A DNA stretch of 64,000 nt from Ruminococcus sp. (GTDB taxonomy: Bacteria; Bacillota; Clostridia; Oscillospirales; Ruminococcaceae): positions 1 through 64,000 of the forward strand of contig JAFXSC010000002.1 of assembly GCA_017525915.1 (NCBI GenBank). Reading direction: 5' to 3'. This document shows, piece by piece, positions 1 to 64,000 of this stretch. Under the pieces are notes generated by a model, which made no database searches, had not been told where the DNA came from, and was given only the letters and a program-made list of their open reading frames with translations. The translations under genes and the position numbers were made by a program. Position 1 is the stretch's first letter, and each line of letters opens with the position of its first letter.

Positions 1-56
1 ATAGATACAAGCCATCAAAAGATATTCTTGAATTTCTAAAATCATTGTAATGACTT

Positions 57-123
57 TTTATGTTCTGTTGTTATTGTTTGATTTTACAGTATAACTGAAT
101 ATCGGGCAGTAACAGAACATAAA
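57..123. repeat. 13-bp inverted repeat at the broken end of tnpC
   Basis: TTTATGTTCTGTT at 57-69 is matched by its exact complement at 111-123, with 41 bases between. A third copy of the core TTATGTTCTG lies at 130-139 on the minus strand. The structure sits exactly where TnpC stops matching its family. It could be a small inserted element, a deletion scar or a terminator. A short plus-strand frame (positions 3-50, ending LEFLKSL and TAA) enters from the left edge and may be the 3' end of a neighbouring gene. Confidence 0.5.
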
Positions 124-1479
124 TGAGTTCAGAACATAATTACGACCTACAGTAAATGGTCTGATAGCATTTTCAGCTCTGTTGTTGTCGATGGGTACAT
201 CACCGTCTTCAAGGAACGTATACAGATATTTCTTTTCATTAAGCGTATATCTGACTGCGTCAACGAGTTTATTCTTACCGCTGACCTGTAGTGTTTCTGC
301 CCATGCAAAGAAAGCATCAAGTAAAGGCTTTATCTTTACAAGACGCTGCTCATATCTCTCTTCAGCTGTAAGTTCCGTCAGCAGTTTTTCTTCATGATAG
401 ATCCTGTTGCAGAAATCTACGCCTTTAGCTGCTGCCGATGTTTCGTATGCTGATTTTTCTTTTGGCAGAGCGTTTACCCAGTATCTTCTGACGTGGGTGA
501 GACAGCCGCATCTCTTTGCCTTTTGCAGTGCATTGTATGCTGCATAACCGTCACATACAAGGAAATCATCAAATTCTCCAAGGAATCTGACTGCATTTTC
601 ACTTTTTCTTGTAGGGTGATAATCAAAAATTATATTACTGCGGTCATTGATCTTTCCGTTGCAGTATACCCACATTCTTGAATCGGTCGTTGCCTTTCTG
701 CCTTCTTCGTGCAGCACCTGAAATACTGTTTCATCAGCGTGAATAATCTTTTCTGATAACAGCTTTTCTTTCATATTCTGCACTATGGGAGAACACCACT
801 TCTCAGCAGCATAGCATACCCAGTTCGACATTGTTGCCTTCAGCAATGGGATACCTTTGGATTTAAAGTCCTTCTCCTGCCTGTGCAGCGGTACTGCTTT
901 GCAAAACTTTTCATAAATAATATGTGCGAGGAGGTCAGGAGAACAATAGCTTCCCGGTATCATAAGCTCAGGATGTTCAGCACGTCTGATATTGCATGGT
1001 TCTGTGCTTACTTCAGGAGCTGTACCGCACTTGATACACTTGTATACCTTTACTATGTGACGGCGGATATGGAACTTAGCAGGAGTATATATCAGTTCAT
1101 CATATTTGTCTTCACCGATTTCCGTCATATCAGAGCCGCACTTATCACATTTAGGATCGTCTTCTTTATGTAATACCTCTTCAACAGGTAATTCACTCAT
1201 CCAGTCATCATGAGTACGCTTTTTCTTTCGCTTATGCTCTGGTACAGTGATAGTAGTATCATCAGCTGAGTTTCTCTGATCATCGTTTACAGGGAAGAAT
1301 GAGAGCTGTGTATCGTCACCAATGATAACAGATGTCTTTTCTGTTTTGCGTCCGAAAACCTGTTTTTTCAGCCAAGCAAGCTGCTCCTGTGCAAGAGCAA
1401 GTTCTTCTTTAAGAACAGCATTTTCGTTCTGGAGAACAGCATGATCTGCTACTAATTTTTGAATATCATGCTCAGACAT
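58..1479 (-). CDS. tnpC: IS66 transposase TnpC, C-terminus lost
   Basis: DDE transposase of IS66 elements. It has an N-terminal leucine-zipper-like coiled region, a zinc-finger region with paired CxxC motifs (about residues 110-150), and the catalytic positions IHADETVF, CDGYAAY and IDNNRAENAIRPF. From about 23 residues before the stop the sequence no longer looks like IS66; the usual conserved tail is missing and the protein is some 40 residues short. The start is placed at ATG 1479, because the upstream in-frame ATG (1494) overlaps the GGAGG ribosome binding site that serves 1479. Probably inactive as it stands. Confidence 0.85.
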   Translation of the reverse strand: MSEHDIQKLVADHAVLQNENAVLKEELALAQEQLAWLKKQVFGRKTEKTSVIIGDDTQLSFFPVNDDQRNSADDTTITVPEHKRKKKRTHDDWMSELPVEEVLHKEDDPKCDKCGSDMTEIGEDKYDELIYTPAKFHIRRHIVKVYKCIKCGTAPEVSTEPCNIRRAEHPELMIPGSYCSPDLLAHIIYEKFCKAVPLHRQEKDFKSKGIPLLKATMSNWVCYAAEKWCSPIVQNMKEKLLSEKIIHADETVFQVLHEEGRKATTDSRMWVYCNGKINDRSNIIFDYHPTRKSENAVRFLGEFDDFLVCDGYAAYNALQKAKRCGCLTHVRRYWVNALPKEKSAYETSAAAKGVDFCNRIYHEEKLLTELTAEERYEQRLVKIKPLLDAFFAWAETLQVSGKNKLVDAVRYTLNEKKYLYTFLEDGDVPIDNNRAENAIRPFTVGRNYVLNSFMFCYCPIFSYTVKSNNNNRT

Positions 1480-1560
1480 ACTGCGATCCTCCATTCGTTT
1501 TATGATATATATATTATACCATAAAACTGCCGGTAAATCAAGAAATATCGCAGAATTTTC

Positions 1561-1917
1561 TTAATACAGCACGCTTGGTTTTCCTTCACGGATAGCTTGA
1601 GGCTGTTCTATTTTTAATCCTTCAAGTAGCCAACGTGTCTGCTGCGGCGTGAGCAGTAAAGCTTCTGTTTCATTACGCGGCCATTGGAATCTTCCGTTAT
1701 CAAGTCGCTTATACAAAAGCAGAAATCCGTCACCTTCCCATAGAAGTCCTTTGATTCGGTCACACCGTCTGCCACAGAACAAAAACAACGCCTTGCTATA
1801 CGGATCAAGTTGCAACTGTGCTTTTACTATCATTGCAAGTCCGTCTATCGAACGCCGCAGATCTGTATACCCTGTGACGATGTATACCTGCTTATCGAAT
1901 GACAGATCATTCAGCAT
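1561..1917 (-). CDS. tnpB: IS66 accessory protein TnpB (Orf2)
   Basis: A 118-residue protein of the IS66 Orf2 family, of normal length. The family signatures are visible: GYTDLRRSIDGLAMIV near the N-terminus, LFLFCGRRCDRIKGLLWEGDGF in the middle, and the FQWPR segment. TnpB is required with TnpA and TnpC for IS66 transposition, although its biochemical role is unsettled. Its start overlaps the tnpA stop by a few bases, implying translational coupling. It appears intact. Confidence 0.93.
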   Translation of the reverse strand: MLNDLSFDKQVYIVTGYTDLRRSIDGLAMIVKAQLQLDPYSKALFLFCGRRCDRIKGLLWEGDGFLLLYKRLDNGRFQWPRNETEALLLTPQQTRWLLEGLKIEQPQAIREGKPSVLY

Positions 1918-2228
1918 AGTTCGTACACTATTGCAAGCAAAGTATCTGCTGAAATATCAGCCGGAAGTGATATTTGCAGTCCATTCTTCTCAATACGAAT
2001 ATTAGAGGTCTCTCTTGGAACAGCTACAGGCACTATTGCCGGTTCAGATTCCAAACACTGCTCCCGAACCTTACGGAGATGATAGTAATATGTCTTCGGA
2101 ATAATTCCGTTTTCTGCACACCATTTCCGTACTGTCATACCGCTTTCCTGCTGAGCTTTTATCTGTTCAGCCCATTCTTGTAGCTTAACTTCACGCTTAA
2201 CATTGGTAATAGCTGTCGTTGTTCCCAT
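1911..2228 (-). CDS. tnpA: IS66 accessory protein TnpA
   Basis: A 105-residue helix-turn-helix protein of the IS66 TnpA type. The segment WAEQIKAQQESGMTVRKWC followed by ENGIIPKTYYYHLRKV is the usual DNA-binding region. It is the first gene of the element and is preceded by a good GGAGGAAT ribosome binding site. Its leader carries an inverted repeat (2266-2306) that could fold in the mRNA and limit expression. Apparently intact. Confidence 0.85.
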   Translation of the reverse strand: MGTTTAITNVKREVKLQEWAEQIKAQQESGMTVRKWCAENGIIPKTYYYHLRKVREQCLESEPAIVPVAVPRETSNIRIEKNGLQISLPADISADTLLAIVYELC

Positions 2229-2265
2229 TTCTGTATTCCTCCCATGTCTAATTTAGTCCAGTTTA

Positions 2266-2306
2266 CTCCATAGACTATTTTAGCCTATCTAATTTAGTCT
2301 ATGGAG
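2266..2306. repeat. 12-bp inverted repeat in the tnpA leader
   Basis: CTCCATAGACTA (2266-2277) pairs with TAGTCTATGGAG (2295-2306) across a 17-base loop. The motif CTAATTTAGTC is also directly repeated at 2248-2258 and 2289-2299. It lies between the IS end and tnpA, so it may be a transposase binding site or an mRNA hairpin limiting read-through expression. Confidence 0.6.
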
Positions 2307-2364
2307 CTGCTTAGACCTTATTATACATCAGATTCCATTTTTGAGGAATACGTCCTTTATTTTA

Positions 2365-2371
2365 CGCTTAC
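2365..2371 (-). repeat. IS66 terminal sequence (tnpA side)
   Basis: Plus-strand CGCTTAC, read inward as GTAAGCG, matches the conserved tip of IS66 terminal repeats. IS66 elements normally duplicate 8 bases of target, so 2372-2379 would be the duplicated target. The partner copy cannot be checked because the other end is missing. Confidence 0.6.
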
Positions 2372-2431
2372 CTTCCCTGTTCGCGACACCAACTATTGTC
2401 TGTGAGGAACTTTTTGGTCCAGAAAAATCTT

Positions 2432-2462
2432 TTGCGTGAAAAAACGGTATAAGTGGTATAAT
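2432..2462 (+). promoter_or_regulatory. Orphan plus-strand promoter
   Basis: A perfect TATAAT at 2457-2462 is preceded by GTGG. A weak TTGCGT -35 lies 19 bases upstream. No plus-strand gene follows; a hairpin with a T-run begins only five bases later. It may be a leftover promoter from before the IS66 insertion. Confidence 0.35.
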
Positions 2463-2466
2463 TACG

Positions 2467-2497
2467 GAGGACCGCATAAGCGGTCCTCTTCGTTTTT
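2467..2497. terminator. Hairpin terminator downstream of the LRR-dockerin gene
   Basis: GAGGACCGC (2467-2475) and GCGGTCCTC (2480-2488) form a nine-pair stem with a four-base loop. The T-rich tract TTCGTTTTT follows on the plus strand. It lies just beyond the stop codon of the minus-strand gene and probably ends transcription there too, although its T-run favours the plus direction. Confidence 0.65.
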
Positions 2498-5400
2498 ATT
2501 TCTTTCGCGCTGCAATGAAGTCCTCGATCTTCAGATCAGGATCATTAGCGAGTTCAGCACAATAAGCGAGTACGAAGGAAGCATCGACAGCTGTTATAAG
2601 CCCGTCGCCGTTTATGTCGAACTTTGCTATTACGTCATCTGTGGGAAGCTCTGCATCAGGTGCGGAAAGCTCTGCACACTTCACAAGTATCTTGGAAGCG
2701 TCCACGGCGTTGATAACTCCGTTACCGTCGATATCTCCGAATTTTGCGGTTTCCTTTATAGCTTCAAATGTGTAGCCGCATTCCTTAGCATATTCCTGAG
2801 CCTTAGAGTTTTCATAGGAGCGGATCGTACCTGTAAAAGCATCGTCTAGGCAAAGAAGCGACATTTCTCCGGCGTGTGACCGCAGCAAACAATCAGGATT
2901 TAGGACTGTCAGATATTTAAGCTTCGGGCACTGCCAGAAGACCATCCAGCTTATATCATCAATTGATGCAGGTATCGTTATCTCCTCCAGCTCCTTGCAG
3001 CCCTCGAATGCACTGCGTCTTATTTCTGTAACAGTATCAGGAATAGTAAATGTTTTGAAGGAGCATCCGTTAAATGCGTACGATCCTATCGTAGTAACGG
3101 AAGCAGGGATAGTGAAGTTTGTAAGAGGACAACCAGCAAATGCTAAATCGCCTATTTCTGTGATTCCCTCAGTGAGTTCCACCGATTCAAGGCTGTTACA
3201 GCCCAAGAATGCTCCGGATATTTCTGTAACTGAATCAGGTATAGTCACTGATGTCAGACCGCAACCATAGAACGCCTGATAATCTATTTTTGTGATCGTA
3301 TCTGGTATGTCTACACCTTCGACCTTAGTACAATCCCTAAAGGCTTGTGCGCCTATAACAGTAACGGGAACGTCTTTGACCGTTGACGGGATAGCTATGC
3401 TTCCCTCTGCATCCTCGCTGCACTTAACAAGCTCGGCATGGTCAGAGTATACGTTGAACGAAATGCCGTTTTCTGTTACGGTCTTATATTCCTGAGGGGT
3501 GGTTGTAGAAGTAGTTGAGGTCGTTGAAGTTGTTGTGCTTGTAGTGGAAGTTGTGGAAGTCGTTGTAGGCTTCTTTGTAGTGGTAGTCGATGTTGTAGTG
3601 CTTGTGGTTGTTGTAGTTGTGGTGGTAGTAGTTGTGGTTGTGGTGGTAGTTGTCGAAGTAGTAGTTACAGCACCGAGGGATTCAAATGTGTAGCCGTACT
3701 TTTCAGCGTATGCCTGAGCTGTTGAACCCTCATAACCGCGGATAGTGCCGCCAAATCCGTAACCATCATTGTGATAACCTGTTTCGTCCTCATATGCCTT
3801 GATTCCGGTGGCTATAGTCGTTCCTTCATCGCAGATATCGCATTCCGGATTGAGTATCGTTATCGAGCTGAGATTTCGGCAGCCATAGAACGCATTCTCT
3901 CCGATGCTTGTAACAGATGCAGGAACGGTTATTTCTTCAAGTTCAGAACCAGCAAATGAATATTCACCTACCGTCGTTACTGTATCAGGAATATCATATT
4001 TTTTTATGCCTGTGTACGCAAATAGCCATGAGATGTCTTTTTGATCAGCTGGAAGCACGAATGTTTCAAGTGGACAGCCTGAGAAAACCCATCTTCCAAG
4101 CCATTCTAAAGAATCGGGGATAGTCACGGATTTCAAGTTGCAGCCACAAAAGGCATTTTCACCGATGTTTGTAACAGATTCAGGCAAATTTATTTCCTCG
4201 AGACTGCTGCACATCTGGAATGCGCCAGCTCCGATGCTTGTGACTGTATCTGGAATAGTGACAGACTTTAAATTATAGCAATTTTGAAAAGTACTGCTTT
4301 CAATTTTCGTAAGTGATGAAGGAAGCTTTACAAATTCAAGCTTCTCACAAGATGAAAACGCACCTTCACCTATAGCTTTTACTGAATCAGGTATAACAAC
4401 TGAACTAATGGAAGCCCCTTTCATTGCTTCAGCAGCAATATACTTAACTGTATCAGGGATAAAAACATCGCCGGTACAATTACTTCCGTCGAGAAGTATG
4501 TCATTAACAATAACGAACGAAGATGATTCATCAATCAGTTTTTCTTTCCATTTTGTTCCATAAAAAGCGCCTTTTCCTATACTTGCAACAGAGTCAGGAA
4601 TGCTTAACTCCTCGAGATTTAGGCACGCACAGAATGCATAGTCACCGATTCTTGCAACAGAATCGGGAATAGTGACAGATTTAAGATTTGAACACATGTA
4701 GAAAGTATTATCTTCAATTTCAGTAATTGAAGATGGGAGCTTAATTGATTCAAGCTTATCGTTCCAAGAAAAGGCATATTTTGCTATTCTTGTAACAGAA
4801 TCAGGGATAGTGACAGATCTGACATTTGGTAAGTTAAAAATCGTTGTGACAGAATCAGGGATAACAACCGAGGTGATATCATCGCCGAACGAACAATCTC
4901 CTATGACTCTGACTGTATCAGGAATAGTGATATCACCGGATAAACCGTTTGTTTTAAGCAAAACGCCATTTATTATTACATACTCATCTTCGTCATAATT
5001 AGGATAATTCTTTTCAAGCCACTTTGTACCGTAAAATTCTAAAATATGATTTATCCCAATGAGAGATTCCGGCATTTTTATTTCTTCAAGGTTCGTACAC
5101 CCAGTAAAAGTCTGACCGTGAAGCTCAGTAACGTTGTCGGGGATTTCAATTGATTTAAGAGAAACGCAATTCTGGAACAATCCTCCTCCCTCATTCATTC
5201 CGCCGAATTCTATCAGGTTAGCCGGAAGTTTAACAGAACTGAGCTTGGAATCATTGCAAAATGCTCCTCCGCCTATCTTTGTTACAGAATCAGGGATCAC
5301 GATAGATTCAAGATTTTCCATGTTGCAGAAACCGTACATTCCTATTTCAGTAAGGGTTTCCGGAAGCTCAACAGAGCTTGCAGTACAATTCATGAACAGG

Positions 5401-5756
5401 TCACTGCCTATGGTAGTTATTCCGTCCTCGATTATGATCTTGCTGATGTCGAGGACAAGGAATTTAGGCATTTTTAAGCTGAGTTCACCCTCATTATGGG
5501 TGTCGTAGGTTTTGCCTTTACCGCTGAGAATGAGAGTGCCGTCGCTATAGAATGTATAGTTGACATAAGGACCTGCCTTGCCTGTGCTCACTATCTCCCT
5601 TTCACCGGAAGCAGTCTTTGCAGTAGTCGCGTCTCCTGTGATGTCCGCAGCACCCGCCGTCATAACGCTATAAGGAGAATAACGATACACAGACGGAGCT
5701 GTTCCGCCGACAACAGCAAAAGCCATTGCGGCTGCAATGATTTTTTTCAGATTCAT
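2496..5756 (-). CDS. Secreted BspA-type leucine-rich-repeat protein with C-terminal dockerin
   Basis: Starting at ATG 5756 (GGAGGG seven bases upstream) the protein is 1086 residues and begins with a signal peptide, MNLKKIIAAAMAFAVVGG. Most of it is tandem BspA-type LRRs, with recurring units such as LKSVTIPDSV.. IG..AF..C. A Thr/Ser-rich linker (about residues 690-750) divides it into two LRR blocks. The C-terminus (about 1000-1080) is a type I dockerin with two calcium-binding repeats, DIDGNGVINAVDA and DINGDGLITAVDA. Dockerins plug into cohesins of cellulosome scaffolds, so this is likely a non-catalytic, possibly adhesive, complex component. The open frame extends to 5819, but that codon is the TTG of the -35 box. 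Confidence 0.9.
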   Translation of the reverse strand: MNLKKIIAAAMAFAVVGGTAPSVYRYSPYSVMTAGAADITGDATTAKTASGEREIVSTGKAGPYVNYTFYSDGTLILSGKGKTYDTHNEGELSLKMPKFLVLDISKIIIEDGITTIGSDLFMNCTASSVELPETLTEIGMYGFCNMENLESIVIPDSVTKIGGGAFCNDSKLSSVKLPANLIEFGGMNEGGGLFQNCVSLKSIEIPDNVTELHGQTFTGCTNLEEIKMPESLIGINHILEFYGTKWLEKNYPNYDEDEYVIINGVLLKTNGLSGDITIPDTVRVIGDCSFGDDITSVVIPDSVTTIFNLPNVRSVTIPDSVTRIAKYAFSWNDKLESIKLPSSITEIEDNTFYMCSNLKSVTIPDSVARIGDYAFCACLNLEELSIPDSVASIGKGAFYGTKWKEKLIDESSSFVIVNDILLDGSNCTGDVFIPDTVKYIAAEAMKGASISSVVIPDSVKAIGEGAFSSCEKLEFVKLPSSLTKIESSTFQNCYNLKSVTIPDTVTSIGAGAFQMCSSLEEINLPESVTNIGENAFCGCNLKSVTIPDSLEWLGRWVFSGCPLETFVLPADQKDISWLFAYTGIKKYDIPDTVTTVGEYSFAGSELEEITVPASVTSIGENAFYGCRNLSSITILNPECDICDEGTTIATGIKAYEDETGYHNDGYGFGGTIRGYEGSTAQAYAEKYGYTFESLGAVTTTSTTTTTTTTTTTTTTTTTSTTTSTTTTKKPTTTSTTSTTSTTTSTTSTTSTTTPQEYKTVTENGISFNVYSDHAELVKCSEDAEGSIAIPSTVKDVPVTVIGAQAFRDCTKVEGVDIPDTITKIDYQAFYGCGLTSVTIPDSVTEISGAFLGCNSLESVELTEGITEIGDLAFAGCPLTNFTIPASVTTIGSYAFNGCSFKTFTIPDTVTEIRRSAFEGCKELEEITIPASIDDISWMVFWQCPKLKYLTVLNPDCLLRSHAGEMSLLCLDDAFTGTIRSYENSKAQEYAKECGYTFEAIKETAKFGDIDGNGVINAVDASKILVKCAELSAPDAELPTDDVIAKFDINGDGLITAVDASFVLAYCAELANDPDLKIEDFIAARKK

Positions 5757-5790
5757 TTCAATCCCTCCAAAAAGGTTTATTAACACTTCC

Positions 5791-5819
5791 ATTATACACC
5801 TCAAATATGAACAAGTCAA
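5791..5819 (-). promoter_or_regulatory. Promoter of the LRR-dockerin gene
   Basis: On the minus strand TTGACT (5819-5814), 17 bases, then TATAAT (5796-5791). It is about 35 bases upstream of the ATG at 5756. Confidence 0.8.
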
Positions 5820-5920
5820 GTAATTATTTGAGTGCCGTGTTAGAGGTCCACAAGGAGGGAATAGGCGGCTTGTCAGGATTTTTTACTGCAACGCATCTAC
5901 CACCTGCACATTTACATAAC

Positions 5921-5957
5921 CAAAAGCCGCATGAAAAGACTTGCTTATCATGCGGCT
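5921..5957 (-). terminator. Hairpin downstream of the Pro/Glu-repeat gene
   Basis: AGCCGCATGA (5925-5934) pairs with TCATGCGGCT (5948-5957). Read on the minus strand it is followed by TTTTGG. It lies about 80 bases past the stop of the gene ending at 6039. Confidence 0.6.
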
Positions 5958-5978
5958 GGCGGTGGTCTGTTCTCTGTG

Positions 5979-6006
5979 CGGCGGTACAGGATGGAAAGTA
6001 CCGCCG
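5979..6006. repeat. Second inverted repeat between the two secreted-protein genes
   Basis: CGGCGGTAC (5979-5987) pairs with GTACCGCCG (5998-6006) over a ten-base loop. No T-run follows on either strand. It may stabilise the 3' end of the upstream transcript. Confidence 0.45.
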
Positions 6007-6038
6007 TTCACAGATAGTATATAGGGATAGGGATTTCT

Positions 6039-6824
6039 TTATTCAGCAGCTTCTGTCTCTGCCTCAGTTGTTTCAGCTTCGGCATTCTCTGCGACTGCCT
6101 TCGGTCCGTGCTTGTGACCGTGCTCGGGAGCTTTGGGTGCCTCGGGAGCTGTCGGAGCTGCGGGTGTCTCAGGTGCTTTGGGTGCTTCGGGAACTGCGGG
6201 TGCCTTTGGAGCCTCAGGTGCTTCAACTTCTTCCTTCTCAGGCTTTGCAGGCTTCTCGGGCTTTGCCTCTTCGTCCTTCTCGGGCTTCACAGGCTTCTCC
6301 GGCTTTGCCTCTTCATCCTTCTCGGGCTTTGCAGGCTTCTCGTGAGCCTTATGCTCTTTCAGTCCCCTGACATCAAGGTCTTCATTGCAGAACTCGAACC
6401 AAGCATTCTTCTGATCCTCGTCCTTGAAATCAGCATTGTCGAAGTCAAATACTTCTAAAATTTTATCCTTGATCTCCTTGCTGCCGAAGTGCTTGTGAGC
6501 CTTTTCGGGAGCCTCAGGAGCTTCGGGTGCTTCGGGAGTCTCGGGTGCCTCGGGTGCCTCGGGTGCCTCGGGTGCTTCTGGAGCTTCCGGTGACTCGGGA
6601 GCTTCAGGTGCTTCAGGTGTCTCAGGAGTTTCCGGTCCCTCGGGTGCTTCGGGTGTCTCAGGAACTTCCGGTGTTTCTGCCTCAGTGGTAAGCTCTTCTG
6701 TTGCTGCTGCCGGCTCAGGCTTTTCCTCAGCTGCCTGATTTCCTGCAAATGCGCTTATACCGGTTGCTACCGAAAGAATTGATACTGCTGAGATAGCTGC
6801 AATGATCTGTTTTCTGCTCTTCAT
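6039..6824 (-). CDS. Secreted Pro/Glu-repeat protein, function unknown
   Basis: A 261-residue protein with a signal peptide (MKSRKQIIAAISAVSILSVATGISAFA). About residues 45-105 are PEAPE/PETPE repeats. A short non-repetitive, probably folded core follows (about 108-155, with KDKILEVFDFDNADFKDEDQ). After it come KPEKDEEAKPEK repeats, a PEAPKAP block and a His-containing stretch before an acidic tail. There is no cell-wall anchor or dockerin. The start has a good AAAGGAG site. Upstream is a sigma-I-like element shared with sigI, and the neighbouring RsgI also has a Pro-rich outer domain. I infer a wall- or surface-associated protein under the same control; the function is not recognised. Confidence 0.8.
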   Translation of the reverse strand: MKSRKQIIAAISAVSILSVATGISAFAGNQAAEEKPEPAAATEELTTEAETPEVPETPEAPEGPETPETPEAPEAPESPEAPEAPEAPEAPEAPETPEAPEAPEAPEKAHKHFGSKEIKDKILEVFDFDNADFKDEDQKNAWFEFCNEDLDVRGLKEHKAHEKPAKPEKDEEAKPEKPVKPEKDEEAKPEKPAKPEKEEVEAPEAPKAPAVPEAPKAPETPAAPTAPEAPKAPEHGHKHGPKAVAENAEAETTEAETEAAE

Positions 6825-6877
6825 AATAATAACTCCTTTAAATTTGAATTGGACCGTCTTCTGACGTTCTGTTTATA

Positions 6878-6910
6878 GGATACGGAGGCATTTTCATAAA
6901 AACGGGGTAG
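6878..6910 (-). promoter_or_regulatory. Candidate sigma-I-type promoter of the Pro/Glu-repeat gene
   Basis: The minus strand reads CTACCCCG (6910-6903), 18 bases, CGTATC (6884-6879), then CTATAAA. The sigI leader has the same layout (8711-8679) with the same 18-base gap. Known sigma-I promoters have an ACCCC-type -35 and a CGNA-type -10. Alternative: a sigma-A promoter using TATAAA with a weak TTTATG -35. Confidence 0.55.
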
Positions 6911-6943
6911 TCTGAAAAATTTTTCCATTTTTTTAGGAAATTG

Positions 6944-6969
6944 AAAAAGCGCCCGTAATGGACGCTTTT
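6944..6969 (-). terminator. Terminator after rsgI
   Basis: On the minus strand AAAAGCG and CGCTTTT form the stem, ending in a run of five T. It begins nine bases past the rsgI stop and separates that operon from the Pro/Glu-repeat gene. Confidence 0.7.
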
Positions 6970-6977
6970 CAGACTGC

Positions 6978-7940
6978 CTATTGAACAGTTCCTGCATCAT
7001 GACAGGTGTCGGGTAGCGTTGAAGGCAGTGGGTCAATACCTGCATTTGCTCTTTCGTGCGGAAGTCTTCCGCCATGCTTTGTATGTTCCTCTTTTTCTCT
7101 TCCGGGAATCCCCTTTTCGTTTTCCTTTTCATTATGCGGAAGTGTTTCCTCCGGAGGTTTTGGAGGCTCCGGCTGGTCTGGCAGTAATCCCACATCATCA
7201 GTCGGCGGTTCCGGCGGCTGCGTAAGTCCTTCGTTTTCGGTAGGTGTTTCCGGCGGCACAGGTGCGGTCGGCAGATCATTCTTGCCAGCGGCAGGCGGCT
7301 CCGGCGGAGCAATTCCCTCAGAAACAGGCTCGGGAGTCTGCGGAGCTGTCGGAGGAACAGGCTTCTGCTCACCGTTGTACTTCTCTATCGGCTGTACATC
7401 TGCATTCAGGTGCATTACGGCAAGGTCCTGCTTGATCTCATTGCTGAAACTACTGTCTGTATCCGGAATATAGACCGAGACAGTATCGCCGTCCGCGATA
7501 TACCCCTTTGACTTGCTTATGCCGACGATATCGCTGACCGCATCGTTCTTATCCTTGCCCTTTCCGCTGTAATCGCTGAGAACAGCTTCGCCCTCCGGGG
7601 TCATGCTCTCGATTTTTATTACCTTGTCCTTTTTGTTGAGGTACAGCTTTACTCCGGCATTTGAGGAGATGATAACGGTCGAATGCGTCTTGTAATTTAC
7701 CGAGTAATAGTGATAGCCGGTGCCGCAGATTATTGTCAGGCAGGCTGCCGCAGCGGCAACGCTCATGATAATGCGGTTCTTCCTGCGTGATCTGCCTTCT
7801 TCGCTCTCCATGAGAACAGGTGTGGTCACGGTCTGTCCGACTTCATAATTGAGGTTTGCCGCCTTCACGAAAGCAGAATCCTCGTCCATCAGCACAGCAT
7901 ATCCCTTATGGCATTCCATAACTATGTATTTCACTGTCAT
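6978..7940 (-). CDS. rsgI: Anti-sigma-I factor, RsgI-like, with Pro-rich outer domain
   Basis: A 320-residue membrane protein. Residues 1-50 match the RsgI N-terminal anti-sigma domain (VKYIVMECHKGYAVLMDEDSAF..). One transmembrane helix lies at about 60-80 (IIMSVAAAAACLTIICG). An extracellular conserved region (about 88-190) follows, then a Pro/Glu/Thr-rich tail to the end. RsgI holds sigma-I at the membrane and releases it on an outside signal. In cellulolytic clostridia the outer end is often a carbohydrate-binding or hydrolase module; here I see only low-complexity sequence. The start overlaps the sigI stop (ATGA), so the two are coupled. Confidence 0.9.
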   Translation of the reverse strand: MTVKYIVMECHKGYAVLMDEDSAFVKAANLNYEVGQTVTTPVLMESEEGRSRRKNRIIMSVAAAAACLTIICGTGYHYYSVNYKTHSTVIISSNAGVKLYLNKKDKVIKIESMTPEGEAVLSDYSGKGKDKNDAVSDIVGISKSKGYIADGDTVSVYIPDTDSSFSNEIKQDLAVMHLNADVQPIEKYNGEQKPVPPTAPQTPEPVSEGIAPPEPPAAGKNDLPTAPVPPETPTENEGLTQPPEPPTDDVGLLPDQPEPPKPPEETLPHNEKENEKGIPGREKEEHTKHGGRLPHERANAGIDPLPSTLPDTCHDAGTVQ

Positions 7941-8653
7941 TCACCGCCTTTCAATACCTGCATTATGTGTCCGCGCATTATCTCGTAGCCGTTGGTACAT
8001 ATGAGCAGTACCGCCACAAGATAGCGCCTGTGTCTTTCAAGTGATTTTCTCTCAACTGCCGCCCCGTCAGCAAGCTTTGCTATCGGGACTTTTTTTGTCC
8101 TGAGAAAATCCGCAAGGAGCTCCGGTTCGCTCCTCGCATAGCGTATCGCCTTGCCGCATATTTCAAGAGTGCGGCGCTGGCGTGGAGAATTCTCCGCAAC
8201 ATCGCTCATGGATACACCGAATTCGTTCATCTGTGCGGAAAGCTCCTCTATTTCCTTACGGGTCGCCTCACGGAGTTCGCAGTCAGCATATTCGTCAGTT
8301 TCATCTGCAACTGTATCGATCAGACTGTTGTCATCATCGTCGGTCTGGTCAAGCGAGAGCGTTCCCCTGCTGCGTTTTTCCCTGCGGAAATTGTCGATAA
8401 GCCGGTTCTTTATGTAAAGCGCGGCGAATTTCAGAAATGATCCGCGCAGCCGTGAATACTTCTTTATTGCTTCATAGAAGGCGAACATCGCTATGCTGAG
8501 TTCATCATCGCTTTCCTCAGGAGCGCGGTTCATGAACTTCGAGGTCTCTGAACGTATGAACGGCATATAAGCCTCGATAAGCTCGTCAGCCGCACGGCTG
8601 TCCTTCTTTGCTGCATAGACTTTTGATATGAGTTGTTTAGCATCGGGATCCAC
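7937..8653 (-). CDS. sigI: RNA polymerase sigma-I factor
   Basis: SigI family: a sigma region 2 (about residues 20-105, with FMNRAPEESDDELSIAMFAFYEAIKKY and FLKFAALYIKNRLIDNFRRE) followed by the SigI-specific C-terminal domain. In clostridia sigma-I factors control polysaccharide-degrading and cellulosomal genes. The open frame runs to 8764, but that codon is the -35 box of a sigma-A promoter. The best start is GTG 8653, preceded by GGGGGTGAG; ATG 8668 lacks a binding site and would lie at the start point of the second promoter. The operon is sigI-rsgI. Confidence 0.88.
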   Translation of the reverse strand: MDPDAKQLISKVYAAKKDSRAADELIEAYMPFIRSETSKFMNRAPEESDDELSIAMFAFYEAIKKYSRLRGSFLKFAALYIKNRLIDNFRREKRSRGTLSLDQTDDDDNSLIDTVADETDEYADCELREATRKEIEELSAQMNEFGVSMSDVAENSPRQRRTLEICGKAIRYARSEPELLADFLRTKKVPIAKLADGAAVERKSLERHRRYLVAVLLICTNGYEIMRGHIMQVLKGGE

Positions 8654-8678
8654 GATTCTCACCCCCATATTATTTATA

Positions 8679-8711
8679 GTATGCGTAAGCTGTCTCCCGA
8701 AACCGGGGTAG
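8679..8711 (-). promoter_or_regulatory. Candidate sigma-I autoregulatory promoter of sigI
   Basis: The minus strand reads CTACCCCG (8711-8704), 18 bases, CGCATA (8685-8680), then CTATAAA. It matches the element before the Pro/Glu-repeat gene in both blocks and in spacing. Autoregulation is usual for sigI genes. Predicted start about 8671, giving a short leader to GTG 8653. Confidence 0.6.
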
Positions 8712-8735
8712 CCGGCACTATTTCTCATATTAAAT

Positions 8736-8764
8736 ATAATAGCAGAGTTCTCCGCAGTTATCAA
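8736..8764 (-). promoter_or_regulatory. Sigma-A promoter of sigI
   Basis: The minus strand reads TTGATA (8764-8759), 17 bases, TATTAT (8741-8736). It would give basal expression upstream of the sigma-I-like promoter. Confidence 0.75.
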
Positions 8765-8795
8765 GTCTTTTTTTGCGGAAAAATCTCATCAGGTA

Positions 8796-8824
8796 TTTAC
8801 TTTCGCGACACTCCGTGGTATAAT
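8796..8824 (+). promoter_or_regulatory. Promoter of the GH25 lipoprotein operon
   Basis: TTTACT (8796-8801), 17 bases ending in GTGG, then TATAAT (8819-8824). It lies divergent to the sigI promoters. Confidence 0.75.
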
Positions 8825-8853
8825 TATTCTATCATTCTTGAAAGGATTATAAT

Positions 8854-10161
8854 ATGAAATACAAACTTGCCATCCCTGCCGCAGCTCTTCTCACACTTAC
8901 CTGCGGCTGCGGAAAAATAAAAAGCAGCGGAAGTCCCTCCGAGGTGACTTCTTCCTCCGCAGAAACTGCCTCCACTGCCGTCAGCGAAACGACTACTGCT
9001 GTCACGACCAAGGCGGTCATCACAACGACAAAAAAAGCCGAGCCTCCGAAGGACCTCGTTATGGAGAACAAGCAGAAGCTCGGCGTTTACGATAAAGTCA
9101 AGGTCGCGGACTTCATCACCTCAACAAATGCAGTCCTCACAGAGCCGGACGCCGCCGTTGATACCTCAAAGACCGGAAGCTGCGAGATAACCGTTAAGTA
9201 CGAGATAAACGGCTCTCAGTACGAAAAGACGCTTTCATATACGGTCGAGGACAACACAGACCCTATCGTCCTCAATTCCGGCTGGGCTGCAAACCATGTC
9301 AGAGGAACACAGTTCGACCTTGGAAAATATGTCGGCTATGCCGATAACTATGACAGTGCCCCCGTTCTTACCTATACCGGCAATATCGACCCGAATACAA
9401 GCGGCAGCTACCCCATAACCGCTACCGTCACCGACAGCTCCGGAAATTCCACGAGCTGGGACCTCATCATAAAGGTCGCGGACAGCTTTCCGCCGACGCA
9501 GTACGACAACGGTGACCCGATGCCCTTCACTAACTTCATAGGAGCCAATGCAAACACAGGCGCGGTGAGCTTCGGCATCGACGTTTCTGAGTGGCAGGGC
9601 GATATCGACTTCAACGCGGTAAAATCCGACGGCTGCTCGTTCGTTTTCATGAGAGCAGGATACTGTTACAGTCACATCGTCAAGGACCCATACTTCGACC
9701 AGAATTTCAGCAGAGCAAAGGCTGCCGGTCTGAATACAGGCTTATACTTCTACACGACAGCTTCAAATGAGGAACAGGCTCGCGAACAGGCAAGGTGGGT
9801 CATCGAACAGCTCGGCGGTCAGAAGCTCGAACTCCCTATTGCCTTCGACTGGGAGGAGTTCGGAACGTTTCAGGAATACGGCATGAGCATCCATGACATC
9901 AACGAGGTCTATCTCGCATTTGCCGACGAAGTTGAAAAGGCTGGCTATACGCCCATGCTTTACAGCAGCAAGAATTTCCTCAATACTGTCTGGTCTGAGG
10001 ACACGAAAAAGGCTCACCCGGTATGGCTCGCCCACTTCATAGACAGGACAGACTATACCGGAGAATACGATATCTGGCAAGGAAGCTGCACCGGAAAGAT
10101 TTCTGGTATATACGGAGATGTTGACCTGAACGTGCTCTATAAGGAGCTTCCCCTGAGCTGA
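8854..10161 (+). CDS. GH25 lysozyme-family lipoprotein
   Basis: A 435-residue exported protein. The N-terminal hydrophobic stretch ends in LTCGCGK, a plausible lipobox. A Ser/Thr-rich spacer follows, then immunoglobulin-like repeats (about 65-220) with the DNTDPIV and DSFPPTQ signatures of bacterial Ig-like modules. A glycoside hydrolase family 25 domain runs from about 240 to the end, starting GIDVSEWQGDIDF and carrying the acidic pair in AFDWEEF. It should cleave peptidoglycan glycan strands at the cell surface. It begins a plus-strand operon with the TerB-like and DUF2791 genes (gaps of 13 and 16 bases). Confidence 0.88.
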   Translation: MKYKLAIPAAALLTLTCGCGKIKSSGSPSEVTSSSAETASTAVSETTTAVTTKAVITTTKKAEPPKDLVMENKQKLGVYDKVKVADFITSTNAVLTEPDAAVDTSKTGSCEITVKYEINGSQYEKTLSYTVEDNTDPIVLNSGWAANHVRGTQFDLGKYVGYADNYDSAPVLTYTGNIDPNTSGSYPITATVTDSSGNSTSWDLIIKVADSFPPTQYDNGDPMPFTNFIGANANTGAVSFGIDVSEWQGDIDFNAVKSDGCSFVFMRAGYCYSHIVKDPYFDQNFSRAKAAGLNTGLYFYTTASNEEQAREQARWVIEQLGGQKLELPIAFDWEEFGTFQEYGMSIHDINEVYLAFADEVEKAGYTPMLYSSKNFLNTVWSEDTKKAHPVWLAHFIDRTDYTGEYDIWQGSCTGKISGIYGDVDLNVLYKELPLS

Positions 10162-10174
10162 AAGGAAACCCGAT

Positions 10175-11668
10175 ATGAACGACAAGTTCGGGACATTCGA
10201 CCTGTTCATCAGTGACCTGAATGATAAAGCGGATGCCAATACATACCGCAGCATACCTGTGAAGAATTACATACGCCGCGCAGAAAAAGCCCCGGTGCCG
10301 GAAAGGATAAGGCAGATGAAGGAGCTTGCCTTCACTTCGGAGGCTTACTGGAAGACCTCTCCGTGGCTTTTCAGACAGCAAGGACTTTTCATGGCGGACT
10401 ATACTGACGACCAGCCCTTCGGCGAGGACTTTCCCGCCTACTATCCCACTTACCGTGACCTCAGCACGGAACAGCTCCGAGGCTATTTTTCTTGGAGGAC
10501 CGCCGTCAGACGCGGTGAGCTCCCAGATGCGCCGCAGCCCTTCATACTCATGTATGCCTATGAGCTGATAAACCTTATCGGAGCAGGCTCTCCGGAGGAA
10601 GCCTTCGGCAAGCTCAAATACCTTTTTTCCCGTTACAGTGAGGGCTGTCAGGAGCTCCAGCGCGGCGCTGAAAAGTGGCTCTGCGACTTCGCGGCTTACT
10701 ATCAGCTCCCGAAGGAATTGCTCGGAGATACGCCCGATATGATTTACGACAGGGCTGTGCTCACTCTCCGTGACTGGGACGAGCAGGACGATGACAGCCT
10801 GTTTTTCGCGATATCAAGGCTCTCAGCCTATCAGCCGGAGCACTCTGCAATGTTTGAAGAATCGCCTGAGCTTTTCCGCAACGCGGTCTGCCGTGCCTAT
10901 TCCGCACTCGCCGAGCATTTCAGGCTCAAGCGGAAAAATCCTCTCGCGGAAAAGCTTTTCGGCAAGACTGTAGAGATCAGGCACCGGCTCTTTGAAGGTG
11001 CGGTCTTCTTCGATACCGATCCGCGCAGAAGTCTCGATTACGAGATCGACCCGATACACAGCATCATCTGCCGCTCCGGCGACTGGTTCTGCCGGAAACT
11101 CTACGGCAACCGCGGCAGGAACAAGCTGCTCGGTGAGATAGTCCGCACCGTTGACAGTTCACTCCGTGAGATCACCGGCAGACAGCATAAAATAGCCGCC
11201 GGTGAGCTCTCCGCTTTTTCCGCGAAGCTCATTGCAAAGGCTGTGCAGAATACTGTGAATGAGCAGAAGCGGACCGAGCAAAGGCACATCACCATCGACC
11301 TCTCAATGCTCGGGGCAATACGCTCCGCTGCCGATATCACGCGCGAAAGGCTCATCGTTGACGAGGAGGAGGAAGAAGCACTCTCCCCTGCCCCAGCCAC
11401 GCCGCCGGTCATCGAAAAGCCGGCAGATAATTCCCTGCTGAACGCCGCTGAAACGGCTTTCCTGAGAACACTGCTGTGCGGCGGAGACTATGCCGGCACA
11501 GCAGGAAAATACGGTGTTCTCCCTTCCATTGCTGCGGACAGCATAAACGAAAAGCTGTTTGACATTTTCAGCGACAACGTGATAGAGTTCAGCGGAGACG
11601 TCCCCTGCATCATTGAAGATTATTCCGATGAACTGAACGAAAAATTCGGCATACAGACAGATCAATAA
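10175..11668 (+). CDS. TerB_N/TerB_C domain protein
   Basis: A 497-residue cytoplasmic protein. Residues about 30-220 match TerB_N, recognisable by LRGYFSWRTAVRRGE and LMYAYELINLIG. The last 70 residues match TerB_C (INEKLFDIFSDNVIEF ... IIEDYSDELNEKFG). No classical TerB core is evident between them. Such proteins have been linked by comparative genomics to stress and DNA-processing gene clusters. Here the gene sits 16 bases before a BrxD-like ATPase and near an Lhr-like helicase, so a shared nucleic-acid function is inferred. The start has an AAAGGAAA site. Confidence 0.8.
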   Translation: MNDKFGTFDLFISDLNDKADANTYRSIPVKNYIRRAEKAPVPERIRQMKELAFTSEAYWKTSPWLFRQQGLFMADYTDDQPFGEDFPAYYPTYRDLSTEQLRGYFSWRTAVRRGELPDAPQPFILMYAYELINLIGAGSPEEAFGKLKYLFSRYSEGCQELQRGAEKWLCDFAAYYQLPKELLGDTPDMIYDRAVLTLRDWDEQDDDSLFFAISRLSAYQPEHSAMFEESPELFRNAVCRAYSALAEHFRLKRKNPLAEKLFGKTVEIRHRLFEGAVFFDTDPRRSLDYEIDPIHSIICRSGDWFCRKLYGNRGRNKLLGEIVRTVDSSLREITGRQHKIAAGELSAFSAKLIAKAVQNTVNEQKRTEQRHITIDLSMLGAIRSAADITRERLIVDEEEEEALSPAPATPPVIEKPADNSLLNAAETAFLRTLLCGGDYAGTAGKYGVLPSIAADSINEKLFDIFSDNVIEFSGDVPCIIEDYSDELNEKFGIQTDQ

Positions 11669-11684
11669 CACGAAAGGCAGTAAT

Positions 11685-12992
11685 ATGAATATTCCTAAAA
11701 GGATAGCTTCGGCGGTGATCAATTCGCTGAAGGGCGGTGTAGTGCCGCGGACCGGTCTCCCCTATATCACGGTGGGACGTGAAAAAGAAATTGAAGCCCT
11801 GCTGAGGGACGTCGATATCATCTCGGAGGGCGGTGCTTCCTTCCGCTTCATTGTCGGAAAGTACGGCAGCGGCAAAAGCTTTCTCCTGCAAACTATAAGA
11901 AGTCATGTCATGGACAGGAATTTCGTGGTCGTTGACGCTGATCTTTCCCCAGAGAGAAGACTTCACGGCAACAAGGGTCAGGGACTTGCGACCTACCGCG
12001 AACTTATTACAAATATGTCAACAAAGACCCGTCCGGATGGCGGTGCGCTCACTCTTGTGCTCGACAGGTGGATAAGCGGTATTCAGTCCGAGGTCGCTTC
12101 CGGCGGAATTTTCCCGGATTCTCCCGGCTTTGCGGAGGCTGTTGAGAGCCGCATCCATTCGGTGATAGGCTCGCTTAACGAAATGGTGCACGGCTTTGAT
12201 TTCGCAAGGCTGCTGACCATGTACTATCGTGCCGGAATTGCCGGTGACGATGCATCGAAGGCAAAGATAATCCGCTGGTTCAGAGGCGAATACGACACCA
12301 AGACCGAAGCGAGAGCTGATCTCGGAGTGAACATAATAATCACAGACGATGACTGGTACGAGTATATCAAGCTTTTCGCGGCATTCCTCAGACGAGCCGG
12401 TTACAGCGGTCTGCTCGTGCTCATTGACGAACTCGTGAACATCTACAAAATCCCCAACAGCATCACGCGCCAGTACAACTACGAAAAGATACTGACGATG
12501 TACAACGATACCTTGCAGGGGAAAGCACGTCACCTCGGCATTATCATGGGCGGTACTCCCCAGTGCATCGAGGACACGCGCCGCGGCGTTTTCAGCTATG
12601 AGGCTCTGCGTTCAAGGCTCGCGGACAGCCGTTTCAGCAGCGGCAGCCTGCCCGATATGATGTCACCGATAATCAGACTCGTTCCCCTCACCTATGAGGA
12701 AATGCTCGTCCTCATCGAGAAGCTCGCCGATATCCACGCCCAGCTTTTCGGCTATCCCCAGCGCATAACACAGGACGAAATGATCGCTTTTATTCAGGCA
12801 GAATACGGCAGGATAGGCGCCGACAGCCACATTACTCCCCGTGAAGTGATCCGCGATTTCATCAGCGTACTTGATATCGCATTCCAGAACCCACAAAGCT
12901 CCTTCGCCGAGATAATCGGTACAGTCAGCTCCGCCGCTCCGACGTCCACTGACACAGACAGCGACGAGGACTTTGCGGAATTCGAGATATAA
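11685..12992 (+). CDS. DUF2791 / BrxD-like P-loop ATPase
   Basis: A 435-residue ATPase of the DUF2791 family, which includes BrxD of some BREX phage-defence systems. Walker A is GKYGSGKSF (about residues 57-65) and the Walker B-like strand is LLVLIDELVNIYK. The N-terminal GLPYITVGREKEIEALL segment and the RGVFSYEALRSRL arginine-finger region also fit. No PglZ or PglX methylase is present in the window, so this is not a complete BREX locus. It is the last gene of the GH25-TerB-ATPase operon and converges with the helicase gene at 13028. Confidence 0.85.
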   Translation: MNIPKRIASAVINSLKGGVVPRTGLPYITVGREKEIEALLRDVDIISEGGASFRFIVGKYGSGKSFLLQTIRSHVMDRNFVVVDADLSPERRLHGNKGQGLATYRELITNMSTKTRPDGGALTLVLDRWISGIQSEVASGGIFPDSPGFAEAVESRIHSVIGSLNEMVHGFDFARLLTMYYRAGIAGDDASKAKIIRWFRGEYDTKTEARADLGVNIIITDDDWYEYIKLFAAFLRRAGYSGLLVLIDELVNIYKIPNSITRQYNYEKILTMYNDTLQGKARHLGIIMGGTPQCIEDTRRGVFSYEALRSRLADSRFSSGSLPDMMSPIIRLVPLTYEEMLVLIEKLADIHAQLFGYPQRITQDEMIAFIQAEYGRIGADSHITPREVIRDFISVLDIAFQNPQSSFAEIIGTVSSAAPTSTDTDSDEDFAEFEI

Positions 12993-12996
12993 CAAC

Positions 12997-13022
12997 AGCC
13001 GGAAGTCATATGACTTCCGGCT
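12997..13022. terminator. Shared bidirectional terminator between the BrxD-like and helicase genes
   Basis: A perfect 26-base palindrome, AGCCGGAAGTCAT joined to its complement. It is followed on the plus strand by GATTTTTA. It separates two convergent genes. Confidence 0.75.
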
Positions 13023-13027
13023 GATTT

Positions 13028-15268
13028 TTATCCGCAGTATGCAGACCATTCCTTAATGCGTTCCCTCATGCCCTTGATATCGAGTATACCGTGTGCAAAG
13101 CCCTTTCTGATGAGCTCCGGCGGAAGGTACTCATCGTACTTCTCAAACACGGGGACTTCGCCCGGATACACAAGGTCCTCCGGCGGGAAATCCTTTGCAG
13201 CTTCTTCTGAAACAACGCGGAAGAATTCCTCCGGTGCAGCCTTCATCGTGAACTGAATGAAATACGGACGAGAGCTGTCCATGCCCTTTAGTCCGAGGCG
13301 CTCCGCACATTTTATCTTCAGCAGGCGTTCAAGCGCAAGAAAAGCGTAGCTTCCGAGCCAAGGCAGCAGACACCACATACTTCCTCCGAGACATATCAGC
13401 GGTGTATCGGTAAAGCCAGAGTTTTTCGCGGTATTACGAGCCTGTATAAGCCTTGCGGCGGCGTTTTTCATGAGGTAGGGATAACTCTTTTCCTCGCGGA
13501 GCACAAGCCTCATACGTTCGAGTATCTTTGTGTTGATATCGCCGGGACAGTCCCCGAAATACGCAGGGACTTTGCCCTTTATCTTCTCGACATAGACCAA
13601 TCTCCTCTTATGGTCGAGTTCCTCCACTATCCACACATGACCGGCTATGGCGAGCTTTTCCCCGACAGGCGGCGGCATCACGACAGTGCCGAGCTCCTGC
13701 GATTCCCAGCGGACGGTGTACTCCTCGTTCTCCTGAAATACTGCGTAGAACTTGAAGCTGTTGATTACTCTCTCGCCGGCAAGACCGACTATCAGCCCTC
13801 CCTCCTCGGTGCGCTGTATATGTTCAGTCTCAAGAAGGTGGCGCAGCAGAAGCTTGTAGTCGTCATGACTTATCCTATGGAATACTTTAAGTGTAAGCAC
13901 GCTCCTCGCGAGCTCGGAAGGCTTCATTTCGCCGTTTGAAGCAAGTGTACCCATGGTCTGGTGATAGAGCAGCGAGAATGGAAGACGGTCAAGCTTCGGC
14001 GGCTCGACCCAGCGCTCCTCGATGTAGGTCTGGACGAGCGCTATCCCCTGCAAGAGCTTCCAGGGTATCGTCTCCGGCAGAAGTGAACGCGGTTCCGGAA
14101 GCTCCTCGCGCACAACGAACCACATCTCCGGCGGAAGTCCGCGCCTTCCCGTGCGTCCCATTCTTTGAAGGAAGGACGAAACGGTGAACGGCGCATCTAT
14201 CTGAAAGGCACGTTCAAGCCTTCCGATGTCGATACCAAGCTCGAGAGTAGCGGTCGTGCAGGTGGTCATGAAGGTATCCTCGTCCTTCATCGCAGCCTCG
14301 GCAGTCTCACGGTAGGCGGCAGAGAGGTTGCCGTGGTGTATCAGAAAACGGTCCGGCTCGCCGTTGGCTTCGCAGTAGGAGCGGAGAGTCGTCGTGACAG
14401 CCTCGCATTCCTCTCGCGAATTGACGAAGACAAGGCATTTTCTGCCGCGTGTATGCTCAAAGATATAGCCCATTCCGGCATCTGCGTTTTCAGGCGCGGT
14501 ATCGGTCGGCAGGTCAAGCTCAGGCAGAGCTTCGGGGACATCCTTTTCGTCCGCAGCGCCGTTCTTCTGTGAGATGTAGAAATGCTCCATCGAAAGCCGC
14601 CATTTCACGCCCTTGGCTTCTATCTTTGGTACGACAGTACCTTTTCCGGTACCGGCAGCAAGAAACTCACCGGCAGCAGCCGGGTCGCCTATCGTTGCGG
14701 AAAGCCCTATCCTACGCGGATTAGTCCCCGAAAGCCGGGAGAGTCTTTCTATAAGGCAGAGCGTCTGTCCGCCGCGGTCACCGCGCATAAGCGAGTGTAC
14801 CTCGTCAATGACGATAAATCTGAGGTCGCCGAAAAGCTTAGGTATGAGCGCGTGCTTTCTGAGAAGCATAGCTTCAAGGGACTCCGGCGTTATCTGGAGT
14901 ATGCCGGAGGGCTTTTTCAGCATCTTGCTTTTGTGTGACTGTGCAACGTCGCCGTGCCAGTGCCATACGGGTATGTCAGCCTCCTCGCAGAGCTCGTTGA
15001 GGCGGCTGAACTGGTCATTGATAAGCGCTTTCAGCGGTCCGATGTATATTGCCCCGACCGATGCCGGCGGCTTCTCTGAAAGCAGTGTCAGTATAGGAAA
15101 AAAAGCAGCCTCAGTTTTGCCCGAGGCTGTTGAAGCTGAAAGCAGGACGTTCTCATCGGTATTGAAAATCGCGTCGGCAGCGGCTGCCTGTATCGCACGG
15201 AGCTCTTCCCAGCCGCTGCGGTAGATGAAGTCCTGAATAAACGGTGCGTACCTGTTGAAAATATCCAT
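13028..15268 (-). CDS. Lhr-like DEAD/DEAH-box superfamily 2 helicase
   Basis: A 746-residue helicase. Visible motifs: Walker A in STASGKTEAAFF (about 43-54), DEVH in VIDEVHSLMRGDRGG, SAT in GLSATIGDP, and motif VI in QRMGRTGRRG. The C-terminal part has no recognised extra domain. It resembles the Lhr/BrxHI group. It lies next to, but convergent with, the DUF2791 ATPase and TerB-like gene, an association suggesting one DNA-processing or defence module. Its start is two bases after the ArsC-like stop, so it is also the last gene of the maf operon. No clear ribosome binding site precedes it. Confidence 0.87.
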   Translation of the reverse strand: MDIFNRYAPFIQDFIYRSGWEELRAIQAAAADAIFNTDENVLLSASTASGKTEAAFFPILTLLSEKPPASVGAIYIGPLKALINDQFSRLNELCEEADIPVWHWHGDVAQSHKSKMLKKPSGILQITPESLEAMLLRKHALIPKLFGDLRFIVIDEVHSLMRGDRGGQTLCLIERLSRLSGTNPRRIGLSATIGDPAAAGEFLAAGTGKGTVVPKIEAKGVKWRLSMEHFYISQKNGAADEKDVPEALPELDLPTDTAPENADAGMGYIFEHTRGRKCLVFVNSREECEAVTTTLRSYCEANGEPDRFLIHHGNLSAAYRETAEAAMKDEDTFMTTCTTATLELGIDIGRLERAFQIDAPFTVSSFLQRMGRTGRRGLPPEMWFVVREELPEPRSLLPETIPWKLLQGIALVQTYIEERWVEPPKLDRLPFSLLYHQTMGTLASNGEMKPSELARSVLTLKVFHRISHDDYKLLLRHLLETEHIQRTEEGGLIVGLAGERVINSFKFYAVFQENEEYTVRWESQELGTVVMPPPVGEKLAIAGHVWIVEELDHKRRLVYVEKIKGKVPAYFGDCPGDINTKILERMRLVLREEKSYPYLMKNAAARLIQARNTAKNSGFTDTPLICLGGSMWCLLPWLGSYAFLALERLLKIKCAERLGLKGMDSSRPYFIQFTMKAAPEEFFRVVSEEAAKDFPPEDLVYPGEVPVFEKYDEYLPPELIRKGFAHGILDIKGMRERIKEWSAYCG

Positions 15269-15270
15269 GA

Positions 15271-15621
15271 TTATTTAAGGAGCGCTTCCCATTCGCTTTC
15301 GCGGAAGCCAACGAGAACGGCACTGTCTGTGATAAGGAGCGGACGCTTGACGAGCATACCGTCCGATGCGAGAAGTTCAAGCTGCTCACTGTCTGACATT
15401 GAAGGCAGCCTGTCTTTAAGCTCAAGCGAGCGGTATAGCATACCGCTCGTGTTGAAGAACTTTTTCAGCGGCAGACCGCTGAGACTCTGCCATTTCTCAA
15501 GCTCCTGACGGGTAGGATTGTTCTCCTTTATATCGCGCAGCTCGTAGCTTATACCGCTGTCTTCGAGCCATTTCTGTGCCTTTTTGCAGGTCGAGCATTT
15601 AGGGTAGCATATAAAAAGCAT
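15271..15621 (-). CDS. ArsC/Spx-family thioredoxin-fold protein
   Basis: A 116-residue protein of the ArsC/Spx/YffB family. It keeps the N-terminal redox motif CSTCKK (residues 9-14), the RDIKENNPTREEL-like block, and the KRPLLI segment around residue 92. Family members include glutaredoxin-dependent arsenate reductases and the Spx regulators. There are no ars genes nearby, so a general redox or regulatory role is as likely as arsenate reduction. It sits between the DUF1015 gene and the helicase in one minus-strand run. Confidence 0.82.
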   Translation of the reverse strand: MLFICYPKCSTCKKAQKWLEDSGISYELRDIKENNPTRQELEKWQSLSGLPLKKFFNTSGMLYRSLELKDRLPSMSDSEQLELLASDGMLVKRPLLITDSAVLVGFRESEWEALLK

Positions 15622-15660
15622 ATCTGTTGCCTTTCTTTGATTGATTTGTCGGACACGCTA

Positions 15661-16932
15661 TCAGAGGGTTATCCTTCTTGCTTCCATGTAGAAACGCTTG
15701 TCCTCTGCATGACCCATTGAGAAGGTCTTGCGAGGGAGAGCGCCGTCCTTGATAACGGTCGGGAAAAGCTGGGATTTGTCCATATCGGGCAGGATAAAGC
15801 CAAGTCCGCTGTGCTTCTTTGCAAGTGACTTAACGGTATCGGCGCCGTGGATATAGTCTATCTTTCCGCCGTTGGCCTTTATATATCCGTCAAGGAAGTT
15901 CTGGAGAGAGCCTACGGAAAGATTGGAGGTCTTCTTGGTTATATAGAGTTTCTTCTCCGTGCCGTCCGTGCAGAGGATAACGTACTGGTCGGAGGTCTCA
16001 GTCTCGGAAAGTCCGAGCGCGTCTGTCAGCTCAGATACGAGCTTTGCGTTGTCAACACCGTATACAAGGCGGTGGATAGCCTCGAATTTCAGTGCATCGC
16101 TGTGGAGGTTCACTATCTCTGCAAGCGCATAGCGTGCCGGATGGTCAGAGAGATCCTTGTCCGGATTCGCCTTTTTGAGCTGCTCATAGAACTCCTTTGC
16201 GGTAGCGAGAGAATGGTTGCCGTCACCCATCGCATAGAGGAGTACCGGAGCGCCGTCAAGACCGTACTTGCCGTTGAACACATCGGGGGCGGAAAGAGCT
16301 GTAAGTGCGGAATCTATTCTCTCCTGCTCAGCTTCGTCTGCGAGCCACCCCTTGATGCTGCCGCCGTTCTGCATGAGTTCGGTGTCGTACAGCTTCTTCA
16401 TGCTGCCGGTCTTTGCTGCAAGGGGCTCTATAACTGTATTTTCCGGGTCGTCAATGAGTATCATGATATGCGGAAGCTCAAGCGGTGCGCCCTGACGCAC
16501 CTTGATGCGCGGAGGTATGCGCTCTATAACGGTAGCCTCAGTCGCGCGGACCTCCGAACTGCTTCCCTTTGAGAAATCGTACTTTTCAAGGTCGATAGCG
16601 CCGACTATTCCCTGACGGAGTATGCCGTTGCTCTGGACGCGCTCAACATATACCATAGCGTTCCTGTATTCATCGAAGATGCCGCCCGAAACGTACTTGT
16701 CCATAGCACTGTGGATAGCGTCGATACGTCCTGCAACGCCGTCCTGTTCAAGATAAAGCTCGGGAAGGATAAGGTTGAGGGTCGAAGGAGCATCGCCGAC
16801 TGTACTGCTCACCTGCTCCCAGTATTCGGGCTCGCTGGTGTACTGGTCGCAGGCAATGACTGACCACTTGTACATATCTGTTCCCTGCTTCGGAAGAAGG
16901 ATATCCGCGTTGTGAAAAGCTGTTGAATTCAT
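15661..16932 (-). CDS. DUF1015 family protein
   Basis: A 423-residue conserved cytoplasmic protein. The DUF1015 pattern is clear: an N-terminal WSVIACDQYTSEPEYWE, VERVQSNGILRQGIVGAIDLEKYDF, and a central LYAMGDGNHSLATAKEFYEQ. The molecular function is not established. The start ATG overlaps the maf stop (ATGA) and has AAAGGAG within the maf 3' end, showing translational coupling. Confidence 0.9.
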   Translation of the reverse strand: MNSTAFHNADILLPKQGTDMYKWSVIACDQYTSEPEYWEQVSSTVGDAPSTLNLILPELYLEQDGVAGRIDAIHSAMDKYVSGGIFDEYRNAMVYVERVQSNGILRQGIVGAIDLEKYDFSKGSSSEVRATEATVIERIPPRIKVRQGAPLELPHIMILIDDPENTVIEPLAAKTGSMKKLYDTELMQNGGSIKGWLADEAEQERIDSALTALSAPDVFNGKYGLDGAPVLLYAMGDGNHSLATAKEFYEQLKKANPDKDLSDHPARYALAEIVNLHSDALKFEAIHRLVYGVDNAKLVSELTDALGLSETETSDQYVILCTDGTEKKLYITKKTSNLSVGSLQNFLDGYIKANGGKIDYIHGADTVKSLAKKHSGLGFILPDMDKSQLFPTVIKDGALPRKTFSMGHAEDKRFYMEARRITL

Positions 16933-17507
16933 GATAATTCTCCTTTAATGTTATTTATAAATTCTTTGAGTACATTGAAAAGCTCTGTGACAGGCAGACC
17001 TACGACGTTGAAGAAATCACCGTCGATAGAATCAATGAAGCCGCCTGCTATACCCTGTATGCCGTAGCCGCCGGCTTTGTCGTAAGGCTCGTCGGTCGAT
17101 GCGTATGCTTCGATCTCCGGACGCGACATCTTGCGGAAGGTTACGTCTGTAACTGAGGAAAAGCACTCCTTCTGTCCCTTATAGACTAAGCAGCAGCTTG
17201 TCACGACATAGTGGGTATTGCCGGAGAGCATTTCCATGAATTCCAGGCACTCTGTTCTGTCGTGCGGTTTCCCGAGTATCTTTCCGTCGGCGATAACGGT
17301 AGTATCGCAGCCGATAACTACGCAGTCCGGATATTTTTCTGATGCTGCAAAAGCCTTGCGTTCGGCAAGTACAGCCGAAGCGTCCATAGGGATAGTCCCC
17401 TCGGGCAGCGTTTCGTCACAGTCGAGAGAAACTGCCTCAAAATCGTTTGTAATGTACTTCATCAGCTCGCGCCTTCTCGGTGAGCCGGAAGCAAGTATGA
17501 TCTTCAT
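16929..17507 (-). CDS. maf: Maf-family nucleoside triphosphate pyrophosphatase
   Basis: A 192-residue Maf/YhdE-type protein. Typical motifs are ILASGSPRRRELM at the start, AERKAFA, VIGCDTTVIADGKILGKP in the middle, and KAGGYGIQGIAGGFI toward the end. Maf enzymes hydrolyse non-canonical or certain canonical dNTPs and have been linked to cell division. It is preceded by a small membrane-protein gene whose 3' end contains its AAAGGA site. Confidence 0.93.
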   Translation of the reverse strand: MKIILASGSPRRRELMKYITNDFEAVSLDCDETLPEGTIPMDASAVLAERKAFAASEKYPDCVVIGCDTTVIADGKILGKPHDRTECLEFMEMLSGNTHYVVTSCCLVYKGQKECFSSVTDVTFRKMSRPEIEAYASTDEPYDKAGGYGIQGIAGGFIDSIDGDFFNVVGLPVTELFNVLKEFINNIKGELS

Positions 17508-17511
17508 AATA

Positions 17512-17691
17512 TCAGTCCTTTGTCTTGACTTTCAGGAGAGTAAAGCTTGAAACGATAAACATTGCTATCACAAGCACAGGAGTTATCTTGCTCGAGGTGT
17601 GATCTCTGACCCAGTCGTTAGAGAAAACAATGGCACCAACGAACAGTATGAGTTCGATAACAAAGAATACGAGTTTTGTCTTTTTTTTCAT
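17512..17691 (-). CDS. Small membrane protein of 59 residues
   Basis: The frame begins MKKKTKLVFFVIELILFVGA and ends LLKVKTKD. It has two hydrophobic segments (about 8-23 and 37-53) separated by a polar loop with NDWVRDHTSSK. A textbook AAGGAGGAATTATT site precedes ATG 17691. It ends four bases before maf, so it is probably the first gene of the maf operon. The two-helix layout suggests an integral membrane protein; I do not recognise a family. Confidence 0.7.
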   Translation of the reverse strand: MKKKTKLVFFVIELILFVGAIVFSNDWVRDHTSSKITPVLVIAMFIVSSFTLLKVKTKD

Positions 17692-17809
17692 AATAATTCC
17701 TCCTTAACACAGATAGTGTGTTTTTATTAATCTGTAAGCATTTCCGGTATATTCCGGTGCTGTTCACCTTAGTAACGGTGGTATCTGCTGTAAGACTACT
17801 ATTCCTGCT

Positions 17810-18436
17810 TCACACAGAAAGGAGCAGCATTAAGTAGAAAAACGCTGACAGTATCATATGGGGCTTGCATCTCGATGCAGCTTCTTTCAGGGTGAGCTGC
17901 CGGAACACGAGGCGGTAGCCGATGCCGATAATTACAGGAAGGAATATTGCGGCAGGGGCAAAATCCAGCAGTTTCCGTGACTTTATACAGATAAAGAAAA
18001 GGGAAAAAGATATCAGTTCGAGGAGTATTATCTCAGATGCCTCACCGGACATACCGCGGCTCTTTGAGCTGCGCTTTGAGGTCTGGGCAACGGCAAGCAT
18101 TTCCGCGACCTTCTCCTCCGCTTCCTCCGGGGTCAGCTCATGGTCGGGGATTTCGGAATGTACGGAGATTTCCTCAATTGTTTCATCTGAAGTCTTTTCC
18201 GCACTCACGGCTTCTTCTGCCGGGAGAACAGGCTTGATACTGTCCTTATCACTTGTATGTTCGATCTCCCGGAGCACCGGCTGCGGAAGATCAATCACGC
18301 GCGGCTGACTGCGCTTTTCACGCCTTGCAGGCTTTCGCGCACTTCTCGCACTGTTCAGCATGGCAGCTACTCTGTCCTCAGCCTCCTGACGGCTGATGGT
18401 CTGTCCGGAGTCTTTATCTGCATTGTTTTCCGGCAT
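17810..18436 (-). CDS. Membrane protein with two copies of an EAE..VA.ML motif
   Basis: Starting at ATG 18436 (GGGGAGGT upstream) the protein has 208 residues. A long charged cytoplasmic region carries the same motif twice: EAEDRVAAML (18-27) and EAEEKVAEML (about 105-114), each followed by a basic Ser/Lys/Arg stretch. Three hydrophobic segments fill the C-terminal third. The function is not recognised. The open frame begins at 18496, but that codon lies directly beside the -10 box of a strong promoter, so the longer start is rejected. Confidence 0.7.
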   Translation of the reverse strand: MPENNADKDSGQTISRQEAEDRVAAMLNSARSARKPARREKRSQPRVIDLPQPVLREIEHTSDKDSIKPVLPAEEAVSAEKTSDETIEEISVHSEIPDHELTPEEAEEKVAEMLAVAQTSKRSSKSRGMSGEASEIILLELISFSLFFICIKSRKLLDFAPAAIFLPVIIGIGYRLVFRQLTLKEAASRCKPHMILSAFFYLMLLLSV

Positions 18437-18486
18437 ATCACCGACCTCCCCGTCTTCATTCCGGCATAACCGGATCCATAACAATA

Positions 18487-18515
18487 ATTTTACCACAATG
18501 CTCCTCCAAAGTCAA
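18487..18515 (-). promoter_or_regulatory. Promoter of the EAE-motif membrane protein
   Basis: The minus strand reads TTGACT (18515-18510), 17 bases ending in GTGG, then TAAAAT (18492-18487). Confidence 0.75.
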
Positions 18516-18584
18516 GAAAAATGCTCCTGAAGGCTCGCTAAAGAAAAATTCACCAAAAATTCATGAAAAAAATTGCTCAGGTAC

Positions 18585-18613
18585 TTGAAATATTTTTTGA
18601 AATAGTGTACAAT
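18585..18613 (+). promoter_or_regulatory. Promoter of pgk
   Basis: TTGAAA (18585-18590), 17 bases, TACAAT (18608-18613). The leader to the pgk ATG is about 60 bases. Confidence 0.8.
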
Positions 18614-18681
18614 ATATATCAGGTTGTTATGGAATTAACAACAGCTAAGAAAGTATCTTATAACGAAAGGATGTCATACCA

Positions 18682-19902
18682 ATGGCAGGATTAAACAAGG
18701 TCACAGTTGAAGACATTAACGTTAAGGGCAGAAAGGTACTCGTAAGAGTAGATTTCAATGTTCCTATGAAGGACGGCGTTATCACTAACGATAACCGTAT
18801 CCAGGCTGCTCTCCCCACTATAAACAAGCTCGTAGAGAACGGCGCAAAGGTAGTTCTCTGCTCACATCTCGGCAAGCCGAAGAACGGTCCCGAGGCTAAG
18901 TTCTCTCTCGCTCCCGCTGCTGCAAGACTCGGTGAGCTCGTAAACACAAAGGTTACTTTTGCTGCTGACGATACAGTTGTCGGCGAGAACGCAAAGAAGG
19001 CTGTTGCCGCTATGAAGGACGGCGAGATCGTTGTTCTCGAGAATACTCGTTTCCGCGGCAATGAAGAGACAAAGAATGGTGAAGAATTCTCCAAGGAGCT
19101 CGCAGACCTCGTTGACGGCGAAGTTTTCGTTATGGACGCTTTCGGTTCCGCTCACCGTGCTCACGCTTCCACAGCAGGCGTTACAAAGTTCGTTAAGGAG
19201 ACAGCAGTAGGTTATCTCATGCAGAAGGAGATCCAGTACCTCGGAAACGCTGTTGAGGTTCCGGAGCACCCCTTCGTTGCTATCCTCGGCGGTGCAAAGG
19301 TTGCTGACAAGCTCAATGTTATCTCCAACCTCCTCGAGAAGTGCGATACTCTCATCATCGGCGGCGGTATGGCTTATACATTCATCAAGGCCCAGGGCGG
19401 CTCAATCGGTAAGTCACTCGTTGATGAGGAAAAGCTCGACTACTGCAAGGAAATGCTCGCTAAGGCTCAGAAGCTCGGCAAGAAGATCCTCCTTCCTGTT
19501 GATACAGCTATCGCTGCTTCCTTCCCTGATCCGATCGACGCTCCTGTTGAGGTCAGCTTTGTCGACTCCGACAAGATCCCCGCTGACATGATGGGTCTCG
19601 ACATCGGACCTAAGACAGCTGCTATCTTCGCTGAGGCTGCCAAGTCCGCCAAGACCGTTGTATGGAACGGACCTATGGGCGTTTTCGAGAACCCCACACT
19701 CAAGAAGGGTACTGTTGCTGTATGTGAGGCTCTCGCTGAGGCTGACGCTACAACTATCATCGGCGGCGGCGATTCCGCTACTGCTGCTATTCAGCTCGGC
19801 TTCGCTGACAAGATGAGCCACATCTCCACAGGCGGCGGTGCTTCTCTCGAATACCTCGAGGGCAAGGTTCTTCCCGGCGTTGCAGCTATCGCTGAAAAGT
19901 AA
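18682..19902 (+). CDS. pgk: Phosphoglycerate kinase
   Basis: A 406-residue cytoplasmic enzyme making ATP and 3-phosphoglycerate from 1,3-bisphosphoglycerate and ADP. Signatures: [15 protein letters not shown] near the N-terminus, [13 protein letters not shown], the [11 protein letters not shown] segment, and the nucleotide-binding GGGDSATAA plus the [15 protein letters not shown] end. Full length. It is the first gene of a pgk-tpiA-gpmI cluster. No gap or eno gene is adjacent. Codon use is strongly biased (CTC, GAG, AAG, GCT), as expected for a highly expressed gene. Confidence 0.98.
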
Positions 19903-19916
19903 GTTTATCAAAAATA

Positions 19917-19938
19917 GGGCGGACAGTTACATCCGCCC
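19917..19938 (+). terminator. Intergenic hairpin between pgk and tpiA
   Basis: GGGCGGA (19917-19923) pairs with TCCGCCC (19932-19938), then TTATTT. The identical stem recurs before gpmI. It may be a partial terminator or an mRNA-stabilising element. Confidence 0.6.
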
Positions 19939-19974
19939 TTATTTCCGTAATTTTATTATAAGGAGTAATTACCA

Positions 19975-20751
19975 ATGAACAAGAATCTCAGAAAGGCTAT
20001 CATTGCCGGTAACTGGAAAATGAACAAGACCCGTCCCGAGGCTAAGGCTCTCCTCGAGGCTATCAAGCCCCTTGTTGCTAACGCCGAGGGCAAGATCGAG
20101 GTAATCGCCTGTGTTCCTTTCACAAACCTCGAGACTGCTATCAACACAACAGCAGGCAGCAACGTTAAGATCGGTGCTGAAAACGTTCACTTCGAGAAGA
20201 GCGGTGCTTTCACCGGTGAAATTTCCGCTGATATGCTCACAGAGCTCGGCGTTGAGTACGTTGTTATCGGTCACAGCGAGAGAAGGCAGTATTTCGGCGA
20301 GACTGACGAAACTGTAAACAAGAGAACAATTGCTGCTCTTGGTGCTGGCCTCAAGCCTATCGTTTGCGTTGGCGAGCTCAAGTGGGAGCGCGAGTGCAAC
20401 ATCACTGAGGAAGTTATCGCACGCCAGATCAAGCTCGACCTCTGGTCACTCACAGCCGAGCAGGTAAAGAACGTTGTTATCGCTTACGAGCCTGTATGGG
20501 CTATCGGTACAGGTCTTACTGCTACTCCCGATCAGGCTGAGGAAGTTTGCGGATTTATCCGTGCACAGCTCGCTAAGCTCTTCGATCAGGCAACTGCTGA
20601 CGCTGTTACTATCCAGTACGGTGGCTCAATGAACGCCAAGAACGCTGCTGAGCTTCTTGCTAAGCCCAACATCGACGGCGGTCTCATCGGCGGTGCTTCA
20701 CTCAAGGCTGAGGACTTCAACGTTATCGTTCAGGCTGCTGTAAACGGCTGA
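19975..20751 (+). CDS. tpiA: Triosephosphate isomerase
   Basis: A 258-residue TIM-barrel enzyme interconverting dihydroxyacetone phosphate and glyceraldehyde 3-phosphate. The substrate motif IAGNWKMNKT, the catalytic His in VVIGHSERRQYFGE, the catalytic Glu in VIAYEPVWAIGTG, and the phosphate-binding IQYGGSMN and GGLIGGASL are all present. It has an AAGGAGTAATTACC site and lies between pgk and gpmI, flanked by matching hairpins. Confidence 0.98.
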   Translation: MNKNLRKAIIAGNWKMNKTRPEAKALLEAIKPLVANAEGKIEVIACVPFTNLETAINTTAGSNVKIGAENVHFEKSGAFTGEISADMLTELGVEYVVIGHSERRQYFGETDETVNKRTIAALGAGLKPIVCVGELKWERECNITEEVIARQIKLDLWSLTAEQVKNVVIAYEPVWAIGTGLTATPDQAEEVCGFIRAQLAKLFDQATADAVTIQYGGSMNAKNAAELLAKPNIDGGLIGGASLKAEDFNVIVQAAVNG

Positions 20752-20767
20752 TCTAAATATTCTGAAA

Positions 20768-20786
20768 GGGCGGACGATCTCCGCCC
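20768..20786 (+). terminator. Intergenic hairpin between tpiA and gpmI
   Basis: GGGCGGA (20768-20774), loop CGATC, TCCGCCC (20780-20786). The stem is the same as in the pgk-tpiA gap. A pyrimidine-rich CTCTC follows instead of a true T-run. Confidence 0.55.
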
Positions 20787-20812
20787 TCTCTCTTGATGAA
20801 AGGATAATTTTT

Positions 20813-22333
20813 ATGTCAAAGAAACCCGTTGCACTTATCATTATGGACGGCTTCGGATACAATCCCGATACTTACGGCAACGCTATCGCTGCTGCAAAGA
20901 AGCCCAACCTCGACAAGTACATGGCTGAGTGCCCACACACTATCATCGGCGCAAGCGGTCTCGACGTAGGACTGCCGGACGGTCAGATGGGCAACTCCGA
21001 GGTAGGTCACACCAATATCGGTGCAGGACGTATCGTTTACCAGATGCTCGTTAAAATATCAAAGGACATCAAGGACGGCACCTTCTTCAATAACAAGGCT
21101 ATCCTCGGTGCTATGAACAACTGCAAGGAAAAGGGCAGTGCCCTTCACCTCATGGGACTTCTCTCCCCCGGCGGCGTTCACAGCCACATGGAACACCTCT
21201 ACGGCATCGTTGAGATGGCAAAGAAGAACGGTCTGGACAAGGTTTATATCCACGCATTCCTTGACGGACGTGACGTTCCGCCTTCGTCCGCAGCCGAGTA
21301 CATGGAAGAAGCAGTTGCAGAGCTTAAAAAGATAGGTCTCGGCAAGGTTGCTACTATCTCCGGACGTTTCTACGCTATGGACAGAGACAACGCCTGGGAC
21401 AGAGTTGAAAAGGCTTATGCCGCTCTCGTTTACGGCGAGGGTGTCAATGAGACCGACCCGGTTCAGGCTATAAAGAATTCCTACGCTAACGAGGTTACAG
21501 ACGAGTTCATGCTCCCGACAGTCATTAACGGCGGCGCTCAGATCAAGGCTGACGACAGCGTTATCTTCTTCAACTTCCGCCCTGACCGTGCAAGACAGAT
21601 CACACGCTCCTTCGTTGACCCTGAGTTCAAGGGCTTCGAACGCAGGAACGGTTTCTTCCCCGTAAACTTCGTCTGCATGGCTCAGTATGACGCTACTATG
21701 CCGAACGTAAGCGTTGCTTATCCTCCCGAGCAGCTCACCATGACTATGGGCGAGTACCTTGCAAAACTCGGCAAGACACAGCTCCGTATCGCTGAGACTC
21801 AGAAGTACGCTCACGTTACCTTCTTCTTCAACGGCGGTGAGGAAAAGCAGTTCGAGGGCGAGGACCGTATCCTCATCAAGTCCCCCGACGTTCCTACCTT
21901 CGACCTCAAGCCTGAAATGAGCGCCTATGAGGTATGCGACGCTGTTGTTGAGGCTATAAACTCCGACAAATACGACGTTATCATCCTCAACTACGCTAAC
22001 TGCGACATGGTTGGTCATACCGGAATATTCGACGCTGCTGTCAAGGCTGTTGAGGCTACTGATACCTGCGTAGGACGCATGGTGGATGCTATTCTCGCAA
22101 AGGGCGGCGCTGCACTTATCACTGCCGACCACGGAAACGCTGACAAGATGATGGAGCCTGACGGAAGTCCGTTCACAGCTCACACCACAAACCCTGTTCC
22201 GCTCATCGCCGTTGGCGTTGAGGGCAAGCTCACAGAGGGCGGCGTGCTCGCAGACCTTGCACCCACGATGCTCGATATCATGGGAGTTCCTCAGCCTGAG
22301 GAAATGACAGGTCACTCACTACTCAGCAAGTAA
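20813..22333 (+). CDS. gpmI: 2,3-bisphosphoglycerate-independent phosphoglycerate mutase
   Basis: A 506-residue metalloenzyme of the alkaline phosphatase superfamily, converting 3- to 2-phosphoglycerate. The N-terminal metal site IIMDGFGYNPDTYGNA, the phosphoserine region LPDGQMGNSEVGHTNIGAG, FLDGRDVPPSSA, and the C-terminal metal ligands in NCDMVGHTG and TADHGNADKM are intact. It is the last gene of the glycolytic group. Confidence 0.98.
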   Translation: MSKKPVALIIMDGFGYNPDTYGNAIAAAKKPNLDKYMAECPHTIIGASGLDVGLPDGQMGNSEVGHTNIGAGRIVYQMLVKISKDIKDGTFFNNKAILGAMNNCKEKGSALHLMGLLSPGGVHSHMEHLYGIVEMAKKNGLDKVYIHAFLDGRDVPPSSAAEYMEEAVAELKKIGLGKVATISGRFYAMDRDNAWDRVEKAYAALVYGEGVNETDPVQAIKNSYANEVTDEFMLPTVINGGAQIKADDSVIFFNFRPDRARQITRSFVDPEFKGFERRNGFFPVNFVCMAQYDATMPNVSVAYPPEQLTMTMGEYLAKLGKTQLRIAETQKYAHVTFFFNGGEEKQFEGEDRILIKSPDVPTFDLKPEMSAYEVCDAVVEAINSDKYDVIILNYANCDMVGHTGIFDAAVKAVEATDTCVGRMVDAILAKGGAALITADHGNADKMMEPDGSPFTAHTTNPVPLIAVGVEGKLTEGGVLADLAPTMLDIMGVPQPEEMTGHSLLSK

Positions 22334-22342
22334 TAACAGTAT

Positions 22343-22370
22343 GGCTGCTGCTCCGGCGGCAGCCTTCTTT
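22343..22370 (+). terminator. Terminator after gpmI
   Basis: GGCTGC (22343-22348) pairs with GCAGCC (22359-22364), followed by TTCTTT. Confidence 0.6.
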
Positions 22371-22387
22371 AAATCTCAGGAGGAGTC

Positions 22388-22861
22388 ATGGATCATATTA
22401 TCAAGGAACTTAATCAGAATGAATACGGCATTTTAGAAGACTTTCTGTACGAAGCGATATTCATTCCGGAAGGGATCGAACCTCCTCCGAGAGATATAAT
22501 ATACCGTCCGGAGTTACAGGTCTACATCGAGGATTTCGGCAGGAAAAAAGGAGATATGTGCCTTGCAGCCGAAGCTGACGGCAGGATAATCGGTGCGGTC
22601 TGGGTCCGAATAATGAACGATTACGGTCATATCGACGCCGAAACGCCTTCATTCGCCATTTCGCTCCATAAAGAATACAGAGGGCAAGGGATTGGTACTG
22701 CGCTTATGGAAGCGATGCTCGGGAAGCTGAGAGCTTCCGGATATGAGCGTGCTTCGCTTGCTGTGCAGAAGGCAAATTATGCTGTGAATATGTATAAAAA
22801 GGTCGGCTTTGAAATAGCCGGCGAAAACGAAGAAGAATTTATTATGCTGTGGAAAGCATAA
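22388..22861 (+). CDS. GNAT-family N-acetyltransferase
   Basis: A 157-residue acetyltransferase. The acetyl-CoA binding motif HKEYRGQGIGTALMEAML (about residues 96-113) is canonical, and the C-terminal NYAVNMYKKVGFEIAGENEEEFIML is typical of the fold. The substrate cannot be inferred. It has an AGGAGGAGTC site and lies 12 bases before the next small gene, so the two are probably cotranscribed. Confidence 0.85.
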   Translation: MDHIIKELNQNEYGILEDFLYEAIFIPEGIEPPPRDIIYRPELQVYIEDFGRKKGDMCLAAEADGRIIGAVWVRIMNDYGHIDAETPSFAISLHKEYRGQGIGTALMEAMLGKLRASGYERASLAVQKANYAVNMYKKVGFEIAGENEEEFIMLWKA

Positions 22862-22873
22862 AGGAGTGATATT

Positions 22874-23119
22874 ATGAATCCGATGTACGCTTTGAAATAC
22901 TACACCCTGCTGAATAAGTTCAAGGCTAATCACCCGAAGCTTCCGGGCTTCATTAAAACTGCCGGTTCTATCGCCGATGTCGGAACTGTTGCAGAGATAA
23001 CTGTAAAGACCACTGCCGGCAAGACTATCCGCGCAAATATCAGCATCACTGAGGAGGATATAAAGATACTCAGCGAACTCAAGGCACTCAGAAAGAGCAA
23101 GGACGCTCAGGAAAAGTAA
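22874..23119 (+). CDS. Small conserved-looking protein of 81 residues, function unknown
   Basis: A soluble, Lys-rich protein starting MNPMYALKYYTLLNKFKANHPKLPGF. The central part (KTAGSIADVGTVAEITVKTTAGKTIRANI) suggests a small beta structure, and the C-terminus is helical and charged. There is no signal peptide and no recognised family. A strong AAGGAGTGATATT site and tight spacing to the acetyltransferase support it as a real gene. Confidence 0.65.
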   Translation: MNPMYALKYYTLLNKFKANHPKLPGFIKTAGSIADVGTVAEITVKTTAGKTIRANISITEEDIKILSELKALRKSKDAQEK

Positions 23120-23171
23120 CCCTGTCTGTACCATATTTTACATAAAAGTAATCATTATTTTCGCTCAGCTA

Positions 23172-23200
23172 TTGACAAATCATGAAAAATATGCTACAAT
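23172..23200 (+). promoter_or_regulatory. Promoter of the M23-dockerin gene
   Basis: Consensus TTGACA (23172-23177), 17 bases, TACAAT (23195-23200). Confidence 0.85.
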
Positions 23201-23236
23201 TTAGTTACAATTCGGATAAAAAGGAGTTACTTGCAC

Positions 23237-24553
23237 ATGAGGATCATCCTTAAAAAAGCCGCAGCAATGCTGCTCGCTATTGCTATGTTACTGCTGCCGG
23301 AAGGGCTCAGGACTAACGGTTTCGGCGCTTCTGCCGCCGATCTCAGCGCTACATGGCCAGTCCCTGAAAGCTATAAGAATATAACTACCTACTTTGACCC
23401 ACTAAGAAATCAGTATAATATGTCCGGCTACCACAACGGCATCGACATAGAAGCACCCTACGCAACCCCGATCTACGCTGTCCGCGCCGGTACGGTCGTC
23501 TCTGCTGACTGGAAGGACGCATACGGCTATATGGTGATTCTCTACCATTCCGACCTCGGGCTTTATACCTTCTATGCTCATTGCTCGTCAACGGCAGTTT
23601 CACCCGGTGCTGAGATAGCTCAGGGACAGCAGATAGCTGCTGTCGGAAGCACAGGACAGTCCTCCGGAAATCACCTTCACTACGGCATTTGCAATAATCT
23701 CCTGAGCGGCTGGCCGGATGCCACATACTACGATCCGCTCACATATTTCAACTATAACGGCGAGGTAGCTCCGCCCATCATCATTACCGATCCGGAATGC
23801 GACTGTTCCGAGGAATACGCCGGCATCTATACTACGAAAAACGTCACGACTTATCTCAATATAAGAAGCGGTCACGGCTCAACTTTCCCGGTAGTCGGTC
23901 AGATAACTCCCGGCGCACAGGTCACTGTAACAAAGGCTGACGGACAGTGGGCTCACGTCGAATGCAACGGCGTCAAAGGCTTCAGCTCTATGGAATACCT
24001 CGAAAAGGTCAGCGATATCGAAAAGCCTGAGGCGGGTATGACTGTTACGGGAGCAACTGTTCCCGATAATTCGCTGAAGTGCGGTGAAAGCTTCCGCATA
24101 CGCGGTGTTATTACTTCCACGCTTACTATCAAAAAGGTCTGGGGCGGTATATACTCCGCTGACGGCACCGAGACCAAGCAATACTGTGAAGCTTCGCCCT
24201 CCACAAAGACCTACGACCTCTCGTCTTACTTCGACAGCAAGATAATCTTCGGCGGTCTTCCGGAAGGAAACTATAAGTATAAGATAGAGGCTGAGGATAT
24301 CGACGGCAACAAATTCGTGCTCATCGAATCCGACTTCAAGGAGGTCTCGAGTTCCGCTGAATACGTCAAGGGCGATGTCAACCTCGACAAAGAAGTCAAT
24401 ATCGCAGACGCCGTACTTCTCCAGAATTTCCTCCTCGGCAGGACAAACCTCAGTGAGCAGCAGGAAAACTGCGCTGACTACAACTCTGACGGCAGCGTTT
24501 CAGTCTTCGACCTTATGCTCATAAAACGTGCCGCAATAAATAAAAAGGAATAA
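23237..24553 (+). CDS. Secreted M23 peptidase with SH3 and dockerin modules
   Basis: Begins at ATG 23237 (AAGGAG ten bases upstream; the in-frame TTG at 23231 is too close). A signal peptide is followed by an M23 zinc endopeptidase domain (about 35-175) with metal ligands in YHNGIDI, the FYAHC motif and HLHYG. A bacterial SH3 domain (about 193-255, LNIRSGHGSTFPVVG) and a beta-rich region follow. A type I dockerin closes the protein (about 375-436, GDVNLDKEVNIADAV and ADYNSDGSVSVFDLM). It should cleave peptidoglycan cross-bridges. A dockerin on such an enzyme is unusual and suggests attachment to a cohesin at the cell surface. Confidence 0.9.
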   Translation: MRIILKKAAAMLLAIAMLLLPEGLRTNGFGASAADLSATWPVPESYKNITTYFDPLRNQYNMSGYHNGIDIEAPYATPIYAVRAGTVVSADWKDAYGYMVILYHSDLGLYTFYAHCSSTAVSPGAEIAQGQQIAAVGSTGQSSGNHLHYGICNNLLSGWPDATYYDPLTYFNYNGEVAPPIIITDPECDCSEEYAGIYTTKNVTTYLNIRSGHGSTFPVVGQITPGAQVTVTKADGQWAHVECNGVKGFSSMEYLEKVSDIEKPEAGMTVTGATVPDNSLKCGESFRIRGVITSTLTIKKVWGGIYSADGTETKQYCEASPSTKTYDLSSYFDSKIIFGGLPEGNYKYKIEAEDIDGNKFVLIESDFKEVSSSAEYVKGDVNLDKEVNIADAVLLQNFLLGRTNLSEQQENCADYNSDGSVSVFDLMLIKRAAINKKE

Positions 24554-24554
24554 T

Positions 24555-25457
24555 ATGGATACCGCAGCTATTTTCAGCAATTGCAGGCTTTGTCCCCGCA
24601 AATGCGGAGCTGACCGTACAGCCGGAAAGGGCTTTTGCGGCGAAACAAATGTGATAAGCGCGGCAAGAGCCTCCCTCCACAAGTGGGAGGAGCCCTGCAT
24701 TGCCTATAAAAACGGCGCAGGAACGGTGTTTTTCTCCGGCTGCAATCTTCACTGTGTCTACTGCCAGAACAACATCATTAGCAATGAGCTTCACGGCAAG
24801 TCCCTCAGTGTAAGCGAGCTCGCGGACGTTTTCCTCCGCTTGCAGGACAGCGGTGCTGACAATATCGAACTTGTAACTCCCACGCATTTCGTACCGCTCA
24901 TCATCAATTCGCTCGACAAGGTAAAGCACCGGCTCACTATCCCCGTCGTGTACAACACAGGCGGCTATGAGCTATGCGAAACTATTGCCATGCTCGACGG
25001 CTACATCGACGTATACCTCCCGGATATCAAGTACCGTTCGCCCGACATTGCAAAAAACTACTCCAGCGCTCCGGACTATTTTGAATACGCTTCACGCGCC
25101 GTCCTCGCCATGACACGACAGGTCGGCGCTCTGCAATATAACAGCGAAGGAGGACTCGTCAGGGGGACTGTTATCCGTCACCTCGTACTCCCCTCCCACA
25201 GGCACGATTCTATAAGCATAATGGAGTGGATAGCTGAAAATATCAGCCCTGAAAACGCCCTTGTCAGCATCATGGGACAGTACACACCTTTCGTTTTCAT
25301 TCCCGACAGCTTCCCCGAACTGAAAAGACGTGTCACAAAAATGGAGTACAACAGCGTCACCGACCGTGCCGCAGAACTCGGGCTCAACGGATTCTCCCAG
25401 GACAGGTCTTCCGCATCCGAGGACTACGTTCCGGATTTCAGCTTTCAGGGACTATGA
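24555..25457 (+). CDS. PflX-like radical SAM protein
   Basis: A 300-residue radical SAM protein of the group related to pyruvate formate-lyase activating enzymes. The SAM-binding Fe-S cluster motif is C-x3-C-x2-C in FFSGCNLHCVYCQN. An N-terminal Cys cluster (CRLCPRKCGADR) may bind a second cluster. The role of this PflX-type branch is unknown. It starts one base after the dockerin gene, so it shares that transcript, and its last six bases overlap the convergent Clp ATPase gene. Confidence 0.85.
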   Translation: MDTAAIFSNCRLCPRKCGADRTAGKGFCGETNVISAARASLHKWEEPCIAYKNGAGTVFFSGCNLHCVYCQNNIISNELHGKSLSVSELADVFLRLQDSGADNIELVTPTHFVPLIINSLDKVKHRLTIPVVYNTGGYELCETIAMLDGYIDVYLPDIKYRSPDIAKNYSSAPDYFEYASRAVLAMTRQVGALQYNSEGGLVRGTVIRHLVLPSHRHDSISIMEWIAENISPENALVSIMGQYTPFVFIPDSFPELKRRVTKMEYNSVTDRAAELGLNGFSQDRSSASEDYVPDFSFQGL

Positions 25458-27800
25458 TGAGACGGCAACCCCCTTCAAAAAGCATATCCTGTCATCTGAC
25501 ATTTCCACCCGTATCTGTTCGCCGCTCGATACTCTCGAATCAACTATCATCTGTGCGAGTTCGTTTTCGATAAGCTCGGTCACGCGGCGCTTTATCGGTC
25601 TTGCACCGAATTTGTCGGTCTCACGAGCCTGTGAGACCGCATTTATTACCTCCGGCGACCAGCTCAGCTTTATGCCGACGCTCTCTGCACGCTTCCGGAG
25701 ATTATCAAGGGCGAGACGGCTTATCTTCATCAGGTCTTCCCTTTCAAGCTGGCGGAACACGATTATCTCGTCGATACGGTTGATGAATTCCGGCGAGAAA
25801 CGGCTCCTTATGCGTTCGATCACCGGTTCGTCCCTGCCGTTCTCACTGCAAGCCTCAAAACCTACTGTCCCTCTACCGCAGACCTCCTCCGCTCCGGCGT
25901 TGGAGGTCATTATTATTATACAGCTCCGGAAGCTCACGCGGCGCATTGACGAGTCCGTGAGTATGCCCTCGTCAAGTATCTGGAGCAGGATATTCAGCAC
26001 CTCTGCATCTGCCTTCTCGATCTCGTCAAAGAGTATCAGTGAGTAGGGATTGCGACGCACCTTCTCGCAGAGCGTCATGCTGCTGTCATCATAGCCTGCG
26101 TACCCGGGAGGTGCTCCGATAAGCTTGGACACTGAATGCTTCTCCATATACTCCGACATATCTACCCTTATCAGGCTGTTATCTGTGCTGAAAAGGCACT
26201 CCGCAAGTGCTTTCGCAAGCTCGGTCTTGCCCACACCGGTAGGTCCCGCGAACATGAATGATGCTGTCGGACGGCTGCTGTCCTTCAAGCCGGACCTTGC
26301 GCGGAGTATCGCCTGTGTTATCCTCCCGACAGCGTAGGAATGTCCCACGACACGCTCCGAAAGCCGTCGCTCAAGGTCGGAAAGCTGCTGCGCCTCCTTC
26401 GCGGTTATGCGTTCAAGCGGTATGCCTGTCTTCATGGATATGACCCCGGCTATATCCGCCGGAGTGACCCTGACCGTACCGCTGGCGCAAAGGCTCCGGC
26501 TGAGTTCATTCAGCCTCAAACCGCTCTTTCTGAGGTCGATAAGCTCTGTGTCCTTCTCTATCTGTCCAGAGCTGCGCCTTATCTTTGCCCTTGCACAGGC
26601 TTCATCGAGGACGTCGATAGCCTTGTCCGGAAGATACCGCTCAGAGATATAGCGCACGGACATCTTCACAGAGAGCTCGACCACCTCATCACTTATCTCA
26701 ACGCCGTGGAATTTCTCATAGCTGCTGCGAAGTCCCCTGACTATCTCGATGCACCGCGGGATATCCGGCTCGTTCACATAGACTGGCTGGAAACGCCGTT
26801 CAAGCGCCGAATCCTTCTCGATGGTCTTACGGTATTCATCAAAGGTCGTGGCACCGATTATCTGAAGCTGTCCCCTTGCAAGCTGAGGCTTCATTATATT
26901 TGCCGCGTCAATAGCGCCCTCAGCTGCTCCTGCACCGACTATCGTGTGTATCTCGTCAATGAAAAGTATGATGTTCCCGGCACTGATAGCCTCCTCGATG
27001 CACGCCTTCACTCTCTCCTCAAAGTCTCCTCGGTACTTAGCACCGGAAAGCAGTGCCGCTATATCAAGCGCTATGATATACTTGTTTTTCAGCGAATCCG
27101 GAACAAGTCCGCGCACGAAAAGCGCCGCCGCTCCCTCTGCAATCGCAGTTTTTCCGACACCTGCCTCACCGATAAGACAGGGATTGTTCTTCGTGCGCCG
27201 CGAAAGCACCTGCAACACCCTGTGTATCTCATTTTCCCGTCCGATCAGCGGATCGCTGTTTCTGAGGAGTGCCGGGTCAGTGAGGTTCCTACCGAATTTC
27301 AGCAGATTTGGAAACTGCGAGGGCTTCGGGAGCGAACTGCTGTATAGATCACTCCTTACCGATTCAGTGTCTGTAAATCCGAGTGCAGAGCATATACCGG
27401 CAAGACTGCCGCCTATCCTGCTTATTACCGTGCAGGCGCTGCCGGTTGGCTCGCGCATTATCGCGGCAAGCAGATGCTCCGGTGCTGCCTGTTTCTTGCC
27501 GTCCTCGACAGCTGTCGTGTAAGCAGTTTCGAGTATGCGCTTTGCTGCCGTTGTGAAATAACGCTGACTGAGAGACGAAGGCGTGCCCTGCCCCACAAGC
27601 TCGATGATACCGTGCCTGATGTCGTCATAAACAGCTCCGTTGTCTATAAGTATATCCACTGCCTTTGATGAACCGCTGTCAGCAATTGCAAGCAGAAGAT
27701 GCTCGCTCCCGACATAGGTATGCCCGAGCTCCGACGCAGCCCTGACAGCGCCCTCGATTATCCTTAGTGACTTCTTTGTAAATTTGTCTGTGTTCAGCAT
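25452..27800 (-). CDS. clpC: ClpC-like ATP-dependent protease ATPase subunit
   Basis: Starting at ATG 27800 (AGGAGGAAT upstream) the protein has 782 residues. It has the Clp N-terminal double repeat (about 1-140), a first AAA domain with GEAGVGKTAIAEG, and a second with [17 protein letters not shown] tripeptide in GRGTVGFEA fits the loop that docks on ClpP. It unfolds proteins for degradation by ClpP. The linker between the AAA domains is short, without an obvious UVR motif or full ClpB coiled coil. clpX-clpP-tig lie just upstream. A CATAAT preceded by GTGG at 27843-27834 may be its -10. Confidence 0.88.
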   Translation of the reverse strand: MLNTDKFTKKSLRIIEGAVRAASELGHTYVGSEHLLLAIADSGSSKAVDILIDNGAVYDDIRHGIIELVGQGTPSSLSQRYFTTAAKRILETAYTTAVEDGKKQAAPEHLLAAIMREPTGSACTVISRIGGSLAGICSALGFTDTESVRSDLYSSSLPKPSQFPNLLKFGRNLTDPALLRNSDPLIGRENEIHRVLQVLSRRTKNNPCLIGEAGVGKTAIAEGAAALFVRGLVPDSLKNKYIIALDIAALLSGAKYRGDFEERVKACIEEAISAGNIILFIDEIHTIVGAGAAEGAIDAANIMKPQLARGQLQIIGATTFDEYRKTIEKDSALERRFQPVYVNEPDIPRCIEIVRGLRSSYEKFHGVEISDEVVELSVKMSVRYISERYLPDKAIDVLDEACARAKIRRSSGQIEKDTELIDLRKSGLRLNELSRSLCASGTVRVTPADIAGVISMKTGIPLERITAKEAQQLSDLERRLSERVVGHSYAVGRITQAILRARSGLKDSSRPTASFMFAGPTGVGKTELAKALAECLFSTDNSLIRVDMSEYMEKHSVSKLIGAPPGYAGYDDSSMTLCEKVRRNPYSLILFDEIEKADAEVLNILLQILDEGILTDSSMRRVSFRSCIIIMTSNAGAEEVCGRGTVGFEACSENGRDEPVIERIRSRFSPEFINRIDEIIVFRQLEREDLMKISRLALDNLRKRAESVGIKLSWSPEVINAVSQARETDKFGARPIKRRVTELIENELAQMIVDSRVSSGEQIRVEMSDDRICFLKGVAVSS

Positions 27801-27973
27801 AGTATTCCTCCTGTTCTTTTGTTCCGCAGTAATATTATGCCACATTTTTCCTGCGATAACAGTCGAAATCCATAAGCTTAAAAAATATTGTAACACTTTT
27901 TCCGCCATAGCATACTATGTACTATGAAGCGACAGAAAAGCTTCAAATACATCGCTTTAAGGAGTGCTTAATT

Positions 27974-28117
27974 ATGTGTAATTCTTGCTTTGACGGTAAT
28001 AACTGCTGGTGGATAATCCTCCTCATCCTCCTCTTCATCCTTCTTTTCTCCGGCTGCGGCTGCAACAACAGCTGCGGATGCGACAACAACAATAACGGCT
28101 GCGGCTGTGGCTGCTGA
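27974..28117 (+). CDS. Cys-rich small membrane protein of 47 residues
   Basis: ATG 27974 with AAGGAG ten bases upstream. The N-terminus is MCNSCFDGNNCWW, followed by a hydrophobic helix (IILLILLFILLFSG) and a tail of CGC and Asn repeats; ten cysteines in total. It resembles the very small Asn/Cys-rich single-helix proteins common in Firmicutes, some tied to sporulation, but I cannot assign a family. It has its own weak promoter (TTGTAA at 27889, 17 bases, CATACT) and terminator, so it is a separate unit. Confidence 0.7.
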   Translation: MCNSCFDGNNCWWIILLILLFILLFSGCGCNNSCGCDNNNNGCGCGC

Positions 28118-28127
28118 GAAGTAACAA

Positions 28128-28158
28128 AAAGGCTCTGCACATCATGTGCAGAGCCTTT
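28128..28158. terminator. Bidirectional terminator between the Cys-rich gene and clpX
   Basis: AAAGGCTCTGCACAT and its exact complement make a 15-pair stem. Read on the minus strand it ends in TTTTTG; on the plus strand TTTCTT. It is shared by convergent genes. Confidence 0.85.
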
Positions 28159-28169
28159 CTTACATATCA

Positions 28170-29462
28170 TTATACTGCTATTGTAACTGTCTTGTTGCGG
28201 CGGTTGGTAAGTATCGGCTGTGTGCCGTTTAATACGCAGTCCGCTGTAACTGTAACACGCGCAATGCTGCCGTCAGAAGGAACCGAGAACATAGTCTTCA
28301 TAAGTATGCCCTCGAGTATCGAGCGAAGACCTCTTGCACCGGTCTTCTGAGCGATCGCCTTCTTTGCTATCTCAATGAGAGCGTCATCATCAACAGCAAG
28401 CTCGATATCGTCATAGTCAAACAGCTTCTTGTACTGCTTGATTAGCGCGTTCTTCGGCTCGGTGAGGATTCTCACGAGCGAAGCTTCGTCGAGTTCCTCG
28501 AGAACTGTGATGACCGGAAGTCTTCCGACAAATTCCGGTACCATACCGAACTTGACAAGGTCCTTCGGGATAACCTTCTTGAAGATATTGTCCTTTTCCT
28601 CCTGATGAGACTTTATCTCACCGCCGAAGCCTATCGGCGCCTTGCCGATACGCTTCTGTATCTGCCTTTCGAGACCGTCAAACGCACCGCCGCAGATAAA
28701 GAGGATATTCTTTGTATTGATCTGGATTACCTCCTGATTGGGGTGCTTTCTGCCGCCCTGAGGAGGAACATTCGAGACAGTTCCCTCGATTATCTTGAGG
28801 AGAGCCTGCTGTACACCTTCACCGCTTACATCACGGGTGAGCGAGGTATTCTCGGACTTCCTTGCTATCTTGTCGATCTCGTCGATGTAGATTATTCCAC
28901 GCTCTGCCGCCTTGATATCAAAATCAGCAGCCTGTATCAGTCTGAGGAGGACGTTCTCAACATCGTCGCCGACATATCCGGCTTCAGTTATCGTGGTCGC
29001 GTCTGCAATAGCAAACGGCACATTCAGAAGCTTTGCGAGAGTCTGTGCGAGGAAGGTTTTTCCGACACCGGTCGGACCGAGAAGGAGAACATTGCTCTTC
29101 TGGAGCTCAACTCCGTCACCTTCGTCCTTGCCCTGGTCGCTTGCCTCCTGACTGAGTATGCGCTTATAATGATTGTATACCGCTACTGCAAGCGATATCT
29201 TGGCGTCGTCCTGACCGATGACATATTCATCGAGGAATTCCTTTATCTCCCTTGGTTTAAGGAGCTTCATGGAAGAAAGCGACTGATTTCCGTCCTTCCT
29301 TGCAGCTTTTTTCTGAGCCTTTGAGATCCCTGGACCGTATATCATCTCATAGCAGTAACATACGCATTCATCGCAGATATTAGCGCTTCCGGCAGAAAAC
29401 ATACTGTGTACCCTGTTTTCGCCCTTTCCGCAGAAGCTGCATGACTTAAATGATTCTGCCAT
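28170..29462 (-). CDS. clpX: ATP-dependent Clp protease ATP-binding subunit ClpX
   Basis: A 430-residue AAA+ unfoldase partner of ClpP. The N-terminal zinc-binding domain [11 protein letters not shown] ... CDECVCYC, Walker [13 protein letters not shown], Walker [14 protein letters not shown], the IGF-type ClpP loop (APIGFGGE), and sensor motifs ending in [12 protein letters not shown] are present. Third gene of the tig-clpP-clpX operon, nine bases after clpP. Confidence 0.98.
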
Positions 29463-29471
29463 TTATAAAAC

Positions 29472-30062
29472 CTACCTTTTTACAATAACTTTGTCTATAA
29501 GGCCGTATTCAGCTGCCTCCTGCGCGGTCATGTAGTTATCGCGCTCACAGTCGGCGTGTATCTGTTCGATAGTTTTTCCGGTATTCTCGGCAAGTATGGA
29601 TTCGAGCTTATCTCTTGTGCGCTCGAGATTCCTTGCGTGTATCATTATATCAGTCTGCTGACCGCCGAGTCCGCCTCCGATAAGAGGCTGGTGTATCATG
29701 ATCTCGCTGTTAGGAAGTGCAAAGCGCTTGCCCTTTGCTCCGGCAGAAAGCAGGAAAGCTCCCATTGATGCAGCCATGCCGACACATATTGTGGCAACAT
29801 CACACTTGATATAATTCATAGTGTCATATATCGCCATACCGGCTGTGACAGAGCCTCCGGGGCTGTTGATATACAGAGAGATGTCCTTCTCAACATCCTG
29901 GCTTTCGAGATAGAGGAGCTGTGCGACAACAACACTTGCTGTAGCATCGCTTATCTGATCAGAAAGCATTATGATCCTGTCATTCAGGAGGCGTGAAAAG
30001 ATATCATAGGATCTTTCGCCTCGGCTCGTCTGTTCAACAACATAGGGTATCAATACGCTCAT
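29472..30062 (-). CDS. clpP: ATP-dependent Clp protease proteolytic subunit ClpP
   Basis: A serine peptidase of about 196 residues that forms the tetradecameric barrel used by ClpX and ClpC. The catalytic Ser lies in [11 protein letters not shown] and the His in [12 protein letters not shown]. Two ATGs are possible. MSVLIP at 30062 sits eight bases from AAAGGACG, whereas the ATG at 30068 is only two bases away, so 30062 is preferred. A hairpin with a T-run lies between tig and this gene and may tune their ratio. Confidence 0.97.
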
Positions 30063-30079
30063 GTTCATCGTCCTTTCTT

Positions 30080-30118
30080 AAAAACTATTGTCCCACGGAA
30101 GAAGCTGTGGGACAATAG
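30080..30118 (-). terminator. Hairpin with T-run between tig and clpP
   Basis: CTATTGTCCCAC and GTGGGACAATAG form a 12-pair stem with a ten-base loop (30085-30118). On the minus strand TTTTT follows. It is placed before the clpP ribosome binding site, so it looks like an intra-operon attenuator or partial terminator. Confidence 0.7.
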
Positions 30119-30165
30119 GAATATTGCTATTTATGCGGCAATTTGTCGGATACGCCCGGGATATG

Positions 30166-31479
30166 TCATTCTGCGTCCTTATTTTCCTCAGCAGAAGTAT
30201 TGTCGATCACAGCATTCTCCTTTACAAGGTCAACTGCCTTCTGTACCTTGAGGTCAGTTGTATAATCCTCGAGAGGAATGAACTTCTTGATCGTCTCAAC
30301 ATCTACCTTGTTGGCAGCTGCGAGATCTGCAAGTCCACTGTTGATCTCGTCCTCAGTAACCTCGATATTCTCGAGCTCTGCGATCTTTTCAAGTGCAAGA
30401 CGGAGCTTGACTTCGTTGACTGCTCTGTCTCTGTATGTCTCCCTGAAGGAATCCATATCCATGCCTGTGTACTGGAAGTAAAGCTTGAGATCCATGCCCT
30501 GCTGACGGAGCTGCTGCTCAAATGAGCGCATGAGGGAATCAATTCTCTGCTCATACATACAGTTCGGGATAGGAGCATCTACCTTCTCGATGAGTTTATT
30601 CATGATAGCATTCTCGAAAGCGGAATCAGCCTGACTTACAGCTGCCTCTTCGAGCTTTGTCTTGATGTCTGTTCTGTATTCCTCAACTGTATCGAACTCA
30701 GTAGCGTCCTTTACGAGGTCATCGTTGATCTCGGGGAGCTCCTCAAAGCTGATTGCCTTGAGTTTGGTCTTGAAAGTAGCTTCCTTGCCGGCATAGTCTG
30801 TCATCTGGTAGTCCTCGGGGAAGGTTACTACTACGTCGAACTCGTCGCCGATGTTGTGACCAACGATCTGATCCTCGAAGCCGGGGATGAACTGACCGCT
30901 GCCGAGACGGAGCGGGTGATCTTCGCCCTTGCCGCCTTCAAATGCCTCATCGCCGAAAAAGCCCTCGAAGTCGATAGTAACTTCATCGCCGATCTGAGCG
31001 GCTCTGTCGTCAACAGAAACGATACGGGCGTTCTTCTTTCTGATGATGTCGATCTGCTTGTCGATATCCTCATCAGTGATCTCCTTTACTTCCTTGGGAA
31101 CGCTGATGCCCTTGTAATCAGAGATCTCGATAACAGGCTTTGTAACGCAGATAGCCTTGAGCTCAACGCCCTCAGCCTTGCCGATAGAAGTGATCTCGAC
31201 ATTGGGTCTGTCAACAAGAACGAGACCTGTCTCCTTGACAGCTGCGTCGATCTCGGGTCCGAGGAGAGCATTTACAGCGCCCTCATAGAAAGCGCCCTCG
31301 CCGAATTCTCTCTCAGCAAGCTTACGGGAAACCTTGCCCTTTCTGAAGCCCTTGATCTGGATATTCTTCTTCTGACGCTGATATTCTTTCTCAACAGCAG
31401 CCTCGAAGGTCTCAGGGTCGATAGTTATTACCAGCTCGGTAGTATTAATATCTGTCTTGTTTGATGATTTTAAGCTCAT
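30166..31479 (-). CDS. tig: Trigger factor
   Basis: A 437-residue ribosome-associated chaperone and prolyl isomerase. The N-terminal ribosome-binding domain carries the signature KGFRKGKVSRKLAE (near residue 40). A FKBP-type domain (about 160-245, with GDEVTIDFEGF and LGSGQFIPGFEDQIVG) follows, and then the helical C-terminal chaperone domain. First gene of the tig-clpP-clpX operon, with its own promoter and a GGAAGGA site. Confidence 0.97.
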   Translation of the reverse strand: MSLKSSNKTDINTTELVITIDPETFEAAVEKEYQRQKKNIQIKGFRKGKVSRKLAEREFGEGAFYEGAVNALLGPEIDAAVKETGLVLVDRPNVEITSIGKAEGVELKAICVTKPVIEISDYKGISVPKEVKEITDEDIDKQIDIIRKKNARIVSVDDRAAQIGDEVTIDFEGFFGDEAFEGGKGEDHPLRLGSGQFIPGFEDQIVGHNIGDEFDVVVTFPEDYQMTDYAGKEATFKTKLKAISFEELPEINDDLVKDATEFDTVEEYRTDIKTKLEEAAVSQADSAFENAIMNKLIEKVDAPIPNCMYEQRIDSLMRSFEQQLRQQGMDLKLYFQYTGMDMDSFRETYRDRAVNEVKLRLALEKIAELENIEVTEDEINSGLADLAAANKVDVETIKKFIPLEDYTTDLKVQKAVDLVKENAVIDNTSAEENKDAE

Positions 31480-31523
31480 GGTTAATAAGTCCTTCCATAA
31501 ATTATATATAACATACTTGGAAT

Positions 31524-31552
31524 ATTATACCACATTTGAAGTGATTTTTCCA
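31524..31552 (-). promoter_or_regulatory. Promoter of tig
   Basis: The minus strand reads TGGAAA (31552-31547), 17 bases ending GTGG, then TATAAT (31529-31524). Confidence 0.7.
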
Positions 31553-31584
31553 CTAAATTCCAATACTTCTACATATTGCACAAA

Positions 31585-32283
31585 TCATAACACTAATTCT
31601 GGTGCAAATTGCAAAAAATCTCCGGCTATCAAATGGAAATCTATGTCGTCATACTCTCCCTGAACGCACAGCTCATGCGCCGATCTGCCGTGGATATGTC
31701 CGTAGTAGCAGCGCTTTATCCTGTACCGGTAGAGTACGTCAAGTATGTCGTAGTTGAAATTGTTTGCGAATATCGGCGGATAGTGCATGAACACAAGCGG
31801 TTCAAGTCCTGCGCCGACAGCCGACTTTATTGATGTTTCAAGCCTCTGCACCTCGCGGCGGAGGACCTTTTCGTCCTGCTGTCCGGAATTGTCAGTGCCG
31901 TTGACCCAGCCGCGCGTACCGCAGATGCCGTATTCCCCGTAGGGATAATGATTGTTGTGGAGTATGCTAATCGTGGATATCCCCTCAGCAGAAAGGAAAT
32001 CCTCCATTTTCCGCATCGTCGTCCACCAGTAATCGTGATTCCCTTTGAGGACGATCTTATTACCGGGAAGGCGGTCGATGAACTGAAAGTCCGGCAGCGC
32101 CTGCTGGAGCGACATTCCCCATGATATGTCCCCTGCAAGAACTACGGTATCCTCTGCGCTTATGCGTTCCAGCCAGTTCTTCTCTATCTTTTCCTGATAG
32201 TCCTGCCAGCCGTTGAAGATACTCATGGTCTTTGAAGGGTCACTGAAGCACAGGTGAAGGTCGCCTATGACGAATAAGCTCAT
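31585..32283 (-). CDS. Metallophosphoesterase
   Basis: A 232-residue calcineurin-like phosphoesterase. All metal-binding motifs are visible in order: GDLHL, GDISWG, GNHDYW, FMHYPP and GHIHG. The substrate is unknown; the family covers nucleotides, proteins and sugar phosphates. It overlaps the thrC stop (ATGA) and is the last gene of the long rplS-to-thrC minus operon. Confidence 0.87.
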   Translation of the reverse strand: MSLFVIGDLHLCFSDPSKTMSIFNGWQDYQEKIEKNWLERISAEDTVVLAGDISWGMSLQQALPDFQFIDRLPGNKIVLKGNHDYWWTTMRKMEDFLSAEGISTISILHNNHYPYGEYGICGTRGWVNGTDNSGQQDEKVLRREVQRLETSIKSAVGAGLEPLVFMHYPPIFANNFNYDILDVLYRYRIKRCYYGHIHGRSAHELCVQGEYDDIDFHLIAGDFLQFAPELVL

Positions 32284-33773
32284 ATTCCAAGCTTTCCGAG
32301 AACATATCCCTTCTGCTCAGACTTTGCAATAACATCGCAGAAGCGCTCGGGCTTGTTCCTGAGATCGGCAAGTGCAGCCGGTATATCGAGCTTTGAAAGC
32401 TCTGCGATGCGGTCCACCTTATCGTACTCGTCGATGTCGGAAACCTTGCCCTCAAGGGCTTCGAGAACAGCAGCGCTGAACTTGTAGGGGCTTGCTGTGG
32501 AAGCTATAACGGTCTTTGTGGTGTCTCCGGTAGCTGCCTTGTAATCATTGTAAACCTTTACGGCTACGGCTGTGTGAGTATCGCAGGTATAGCCGTACTT
32601 CTCATAGATATCGCGGATAGCAGCCTTAGTCTGGACATCGTCGCAGAATCCAGCGCTGAATTCCTCGGTGAGTTTTGCCTTCACATCGTCAGTTACCTCA
32701 TATCTGCCCTCGGAAGCAAGCTTGCCGAACCATTCCCTGATGCGGGCATCGTCCCTGCCTGTCATGAGATAGAGAAGTCTTTCCAGGTTGCTGGAGATGA
32801 GGATATCCATAGAGGGAGAAACAGTCGCATAGAACTGGCGGTTCCTGTCGTAAACGCCGGTATTTATGAAATCAGTGAGCACGTTGTTGATATTGGAGGC
32901 GCAGATGAGTTTGTTTACCGGTACGCCCATGTGCTTTGCGTAGTAAGCGGCAAGGATATTGCCGAAATTACCGGTAGGAACGACAATGTTAATCTTGTCG
33001 CCGAGAGCTATCTCACCGTCCTTGACGAGCTCTGCGTATGCAGATATATAGTATACCACCTGAGGCACAAGACGTCCCCAGTTGATGGAATTTGCGCTTG
33101 AGAACATCATTCCCTTGCTTTCGAGCGCTGCTTTGACCTCGCTGTCGGTGAATATAGCCTTTACGCCGTTCTGGCAGTCATCGAAGTTGCCCTTGATAGC
33201 GCATACTCCTACGTTCGAGCCCTCCTGTGTCTTCATCTGACGCTTCTGCATGGAACTTACGCCGTCCTCGGGGTAGAATACCATGATAGATGTCCCCTCA
33301 ACGTCTTTGAAGCCTTCAAGAGCAGCCTTTCCGGTATCGCCGGATGTGGCTACGAGAATGACTATCTTCTTGTCAAGGTTTATCTTCTTTGCGGAAGTCG
33401 TGAGAAAGTAAGGAAGTATCTGGAGAGCCATATCCTTGAACGCACAGGTAGGACCATGCCAAAGCTCGAGCATATAAGTGCCGTCGAAAAGATGTGCGAG
33501 CTCGGCAATGCTCTCGGTCTCGAAATTCTTCGTGGAATAGGCATTGTCCGTACAGTAGCGGATCTCAGCCTCGGTGAAGTCAGTGAGATACTTCGAGAAA
33601 ACATACGCAGCTCTGTCGGCATAGCTCATACCGCCGATGAGCTTTATCTCATCGAGTGTGAGCGTGGGAATGCTCTCGGGGACGAAAAGTCCGCCCTCAG
33701 CGGAGATACCCTGCGTGATAGCCTCGGCACTGCTAACCTTTACGCCGCTGTTTCTTGTGCTGTTGTAATACAT
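32280..33773 (-). CDS. thrC: Threonine synthase
   Basis: A 497-residue PLP enzyme making threonine from O-phosphohomoserine. Recognisable parts are YNSTRNSGVKVSSAEAI at the start, LELWHGPTCAFKDMALQ with the PLP lysine in AFKD, the glycine loop VATSGDTGKAA, and VPTGNFGNILAAYYAKHMG. Its ribosome binding site GAAGGGTG lies at the yraN 3' end, so it is translated within the operon. No thrA or thrB is nearby. Confidence 0.96.
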   Translation of the reverse strand: MYYNSTRNSGVKVSSAEAITQGISAEGGLFVPESIPTLTLDEIKLIGGMSYADRAAYVFSKYLTDFTEAEIRYCTDNAYSTKNFETESIAELAHLFDGTYMLELWHGPTCAFKDMALQILPYFLTTSAKKINLDKKIVILVATSGDTGKAALEGFKDVEGTSIMVFYPEDGVSSMQKRQMKTQEGSNVGVCAIKGNFDDCQNGVKAIFTDSEVKAALESKGMMFSSANSINWGRLVPQVVYYISAYAELVKDGEIALGDKINIVVPTGNFGNILAAYYAKHMGVPVNKLICASNINNVLTDFINTGVYDRNRQFYATVSPSMDILISSNLERLLYLMTGRDDARIREWFGKLASEGRYEVTDDVKAKLTEEFSAGFCDDVQTKAAIRDIYEKYGYTCDTHTAVAVKVYNDYKAATGDTTKTVIASTASPYKFSAAVLEALEGKVSDIDEYDKVDRIAELSKLDIPAALADLRNKPERFCDVIAKSEQKGYVLGKLGI

Positions 33774-33784
33774 AATATCACCCT

Positions 33785-34162
33785 TCAGAATATGAAATTA
33801 TAGCCTGTTGTATCAAAGGCATTTTCAATGTAATCAATGCTGAGCACCTCGTCCCCGCTTATGATGACCTGCGCGATGTCAAATCTCGGCTGAAGGACAT
33901 TCGGAAAGCGTGTGCAGTACTCAGCCGCAGTCCTTATTATAAGACCGCGTTTGCGCTTGTCTATAGCTTCGAAGCCTGATACAAGACTTCCGGGGCGTCT
34001 GGATTTGACCTCGACAAACGCAAGATAATCGCCGTTTTCTGCGATTATGTCGATCTCGCCGCCCTTTATGCGGTAATTCCGCGCGGCAATGTTATATCTG
34101 CGCTCTCTGAGGTAGGCACATACTGCCTCCTCACCGAGCTTACCTGTCTCACTTTTCGTCAT
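33785..34162 (-). CDS. YraN/UPF0102 family nuclease-fold protein
   Basis: A 125-residue protein of the YraN family with a predicted PD-(D/E)XK-like fold. Typical pieces are GEEAVCAYLRERRYNIAARNYR, GEIDIIAENGDYLAFVEVKSR and RFDIAQVII. Family members commonly neighbour rnhB, as here; the two overlap by 14 bases. The biochemical role is not settled. Confidence 0.92.
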   Translation of the reverse strand: MTKSETGKLGEEAVCAYLRERRYNIAARNYRIKGGEIDIIAENGDYLAFVEVKSRRPGSLVSGFEAIDKRKRGLIIRTAAEYCTRFPNVLQPRFDIAQVIISGDEVLSIDYIENAFDTTGYNFIF

Positions 34163-34772
34163 AGAGCTTTTTCAGGAAGGTCCTGCGATGAACATCGGAG
34201 ATGCCGTATTTTTCGAGCAGCTCGTAATGCTGCTTCGTTCCGTACCCCTTGTGCTGTTCAAATGCGTACTGCGGATATTTCTCCGCAAGCTCCCGCATAT
34301 ACCTGTCACGGGCGACCTTTGCGAGCACTGAAGCTGCCGCAATGGAAGCCGATGTCGCATCGCCCTTTATCACATACTGCATATCGCAGCTGAGCTCCGG
34401 CAGCTTGTTACCGTCGATAAGCGCCAGATCCGGCTTCACGCTCAGTCCCTCGACTGCGCGTTTCATGGCGAGCATTGCCGCGTTGAGTATATTCAGACGG
34501 TCTATCTCCTCGACGGAAGCAGTTGCGATGCAGTAAGCCTTCGCCTTTTCTTTGATAACGTCGAAAAGCTCTTCACGGCGCTTCTCCGAGAGCTTCTTGC
34601 TGTCGTTGAGGTAGTCTATCAGCGCTCCGTCATCAAGAACAACTGCCGCAGCATAGACATCGCCAGCGAGCGGTCCCCTGCCTGCCTCGTCGACTCCGCA
34701 TATGACCGGATAATTCTTCCTGAGCTCTGTGTCATAGTCAAATAGCTCCCTGTGGAGCACTGTCCTTGCCAT
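34149..34772 (-). CDS. rnhB: Ribonuclease HII
   Basis: A 207-residue RNase HII removing ribonucleotides and RNA primers from DNA-RNA hybrids. The active-site block VICGVDEAGRGPLAGDVYAAAV contains the Asp-Glu pair, with further acidic residues in ALIDGNKLP and in ASVLAKVARDRYM. The start overlaps the rbgA stop by one base (TAATG). Confidence 0.96.
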   Translation of the reverse strand: MARTVLHRELFDYDTELRKNYPVICGVDEAGRGPLAGDVYAAAVVLDDGALIDYLNDSKKLSEKRREELFDVIKEKAKAYCIATASVEEIDRLNILNAAMLAMKRAVEGLSVKPDLALIDGNKLPELSCDMQYVIKGDATSASIAAASVLAKVARDRYMRELAEKYPQYAFEQHKGYGTKQHYELLEKYGISDVHRRTFLKKLYDEK

Positions 34773-35653
34773 TATTTCTCCTTTTCATCCGGAAGTTCAA
34801 GAGTTATCCTTCCGAGCTTGCCGGCCCTGAATTCGTCTATCACGGTAATGGCCGCCCTCTCGGTATTGATCTCGCCGCCGGAAAGCATCATACCGCGCTT
34901 TTTCCCGACCTTTTCAAGAAGACCGATGCCGGTATCTTCCGCGGAAAATTCTATCTTGTAGCGCTCCGAAAGTGACTGCGGATACTCCTCAGCAAGATAT
35001 TTCAGCAGCTTCATGGCAAGCGCTTCGGTATCGAGGATATCATCGCTTATCGCACCTGTGAAGGCAAGTCTCAGAGCTGCCTCCTGGTCCTCGAACTTAG
35101 GCCACAGAACTCCCGGCATATCGAGCAGCTCGGTGCTGTTGTCAAGCTTCACCCACTGCTTTGTGCGTGTTACTCCGGGTCTGTCCTCGACCTTTGCACG
35201 TTTTCCTCCGGCAAGCTTGTTTATAAGCGATGACTTTCCGACATTCGGGATACCGACTATCATCAGTCTTACCGGTGCGCCTGCCATACCGCTGCGCTCA
35301 CGCTTCTCCATAAGCTCAGCGAGCACCTTTGTGCGTATCGCCGGAATAACGCTTTTAAGTCCCTTTCCGGACTTGCAGTCAACAGCAAGTGCCTCTGCAC
35401 CGCTGTTTCTGAAATAATTTATCCATTTCTGAGTTGCCCTGTCATCTGCAAGGTCACTCTTGTTGAGCAGTACAAGTCTCGGCTTGCCCTTAGTCAGCCT
35501 GTCCATTTCCGGATTGCGGCTGCTGAACGGCGTTCTCGCGTCAACGATCTCCACAACGGCGTCAACGAGCTTCAGGTTCGCTGTTATGAGCCTGCGCGTC
35601 TTCGCCATATGACCGGGAAACCACTGTATCTGCTTCATATCTGATGTTTCCAC
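34772..35653 (-). CDS. rbgA: Ribosome biogenesis GTPase RbgA (YlqF)
   Basis: A 293-residue circularly permuted GTPase for late 50S assembly. The permuted order is visible: the G4 motif LNKSDLAD comes first, then G1 in GIPNVGKSSLINKL and G3 in DMPGVLWP. The N-terminal WFPGHMAKTRR is diagnostic. The start appears to be GTG 35653, five bases after GGAGG. A genetic link to rplS is common in Firmicutes and is seen here through the operon. Confidence 0.95.
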   Translation of the reverse strand: METSDMKQIQWFPGHMAKTRRLITANLKLVDAVVEIVDARTPFSSRNPEMDRLTKGKPRLVLLNKSDLADDRATQKWINYFRNSGAEALAVDCKSGKGLKSVIPAIRTKVLAELMEKRERSGMAGAPVRLMIVGIPNVGKSSLINKLAGGKRAKVEDRPGVTRTKQWVKLDNSTELLDMPGVLWPKFEDQEAALRLAFTGAISDDILDTEALAMKLLKYLAEEYPQSLSERYKIEFSAEDTGIGLLEKVGKKRGMMLSGGEINTERAAITVIDEFRAGKLGRITLELPDEKEK

Positions 35654-35665
35654 ATATACCTCCGA

Positions 35666-36262
35666 TCAGTGAACAAATCCGACTCTTCTGAGCGGTGAGA
35701 GCCTGAACACGACCTTTCCCTCAACGTCCTCCTCCGGCACAAATCCGAGTATGCTGTCGCGGCTGTCGCGTGAATCACGGCGGTTATCACCCATCACGAA
35801 CAAATATCCGTCCGGAACCGTTACCGGGTACATACCGGTGAACGCACCCTCATCAAGGTGGGTAAGTCCGCTGATATATGGCTCATCGAGAACCTTGTCA
35901 TCAACGTAGACAACTCCCCTGTTGAAATCGAAATCAACGGTCTGTCCGCTCACGGCAATGATCCTCTTTACGATATATCCGCCACTGCCGTCCCTCACAG
36001 CAGTATTTCTGCTGCTGTCGAGCGTCACGGCATGTCGGGCATTTATCACCACTACATCGCCCTGTTCCGGTGAGGAATACCATGATGTCAGAAGTACCCT
36101 GTCGCCCTCCTCAAGAGTCGGGCTCATGGAGATGCCTGTGACCGTTGTAGTCCTGAACGCATAGACGAACACAAGGCTCACCGTGAACAGCGTTATTATG
36201 AATGTTTCAGCAAAGTCTGCTGCCTTCGTGAGCAGCTTCCTGCGGAACTCAGTCCCTCTCAT
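35666..36262 (-). CDS. lepB: Signal peptidase I (short form)
   Basis: A 198-residue type I signal peptidase with one N-terminal membrane helix (FIITLFTVSLVFVYAF). The catalytic Ser is in GISMSPTLEEGDRV and the Lys in GYIVKRIIAVSGQ. The MGDNRRDSRDSR box is typical. It removes signal peptides outside the membrane. It overlaps the upstream lepB paralogue by 14 bases and has no clear ribosome binding site, so translational coupling is likely. Confidence 0.95.
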   Translation of the reverse strand: MRGTEFRRKLLTKAADFAETFIITLFTVSLVFVYAFRTTTVTGISMSPTLEEGDRVLLTSWYSSPEQGDVVVINARHAVTLDSSRNTAVRDGSGGYIVKRIIAVSGQTVDFDFNRGVVYVDDKVLDEPYISGLTHLDEGAFTGMYPVTVPDGYLFVMGDNRRDSRDSRDSILGFVPEEDVEGKVVFRLSPLRRVGFVH

Positions 36263-37079
36263 CAGAGGACTTCTTGTCGGAATTGAAAAGGAACTTGAAT
36301 TCCTTGAGCGGCGAATATCTCATTATAGCCTTGCCGTAGACCTGATCCTTCTTTATTAGACCTACAAAGCCGCTGCGGCTGTCTGATGAATTCTCGCGGT
36401 TATCTCCCATTACGAAGTAATAGCCCTTGGGCACCTTGAAAGGGAACTGAGACGCAAATGCTCCGCTTTTCAGTGTCTTTGCGCTCTCTTTGATATACGG
36501 TTCATCTACAACGTCGCCGTCAACGATGATCTTGCAGTTGGTTACATCGGAATCGTCGATATCTATCGTCTGTCCGCCGCACGCAATGACGCGCTTGATA
36601 ATACACTCGTCGATAGGATTGTTCGGAACGTCAGCCTTATACGGATCGCCGTTCTCGTCAAGAAGGTATACGGCATTGTTGTCGATAACAAGGATATCGC
36701 CGTTGTCTATACCGAAATATACCGTAGTCATGAATATCCTGTCGTCACCGTAAAGAGTAGGCTCCATTGAGTGTCCCTTGATGTTTACGGGGTGAAGCAG
36801 ATAGGTGAACACGAGCACGATCACAAACACGGTGATAAGGGTGGATTCGATGATATCCATGATATCATTGATGATACGTTTCCTGCGGGCATTCGACTCC
36901 GCATCGTCCTCGTCATCATCATCGTCTTCCTCGCCGTCTTCGTCCTCCTCGTCATCAGTATCCTCTGTATCAGCCTCCTCAGAAGTCTCCTCCTGCTCAG
37001 CTTCCTCGCCGGAAAGCTCTCCGAGCTCCTCGCTCAGAGCCTCCTCGGCTTCATTTATAACATTTTCATTATCTTCCAT
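36249..37079 (-). CDS. lepB: Signal peptidase I with long acidic N-terminus
   Basis: A 276-residue signal peptidase with the catalytic Ser in GHSMEPTLYGDDRIF, the Lys in CIIKRVIACGGQ, and the MGDNRENSSDSR box. Unlike its downstream paralogue it begins with about 65 residues that are almost all Glu and Asp, then a basic ARRKR patch and the membrane helix. The acidic part would be cytoplasmic. It has a strong GGAGGTATACA site. Duplication within the operon suggests division of labour in secretion. Confidence 0.95.
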   Translation of the reverse strand: MEDNENVINEAEEALSEELGELSGEEAEQEETSEEADTEDTDDEEDEDGEEDDDDDEDDAESNARRKRIINDIMDIIESTLITVFVIVLVFTYLLHPVNIKGHSMEPTLYGDDRIFMTTVYFGIDNGDILVIDNNAVYLLDENGDPYKADVPNNPIDECIIKRVIACGGQTIDIDDSDVTNCKIIVDGDVVDEPYIKESAKTLKSGAFASQFPFKVPKGYYFVMGDNRENSSDSRSGFVGLIKKDQVYGKAIMRYSPLKEFKFLFNSDKKSSDERD

Positions 37080-37199
37080 TGTATACCTCCGGGCAGTATT
37101 TCCGTTTCCGGATATGTAGCAAAAAAGGGACTTTGCGTCCCTCTGAGGAAAGTAGTTGAGTCAGGCAGAGAGACTCTGCCTGAGCTCAGCCTGCGCTTT

Positions 37200-37544
37200 T
37201 CAGCGAATCTGTTCCTTGACCTTGGCAGCCTTACCAACTCTGTCTCTGAGGTAGTAGAGCTTTGCTCTGCGGACTTTACCGTATCTTACTACTTCTACCT
37301 TGTCAACGACAGGAGAGTGAAGCGGGAATATCCTTTCGATACCGCAGCCATGAGCTACACGTCTTACAGTGAATGTCTCACTGATGCCGCCGTGCTTCTT
37401 TGCGATAACTGTTCCCTCGAAGATCTGGATACGGCTCTTGTCGCCTTCCTTGATCTGAACGTGAACCTTAACGGTATCACCTACGTTGAATTCCGGAACA
37501 TTTTCCTTCATGCTTGAGTTGCTGATGAGCTTGAGTGCATCCAT
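37200..37544 (-). CDS. rplS: 50S ribosomal protein L19
   Basis: A 114-residue protein of normal length. Signatures are [28 protein letters not shown] and [35 protein letters not shown]. First gene of the operon leading to lepB, rbgA and rnhB. A consensus GGAGGAAATTAAA site precedes it. Its leader is about 210 bases, long enough for a regulatory RNA. Confidence 0.98.
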
Positions 37545-37754
37545 TTTAATTTCCTCCTAAAATTTCCGGATATTCATAAACCGCTCCGGACGCTGCGTTC
37601 AGCATACGCAGAGTTCAGAAAAGACGCTCCTGCTGTCAGTCAGGCTGTAATGTCTCACCACGGCTGCCACGGTCAGAGGACTATCCGATTTAATGTCTTT
37701 CGGCATTAACCCTCATCCGAAATGATAAAATCATAACGAACGGATTTCAAATGC
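37545..37754 (-). ncRNA. Candidate rplS leader RNA
   Basis: Between the promoter and the rplS ATG lie about 210 transcribed bases. Foldable parts include CTGCGT/ACGCAG (37611-37593) and TCCGGA/TCCGGA (37590-37565) near the gene, and TTAATG/CATTAA further up. Ribosomal protein leaders, including one for L19, are known in Firmicutes, but I cannot align this one. A short frame beginning MPKDIKSDSP inside it has poorly spaced translation signals. Confidence 0.4.
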
Positions 37755-37760
37755 TTTTAT

Positions 37761-37789
37761 ATTATAACATACTTTGAGAAAAAATGCAA
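37761..37789 (-). promoter_or_regulatory. Promoter of the rplS operon
   Basis: The minus strand reads TTGCAT (37789-37784), 17 bases, TATAAT (37766-37761). Confidence 0.8.
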
Positions 37790-37832
37790 GTGTTTTTTAC
37801 AAAAAAATCAAAAAAAATTTGTGCAGTCTGTT

Positions 37833-38627
37833 TCAGTGCTTCTTCCGGAGCACAGCATAAGCGGCGTGGTGAAGTATCTCAAACTCCTCCGGAGCGATGT
37901 CCGCAAGCATTTTCAGATGCTCCTTTTCCCATTCTGCCGTCTTTTCCGGCGTAAGCGACGCGCCTATGCCACGGCACGCTTTCATTCTGCCGTTCCAGCT
38001 CTCACGGGTAAAGGGAACGTCCAGATCGTACTCCTCACGAGCTTCGGTATCGAAATACTCCCCTGCTATCTCAGGCACAAATACAGGCGCACGCTTGTAG
38101 CCGCCGCCCGTCCATGAAGGATTGTATCTTAGTACGAGCTCCTCACTCGCTTTTGCGACCGCATCGTCAGCCGGCACCCACGCCATAAAGAGGATAACGA
38201 GCCTGCCGCCGTCTTTCAGCAGCCTTGCAAGCTTTGGCACTACTACGTCATAGTCAAAGTAAAAGAAGCACTGGCACGCTGTAATGACGTCAAATGTGCC
38301 GTCCGGGAAGTCGATATCCTCGGCTGAGGATACGATGAAGTCTATCTTTTTCCCCTCTTTTTCGGCAAGCACCCTCGCCTGCGCTATCTGCTCCTCCGAG
38401 ATGTCAGCACCGGTCCAGTCAGCACCGAAGCCGTACATAAGCCTCGGCACAACGCCTGTTCCCGTACCAAGGTCAAGAACCTTCTGTCCCCTGACACACA
38501 GACCGCGGCCGGCTATCTTCTGAAAGAAAAGCGGAGGGTAAATGTCCCTGTATTTCGCGTAATCGTCCGAGGCCCTGCCCCAGTCGAAGGCTTTTCCGCC
38601 GTCTATCCCTATATTCCTGATTTCCAT
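37833..38627 (-). CDS. Class I SAM-dependent methyltransferase
   Basis: A 264-residue methyltransferase. The SAM-binding motif VLDLGTGTGVVPRLM (near residue 49) is canonical, and the middle has DVITACQCFFYFDYDVV and GGRLVILFMAW. The substrate is not evident; small-molecule methyltransferases of the UbiE/Methyltransf_11 type look like this. It is the last gene of a minus run that begins at 42182. Confidence 0.87.
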   Translation of the reverse strand: MEIRNIGIDGGKAFDWGRASDDYAKYRDIYPPLFFQKIAGRGLCVRGQKVLDLGTGTGVVPRLMYGFGADWTGADISEEQIAQARVLAEKEGKKIDFIVSSAEDIDFPDGTFDVITACQCFFYFDYDVVVPKLARLLKDGGRLVILFMAWVPADDAVAKASEELVLRYNPSWTGGGYKRAPVFVPEIAGEYFDTEAREEYDLDVPFTRESWNGRMKACRGIGASLTPEKTAEWEKEHLKMLADIAPEEFEILHHAAYAVLRKKH

Positions 38628-38636
38628 ATCTATCCC

Positions 38637-39293
38637 TCACGCAAAATTGCTGCCGTCCGCACAGAGTATGGCTGTACGGCATATGCGGCACGGTTCAAAC
38701 GGCTCTGCTCCGGTATTTTTCAAGGCTTCAAAGAAAAGTGTCGGGTTATAGTTCGTCTGCGTTCCGGCAGGAAGACGAAGGCTCATCTCAACGCCGCTGT
38801 CAGCAACGCGGCAGTCCGTGACCTGCATATCCGGCTTGATATCAACAGTCCTGACACCCTTCTTTGTCTTCTTCTCAATGAGTATCTCTTCAGCGGAAAG
38901 AAGCCGGTCAATATCAGCTTTAAGCCTGTCCGGTGAAGCCGTCTCCAGCGTAAAGCTGTAATCCGCATGGGTTATCGCTGTTATTTTCTGTACCTGCGGA
39001 GCTACTGAAACTACGCCCATTCCCTCCGGCATAACGGTGTTCAGCCTGTCTCTTATCTCGTCAGCAGACATGGCATCGTCCGTGATGTTGAAGTCCATTA
39101 TCTCGCACCGGCTCTCAAATCCGAGTGAAAGTGCGAGTGCAAATGAATAATAAGGGTGAGGGTTGAAGCCCTCGGTATACCATATCGGCAGTCCCGAACG
39201 CCTGAATATCCGCAGCATACAACGGTTCAGATCGAGGTGTGATATGTATTTAGCGCGTCCGGTCTTTTCAAATACCGCTCTCAGCCTTTGCAA
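38637..39293 (-). CDS. TIGR03936/DUF2344 radical SAM-associated protein
   Basis: A protein of about 218 residues beginning LRAVFEKTGRAKYISHLDLNRCMLRIFRRSG, diagnostic of the family that partners TIGR03960 radical SAM proteins; in many bacteria the two are fused. I place the start at TTG 39293, six bases after GGGAGGG. The frame could also open at GTG 39323, but that has no ribosome binding site. It overlaps the upstream gene by about 26 bases. Function unknown. Confidence 0.85.
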   Translation of the reverse strand: MQRLRAVFEKTGRAKYISHLDLNRCMLRIFRRSGLPIWYTEGFNPHPYYSFALALSLGFESRCEIMDFNITDDAMSADEIRDRLNTVMPEGMGVVSVAPQVQKITAITHADYSFTLETASPDRLKADIDRLLSAEEILIEKKTKKGVRTVDIKPDMQVTDCRVADSGVEMSLRLPAGTQTNYNPTLFFEALKNTGAEPFEPCRICRTAILCADGSNFA

Positions 39294-41133
39294 AGCATTC
39301 CCTCCCCACTTTTTTATTGACACCGCAGCCGGAACACCTCTGACGGCAGTTAGGTGTGGTCTTTGACTGGTGTGCAGTTTTGTTCTCTCGAATGAGAAAC
39401 TCCTTGCTCACGAGATAGTCAAGATGATCCCACGGAAGTATCTCGTCATATTCAAAGCGTCTGTTCGCATAGAATGCAGGGTCTATACCGCATTCCTCAA
39501 ATGCCTCGAGCCACTTGTCAAAGCGGTAGTGCTCCTCCCAGCTGTCGAACTTACACCCCTTCTGCCATGCTGTATATATCGCCTTGCAGAGCCTTCTGTC
39601 GCCCTTTGCAAGTATGACCTCGAGCTGGCTTACGTTCGGGTCGTGGTAGGCGACCTTTATCTTCTTTGACTTGACCGAGCTCAGCAGGAGCTTCTGCTTA
39701 TGCTCGATCATTTCGCGTGTATCCTGCGGCTCGAACTGGAAGGGCGTGAACGGCTTCGGCACGAAGGTCGCACAGCTCACTGACACCTGTACTCCGCCCT
39801 TTCCGCGCGGTCTGTCCTCGATGCTGTAAAAAAGGTCGATTATGCGCTGGGCGAGCTCTGCGATGCCCACGATATCCTCGTCGGTCTCGGTGGGAAGTCC
39901 CATCATGAAGTAGAGCTTTACAGCCGCATATCCGCCCTGAAAAGCAATGCGGCAGGTATTCATTATCTCCTCCTCGGTGACGTTCTTGTTGATGACGTCG
40001 CGGAGACGCTGAGTACCGCCCTCAGCCGCAAAGGTCAGACCGCTCTTGCGGACCTTCTTTATCTTTTCGAGAAGGGCTTCGGAGAAGTTGTCCACGCGCA
40101 GTGACGGCAGCGAAAGGTTTATATGTTCGTTTGCAGTGTATTCGATGAGCTGAGTGAGCATGGGGTCTATCTCGGAATGGTCGCTCGTACTGAGCGAGGC
40201 GAGTGATACCTCATCATAGCCGGTATTCTCGCAGAGTGCCTTTGTTTCACGGCATATCGTGTCGGTATGCTTCTCACGGAAGGGACGGTAGATGAAGCCT
40301 GCCTGACAGAAACGGCAGCCTCTTATGCAGCCGCGCAGCACCTCGACCGACACACGGTCGTGGACAATTTCAGTGAACGGAACGACGAAGTTTTCCGGAT
40401 AATATACCTTGTCAAAATCGCGGATTATACGTTTCCGTATGACCTCCGGAGCATTCTCAGTGACATTGACGGCAGCGATAGTGCCATCCTCCTTGTAGGT
40501 GAAGCTGTAAAACTGCGGAACGTAAACACCCTCGATCTGAGCCGCTTTCCGCAGAAAATCTATCCTTTTAGCTCCCTGCTGCTTCATTTCCCAGTAGAGG
40601 TCTATGAGTTCGAGGTTGACCTCCTCGCCCTCTCCGAGAACAAATATATCAAAGAAATCCGCAAGGGGCTCGGGATTACAGACGCACGGTCCTCCGGCTA
40701 TGACTATCTGTGTAAGCTCCTCGGTCCTGTCCTTGGCAAATATCGGTATGCCGGCAAGATCAAGCATATTCAGCACATTGGAGTACGAAAGCTCATACTG
40801 CATAGTGAAGCCGATGAAGTCAAAATCGCGTATCGGGTCAAGGCTTTCGAGCGCGTAGAGCGGTATATCATTCTCGCGCATCACAGCCTCGAAGTCCTCG
40901 GAGGGCGCAAAGCAGCGCTCGCACCAGTAGTTCTCCCTCTCGTTCGTGAGCGAGTAGAGTATCTTCATGCCGAGGTGCGACATTCCGATATCGTAGGTGT
41001 CCGGAAAGCAGAATGCGAACCGCACATCGACCTTCGACCTGTCTTTTATCACGCTGCCGACCTCGCCGCCGATGTAGCGCGAGGGCTTCTGTACTGACAG
41101 CAGATGCTTTTCTATCTTATCCTTCAGTAACAT
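39268..41133 (-). CDS. TIGR03960 family B12-binding-type radical SAM protein
   Basis: A 621-residue protein. An N-terminal cobalamin-binding-like region (FCFPDTYDIGMSHLGMKILY) is followed by a radical SAM core with the cluster motif C-x3-C-x2-C in LRGCIRGCRFCQAGF and the GGTQRLRDVINKNVTEE segment. The C-terminus has a CRQRCSGCGVNKK cluster. The substrate is unknown. It is always found next to its TIGR03936 partner, as here. Start at ATG 41133 with GGAGG five bases away. Confidence 0.9.
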   Translation of the reverse strand: MLLKDKIEKHLLSVQKPSRYIGGEVGSVIKDRSKVDVRFAFCFPDTYDIGMSHLGMKILYSLTNERENYWCERCFAPSEDFEAVMRENDIPLYALESLDPIRDFDFIGFTMQYELSYSNVLNMLDLAGIPIFAKDRTEELTQIVIAGGPCVCNPEPLADFFDIFVLGEGEEVNLELIDLYWEMKQQGAKRIDFLRKAAQIEGVYVPQFYSFTYKEDGTIAAVNVTENAPEVIRKRIIRDFDKVYYPENFVVPFTEIVHDRVSVEVLRGCIRGCRFCQAGFIYRPFREKHTDTICRETKALCENTGYDEVSLASLSTSDHSEIDPMLTQLIEYTANEHINLSLPSLRVDNFSEALLEKIKKVRKSGLTFAAEGGTQRLRDVINKNVTEEEIMNTCRIAFQGGYAAVKLYFMMGLPTETDEDIVGIAELAQRIIDLFYSIEDRPRGKGGVQVSVSCATFVPKPFTPFQFEPQDTREMIEHKQKLLLSSVKSKKIKVAYHDPNVSQLEVILAKGDRRLCKAIYTAWQKGCKFDSWEEHYRFDKWLEAFEECGIDPAFYANRRFEYDEILPWDHLDYLVSKEFLIRENKTAHQSKTTPNCRQRCSGCGVNKKVGRECFAKAESGI

Positions 41134-41585
41134 TCAGACCTCCAGTTTTTCTCAAAAATAAGCATATCGCGGAGCTGAACTCCGCCTTCATATATCGGGT
41201 GATCGTAGTGCTGCGTGAACCAGTCCTTCACGCGGCTGACACAGACAAATCCGCATTTCTCGTAAAATGGCACCGTGAACGGACTGTCACCGGTACCTGC
41301 GGTGATACGGCTGAATTTTCCGGCATATACTGCGGAAATATGGTCTATCAGCTTCCTGCCGAAGCCGCGGCGCTGAAACTGCGGATATACCGCGATATTC
41401 TTTATCTCAAGCACTCCGCCGCCCTCGTCAGTCACAGCACAGAGAGCGCAGTCCTCGCCGTCCTCACGGAGCACATATATGGTACTCCTGTCAAGGTAGC
41501 GTCTGACCATGTCCTCCTGCTCATCGCCGATAAGAAGCAGGGGCATATATTCCTCCCTGGCGTCAGCTCTCACTATCTCAGTCAT
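41124..41585 (-). CDS. GNAT-family N-acetyltransferase
   Basis: A 153-residue acetyltransferase. The acetyl-CoA site is in IAVYPQFQRRGFGRKLIDHI, and the C-terminal PFYEKCGFVCVSRVKDWFTQHYDHPIYE fits the fold. The start overlaps the cdd stop (ATGA) and the 3' end holds the ribosome binding site for the next gene, so the run is tightly coupled. Substrate unknown. Confidence 0.85.
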   Translation of the reverse strand: MTEIVRADAREEYMPLLLIGDEQEDMVRRYLDRSTIYVLREDGEDCALCAVTDEGGGVLEIKNIAVYPQFQRRGFGRKLIDHISAVYAGKFSRITAGTGDSPFTVPFYEKCGFVCVSRVKDWFTQHYDHPIYEGGVQLRDMLIFEKNWRSECY

Positions 41586-41974
41586 CGTATATTATCCGCA
41601 CTGAAACGCATGGGCAGGAAGTCCGAAAGCCTGAACCAGCCGTTCGAGAGTATTATCATCATATCGTCGCCGCAGAACTCGCTCAGCACCTGCAAACAGG
41701 CTCCGCAAGGCTGGCACGGGCGCGAAAAATCACCGTCAGCGCTGCCGACTATGGCAATAGCCTTGAACTCGGTAACGCCCTCTGATACTGCCTTGAAAAG
41801 AGCCGTTCTCTCCGCGCAGTTTGTCAGCGAATAGGAGGAATTCTCGATATTGCAGCCGGTGAAAAGCCTTCCGTCTGCTGAGAGCAGCGCCGCTCCCACG
41901 CGAAAATGCGAATAGGGTGAGTAAGAATTTCCGGCAGCCTTTTCAGCTGCCGCAAGAAGCTCCCTGTCCGTCAT
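41582..41974 (-). CDS. cdd: Cytidine deaminase
   Basis: A 130-residue homotetrameric-type cytidine deaminase of pyrimidine salvage. The zinc site is formed by C-A-E in TNCAERTALF and by PCQPCGACLQVL. The N-terminal YSPYSHFRVGAALL and CNIENSSYS motifs bind substrate. Normal length for the family. Confidence 0.95.
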   Translation of the reverse strand: MTDRELLAAAEKAAGNSYSPYSHFRVGAALLSADGRLFTGCNIENSSYSLTNCAERTALFKAVSEGVTEFKAIAIVGSADGDFSRPCQPCGACLQVLSEFCGDDMMIILSNGWFRLSDFLPMRFSADNIR

Positions 41975-41978
41975 AGGC

Positions 41979-42182
41979 TCACCTGCCCTTTCCGACCTTG
42001 CGCTTTTTGCCGTCTGGAGTCATGATATAGGTATTCTCGAGCTGCTGCATGAGATTACCGGTAACGGAAGCGCGGTACTCGTTGCGGAGCTCGGTCTGTT
42101 CAGCCTTTTCAGCCTCGGTGAGCCCCTCTGCCTTTGATTTTCTTGCAAGTTCATTTATACGGTCGATCTTTTTCTGATCCAT
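41979..42182 (-). CDS. DUF896 family protein (YnzC-like)
   Basis: A 67-residue helical protein: INELARKSKAEGLTEAEKAEQTELRNEYRASVTGNLMQQLE is the DUF896 pattern. Related proteins in Bacillus have been tied to SOS-induced and sporulation gene clusters, but no definite role is known. First gene of the minus run to 37833. Confidence 0.92.
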   Translation of the reverse strand: MDQKKIDRINELARKSKAEGLTEAEKAEQTELRNEYRASVTGNLMQQLENTYIMTPDGKKRKVGKGR

Positions 42183-42207
42183 AACTGCACCTCATTTCAT
42201 TACAATA

Positions 42208-42236
42208 ATTCTAACATGAAATCAGATTTTTTTCAA
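42208..42236 (-). promoter_or_regulatory. Promoter of the DUF896-cdd operon
   Basis: The minus strand reads TTGAAA (42236-42231), 17 bases, TAGAAT (42213-42208). It is divergent from the SDR promoter. Confidence 0.7.
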
Positions 42237-42264
42237 GTGTTTCACTGGATTTTTCCTGCACGGC

Positions 42265-42274
42265 GTGGTATAAT
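42265..42274 (+). promoter_or_regulatory. -10 region of the SDR gene
   Basis: GTGG followed by TATAAT (42269-42274). The -35 is weak (TGGATT at 17 bases). Confidence 0.6.
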
Positions 42275-42308
42275 GATTATTGATTACTGCTTTCAGGGAG
42301 GTTATTCT

Positions 42309-43013
42309 ATGAGATATGCGCTCGTAACAGGCGGAACAGGCGGCATCGGCGAAGCTGTATGCCGTGCTCTTGCTGACGAAGGCTGTCACGTTTACATAAA
42401 CTATTTAAAGGCAAAAGACAAGGCTCTGCGGCTTGCTGCTGAGATAGGCGGCGAAGCTGTAGGATTCGATGTTTCAGCACCGGAGGATGTCCGGAGAGCT
42501 ATTGCCGGCATCGAACCGCCGGAGCTTCTCGTCAACAATGCCGGGATATCGGAGATCGCACTATTCACCGATGTTGCAGATGACACCGCACAAAGGATAC
42601 TCGGCACAGACCTCGCCGGAACGATGAACTGTGCACGTGCCGTCCTGCCGGAAATGATACGCAGAAAAAGCGGCAATATCATCAATATCTCCTCGATGTG
42701 GGGACAGGTTGGTGCTTCCTGCGAGGTGGACTATTCCGCCGCTAAAGCAGGTATAATCGGCTTTACAAAGGCGCTTTCAAAGGAGGTCGCTCCCTCCGGC
42801 ATAAGGGTCAACTGCATCGCTCCCGGTTTCATAATGACCGAGATGAACAGCCGCTTCTCTGAGGAAGACCTTGCACTCATAAGGGAGGATATTCCCCTCG
42901 GCATATTCGGTGAACCCCGCCATATCGCCGATACCGTGCGCTTTCTTGCATCTGCCGGTGCTGAATACATAACAGGTCAGGTCATAGGGGTTAACGGCGG
43001 AATGGTGATTTGA
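42309..43013 (+). CDS. Short-chain dehydrogenase/reductase, FabG-like
   Basis: A 234-residue NAD(P)-dependent SDR. The nucleotide motif TGGTGGIG is at the N-terminus, NNAG lies in LVNNAGISE, the catalytic Tyr-Lys is in VDYSAAKAG, and the end GQVIGVNGGMVI is typical of 3-oxoacyl-ACP reductases. It is outside a fatty-acid cluster, so FabG function is only one possibility. The start is ATG 42309 with GGGAGG; the longer frame from 42216 crosses the promoter. Confidence 0.9.
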   Translation: MRYALVTGGTGGIGEAVCRALADEGCHVYINYLKAKDKALRLAAEIGGEAVGFDVSAPEDVRRAIAGIEPPELLVNNAGISEIALFTDVADDTAQRILGTDLAGTMNCARAVLPEMIRRKSGNIINISSMWGQVGASCEVDYSAAKAGIIGFTKALSKEVAPSGIRVNCIAPGFIMTEMNSRFSEEDLALIREDIPLGIFGEPRHIADTVRFLASAGAEYITGQVIGVNGGMVI

Positions 43014-43109
43014 GTTTTGGCAGATTGCACAGTATTGTGCGGGTTTCATGGTATATTATTACCAATTCAGCGAAAATTGTGTTAAATTCCGGAAAAAAAG
43101 GTTTTCCAC

Positions 43110-43138
43110 TTGAAGTTTTACTCCCGTTGTGATATTAT
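43110..43138 (+). promoter_or_regulatory. Promoter of the LtaS-like gene
   Basis: TTGAAG (43110-43115), 17 bases, TATTAT (43133-43138). Confidence 0.75.
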
Positions 43139-43195
43139 TAATAGGTGTGATATTTCATACTATCGACAGATATTATTTTGTAAAGGATGATTAGA

Positions 43196-45151
43196 ATGGC
43201 TGAAAATCCAAACGAGATCACGGAAGCACAGTCTCCTGTGCCGGAATCCGCTGTTCAGACCGTCGAAAAACCGGCTGCGGAGGTCATGACAGACGTTTCT
43301 GAGCCCACAGCACCGAAAAAGCCGGAAAAACCGGAAAAGAAGCCCCATAAGTTCGTACAGGCGATACGCGCCTTCAATGCCAAGCGCCGTGAGAATTCTG
43401 ACAAATTCAAGCGCTTCAACCTCATAGCTCTCATTCTTTTCCCGATATATATTACTTGCATGGCTGAGATAATTCAGGCAAAGGAACTCTCGGTATTTGC
43501 TGACTTTTTCGTCCGCCACCCCTCGGTACTCGTGTTCGATGTGCTGATTGCAAGTGTTATTTTCGTACTTTTCCTCGCACTTTTCAAGATACCATGGCTG
43601 GCAGTGCTCATTGAAAGCTTCACCTATGTCGCGCTGAGTATCGTCGAGCTGTTCAAGTTCAACACAAACGGCAACCACCTCATTCTCTCCGACCTGAGGC
43701 TCGCCAAGAACGTCAAGAGCATCTCGTCCTTCGCATACATAAAAATCACATGGCAGCTCATTCTCTGCTGTGCGATAGCGATACTCATTTTCCTGCTTAT
43801 CTTCTACATGAACCCGAAGATAAAGTTCAAGCCGCTCCACCGCGTCGCCACTTCTCTCGGCTGCATTGTATTCAGCCTTGCGATGATTGTTTTCCCTAAG
43901 TTCTACAAGCCCATATACAAGTTTTTCAATGTGGATACAACATCTGCCACGAACGCTTTCCTGCTGAACGAGAAGTTCGACAACAACAGCTTCCTTGCAT
44001 TTATCGTGCAGACTGCTTCCGAAAGCTACGAGAACCGTCTTGTCAAGCCTGATAATTACAACAGGAAAAGCGTTGAAAAGATCCTTGACGTCAAGGTCGA
44101 TAAGTCCGGCACCTTCAACGGCGGCAAAAAGCCCAACGTCATCTTTATCATGAGCGAATCATTTGCAGATTTCCGTGTATTCGACCAGCTCAATGTTGAC
44201 GATTCCTACTACAAGTATTTCGATAAGGCTTGTCAGGAAGGCCACAGCGGAAGGATAATCACTCCTACCTACGCAAGCTGGACTGTCCGCGCCGAATTCG
44301 AGCTAATGTTCGGTCTCCCGGTAAAGGGCATCAATGACTCGAATATGCCGCAGAGAATTCTCGCAGAGCACTCTCTTCCCGCTATCGCACGCTACTTCAA
44401 CAGCTGGGGCTACAATTCCGCTTACGTTCACCCGTTCAATTCCGCTTTCTATACCAGAGATACAGTTTATCCTCGCCTCGGCTTCAAGGAAATGATCTAC
44501 CATGACGATCAGGAAGGCAAGACCGATTTCAATGTTGATGTTGAGCATTACGGCACTTACGTTGACGACAAGTCAGTATTTGACGAGCTTCTCTACCTCA
44601 TCAAGGATTCCGACGACCCGATCTATATCCACACTACTACAATGCAGAACCATCAGCCCTATAATCAGGGTGAAGACCCCGATGATGAGTTCGGCAATTA
44701 CCTCCAGTGGGTACAGCACACCTTCGAGGGCCTTGACGTGTTCCTCTCAGAGCTCAAAAAGCTCGACGAGCCTACTCTCGTGTTCTTCGTCGGCGACCAC
44801 TTCCCGTCCCTCAGAGGCGAGACCAGCGTTTACAATCAGCTCGATCTCAACGGCGAGAACTGCGATATCCTCTACGAGCAGACTTACTTCTTCTGGGCGA
44901 ACTACGACGCTGACTTCTCAAAGGTACCCGAGAACAAGTTCTCGTTCTTCTACGTTCCATACGTTATCTACAAGATAATTGACGCACCGCACGACGCATT
45001 CATTGAGAAGATGATGCAGTATCTCGACAAGACCCCGATATACTCGACTGCTTATGATGCAACTATCCCCGATGACGATGATCTCGATATGCTCACCTAC
45101 GACAGAGTGGTCGGAAAGGTATATTCCACCTCGCCGCTCGATGATGAATAA
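43196..45151 (+). CDS. LtaS-family membrane sulfatase-fold protein
   Basis: About 651 residues. A Pro/Lys-rich cytoplasmic N-terminus (about 70 residues) is followed by about five membrane helices to residue 240. An extracellular sulfatase/alkaline-phosphatase fold follows: metal motif NVIFIMSESFADF, nucleophile Thr in SWTVRAEFELMFG, and VFFVGDHFPSLRG. The layout matches lipoteichoic acid synthases and related phosphoglycerol transferases that decorate surface polymers. The start is ATG 43196, because ATG 43187 overlaps the AAAGGAT site. It is followed 11 bases later by a thioesterase gene. Confidence 0.88.
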   Translation: MAENPNEITEAQSPVPESAVQTVEKPAAEVMTDVSEPTAPKKPEKPEKKPHKFVQAIRAFNAKRRENSDKFKRFNLIALILFPIYITCMAEIIQAKELSVFADFFVRHPSVLVFDVLIASVIFVLFLALFKIPWLAVLIESFTYVALSIVELFKFNTNGNHLILSDLRLAKNVKSISSFAYIKITWQLILCCAIAILIFLLIFYMNPKIKFKPLHRVATSLGCIVFSLAMIVFPKFYKPIYKFFNVDTTSATNAFLLNEKFDNNSFLAFIVQTASESYENRLVKPDNYNRKSVEKILDVKVDKSGTFNGGKKPNVIFIMSESFADFRVFDQLNVDDSYYKYFDKACQEGHSGRIITPTYASWTVRAEFELMFGLPVKGINDSNMPQRILAEHSLPAIARYFNSWGYNSAYVHPFNSAFYTRDTVYPRLGFKEMIYHDDQEGKTDFNVDVEHYGTYVDDKSVFDELLYLIKDSDDPIYIHTTTMQNHQPYNQGEDPDDEFGNYLQWVQHTFEGLDVFLSELKKLDEPTLVFFVGDHFPSLRGETSVYNQLDLNGENCDILYEQTYFFWANYDADFSKVPENKFSFFYVPYVIYKIIDAPHDAFIEKMMQYLDKTPIYSTAYDATIPDDDDLDMLTYDRVVGKVYSTSPLDDE

Positions 45152-45162
45152 CGGAGGCTTTA

Positions 45163-45555
45163 ATGAAACTTCTTGAACAGAATGCGATCGGATTTGCCGA
45201 GCTTACCGTCTCGGAAGCCGACCTCGCTTCAAGCGTTGGCAGCGGCAGTCTCAGGGTGCTCGCTACGCCGACTATGATAATGCTTATGGAAAAAGCTGCC
45301 TGCAACTGTCTTGCAGACGCTCTTGAAGGCGATGAGACTACCGTAGGCACAGAGATAGCTGTAAAGCACCTTTCAGCCACGCCCTGCGGCATGAATGTCA
45401 GGGCTGAGGCTGTTCTCACTGAGAATGAGGGCAGAAAGTACTGCTTCACGGTAAAGGCTTATGACGAGTCCGGTCTTATCGGTGAGGGTACTCATGAGAG
45501 ATTTCTCGTTTACGGTGAAAGATTTACCGCAAAGGCAAATTCAAAGCTCAGATAA
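45163..45555 (+). CDS. Hotdog-fold thioesterase (FlK-like)
   Basis: A 130-residue protein similar to the fluoroacetyl-CoA thioesterase-like hotdog group. ATPTMIMLMEKAACNCLADALEGDETTVGTEIAVKHLSATPCG carries the usual Thr, Glu and His positions, and GEGTHERFLV is a family ending. It acts on a small acyl-CoA of unknown identity. Probably cotranscribed with the LtaS-like gene; a terminator follows. Confidence 0.87.
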   Translation: MKLLEQNAIGFAELTVSEADLASSVGSGSLRVLATPTMIMLMEKAACNCLADALEGDETTVGTEIAVKHLSATPCGMNVRAEAVLTENEGRKYCFTVKAYDESGLIGEGTHERFLVYGERFTAKANSKLR

Positions 45556-45560
45556 CACAG

Positions 45561-45590
45561 AAAGCCGCAGCTTATAACTGCGGCTTTTAT
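45561..45590 (+). terminator. Terminator after the thioesterase gene
   Basis: AAAGCCGCAG (45561-45570) pairs with CTGCGGCTTT (45578-45587), ending in TTTTAT. Confidence 0.8.
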
Positions 45591-45677
45591 ACATATCCTC
45601 ATTTTTTCTGTATGCTATCATAATTTTATCACAAAAGTGATTATAATATAAGTATAAGCAAAATTATAGTTCATTAT

Positions 45678-45691
45678 GAAAGGATCCTTTC
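45678..45691. repeat. Palindrome containing the htrA ribosome binding site
   Basis: GAAAGGATCCTTTC is a perfect 14-base palindrome that ends one base before the htrA ATG and includes its AAAGGA site. It could be an operator or could pair in the mRNA, limiting ribosome access. Confidence 0.45.
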
Positions 45692-45692
45692 T

Positions 45693-47138
45693 ATGACTGA
45701 CGACATCAATAACAGCATTCCGGATACTGAAAAGCCTGCTGAAAATACTTCACAGGCTTCCCCCTATAACAGCTATGATGCAAGACGCTATGCACAGCCT
45801 GCCGCAGGTGCTTACGCTTACTCATCAGTTCCTGCCGAACCTCCGAAAAAGAAAAGAAGGCACCCTGTTCTCAAGAGCATTGCCTTCGTACTCTGCCTCG
45901 CTATCGTAGGCGTAGGCTCTGTTCAGGGCTACAAGATATATCAGGATCACAAGGACAAGAACGGTTTTTCTGAATATAACGGAAGTGACAATACTTCGCT
46001 CTCATCAAAAAGAAGCTCCGCTGACGCTGACGATGACGATGACGGCGATGACGAGGACGATGCTCCCCTGCCAAGTCTGATAGAGCTTGCAGCACGCGAG
46101 GACGCAAAGCCTGTTCCCGATATCGTTGAGGATATCATGCCGTCGGTCGTAGGTGTTTCCTCGACCTTTGAGTATACCGTCAATTCCTATGACTTCTTCG
46201 GCTGGGGAATGGGCGGCTCATCTACCGATGTCTTGCACGGCAAGGGCACAGGCATCATCTTCTCGGAGGACGGTTATATCGTCACCAACGCTCACTGCAT
46301 CTATGACGACAGCAAGTCCACCCAAGCCGGCGAAGCTCTTGAAGTTTCAGTACGTTTCAGCGACCAGAGCGAGCATGATGCCAAAATAATCGCTTACGAC
46401 ACGGACACCGATATTGCTGTCCTGAAAGTCAATGAGACAGGTCTTAAACCGGCAGTATTCGGTGACAGCAACGACCTCCGTGTCGGCGAACTCGTTATCG
46501 CGGTCGGCAATCCGCTCGGCTTTGAACTCTTCGGCTCAGTTACCTGCGGTATCGTTTCCGCGCTCAACCGCAATATCTCGGTAAATAGCAAGAATATGAA
46601 CCTTATCCAGACTGATGCCGCTATCAATGAAGGCAACTCAGGCGGACCGCTGCTCAACAGCTGCGGTCAGGTCATCGGTATCAACTCCGCTAAAATGTCC
46701 TCAAGTTACGGTTCCGCAACAGTTGAAGGTCTCGGCTTCGCTATCCCGATAGATAATGCAAAGAAGATCGTCGATGATCTTATCAACTACAACTACGTCA
46801 AGGGCAGACCTCAGCTCGGTATCTCAACCGTAAACGTTACCGAGTCGGATTCGCGCCGCTATAACGTTCCGATGGGCGCTTATGTATCCGTTATCAATGA
46901 GGGTAGCTGCGCCGAAAAAGCAGGTATGCAGGTACGCGATATCATAACCGATATCGAAGGAGATACCGTAAGCTCGACCACTCAGCTCACCTCTGTACTG
47001 AACAAGCATAAAGCCGGCGATAAAGTCAAGGTAACAGTATACCGCAACGGCGAGTACAAAAAGCTCGATGTTACTTTACAGGAGGATCAGTCCAGAAAGA
47101 ACGGAAAATCAACTGACCGGTTCATGCCAAGCAATTAA
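45693..47138 (+). CDS. htrA: HtrA/DegP-type membrane serine protease with PDZ domain
   Basis: A 481-residue S1C protease. A Pro-rich cytoplasmic N-terminus, one membrane helix (SIAFVLCLAIVGVGSVQGY, about 70-88) and an Asp-rich linker precede the trypsin-like domain. The triad is His in VTNAHCIYD (about 200), Asp in DTDIAVLKV, and Ser in NEGNSGGPLLNS (about 314). A single PDZ domain occupies about 375-460. It degrades misfolded exported proteins. A TATAAT at 45652-45657 is the likely -10. Confidence 0.94.
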   Translation: MTDDINNSIPDTEKPAENTSQASPYNSYDARRYAQPAAGAYAYSSVPAEPPKKKRRHPVLKSIAFVLCLAIVGVGSVQGYKIYQDHKDKNGFSEYNGSDNTSLSSKRSSADADDDDDGDDEDDAPLPSLIELAAREDAKPVPDIVEDIMPSVVGVSSTFEYTVNSYDFFGWGMGGSSTDVLHGKGTGIIFSEDGYIVTNAHCIYDDSKSTQAGEALEVSVRFSDQSEHDAKIIAYDTDTDIAVLKVNETGLKPAVFGDSNDLRVGELVIAVGNPLGFELFGSVTCGIVSALNRNISVNSKNMNLIQTDAAINEGNSGGPLLNSCGQVIGINSAKMSSSYGSATVEGLGFAIPIDNAKKIVDDLINYNYVKGRPQLGISTVNVTESDSRRYNVPMGAYVSVINEGSCAEKAGMQVRDIITDIEGDTVSSTTQLTSVLNKHKAGDKVKVTVYRNGEYKKLDVTLQEDQSRKNGKSTDRFMPSN

Positions 47139-47171
47139 GCTATTCCTATTATTCTTCTCCTTACTTCTCAT

Positions 47172-47204
47172 AAAAAGCCGTCTCCATTTCGGGGACGGCT
47201 TTTT
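47172..47204. terminator. Bidirectional terminator between htrA and addA
   Basis: AAAAAGCCGTC pairs with GACGGCTTTTT around a short loop, with A-run and T-run on either side. It serves both convergent genes. Confidence 0.85.
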
Positions 47205-47207
47205 GCA

Positions 47208-50200
47208 TTATAATACGACCGGTATCTGTTTTTTCAGCTCAAATGAATAGAGGTAAGCCTCCTTGACCGGCAGCTTTACCGTCAGCTCTATCGCCGAACG
47301 GTAGAGGTCGAGCTGTACTCTGTAACGCTCTGCAAGCTTCTCCGCAGATGTGCCGCGGTCGGACTTGTAATCAACTATGACGACAGCGCCGTCCTCCTCG
47401 AACATGAGGTCGATGATGCCCTTTATCATACCGTCTGAGCCTTTCAGCTTACGCATCAGCTCGTTCTCGATATCGAGCTGCGACACGGCTACCATGAATT
47501 TTTTCTCGCGCCATACCCTCGACGCACGGCTTATCCGTGCGTAGAGATCACTGTCAAAAAACGCCGATACATTCGGAATACTTACCGAATCAGCCTCAGC
47601 CGCCGTGATATAGCCCATTTCCCTTATTCTTGCTATCTCCTCTGCAGGTGACTTTGTCGCATTGTCAAAGCTGCAATACTGGAAAAAGGTGTGTATCGCA
47701 GTTCCCCTTTCCGCACCGGTCAGTTCTGAGCTTCCGGAAGCGAATTTCGGTCTGCGGAGTTTAAGGTCAAAGCTTTCAGTCTCTCCGCGGAACTTCTTTG
47801 TTATCTGTGTAACGCTGAGCCTTGCCGGAAGCTCCGAGAGCGCAGTGTCGTACTTATGGTCGATAAGAGCGGTCAGCTCGGCGCATATCGCATCGTCCGG
47901 CTGAGCCTCCGGTACCGTCTCCTCTGCTGTTTCAGCAACGGTCTCCTCATGACCTGCATAGACGATATCGAAGACATCATCGCTGTATCCGGGCGCAGGG
48001 AGCGGTGCTCCTTCCGGCATCAGTTCAAGCCTTTCAGCTATCTCCGCAAACCTCTCATGCACCATGAGAACAGCCCAAAGCCAGTCGGAAAACCGCTTTG
48101 CTCCGAGTATCATATCCTCTGTTCCGCTGCCGCCGACCACTGCATTCGTGACCTGTGAGCGCAGGCGATCCAGAGCCTTTTCTCCGGTCTTGAGGTTGAT
48201 GAACAAGCGCTGACGTGCGCGTGTCAGCCCTACATACAGCAGACGCAGTTCCTCGCTGCGCGTCTCACACTCCTTTTCGGCGGTGAGCGTTATCTGCTGG
48301 AAGGTACGGTATTTCCGGAGCAGTTTCTTATCGCAGAGGATATAGCCTACCCTGCCGTCTCCGCCGAACATTGCGATATCCGAATCGAACTTGAATTCGG
48401 TCGAGGTCTCGGCAATGAATACAAAGGGGTATTCAAGTCCCTTCGAGCCGTGAAGCGTCTGTATCGCAACATAGTCTCCGGCGGCAGCAGAGACCTTGCC
48501 CTGAGTATAGTCGCCATTCTCCATTACCCTGTCGATATGCCGCAGGAAACCGCTGAGACCGCCTGTACCCTCAAAAGCTGCGGCTTCCTCATAACCCTTT
48601 GCATACTGAATGAGTGCGCGAAGGTTTGCACGCTTTTTGTCGCCGTCAGCACCGAGCTGCATTACGGAAATGAAGTCGGTAGTGTCGTATATCGAGCGTA
48701 TGAGTTCGCCGGTAGTCATAGTCACTGAGTCGAGCCTGAACTTTCCGAGAGCTTCAAGGAATTCCCGGCAGCGCCCGATAAGGAACATATCGCTGCACTC
48801 CTCAAAGCCGTCCTCCGCAAGCTGAACGAGCACCGGATAAAGCGGGCGCTCCGGGTCGAGCGACCTGATATAGCCAAGCTCTCCGGGAGTGAACATATAC
48901 ATCGGCGAGGTCAGCACAGCCGCAAGCGGTATATCGAGCAGAGGGTCACTTATAACACGCAGGAGGTCAATGAGTATCGCTATCTCGCGTGACCTCAGAT
49001 AGCCGGATTCCTCGCTTCGCCTCGCAGTTATCCCCCTCGCGGCAAGTTCATCTGCATAGACGTTTATGAAGCGGTTCTTTCTGACAAGAATGCAGAAGTC
49101 AGATGGGCGGCAGGGTCTTGTTCTGCCGTCCTTTTCGGCAACTGAAGTGCCCTCTGCGAGCATTGCAGCTATCTTTGCGGCTGTCCACGAAGCCTCCGGG
49201 TCATCACTGACAGTCTTTCCGTCCTCATCATCGTTCTGGTCACAGCCGATGAGAGTTATCTGCGTGCGGCACTCCTCAGCGGGGATCGCACCGTACTCCT
49301 GTGCGCCGGGGTATAATTTCTCGTCATCGGTATAGTCGATATCGCCGCAGCGCTTAGTCATGAGCTGACCGAAAACGTAGTTCACGAATGATATAACGCC
49401 CTCAGTGCTGCGGAAATTCCTGTTCAGCACTATCGCCTGATTGCGGCTGCCGCTCTCCGGAGAATATGGCTCGGAAAGACTTAGCGTGCGGACGAAGTTC
49501 TTCGGATTAGCAAGTCTGAAGCCGTAGATAGACTGCTTGACATCACCGACAAGAAAAACGTTATCGCCGTAAATCGGCTCGCCGTCCGGAACAGTTCTGT
49601 AATTTCTGGAAATGAGCTTGAATATCATATCCTCCTTGTTGTTGGAGTCCTGATACTCGTCAATCATTATGATATCATAGTAAGCCGCTATCCTCTGCGC
49701 TGTCTCGGACTGACGAACTGAGCCGTCCTCTTCGACCTCGGCAAGCAGTTCGAGTGCAAGCCTTTCGCCGTCATCAAAGCTTATAGCATTCTTGCGGCAC
49801 TTGTGTTCCCAGATTATATCCTCGTATCTGCGTACCGCCTCCGCAAGCAGAACAGTCGCCTCACGGCTCTCGCGGAAGTCGCTCTCATAGGACGAAAGGC
49901 TTTCCACTGCGCCCTGAACGAGCTTTTTGCATCTGTCGCGGCGCAGCTTGTAGATGTCGCGCAGAGCCTTATTATGGGCAGTCTTGCCCGTTCTCACAAG
50001 GTCGCCGAAAGCGGAAAGACTTTCCGCCTCGGAGCTGTCCGGAAATCTTCCGGAGGCTATGATATCAATGAGCTTTGAGATGTTTTCGCTTTCAAGCTCA
50101 GCCTGCGCGAGGGTTTTCTGCGCGGCAGGTGCGCTCATGTCCGGGAATATCTGCACTATGAGCGAACAGCAGTCCTCGGAGAGCCGCTTCGCCTTTTCAA

Positions 50201-50849
50201 GTGCCGACTGTACTGATGCGGCAAGTGCCTTGTGATATGCAGAGGAGAAGAAGTCCTTCGCGTACTCCCCGACTGCGCTGTCGAGCCATTTGTTCCTAAG
50301 CGCGACAGACGCGAGAAACTCATCGCACCTTGATATGACCTCGGTGAGACGCTTCTCATTCTTTATGCAGAACAGGTCGTAGAGCCTTGATATCTTGTCG
50401 TACTCATTGACTGTGTAATAGTCGTAGAGCTCGTCCATAGCCTGCGCCTTCAGCACCTTGTTGTCCGCCTCGTCAAGCACTCCGAAGCCCGAGGTTATGC
50501 CCTGGTCGGTGATATTGTCCCTCAGCAGCTCGAAGCAGAATGAGTTGATCGTAGATATCCTTGCATTCTGAAGAAGTATCTGCTGACGGAGAAGATGACG
50601 GTCACCAGGGTTCTCGCTTATAAGGGCACGGAGCTTCATATCAAGGCGTTTTTTCAGCTCTGACGCAGCATCGTTAGTGAAGGTCACAACTATCATCCTG
50701 TCCGCGCGTACCCCAGATTCCGGGTCGGCTATAAGCCTTGCAAGCCTTTCCGTGAGTACAGCGGTCTTTCCGCTGCCTGCCGCCGCCGAAACTATCAGCG
50801 AGGTATCACGGGCGTTTATGGCAGCTTCCTGCTGCTGTGTCCATGCCAT
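47208..50849 (-). CDS. addA: ATP-dependent helicase/nuclease subunit A
   Basis: A 1213-residue UvrD-type helicase with a C-terminal nuclease, the main motor of the AddAB double-strand break repair enzyme. Walker A is VSAAAGSGKTAVLTERL near the start, DEYQDSN is the motif II region, and QTLHGSKGLEYPFVFI and LYVGLTRARQRL are later helicase motifs. The nuclease site is GIIDLMFEEDGAVVIVDYKSDRG near residue 1160. The start overlaps the addB stop by one base. Confidence 0.97.
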   Translation of the reverse strand: MAWTQQQEAAINARDTSLIVSAAAGSGKTAVLTERLARLIADPESGVRADRMIVVTFTNDAASELKKRLDMKLRALISENPGDRHLLRQQILLQNARISTINSFCFELLRDNITDQGITSGFGVLDEADNKVLKAQAMDELYDYYTVNEYDKISRLYDLFCIKNEKRLTEVISRCDEFLASVALRNKWLDSAVGEYAKDFFSSAYHKALAASVQSALEKAKRLSEDCCSLIVQIFPDMSAPAAQKTLAQAELESENISKLIDIIASGRFPDSSEAESLSAFGDLVRTGKTAHNKALRDIYKLRRDRCKKLVQGAVESLSSYESDFRESREATVLLAEAVRRYEDIIWEHKCRKNAISFDDGERLALELLAEVEEDGSVRQSETAQRIAAYYDIIMIDEYQDSNNKEDMIFKLISRNYRTVPDGEPIYGDNVFLVGDVKQSIYGFRLANPKNFVRTLSLSEPYSPESGSRNQAIVLNRNFRSTEGVISFVNYVFGQLMTKRCGDIDYTDDEKLYPGAQEYGAIPAEECRTQITLIGCDQNDDEDGKTVSDDPEASWTAAKIAAMLAEGTSVAEKDGRTRPCRPSDFCILVRKNRFINVYADELAARGITARRSEESGYLRSREIAILIDLLRVISDPLLDIPLAAVLTSPMYMFTPGELGYIRSLDPERPLYPVLVQLAEDGFEECSDMFLIGRCREFLEALGKFRLDSVTMTTGELIRSIYDTTDFISVMQLGADGDKKRANLRALIQYAKGYEEAAAFEGTGGLSGFLRHIDRVMENGDYTQGKVSAAAGDYVAIQTLHGSKGLEYPFVFIAETSTEFKFDSDIAMFGGDGRVGYILCDKKLLRKYRTFQQITLTAEKECETRSEELRLLYVGLTRARQRLFINLKTGEKALDRLRSQVTNAVVGGSGTEDMILGAKRFSDWLWAVLMVHERFAEIAERLELMPEGAPLPAPGYSDDVFDIVYAGHEETVAETAEETVPEAQPDDAICAELTALIDHKYDTALSELPARLSVTQITKKFRGETESFDLKLRRPKFASGSSELTGAERGTAIHTFFQYCSFDNATKSPAEEIARIREMGYITAAEADSVSIPNVSAFFDSDLYARISRASRVWREKKFMVAVSQLDIENELMRKLKGSDGMIKGIIDLMFEEDGAVVIVDYKSDRGTSAEKLAERYRVQLDLYRSAIELTVKLPVKEAYLYSFELKKQIPVVL

Positions 50850-53800
50850 TATTCATCTCCTCCTTCCTCAGTTGTATCCCTTCCAAGTATCTCTGCGGCA
50901 CGATCAACCTCTGCGCTGTCTGGAGAACGTGTCTCGCCGCTGCCGGAATTTCCGCATATATCAGCATATCCGCAATAGCTGCAAGGGTCGCTTTTTCCTG
51001 TAACGAGCGGGACTGCTTCAACATTGCCGCTGAGAAGCTCCTCCGCCATACCTGTAAGCTTTCCGTAGGTATACTCCCTCAGCTCATTCATTCCCTTTGA
51101 AGAAATGCAGCATGACTTCTTGTCAGGCACGCCGTCCTTGGTAAGACGTACAGGGATATACACTCCCTTGACGTCCTTTTCCATAGCTTCGAGCACCTTG
51201 CGCTCATCTAGAACAAGACCGCCTGTCCTGAGCTGCGAGCAGAGCGCAGGACCGTTGAATTCATCTATCCTCCGTTCTTCGAGCTTGACATCGTTGACGC
51301 GGAGCGGAGAATAAAGAACTCCGGCAGGCAGGCTGCCCTCATAGATTCCGCCCTTCTCGGTGAGCGCAAACAGGTAGAGAAGCATCTGGATATTGATGCC
51401 GCCTGCAAGCGAAACCGCGTCAATGCCCTTGCGGCTGCTCTTGTAGTCAACGACGCGGATATACCTCTTACCGCCGATATCGCAGCAGTCCACACGGTCA
51501 ACAATGCCGCTCAGGTCAAGGGTATACTTTCCCCCGAAGGGTAGTCTGACCGGTGAATTCTTCCCGATATCCAGTTCAAATTTTTCCGGTGTGAAATCAG
51601 AAGCCATAAGCGCCTTCTGGGTGTGGACGAATACTCCGCTAATGCTCTCCTTAAGCTTGTTGAACATGAGCGTGAAACGTGCATTCTTGCCGAAATCTCC
51701 GGCAAGTTTCTCGTTCCGGTAGTGCTCCGCTGCGTTGTCTATCTCGCGGCAGATATCCTCATACGAAAGCTCTATGAACTCCTTTTTCGTGCGCTTTCCG
51801 AGTATCTTGCAGAAGCATTCGTGAGAAAGCTCTCCGGATACTCTCGCATCGAGCTCGACTCTTTCGAGGGCTGTCAGCCGGAGCATCCTGTCGCAGAAGT
51901 ACCTGAACCGGCAGACCGCAAATTCTTCCAGTGCTGTTGACGATATCCTAAGCGGCTCAAAGCTTTTCAGTCGCTTCATGATTTCTGCGTCGATATGATA
52001 GTCCTGCTTATACCCTGAACGGCTCAGCACATAGGCTACACGGCGGCGGTACTCCGGCTCCCGGATCAACACCTTTCGTACAGAAGCGGCAGAAACAGTG
52101 TTCCCTGCCCTGTCCTGCATATAGTGGTAAAATGCCGAGTGCATGGTCGCTGCATAGTAATGGGGCGCAATATCGCTCTCAGTGAGGAGCATACCGTTCC
52201 CGCCGAACATTTTCATTACAGTATCCACCGACTGCGCCGGATACTTTGCCTGCCCCGAAAGGTCAGAGAGCGGATAGGTGATATACAGCCTATCCGAAGC
52301 CGACGAAAGCGCCTTGTAGACGATGAGACGCTCCGCTGCGATAAGGTCGGAAACAGGTCTTGATACTTCAATGCCCCTCAGTGAGAGCTTCTGCTTGTCC
52401 GCCTCGGAAAACAGTCCGTGAAGGCTCACCTGATTCGGGAAATCTCCCTCACAGGCTCCGATAACGAATACTATCCTCGGCGAATTGAGCCTTGCTGTAC
52501 GCGCGGAAGCCGCTATCACCGAATCAAGGGTCTGCGGCGGTACGGAATAGGTTATCCTTCCGGTCATGGAGCGTATCATGCGCGATAATTCGCCGAACGG
52601 GAGCTTCTGCGCTCCGAGTGTGTCGTTCACGCTGTCGAGTATGTCTATAAGGCAGCCCCAGATACGTTTCAGCTCGGAGGCTTCGTGGTCACGGTCATCG
52701 AGTATCAGCCTTTCCATAAGGGCAGCGGTGTTCTTCTCCGCACCGCACGCTGAAAGGTGCTCATAAAGAAGTCTGCACACCGCGGAGACATTCTCCACTC
52801 CGGCAACGCTTCTGCGGAGATTCGCAAGAGGAGAAATGACAGCCGAACGCAGTTCCTCAATTCTTTCGAGCTGCGGGTCATCAGCGGTGAAGGGCTTCGT
52901 CCAGCCTTCGCCGTCTATCGCCCATTTATAGCAGTAATTCTCAATGAGGGCTGTGTCGGTATGCTCTATGTCAAGTATCCCGCATTTCATAAGCCGGAGA
53001 AGCATCTCCGTGCGGAATGTACGCGCGTTCAGCAGTTCAAGCAAAGTGTTGAAGAAAACTATCACAGGTGTGTGTGCCACCGAACGTTCTACGCTCAGGA
53101 ATCCCGGTATGCTGTACCGCCGGAAAGCCGCTCCGAGCACCTCTGCATAATCCTCGATATTGTTTGAGATTATGGCTATATCACGGTATCTCAGTCCGTT
53201 TTCAGATGCGATGAGGCGCTTTATCGTCGCACATACATACTCTGTCTCGCCGTACATATCGCGCGACTCAAATATGCGTATACTGCTGCATTCGGGGGCT
53301 TTCTCAGGCTCGGCAGGAAGTCCGCGCATTATCCTTGCGCTCAGATAGTCAAGGTCAGGCGCTCTGAACCGGAAGCTGCTGCCGCAGTCGGTTATGCGGT
53401 AATCCGTCCTCAGTTCCCTGCATATCTCAGCAATGCGCCTGTAAGTCTTGTTCACACTTTCGAACAGGGTATATTCCCCTGCGTTCACATCGTCGCTGCG
53501 AAGAGTTATCACAACGTTGTCCGCGGACTCTATCATCACGCGCAGCATTTCGAGCTGGTCGCCGGTAAAGCTCTCGAACTCGTCGATATATACGTCCTGC
53601 CCCTCAAAATAGCCGTAGAGCCGGGCAGTTTTAGCCGCCTCCATTATATTGTCGAGCTCGTCCTTAAAGCCGTATTCCTTCATAAGACGCTCATACTCAG
53701 TGTAGACTGCGGCAATGTCGCGCGTCTTGTCCATGAGCTGACGATCGAGAAGCCCGGACTTGTTCATAAGCTCCTCGGGAGTAGTTCCCGAACGCTTGAG

Positions 53801-54190
53801 GTCTGTTATAAGGCGAAGGAGATCCTCCGCGAAGCCGTTGTGAAGGCACTGACGGCGGAAATAGAGGAACTGCTCCGGACTGCTCCGCACGGCAGATACA
53901 GCCTGAAACACCATTATCATGCGTGCAAGCTCATCGGCATACTCGCCGCTTCTTCCCGGCTCGCCGTATATCTGGAAAAGCTGGCGTGCAAGGCTCGTAA
54001 AGCTCAATGAAAACAGCTCGTTGAACCTTTCCGCACCAAGGTAGAAATACAGCGTTTTGTCGAACTCATACGAGAATTGCTCGGGAACTATTATGCACTG
54101 TTTGTGTCCCTCCTCTGCCGAACGTCTTATGCGCTCAAACATGGCTGTGGTCTTGCCGCTTCCTGCCTGACCTGTTATAAATTCGACCAT
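50849..54190 (-). CDS. addB: ATP-dependent helicase/deoxyribonuclease subunit B
   Basis: Starting at ATG 54190 (GAGGGGTG upstream) about 1113 residues. It has a Walker A in FITGQAGSGKTTAMFERI, an inactive helicase-like middle, and a nuclease domain with GIVDRVDCCDIGG and VVDYKSSRKG. The iron-sulfur cysteines that frame the nuclease are present in AVCRFRYFCDR and DPCSYCGYADICGN. With AddA it resects DNA ends for recombination. Confidence 0.96.
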   Translation of the reverse strand: MVEFITGQAGSGKTTAMFERIRRSAEEGHKQCIIVPEQFSYEFDKTLYFYLGAERFNELFSLSFTSLARQLFQIYGEPGRSGEYADELARMIMVFQAVSAVRSSPEQFLYFRRQCLHNGFAEDLLRLITDLKRSGTTPEELMNKSGLLDRQLMDKTRDIAAVYTEYERLMKEYGFKDELDNIMEAAKTARLYGYFEGQDVYIDEFESFTGDQLEMLRVMIESADNVVITLRSDDVNAGEYTLFESVNKTYRRIAEICRELRTDYRITDCGSSFRFRAPDLDYLSARIMRGLPAEPEKAPECSSIRIFESRDMYGETEYVCATIKRLIASENGLRYRDIAIISNNIEDYAEVLGAAFRRYSIPGFLSVERSVAHTPVIVFFNTLLELLNARTFRTEMLLRLMKCGILDIEHTDTALIENYCYKWAIDGEGWTKPFTADDPQLERIEELRSAVISPLANLRRSVAGVENVSAVCRLLYEHLSACGAEKNTAALMERLILDDRDHEASELKRIWGCLIDILDSVNDTLGAQKLPFGELSRMIRSMTGRITYSVPPQTLDSVIAASARTARLNSPRIVFVIGACEGDFPNQVSLHGLFSEADKQKLSLRGIEVSRPVSDLIAAERLIVYKALSSASDRLYITYPLSDLSGQAKYPAQSVDTVMKMFGGNGMLLTESDIAPHYYAATMHSAFYHYMQDRAGNTVSAASVRKVLIREPEYRRRVAYVLSRSGYKQDYHIDAEIMKRLKSFEPLRISSTALEEFAVCRFRYFCDRMLRLTALERVELDARVSGELSHECFCKILGKRTKKEFIELSYEDICREIDNAAEHYRNEKLAGDFGKNARFTLMFNKLKESISGVFVHTQKALMASDFTPEKFELDIGKNSPVRLPFGGKYTLDLSGIVDRVDCCDIGGKRYIRVVDYKSSRKGIDAVSLAGGINIQMLLYLFALTEKGGIYEGSLPAGVLYSPLRVNDVKLEERRIDEFNGPALCSQLRTGGLVLDERKVLEAMEKDVKGVYIPVRLTKDGVPDKKSCCISSKGMNELREYTYGKLTGMAEELLSGNVEAVPLVTGKSDPCSYCGYADICGNSGSGETRSPDSAEVDRAAEILGRDTTEEGGDE

Positions 54191-54204
54191 GATACACCCC
54201 TCTG

Positions 54205-54238
54205 TACAAAAAAGCATACCGGCACAAAACCGGTATGC
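54205..54238 (-). terminator. Terminator after the tandem GH25 gene
   Basis: GCATACCGG and CCGGTATGC form a nine-pair stem. On the minus strand a run of six T follows. It isolates addBA from the upstream lysozyme gene. Confidence 0.85.
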
Positions 54239-54254
54239 GTAACATCATCATTAT

Positions 54255-54271
54255 GCTGGAATAATTCCAGC
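54255..54271. repeat. 17-base inverted repeat beyond the GH25 stop
   Basis: GCTGGAATAATTCCAGC lies five bases past the stop codon, before the main terminator. There is no T-run of its own. It may protect the 3' end of the mRNA. Confidence 0.45.
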
Positions 54272-54276
54272 GAGGC

Positions 54277-55911
54277 TTATTCTTCGCTTCTGGAAGCAGT
54301 TTCTGCCTCCTCAGTTTCTGCGGTATCCTCGTCCGCCGTTTCAGCCTTTGCGGTATCGTCTTCATCAGCGATTATGTCGCCGTAGCCGTTGAGGCCGCTG
54401 CTTGTGATTATCTCCGGGTACTCAGTATAGCAGTAATCAAGATCGACACAGGTATCTATTCCTGCGATCCTGCCTGTGCTGCTGTACTGCCACATACCGT
54501 AGTTCTTGTTGAAGGAAGGTCTCATTACAGAGTAATGTGCAACCCAGACATCATATTTTTCAAATACACTGGGAAGGAGCTTATAGTTGAGGAAATTGGA
54601 ATAGCTTGTGATACCAACATAATAGCCCTTTGCCTCAAGAGTTGAACAGAATGCTTCAGTTATAGCAGTGAGCTCCTCGGGTGACTTGTTGGATATCGAA
54701 GGATCCTCGATATCGAAGTACACCGGATATTCGAGCTTATAATCCTTGATGACCTCATAGCACGCCTCTGCTTCGAGCACAGCGGCCTCGGGAGAGTCCG
54801 CATAGCTGTACCAGTATACGCCGACATCAAGACCTGCTGCATGAGCACCGTTGATATTGACATCGAGCATGGTGTCCTTCTGGTCGGCAAATCTTCCGTA
54901 GCCTGCACGGACTATTGCGTAGTCAACGTCCTCGGAAGCGACCTCGTCCCAGTTTATCTCATACTGCCACACTGAAACGTCGATGCCCTGAGCGATGCCG
55001 GGATCTGCCGAAGGTGCAGTTGTAGTTGTTGCAACAGTCTGTCCGAGCCCTGCAACATAGTTGTCGGGCGATACTATGTAAGGATAATTCCTGTAACAGT
55101 GGTCGAGGTCAACATCTCCCGTGATTCCGTCGACCGTGCCAGTGCTTGAATACTGCCACATACCGTAAGCGCCTGCGAACGAAGGAGTGTCAACATTGAA
55201 ATGTGCTACCCAGACGTCATACTTCTGAAGCACCTCAGTGAACACCTTAGTGCTGAGGAAGCTTGCATAGCTGTAAATTCCCGGATAATAGCCCTTTTCC
55301 GCAACTGCTGAACAGAAGGTCTCAATAATGGCAGATGTCTGTGCAGTCGAAAGGGACTGCTGAGAGGGATCTTCAATATCGAAATAAACGGGGTACTGGA
55401 GGTCATAGCCGTCAATTATCTCACAGCAGACCTCTGCCTCTCTGAGGGCATCCTCTGTTGTAAGAGCGTAGCTGTACCAGTAAACACCGCAGTCGAGACC
55501 GACCGCCTTAGCCGCTTCTATATTCTCGCGGAAACGGATATCCACCTGATTGGAAAATTTTCCGTAGCCGGCACGGAGTATTACAAATTCCACACCGGAA
55601 GCCTTTACGGCTGCCCAGTCAACATTGCCCTGCCACTGTGAAACGTCTATACCGAGACAATCGCGTTCAAGCGAAGGTACGGAATATTCCGGATGCTCAG
55701 CAAGATATCCCTGGTGAGCGTCGTAGATGTCAAAAACATTGAAGGGCACTGCGCCGGACGCATTTTTGTCCTGTGAGACTGCCTCTTTACTTTCATCAGA
55801 AATTGTGCTATCATATATAGTAGTATCTGCTGCGAAGCTTACTGACGGCACCGCAGAGCATACAAAGGTGCAGGAAAGTAATAAAGACAGAATTGTTTTA
55901 TTGAGCTTCAT
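54277..55911 (-). CDS. Secreted protein with two tandem GH25 domains
   Basis: A 544-residue exported protein with a signal peptide (MKLNKTILSLLLSCTFVCSAVPSVSFA). Two GH25 lysozyme-type domains follow: about 85-285 (GIDVSQWQGNVDWAAVK) and about 310-505 (GIDVSVWQYEINWDEVA). Each has the acidic pair in YFDIEDPS, so both look active. They are separated by a short Thr-rich linker. The C-terminus is a strongly acidic tail of about 30 residues. It should hydrolyse peptidoglycan. The gene has its own promoter, a leader hairpin and a terminator. Confidence 0.92.
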   Translation of the reverse strand: MKLNKTILSLLLSCTFVCSAVPSVSFAADTTIYDSTISDESKEAVSQDKNASGAVPFNVFDIYDAHQGYLAEHPEYSVPSLERDCLGIDVSQWQGNVDWAAVKASGVEFVILRAGYGKFSNQVDIRFRENIEAAKAVGLDCGVYWYSYALTTEDALREAEVCCEIIDGYDLQYPVYFDIEDPSQQSLSTAQTSAIIETFCSAVAEKGYYPGIYSYASFLSTKVFTEVLQKYDVWVAHFNVDTPSFAGAYGMWQYSSTGTVDGITGDVDLDHCYRNYPYIVSPDNYVAGLGQTVATTTTAPSADPGIAQGIDVSVWQYEINWDEVASEDVDYAIVRAGYGRFADQKDTMLDVNINGAHAAGLDVGVYWYSYADSPEAAVLEAEACYEVIKDYKLEYPVYFDIEDPSISNKSPEELTAITEAFCSTLEAKGYYVGITSYSNFLNYKLLPSVFEKYDVWVAHYSVMRPSFNKNYGMWQYSSTGRIAGIDTCVDLDYCYTEYPEIITSSGLNGYGDIIADEDDTAKAETADEDTAETEEAETASRSEE

Positions 55912-55941
55912 TGCTTATCAGACTCCTTTAATTATCCCCCT

Positions 55942-55967
55942 GTATTGTAACAAAACGGTTACAATAC
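55942..55967. promoter_or_regulatory. Hairpin in the leader of the tandem GH25 gene
   Basis: GTATTGTAAC (55942-55951) and GTTACAATAC (55958-55967) form a perfect ten-pair stem with a six-base loop. It lies 20 bases downstream of the -10 box, a position suited to an operator or a 5' mRNA-stabilising hairpin. Confidence 0.6.
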
Positions 55968-55986
55968 TCCAATTACATCTTTGCAA

Positions 55987-56015
55987 ATTATAACACAGAA
56001 TGTATAGAATTGCAA
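55987..56015 (-). promoter_or_regulatory. Promoter of the tandem GH25 gene
   Basis: The minus strand reads TTGCAA (56015-56010), 17 bases, TATAAT (55992-55987). Confidence 0.8.
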
Positions 56016-56166
56016 TAGTTGCAATAAAAAAAAGAAAATAGTTCTTAAATTTTGTTCAAATGACAGATTTTTCAAAATGAATTTTATAGAATTTGTATAC
56101 TCACTGGAATACATTTTTGTACATTTTATTAATTCCCATTAATTTTTAAGTAAAGGAACATTTTCC

Positions 56167-57123
56167 ATGAAAGAATTCATCATAAACGATAACGACAGCG
56201 GTCAGCGCATAGACAAATTCATCACAAAGGCACTGCCTGACCTTCCGAAAAGCATGATGTACAGGCTTTTCCGCCAGAAGGACGTTAAGCTCAACGGCAA
56301 GCGCTGCGATTTTTCGGCAAAACTCACTCCCGGCGATGTTGTCAGGGTCTACGTCAGGGACGAGCTTTCCGCAGTAAAAAAAGCTGATATGAGCTTCCTG
56401 AAGCTCCCTGCTGACCTCGATATCGTGTACGAGGACGCTTCGGTCATTATTGTGAACAAGCCGGAGGGACTTGATTCCCACGCAGGCGGAAGCTTCAGCG
56501 ACAACCTCATCGACCGTATAAAGCACTATCTATATAACAAACAGGAATATCTCCCGGAAAACGAGGCTTCGTTCGCACCTGCACTCGTCAGCCGTCTTGA
56601 CAGGAACACCTGCGGTCTCGTGACTGCCGCAAAGACCGCAGAGGCTTTGCGTGAACTCAGCAGCGCCGTCCGAAGCGGTCAGGTTACAAAAATATACCGC
56701 TGTATCACTGTCGGTGCGCCCCCGGACGGCCCTATTCTCACTGCATACCATAAAAAGGAGGAGAGCCGCAATATCGTCAGGATATCGGACACTCCCCTCG
56801 ATGACTATAAAATTATCCGCACAGGCTGCCGCGTGCTTGCTTCCAAAGGAAGCCTTTCCCTCGTCGAGGTCACGCTCTATACCGGACGCACTCACCAGAT
56901 ACGCGCTCATCTTGCCCACGTCGGTGCACCTGTTCTCGGGGACGGCAAATACGGCAATACCGCTGCAAACAAGCGCTTCGGTTTATTCAGGCAGGCACTC
57001 TGTGCCTATTCCCTGCGCTTTTCGTTCCCGGAGGGCTCACGCCTTGCTTACCTCAACGGTGTCAGCGTCAGCGCCGGTACACCCGAATTTGAACGGAAAT
57101 ACTTCGGAACTCAGTTGGGCTGA
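56167..57123 (+). CDS. RluD/RluC-family pseudouridine synthase
   Basis: A 318-residue RNA pseudouridine synthase. An N-terminal S4 domain (QRIDKFITKALPDLPKSMMYRLFRQKDVKLNGKR) is followed by the catalytic domain with the active-site Asp in SRLDRNTCGLV. The motifs VTLYTGRTHQIRAHLAHVGAPVLGDGKYG also match. The target is probably 23S rRNA; the exact site cannot be told from sequence. Its 3' end overlaps the convergent tyrA gene by 13 bases. Confidence 0.93.
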   Translation: MKEFIINDNDSGQRIDKFITKALPDLPKSMMYRLFRQKDVKLNGKRCDFSAKLTPGDVVRVYVRDELSAVKKADMSFLKLPADLDIVYEDASVIIVNKPEGLDSHAGGSFSDNLIDRIKHYLYNKQEYLPENEASFAPALVSRLDRNTCGLVTAAKTAEALRELSSAVRSGQVTKIYRCITVGAPPDGPILTAYHKKEESRNIVRISDTPLDDYKIIRTGCRVLASKGSLSLVEVTLYTGRTHQIRAHLAHVGAPVLGDGKYGNTAANKRFGLFRQALCAYSLRFSFPEGSRLAYLNGVSVSAGTPEFERKYFGTQLG

Positions 57124-57962
57124 CCAACTCTGTGACGGAGGTTGTCCTCCTTCATTTCCCTTCCCTCAGCAATAAGTGCGAGCATACCGTCACGGTCGCC
57201 GCGTTTAAGGGCATCGGAATACTTTTTCAGGTTCCCGATGAGGAGGTCGAGCTCATACTGCAAATTCTCGCGGTTCTGCATGAAAAGGTCCGTCCACATC
57301 TTTTCGTTCATCGTTGCGATACGGGTCATATCCTGAAAGCTTCCGCCGCTGAATCCGCATTCAAGTCCGAGCTCGGGGCTCTTGACGTATGCACTCGAAA
57401 CGATATGAGCAAGCTGGGAGGTATAAGCTATCATCTTGTCATGGTTCTCGGGAGAGGTCACAACGATGTTCCCTGCTCCGATATCTACCGCAAGCTTTTT
57501 GAGGAACGCAATGTCCTCCGGCTGGCTGTCCGGGAAGGGAGCGATAATGAAATTCGCCTTCACGAATAGATCGGCGCTGCTGTTGTAATAGCCGCCGAAT
57601 TCCTTTCCTGCCATAGGATGAATGCCTATATAACGCAGGCCGTTAGCCTCTGCGATCCGCTCCATACGCGCGGAGAATTCGCCCTTGATGCCGCAGACAT
57701 CGGTTACGAGCGTGGTCTTATCGAGCTTGTCCGCATTTTCTGTAAGCCATTTCTCGGCTGCCTCTGGGAAAAGCGCGATCACAGCAAGGTCGTACCCGCC
57801 GAGTTCACCGTCGAATGCGTTATCGACTGCAACGTCCCTGAGTGCTGCAAATTCTATATCATGATTGAGGTCGCAGCCTGTTACAGTGTGACGGGTGTAC
57901 TTTTTCAGTGCCTTGCACATTGAACCGCCTATCAGTCCGAGACCAACAACGAGAATTTTCAT
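57111..57962 (-). CDS. tyrA: Prephenate dehydrogenase
   Basis: A 283-residue NAD(P)-dependent enzyme of tyrosine synthesis. The Rossmann motif VVGLGLIGGSMCKAL is at the N-terminus, the DVCGIKGEF and GIHPMAGKEFGG active-site segments are present, and the SQLAHIVSSAYV and GFSGGSFQDMTRIA helices complete the fold. No ACT or chorismate mutase domain is fused. Confidence 0.95.
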   Translation of the reverse strand: MKILVVGLGLIGGSMCKALKKYTRHTVTGCDLNHDIEFAALRDVAVDNAFDGELGGYDLAVIALFPEAAEKWLTENADKLDKTTLVTDVCGIKGEFSARMERIAEANGLRYIGIHPMAGKEFGGYYNSSADLFVKANFIIAPFPDSQPEDIAFLKKLAVDIGAGNIVVTSPENHDKMIAYTSQLAHIVSSAYVKSPELGLECGFSGGSFQDMTRIATMNEKMWTDLFMQNRENLQYELDLLIGNLKKYSDALKRGDRDGMLALIAEGREMKEDNLRHRVGQPN

Positions 57963-57994
57963 AGTATTCCCCCTGAAATAATTTTATCAGTTAA

Positions 57995-58023
57995 ATTATA
58001 CCGCTTTAAACAATAAAAGTCAA
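57995..58023 (-). promoter_or_regulatory. Promoter of tyrA
   Basis: The minus strand reads TTGACT (58023-58018), 17 bases, TATAAT (58000-57995). Confidence 0.8.
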
Positions 58024-58129
58024 TACATACCCACATATTTAATTATTTTTCTTTATCACGGCTTTCCGACTCCGGCATACTATATACCAAGGAAGCATTC
58101 TCATCAATCCATACGAAAGGAAAGCTGAT

Positions 58130-58867
58130 ATGCCAAAGGTTTTTTTAAGTCCTTCTACTCAGGAATGGAACGAATACGCGACCAGCGGCAATGAGGAGCT
58201 CTATATGAACCTTCTTGCCGACCGCATGGAGCCATACCTCCGCTCAAGCGGCATCGTATTCGTAAGGAATGACCCTGCACGCGGCTTTGCAGGTGCTATC
58301 AAGGATTCCAATTCCGCATACTATGACGTTCATCTTGCTCTGCACTCGAACGCCGCTCCGGAAAGCCTTTCCGGGAGGCTCAGAGGGATAGACATATACT
58401 TCGCTCCGGCAAGCGGCAGCAGCGAAAAGCTTGCCAATATCATCGCAAATAACCTGAAAAGCATCTATCCACTTCCTGACAAGGTCAGGGCTGTTCCGAC
58501 ATATACCCTCGGCGAGGTACTGAACACAAAGGCAGTCGCGGTGCTCGCCGAGATAGGCTACCACGATAACTTCGCCGATGAAGCGTGGATAAAGAACAAT
58601 CTCGAAACTATCGCAAAGATTCTTGTGCGTTCACTCTGCGATTACTTCGGTATCCCGTTCGTGCCTGCGGGTCCCGTGCGCTGGGGGACCGTCGTCACTG
58701 ACGGCAGCAATCTGAATATCCGCAGCTACCCTTCAATGTCCGGAAAGGTCATCGGCTCACTCCCCAACGGCACGAGCGTAATGATAAACGGAATGACCGG
58801 CAGCTGGTACGTTGTCAGCTATAACGGCGTTACCGGCTATTCAAGCAGCGAATTTATCATACTGTAA
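58130..58867 (+). CDS. N-acetylmuramoyl-L-alanine amidase (Amidase_3) with SH3 domain
   Basis: A 245-residue protein: an Amidase_3 domain (1-175) and a C-terminal bacterial SH3 domain (about 185-245, GSNLNIRSYPSMSGKVIGSL). A metal-site Glu is in NEELYMNLLADRME, a His in VHLALHSNAAP, and the catalytic Glu in AEIGYHDN. The usual first zinc His (in DPGHGG) is replaced by LSPSTQ, a variant I associate with some clostridial members. There is no signal peptide, as in phage-type or lysis-linked enzymes. Good GAAAGGAAA site. Confidence 0.85.
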   Translation: MPKVFLSPSTQEWNEYATSGNEELYMNLLADRMEPYLRSSGIVFVRNDPARGFAGAIKDSNSAYYDVHLALHSNAAPESLSGRLRGIDIYFAPASGSSEKLANIIANNLKSIYPLPDKVRAVPTYTLGEVLNTKAVAVLAEIGYHDNFADEAWIKNNLETIAKILVRSLCDYFGIPFVPAGPVRWGTVVTDGSNLNIRSYPSMSGKVIGSLPNGTSVMINGMTGSWYVVSYNGVTGYSSSEFIIL

Positions 58868-58870
58868 ATC

Positions 58871-58902
58871 AAAAGCCATAAGGACCGTTCCTTATGGCTT
58901 TT
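58871..58902. terminator. Bidirectional terminator between the amidase and DacF-like genes
   Basis: AAAAGCCATAAGGA and TCCTTATGGCTTTT form a 14-pair stem with a four-base loop; both sides end in a short T-run. Confidence 0.85.
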
Positions 58903-58906
58903 ACGC

Positions 58907-60358
58907 TTATTTTTCATTCTGACTGTTATTCTTCTTTTTCTTCTTGTTCATCTTCGGTACTGCGTATATCGGTTTCAGCGGCTTTTTATGGCTCTTGAAC
59001 ACAACATAGGCGTATACACAGATGAGTATATACATAAGGCTGAGTATGACCGTTATCTTTATCGCATTGCTGAACCACTTAGACTTATGGAAGCGCTTTG
59101 CGACCTCGAGATTATACTTGGTCTTGGAACGATCTATTGAATACTGTGCAACAAGCTCTACCGTTGCTATGACCTCACCGTTATAGTATATAGGAAGCTC
59201 GCCGATGACCTCACCCTTCTCGATAGGCGCCTTGAAGGTATCCTTGTACCAGACAGGCTTTGTATTGTCGATGAGGTTGATGTTCACATCGTCGCACCAG
59301 AGCTTCTGTACCTCCTCCTTCGGCACAGCCTTGATAAAGCTCTTGTCGCCGCTGTCGGCAAGCTTTACTGGACGCTCACCTATTTCGGTAGTTGCGGCAA
59401 GTATCACCTGATTTGAAAAATGATCGAACGCCCAGTCAAGAAGTCCCTTTGCGTCCTTGATATGGCAGAAGGTATTATCGCCGTCCTCGTCCTTGAAGGG
59501 TGCTTTCATGAGCACCACAAGGTAGGTATATCCGTTCCTGCTCGCTGTGGTTATGATGTTTCTGCCGGCAGCTTCAAGCTTTGCGGTCTTGATACCCTTT
59601 GCGCCCATGTAATAGTAAACATTGTCTGTCGGATCGGTCATGACGTTGGAATGTGTCCATATCCATGCGTCCTGCTTGGGGTGATTTTTCGGATTGGGAA
59701 CAACGGGAGTATAGGACTGGGCTGTTGCTATCTCGCGGAAAAGCGGAACATTCAGCGCATACTTGGTGAGTGTCGCCATATCCCTTGCAGTTGTATACTG
59801 AGCAGTATCATACATACCGTTGGCATTGGTGAAAACCGTTGAATTCATGCCTATTTCCTTTGCCTTGTCGTTCATTGCCCCTACGAAGGCTTCAACAGGC
59901 ATACCGTTCGCCTTTCCGGCAGCTACGAGCTGCTTGCCGACATGGTTTGCAAGTGTCTCGGAAGCCTCAACAGACGAGGTGAGCATCATGCAGTAGAGCA
60001 TATCGTTCACGGACAGAACATCGCCGTCCTGAAGCTCGACCATAGGAAGGTCCTCGGGGTCATAGAGGTTATCGTAGATATGCTTGTATACGATCGGGTC
60101 GAGAGTTACCTCCTCGCTGAGATTGCGGCAGTTTTCGAGGACAATGACCGCAGTCATGATATTGACAAGAGTTCCCGGGCACTGCGGCGAATCAGGATTC
60201 TTTTCGTAGATGACTTCGTTTGTATCAAGGCTCATCAGAAGGGCAGACTCGCTGTAAAGCTTATCCTTATACTGGAAAACGACAGCGCCGGCATCCGGCA
60301 CGGTTATGAACGGCAGCAATAGTATTAACGAGGCAGCTAAAGCAAACAGTCTTTTCAT
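58907..60358 (-). CDS. DacF-like (S11) penicillin-binding protein with altered catalytic motifs
   Basis: A 483-residue protein with a signal peptide, an S11 D-Ala-D-Ala carboxypeptidase fold (about 30-315), a PBP5 C-terminal-like domain, a membrane helix (about 435-460) and a Lys-rich tail. Aligning by flanking residues, SxxK becomes TLVN (63-66, in CPGTLVNIMTA), SxN becomes SSV (128-130, in MLTSSVEAS), and KTG becomes KTA (257-259, in GIKTAKLEAAG). The family needs these residues for acyl-enzyme chemistry, so it is probably a non-catalytic homolog. The frame is intact and has an AAGGAGATATC site, so it is not simply decayed. Confidence 0.88.
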   Translation of the reverse strand: MKRLFALAASLILLLPFITVPDAGAVVFQYKDKLYSESALLMSLDTNEVIYEKNPDSPQCPGTLVNIMTAVIVLENCRNLSEEVTLDPIVYKHIYDNLYDPEDLPMVELQDGDVLSVNDMLYCMMLTSSVEASETLANHVGKQLVAAGKANGMPVEAFVGAMNDKAKEIGMNSTVFTNANGMYDTAQYTTARDMATLTKYALNVPLFREIATAQSYTPVVPNPKNHPKQDAWIWTHSNVMTDPTDNVYYYMGAKGIKTAKLEAAGRNIITTASRNGYTYLVVLMKAPFKDEDGDNTFCHIKDAKGLLDWAFDHFSNQVILAATTEIGERPVKLADSGDKSFIKAVPKEEVQKLWCDDVNINLIDNTKPVWYKDTFKAPIEKGEVIGELPIYYNGEVIATVELVAQYSIDRSKTKYNLEVAKRFHKSKWFSNAIKITVILSLMYILICVYAYVVFKSHKKPLKPIYAVPKMNKKKKKNNSQNEK

Positions 60359-60468
60359 GATATCTCCTTATTATCTAACGCCCCAAGGCGGTTATTTTTA
60401 ACATACAAATATATTATAGCAGATTATAAGCATTTTTAAAAGCCCTTTTGAAAAATTTTTTCCGCCTC

Positions 60469-60497
60469 TTTACCTTTTTGTATAAATGTGGTACAAT
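60469..60497 (+). promoter_or_regulatory. Promoter of the phosphoesterase gene
   Basis: TTTACC (60469-60474), 17 bases ending GTGG, TACAAT (60492-60497). Confidence 0.7.
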
Positions 60498-60534
60498 AGA
60501 AATCAGAACAAATACAAATCTGGAGGTTTTTACT

Positions 60535-61200
60535 TTGATATACGTCACAGGAGACACACACGGAGATATAAACAGATTCAAAGCGCCGGAAATGAAGAAG
60601 CTGAAATGCGGAGACACCCTGCTGATATGCGGTGACTTCGGCTTTCTCTGGGACGGCTCAAAAAAAGAGACGGCTGTGCTGAAAAAGCTTGCCGCAAAGA
60701 ATTACACGATAGCCTTTGTTGACGGCTGCCATGAGAACTTTGACCTTCTCGAAGCGCTTCCTGTCACAGAATGGTGCGGCGGAAGAGTCCACAGGCTCGC
60801 GGACAACATTATCCACCTCATGCGCGGTGAGATATACACTATCGAGGGCAAGACCTTCTTCGCATTCGGAGGCGGTCACAGTCAGGACTATGAATTCCGC
60901 GGAGACGGCGAGATGTGGTGGCAGAGAGAACAGCCTTCGCATGACGAGATACGCGCAGCTATGGCAAAGCTTGATTCAGTCGGACGCTCATTTGACTATG
61001 TGATAACCCATGAGCCGCCTGCATCGCTCAAGGACTGCCTGAACGTTGACGTTTTGCAGCGCCTTGAGGTACACGCATTCTTCGAGGACATCATCAAGAC
61101 CTGCGAATATAAGAAGTGGTTCTTCGGCAAATGCCATATCGACAAGAACATACCGATAAAGTTCTACGCTGTTTTCAATACTGTCACACCTATAAAATAG
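60535..61200 (+). CDS. Metallophosphoesterase
   Basis: A 221-residue calcineurin-like phosphoesterase. Motifs in order: VTGDTHGD, ICGDFGFLWDG, FVDGCHENFD in place of GNHE, ITHEPP, and FGKCHIDKN near the end. The start is TTG 60535, eight bases after GGAGG. The open frame from 60448 crosses the promoter and is rejected. Some phage-like phosphoesterases share this form; the substrate is unknown. Confidence 0.83.
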   Translation: MIYVTGDTHGDINRFKAPEMKKLKCGDTLLICGDFGFLWDGSKKETAVLKKLAAKNYTIAFVDGCHENFDLLEALPVTEWCGGRVHRLADNIIHLMRGEIYTIEGKTFFAFGGGHSQDYEFRGDGEMWWQREQPSHDEIRAAMAKLDSVGRSFDYVITHEPPASLKDCLNVDVLQRLEVHAFFEDIIKTCEYKKWFFGKCHIDKNIPIKFYAVFNTVTPIK

Positions 61201-61263
61201 CATACTCTGACGTTTTCTGTCATAATATGTACCGACCGATATTATTCTCAAGAGGTGCATATC

Positions 61264-61737
61264 ATGAAAAAATTCAGTATTACCGACCTGCTGATATTCA
61301 TTGTATCGGCAGAACTCACAGGTGCAGTTTCCGCTCTCATTGCAGGCGGCTTCACTTCTCTGTACGCGGAGATTCGCAATCCTCCCCTATCACCGCCCGG
61401 CTGGGTCTTCCCAGTAGTCTGGACGCTGCTCTACGCACTTATGGGGCTGGGCGCATATCTGGTCTTCCGAAGAGAGGACTCCTGCTCTGACCGCAGCACC
61501 GCGCTCGGACTGTACGTTATCCAGCTCGGCGTGAACTTCCTCTGGAGCATACTGTTCTTCCGGTTCAGACTATTTGGCGTTTCTGCGTTCACAGCGCTGA
61601 TACTCCTGCTGCTCGTCCTTGCAATGATTCTAAATTTCAGAAAGGTCAGCAGAACCGCCGCGCTGATAAACGTTCCCTATCTGCTCTGGCTCGCATTCGC
61701 GGCATATCTGTCGTTCGGAGTCTGGATACTGAACTGA
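61264..61737 (+). CDS. TspO/MBR family protein
   Basis: A membrane protein of about 157 residues with five predicted helices. The family pattern NPPLSPPGWVFPVVWTLLYALMGLGAYLVF and the later LGLYVIQLGVNFLWSILFF are clear. TspO proteins bind porphyrins and other hydrophobic ligands. The start is ATG 61264, eight bases after GAGG; the in-frame GTG at 61255 overlaps that site. Confidence 0.92.
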   Translation: MKKFSITDLLIFIVSAELTGAVSALIAGGFTSLYAEIRNPPLSPPGWVFPVVWTLLYALMGLGAYLVFRREDSCSDRSTALGLYVIQLGVNFLWSILFFRFRLFGVSAFTALILLLLVLAMILNFRKVSRTAALINVPYLLWLAFAAYLSFGVWILN

Positions 61738-61775
61738 CGGGATTATATGGTAATTTTTATTCCAGTAATTCAATA

Positions 61776-61804
61776 TTGATTTAACTATCTTCTTCTGATA
61801 TAAT
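61776..61804 (+). promoter_or_regulatory. Promoter of the 18-residue peptide gene
   Basis: TTGATT (61776-61781), 17 bases, TATAAT (61799-61804). Confidence 0.8.
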
Positions 61805-61845
61805 ATAATTATCCCGAAAGGGAAATACATACGGAGGTAAGATGT

Positions 61846-61902
61846 ATGTGCTGCAATAATATCTGGAAGCTCCTCTGTCAGCTTTTCGGAATGGGCTGCT
61901 GA
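61846..61902 (+). CDS. Cys-rich micropeptide of 18 residues
   Basis: The frame MCCNNIWKLLCQLFGMGC starts eight bases after a perfect GGAGG. It has four cysteines and a short amphipathic or hydrophobic middle. It is the only frame of note between a consensus promoter and a strong terminator; an overlapping ATG at 61842 gives only five codons. No leader or core peptide pattern, and no neighbouring processing enzyme or transporter, points to a known peptide class. A translated regulatory leader or a small RNA are alternatives. Confidence 0.55.
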   Translation: MCCNNIWKLLCQLFGMGC

Positions 61903-61912
61903 GCCCAAAAAG

Positions 61913-61950
61913 AAACTCCCCTGTTCTCAGGGGAGTTTTTCTTTTATTTC
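61913..61950. terminator. Bidirectional terminator between the micropeptide gene and rnfB
   Basis: AAACTCCCCTG and CAGGGGAGTTT form an 11-pair stem with a four-base loop, then TTCTTTTATTT on the plus strand and TTTCTTTTT on the minus strand. Confidence 0.88.
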
Positions 61951-62735
61951 TCACAGGTGTGTATCGCCTTTACGGGGCAGGCTTCCATGCAGGCACCGCA
62001 GCCGGTACACTTGTTATAGTCGATAGATGCGTGGAAATCATTTACGAATATCGCACCGTTCGGACACTTCTTCTCGCATATCCTGCATCCGATGCAGCCG
62101 TTCCTGCAGTTCAGCTTGGTAGCCTTGCCGTTGTCGGCAGATGAACAGAGCACATCAATGTGCTTGTCGAGCGGCTTTATCGTGATGAGATTGTTCGGGC
62201 AGACCTTTGCACACTGTCCGCAGGCACCGCACAGTGCCGGGTCGATCTTAGCGATGCCGTTCTCAAATCTGATCGCATCATGCTCGCATACAGCCGCACA
62301 GTCGCCGAGACCGATACAGCCGTACTTGCACATACCGTCACCGCTGTAAAAACGCTTGACCGCCTTGCAGGACTTTACGCCCGTGAATACGAACGTGCGC
62401 TGTGTAGCATTGCAGTCGCCGTTGCAGTGTACTACTGCGACCATCGGTACGACGTCAGCAGCGGCAGTTCCGAGGATAGCCGCTATTTTTCCGGCAGCAT
62501 CAGCACCGCCGGGACGGCAGAGATTTGTGGGAATACCCTTTTCAACTATCGCAGAAGCATAGTCCGCACAGCCGGCATATCCGCACGCACCGCAGTTCGC
62601 CTGCGGCAGAGCACCGCTGATCTTCTCTATCCTCTCGTCCACCTCAACGTGGAATATCTTTGCGGCAACAGTCAGCAGAACTCCGGCAAGAACACCACAT
62701 CCGCCGACAATGAGCGCTGGTATAAGATAAGTCAT
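61944..62735 (-). CDS. rnfB: Rnf electron transport complex subunit B
   Basis: An iron-sulfur subunit of about 263 residues in the Rnf complex, which couples ferredoxin-NAD electron transfer to ion pumping. An N-terminal membrane helix, the cluster motif in NCGACGYAGCADY, and several ferredoxin-type CxxCxxCxxxC motifs (CGACGQCAKVCP, CIGCRICEKKCP, CTGCGACMEACP) are visible. The start is ATG 62735, seven bases after GGAGG, rather than GTG 62741. Last gene of the rnf operon. Confidence 0.96.
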   Translation of the reverse strand: MTYLIPALIVGGCGVLAGVLLTVAAKIFHVEVDERIEKISGALPQANCGACGYAGCADYASAIVEKGIPTNLCRPGGADAAGKIAAILGTAAADVVPMVAVVHCNGDCNATQRTFVFTGVKSCKAVKRFYSGDGMCKYGCIGLGDCAAVCEHDAIRFENGIAKIDPALCGACGQCAKVCPNNLITIKPLDKHIDVLCSSADNGKATKLNCRNGCIGCRICEKKCPNGAIFVNDFHASIDYNKCTGCGACMEACPVKAIHTCEK

Positions 62736-62747
62736 TTCCACACCTCC

Positions 62748-63326
62748 TTAGCTGAAAAGTCCCGAGAAGCCCATGAAGCTCACGGAAACTATGGAAGCGG
62801 CAATAAGTGTCGAAGGCACGCCCTTGAAGGTCTCGGGGATATCGGCATATTCGAGCTTTCTGCGTACTCCGGAGAATATCACCAGCGCAAGCATGAAGCC
62901 GAGACCGCCGCCGAGAGCATTTATCATCGACTCGCCGAAGGAGTAGCTGTTGTCGATATTGAGCACCGTTACGCCGAGCACCGCGCAGTTTGTCGTGATG
63001 AGCGGAAGGTACACACCGAGCGATTTGTACAACGAGGGTATGCACTTTTTCAGCATGGTCTCAACGAGCTGTACGAACAGGGCGATAACGAGTATGAACA
63101 CGACTGTATCGAAGTATTCGAGGTCGTTCGGGACAAGTATGCCGTGGTGTATCGGGTAGGTAACGAGTGTCGCGCACATCATTACGAACGTTACCGCGAT
63201 GCCCATTCCGGTCGCGCTGTCAAGCTTTTTCGATACGCCGAGGAAGGGACATATACCCATGAATTTTGACAGTACGAAGTTGTCTGTCAGCATTGCGGAG
63301 AGAAGTATGACCATTAAGCTTTTCAC
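62748..63326 (-). CDS. rnfA: Rnf electron transport complex subunit A
   Basis: A 192-residue integral membrane subunit with about six helices. NFVLSKFMGICPFLGVSKKLDSATGMG, LITTNCAVLGVTVLN and ALGGGLGFMLALVIF match RnfA/NqrE. The start GTG 63326 overlaps the rnfE stop (GTGA) and has GGAGG nine bases away. Confidence 0.96.
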   Translation of the reverse strand: MKSLMVILLSAMLTDNFVLSKFMGICPFLGVSKKLDSATGMGIAVTFVMMCATLVTYPIHHGILVPNDLEYFDTVVFILVIALFVQLVETMLKKCIPSLYKSLGVYLPLITTNCAVLGVTVLNIDNSYSFGESMINALGGGLGFMLALVIFSGVRRKLEYADIPETFKGVPSTLIAASIVSVSFMGFSGLFS

Positions 63327-64000
63327 TGACAGTCACCTCCGCTCTTTCCGCAGGTCTCAGCGTGCGGACAGCCCTTACAGCCGAGCTCCTGCGGGGTCTT
63401 TTTCTTTGAAAGCTTGTTTACGGCTGCGATTATCACGCCGAGCGTAAAGAAGCCTCCTGCCGGCATTATGAACAGCAGCATCGGGTCTTTGCTCATGACA
63501 GGGATAGTCAGTCCCATCCACTGTCCGGCACCGATTATCTCGCGGACCGAGCCCATGAGGAACAGCGCGAGCGTAAAGCCGAGACCCATTCCTATCGCAT
63601 CGCAGGCTGAAGCGACAACGCCGTTCTTGCTTGCGAACATTTCAGCTCTGCCAAAAATGATGCAGTTTACAGTAATAAGTGTGAGGTAGATGCCAAGGCT
63701 GTCATACAGGTCGGGCACAAAGCCTTCGAGCAGAAAGCCGATGAGCGTTACGAAGCTCGCTATGATAACTATGAATGCCGGTATTCTCACCTTGTCGGGG
63801 ATTATCTTTCTCAGCAGCGAGATAACGATATTCGAGCCGAGAAGTACAAATGTGGTAGCAAGTCCCATGCCTATGCCGTTCTTTGCCTGAGTTGTGACCG
63901 CAAGTGTCGGACACATACCGAGCAGCATCACAAGCGTTGGGTTCTCTTTGAGTATGCCCTTGGTGAGCTCTTTTCCGAGAGAATTCTTATTTTCTGCCAC
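63323..64000 (-). CDS. rnfE: Rnf electron transport complex subunit E (at window edge)
   Basis: A 225-residue membrane subunit, related to RnfA: LVMLLGMCPTLAVTTQAKNGIGMG, LITVNCIIFGRAEMFASKN and AIGMGLGFTLALFLMG. The C-terminus has an extra CKGCPHAETCGKSGGDC Cys cluster. The first codon seen is GTG at the very edge; it may be the true start or the frame may continue. The other rnf genes (C, D, G) are expected upstream, outside the window. Confidence 0.93.
   Translation of the reverse strand: MAENKNSLGKELTKGILKENPTLVMLLGMCPTLAVTTQAKNGIGMGLATTFVLLGSNIVISLLRKIIPDKVRIPAFIVIIASFVTLIGFLLEGFVPDLYDSLGIYLTLITVNCIIFGRAEMFASKNGVVASACDAIGMGLGFTLALFLMGSVREIIGAGQWMGLTIPVMSKDPMLLFIMPAGGFFTLGVIIAAVNKLSKKKTPQELGCKGCPHAETCGKSGGDCQ

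Follow-up and report, generated by a model that had tools for sequence, protein, structure and literature searches.

Shango (SngABC) was reportedly described by Millman et al. in 2022, and its genes usually lie on a single strand, but strand is not known to be part of the definition used by detection tools. In the excerpts available from Johnson et al. 2023 (PMC10250203), Shango is a three-gene system of a TerB protein, an ATPase and a DEAD/DEAH helicase that restricts phages, with modest activity in Pseudomonas aeruginosa (10–100-fold, against many but not all phages), and it is reported from Escherichia coli too. An excerpt of a rumen survey names the system (PMC13356809), and the part seen of a 2026 review lists its mechanism as unknown (PMC12926258); no mechanistic study was apparent among the titles listed by a literature search around Shango. 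SngC, BrxHI, DruE and DpdJ have been proposed, in a source seen in part, to form a potentially distinct helicase clade (PMC12278908).

The window analysed here is a stretch of 64,000 nucleotides on contig C21 of a 3.09-Mb Ruminococcus genome (67 contigs, 99.9% complete). Three genes occupy positions 10175–15268 contiguously, with no intervening gene, and keep the order A-B-C along the chromosome (Table 1). The first-pass annotation, made from the letters alone, described them as a TerB_N/TerB_C protein, a BrxD-like ATPase and an Lhr-like helicase forming a reduced, BREX-like module. The genes and their families were confirmed, with all three reading frames open and Pfam domains in each product: TerB_N (9.4e-25) and TerB_C (4.2e-20) in the first, BrxC_BrxD (PF10923, 1.8e-171) in the second, and DEAD (2.9e-28) and Helicase_C (2.2e-16) in the third. 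Two neighbours that it had left out are an Spx/ArsC-like gene next to sngC and a GH25 lysozyme-like gene next to sngA (Table 1). As in Shango elsewhere, all three components are adjacent and each is matched by its own PADLOC model, namely SngA (3.5e-66, residues 38–490), SngB (2.7e-192, residues 2–435) and SngC (5.1e-280, residues 3–737); the single-strand layout is not kept. The SngB model matched 1 of 14 well-known control genomes. The SngC model matched 13 of the 14 at E 0.001, so SngC was counted by score and company rather than by a bare match.

The locus is read as a complete chromosomal Shango of an R. flavefaciens-group Ruminococcus, with a spx-sngC block flipped in place and a helicase/ATPase complex that SngA would steer (probability about 0.93). 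The assignment as complete Shango rests on family membership, open reading frames, the motifs of SngB and SngC, a dN much lower than dS and recurrent co-occurrence. The BREX-like module is therefore a system already described, neither reduced nor new, and the split layout is its rare feature here.

Table 1 Features of the Shango locus and its neighbours (window coordinates)
Feature	Position	Strand	Description
GH25 lysozyme-like gene	8854..10161	+	PF01183 7e-35; stop 13 nt before sngA; same neighbour in L054, the closest relative
sngA	10175..11668	+	TerB_N/TerB_C protein, 497 aa; residues 417–496 modelled as winged-helix-like domain
sngB	11685..12992	+	BrxC/BrxD-family AAA+ ATPase, 435 aa; Walker A GKYGSGKS, Walker B-like LVLIDE
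Hairpin terminator	12996..13023		12-pair stem, common to convergent sngB and sngC; ATTTTT tail rightwards, weak leftwards
sngC	13028..15268	-	Lhr/BrxHI-like SF2 helicase, 746 aa; ASTASGKT, DEVH, SAT and QRMGRTGR motifs
Inverted spx-sngC block	13066..15642		Reverse homology to L054 13700–11134; blastn 81.6% over 2577 columns
spx (Spx/MgsR/ArsC-like)	15271..15621	-	TIGR01617 4.5e-30, above its cut-off; ends 2 nt before sngC
DUF1015 gene	15661..16932	-	PF06245 9.4e-63; spx starts 39 nt downstream
maf-like gene	16929..17507	-	ORF, presumably maf-like from its sequence; first gene of putative maf-DUF1015-spx-sngC unit

As in BREX systems with BrxD and BrxHI, to which SngB and SngC are distantly homologous, the two proteins match the corresponding PADLOC models (BrxD 3.3e-51, BrxHI 1.8e-125), and the NCBIfam BrxD model NF033438 matches SngB at 174.7 bits. 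These family names could point to a reduced BREX module or a BREX remnant, but the Shango models score far above the BREX models on both proteins, and 174.7 bits is half the NF033438 cut-off of 350, so that BrxD is not recognized at the curated threshold. PglZ, which the first-pass annotation had reported as lacking nearby, has no match genome-wide (0 matches to PF08665 at E 0.001; the same search found matches in 2 of 14 control genomes). The only PF10923 match in the genome is SngB itself, which leaves no separate BrxC, again as that annotation had held, and its observation that no nuclease lies nearby agrees with the Pfam assignments of eight neighbouring proteins. On these PglZ, BrxC and model-score results a reduced BREX module or BREX remnant is scarcely credible, and the preference already expressed for a separate defence-type system was sound. 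The SF2 helicases of Dpd (DpdJ) and Druantia (DruE) are also related to SngC but score more weakly against it (PADLOC, 3e-26 and 2.6e-20), and they have different partner genes from Shango. Elsewhere in the window, at 47–54 kb, lie large UvrD-type helicase ORFs that we read as AddAB-like by size and order.

The motifs of both motor proteins are widely conserved. Across 73 loci, Walker A is present in every SngB and the Walker B-like motif in 70, while SngC carries motif I in 71, DExH in 66, and SAT and QRxGRxGR in all 73; the window's proteins have each of them. By sequence, SngB matched no PDB chain at E up to 0.01. The best Foldseek match of the SngC model is Mycobacterium smegmatis Lhr (PDB entry 5v9x, E 3.6e-14, TM 0.54, with an r.m.s.d. 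of 11.5 and a model pLDDT of 69.7), and MrfA is also among its best PDB matches by sequence and by structure. SngC has the SF2 core in common with the Lhr and MrfA helicases, with an Lhr-type C-terminal region as a candidate feature; unlike the solved Lhr-type chains, of 877 and 1508 aa, it has 746 aa and is clustered with sngA-sngB.

In each pairwise comparison among the 73 loci, SngA is the most variable of the three proteins. Its length is the usual one among relatives; the TerB_N proteins annotated in the plasmid loci described below are longer (by coordinates, 799 aa in Aeromonas, 573 aa in Paenibacillus and 771 aa in Pantoea). The SngA profile matched no PDB chain by sequence at E up to 0.1. 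The structural matches listed by VIA-align cover residues 417–496 only and are winged-helix or HTH proteins, judged by their titles, so that the rejection of a nuclease fold in SngA applies to this segment.

The layout was compared for the window and 129 other loci, of which 49 belong to the genus and 80 are the best of 266 named; together they comprise 96 distinct loci by sngB sequence. In 90 of these, sngB and sngC both lie within 6 kb, and in 89 of the 90 they share one strand, one locus being ordered A-C-B; outside the genus the strand is the same in 19/19 loci with both genes. The window alone has sngC, and spx with it, on the opposite strand, unlike all 89 others. The convergent arrangement, which the first-pass annotation had taken for the architecture of the module, is thus found in this genome only among the loci compared. 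No sngC was found in 6/96 loci and no sngA in three, with two loci at contig ends in each case.

In the closest relative, L054, Shango is likewise flanked by GH25 on one side and DUF1015-maf on the other, thus at the same site, and the genes run forward in the order GH25, sngA, sngB, a 149-aa ORF (a lipoprotein by appearance), spx and sngC. The window's flanks (8815–12991 and 15667–17758) align forward to L054 by blastn, whereas the spx-sngC block aligns in reverse; since the site is the same and all L054 genes are co-directional, the block was inverted in place in the window. L069 and L071 likewise have sngA-sngB-spx-sngC on one strand, so that spx sits between sngB and sngC in all three relatives. 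In trees of 73 loci (FastTree, midpoint root), the four loci with spx group together as a single clade (support 0.991 for SngB+SngC and 0.993 for SngA), with the window's locus sister to L054 (support 1.0), which indicates that spx entered once and that the flip came later, as a derived state on the window branch.

An orientation that differs from L054 could also arise in a phase-variable Shango that turns sngC on and off by inversion, and of the 25 inverted pairs listed, two have their arms on either side of the block: a perfect 13-nt pair (12647–12659 with 15781–15793) and a 19-nt pair at 79% (12720–12738 with 15846–15864). Both pairs, however, have these arms within sngB and DUF1015, at a distance from the breakpoints; no inverted match of at least 7 bases is common to the junctions; and the flipped state occurs in no other locus of the genus, named and phylum-wide sets. 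A switch is hence very improbable. The junctions also speak against an error of the assembler. The genome is a draft of 67 contigs and the single one of its species compared, so the block might have been misoriented during assembly, but the junctions have no repeat in common that could have misled an assembler, and a 12-pair-stem terminator stands between the convergent genes; we regard such an artefact as highly unlikely.

Compared with L054, dN is far below dS for sngB (0.093 and 0.885), sngC (0.071 and 0.907) and sngA (0.311 and 1.633), the dS values being high and hence uncertain. These values bear on whether the inversion uncoupled sngC and left a decaying system that is no longer used. 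The strand layout is unique to the window among the loci compared, partial Shango loci exist, since in 4/96 no sngC was found despite sufficient space for one, and the sngC dN is higher on the window branch (0.041) than on that of L054 (0.030). The SngB and SngC motifs are present, however, sngC retains its low dN relative to dS, and sngB too has a longer branch in the window than in L054 (dN 0.049–0.053 versus 0.040–0.044), which leaves little sign of a relaxation special to sngC. Decay is on balance an unlikely account, and a complete Shango with an inverted block is preferred.

The terminator between sngB and sngC, which the first-pass annotation had proposed as common to both, was recovered as a hairpin with a good T-tail rightwards (ATTTTTATCC) and a weak one leftwards (TTGTTATATC); it has the longest stem among 15 terminator-like sites in the scan (9.3, sd 3.5, in shuffles). 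The GH25 gene is possibly co-transcribed with sngA-sngB. Given the short distance between DUF1015 and spx, a maf-DUF1015 transcript may run on through spx-sngC. Promoter-like sites are located before GH25 (8796–8824) and at maf (17535–17506); the scan gave 16 such sites against 8.0 (sd 2.7) in shuffles, so these two are weak pointers. The flip separates sngC from the sng operon and places it on the maf-DUF1015 side, where its product could still work with the others in trans. If the promoter-like sites are right, a housekeeping transcript would supply SngC, and SngAB would be expressed from the side of the lysozyme gene. Spx was considered as a core Shango component and rejected, because it occurs in 4/96 distinct loci, all of one clade, and different cargo sits at that junction in other loci; it travels with sngC in the four-locus clade and is probably a passenger.

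Within the genus, SngB was found in 50 of 125 genomes (33 of the 68 of good quality) and DUF1015 in 111 of 125 (66 of 68). In a phylum sample of 398 genomes, 47 matched SngB at E 0.001, and 21, the window's own included, scored above 500 bits. For the remaining 20, the flanks carry sngA-sngB-sngC on a single strand in 15 cases, B-C in four, where the profile found no A, and A-B in one, where no C was found. Relatives of SngB are present in 691 of 72,556 plasmid records, always below 60% identity, and may therefore include BREX ATPases; 0/50,697 phage records contain one. Three plasmid loci (Aeromonas, Paenibacillus and Pantoea) are annotated with a TerB_N protein, an ATP-binding protein and a DEAD/DEAH helicase on one strand. 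The first-pass annotation had made its interpretation depend on co-occurrence beyond close relatives, and the 15/20 phylum-wide and three plasmid loci provide it; its view that the three proteins belong together in a separate defence system stands, while its suggestion of a reduced system falls, as the locus is a complete copy of the already named Shango.

A location in the core chromosome and the resemblance of SngC to Lhr and MrfA helicases would also suit a DNA-repair module with a housekeeping role in the genus, unrelated to phages. Such a role is improbable given the patchy carriage of SngB relative to DUF1015, the plasmid-borne relatives (with the identity limit given above) and the way in which SngB identity to the window barely follows host distance. 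The signal of vertical inheritance is weak: identities of SngB and DUF1015 to the window correlate with a Spearman rho of 0.30 (p 0.048) over 43 of the 49 Shango genomes, the other six being left out for lack of a full DUF1015 match. Among 20 DUF1015 neighbourhoods fetched, those of G003, G044, G122 and G092 have the DUF1015-maf-pgk order of the window with no Shango there. They do not amount to a clean empty site at the base level, since the search around DUF1015-maf-pgk in these four genomes did not find GH25, sigI and rsgI of the window.

Anti-phage activity has been demonstrated for other Shango members and is predicted for the window's locus. For a mechanism, the family assignments and the conservation pattern are established, and a translocase complex is the preferred reading, in which the recognition step, the loading of the motor and the outcome for phage DNA are all proposals. 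SngC would act as an ATP-driven Lhr-type nucleic-acid translocase, and SngB, as an AAA+ ATPase of the BrxC/D family, may load or power it. SngA would be a TerB-domain adaptor or sensor whose C-terminal winged helix recognizes the invader or its DNA and which recruits both motors, and the three proteins together might block phage DNA replication or propagation. A BREX-like methylation mark of self is not expected, because no modification enzyme was found beside the locus.

More tentatively, the locus may be a naturally split Shango, in which the motor is expressed constitutively through maf-DUF1015-spx-sngC and SngAB from the lysozyme side, and the fast-evolving, likely phage-facing SngA sets timing and target; we consider this possible, at odds well short of even. 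If it is true, Shango would assemble from subunits made in trans, with SngA as the specificity subunit. The rapid change of SngA against the conservation of SngB and SngC across the 73 loci offers a concrete guess at the subunit that meets the phage, and the window's locus, in which sngC and sngAB have come apart during evolution, provides a natural test of whether Shango needs its operon.

The junction between sngB (BrxC/D-type ATPase) and sngC (Lhr-like helicase) of the Shango system accepts cargo, as small ORFs resembling a P-loop kinase, judged by eye, sit there in five of the fetched loci (L070, L089, L091, L093 and L113), and these ORFs are related to one another. The gap between the two genes exceeds 120 bp in 25 of the 92 distinct loci.

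Four further loci, L057, L065, L068 and L140, are partial Shango loci, comprising sngA (TerB_N/TerB_C) and sngB, with no sngC found despite room for it, and with a profile search for the gene also negative. In the Ruminococcus genome G031 (locus L060), sngB appears to be split into two pieces. In L075 (genome G004), an ORF matching the start of sngC, by eye, is called separately from the remainder of the gene, which suggests either that the frame is broken or that the assembly is wrong.

Other genes in the window are listed below. The match to the model of the MADS defence protein mad2 is probably to a general domain within a housekeeping gene. SigI/RsgI-like pairs are of a type known for biomass sensing in cellulolytic clostridia; the pair in the window is adjoined by a proline/glutamate-rich repeat ORF. 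Read by eye, the translation of the leucine-rich-repeat-like protein contains long stretches of threonine, and its C-terminus resembles a dockerin.

Other features of the window
Feature	Position	Strand	Evidence
Large secreted leucine-rich-repeat-like protein	2496-5819	-	translation read by eye
SigI/RsgI-like sigma/anti-sigma pair	6978-8764	-	
mad2 model, partial match	37833-38627	-	1.7e-21; 120/492 profile positions

Within the genus, sngB lies on the same contig as, and within about 14 kb of, a DUF1015 gene in 8 of the 50 Shango-bearing genomes (G000, G101, G007, G063, G064, G085, G026 and G084). This proximity, a raw count that includes close relatives, suggests a recurrent insertion neighbourhood.
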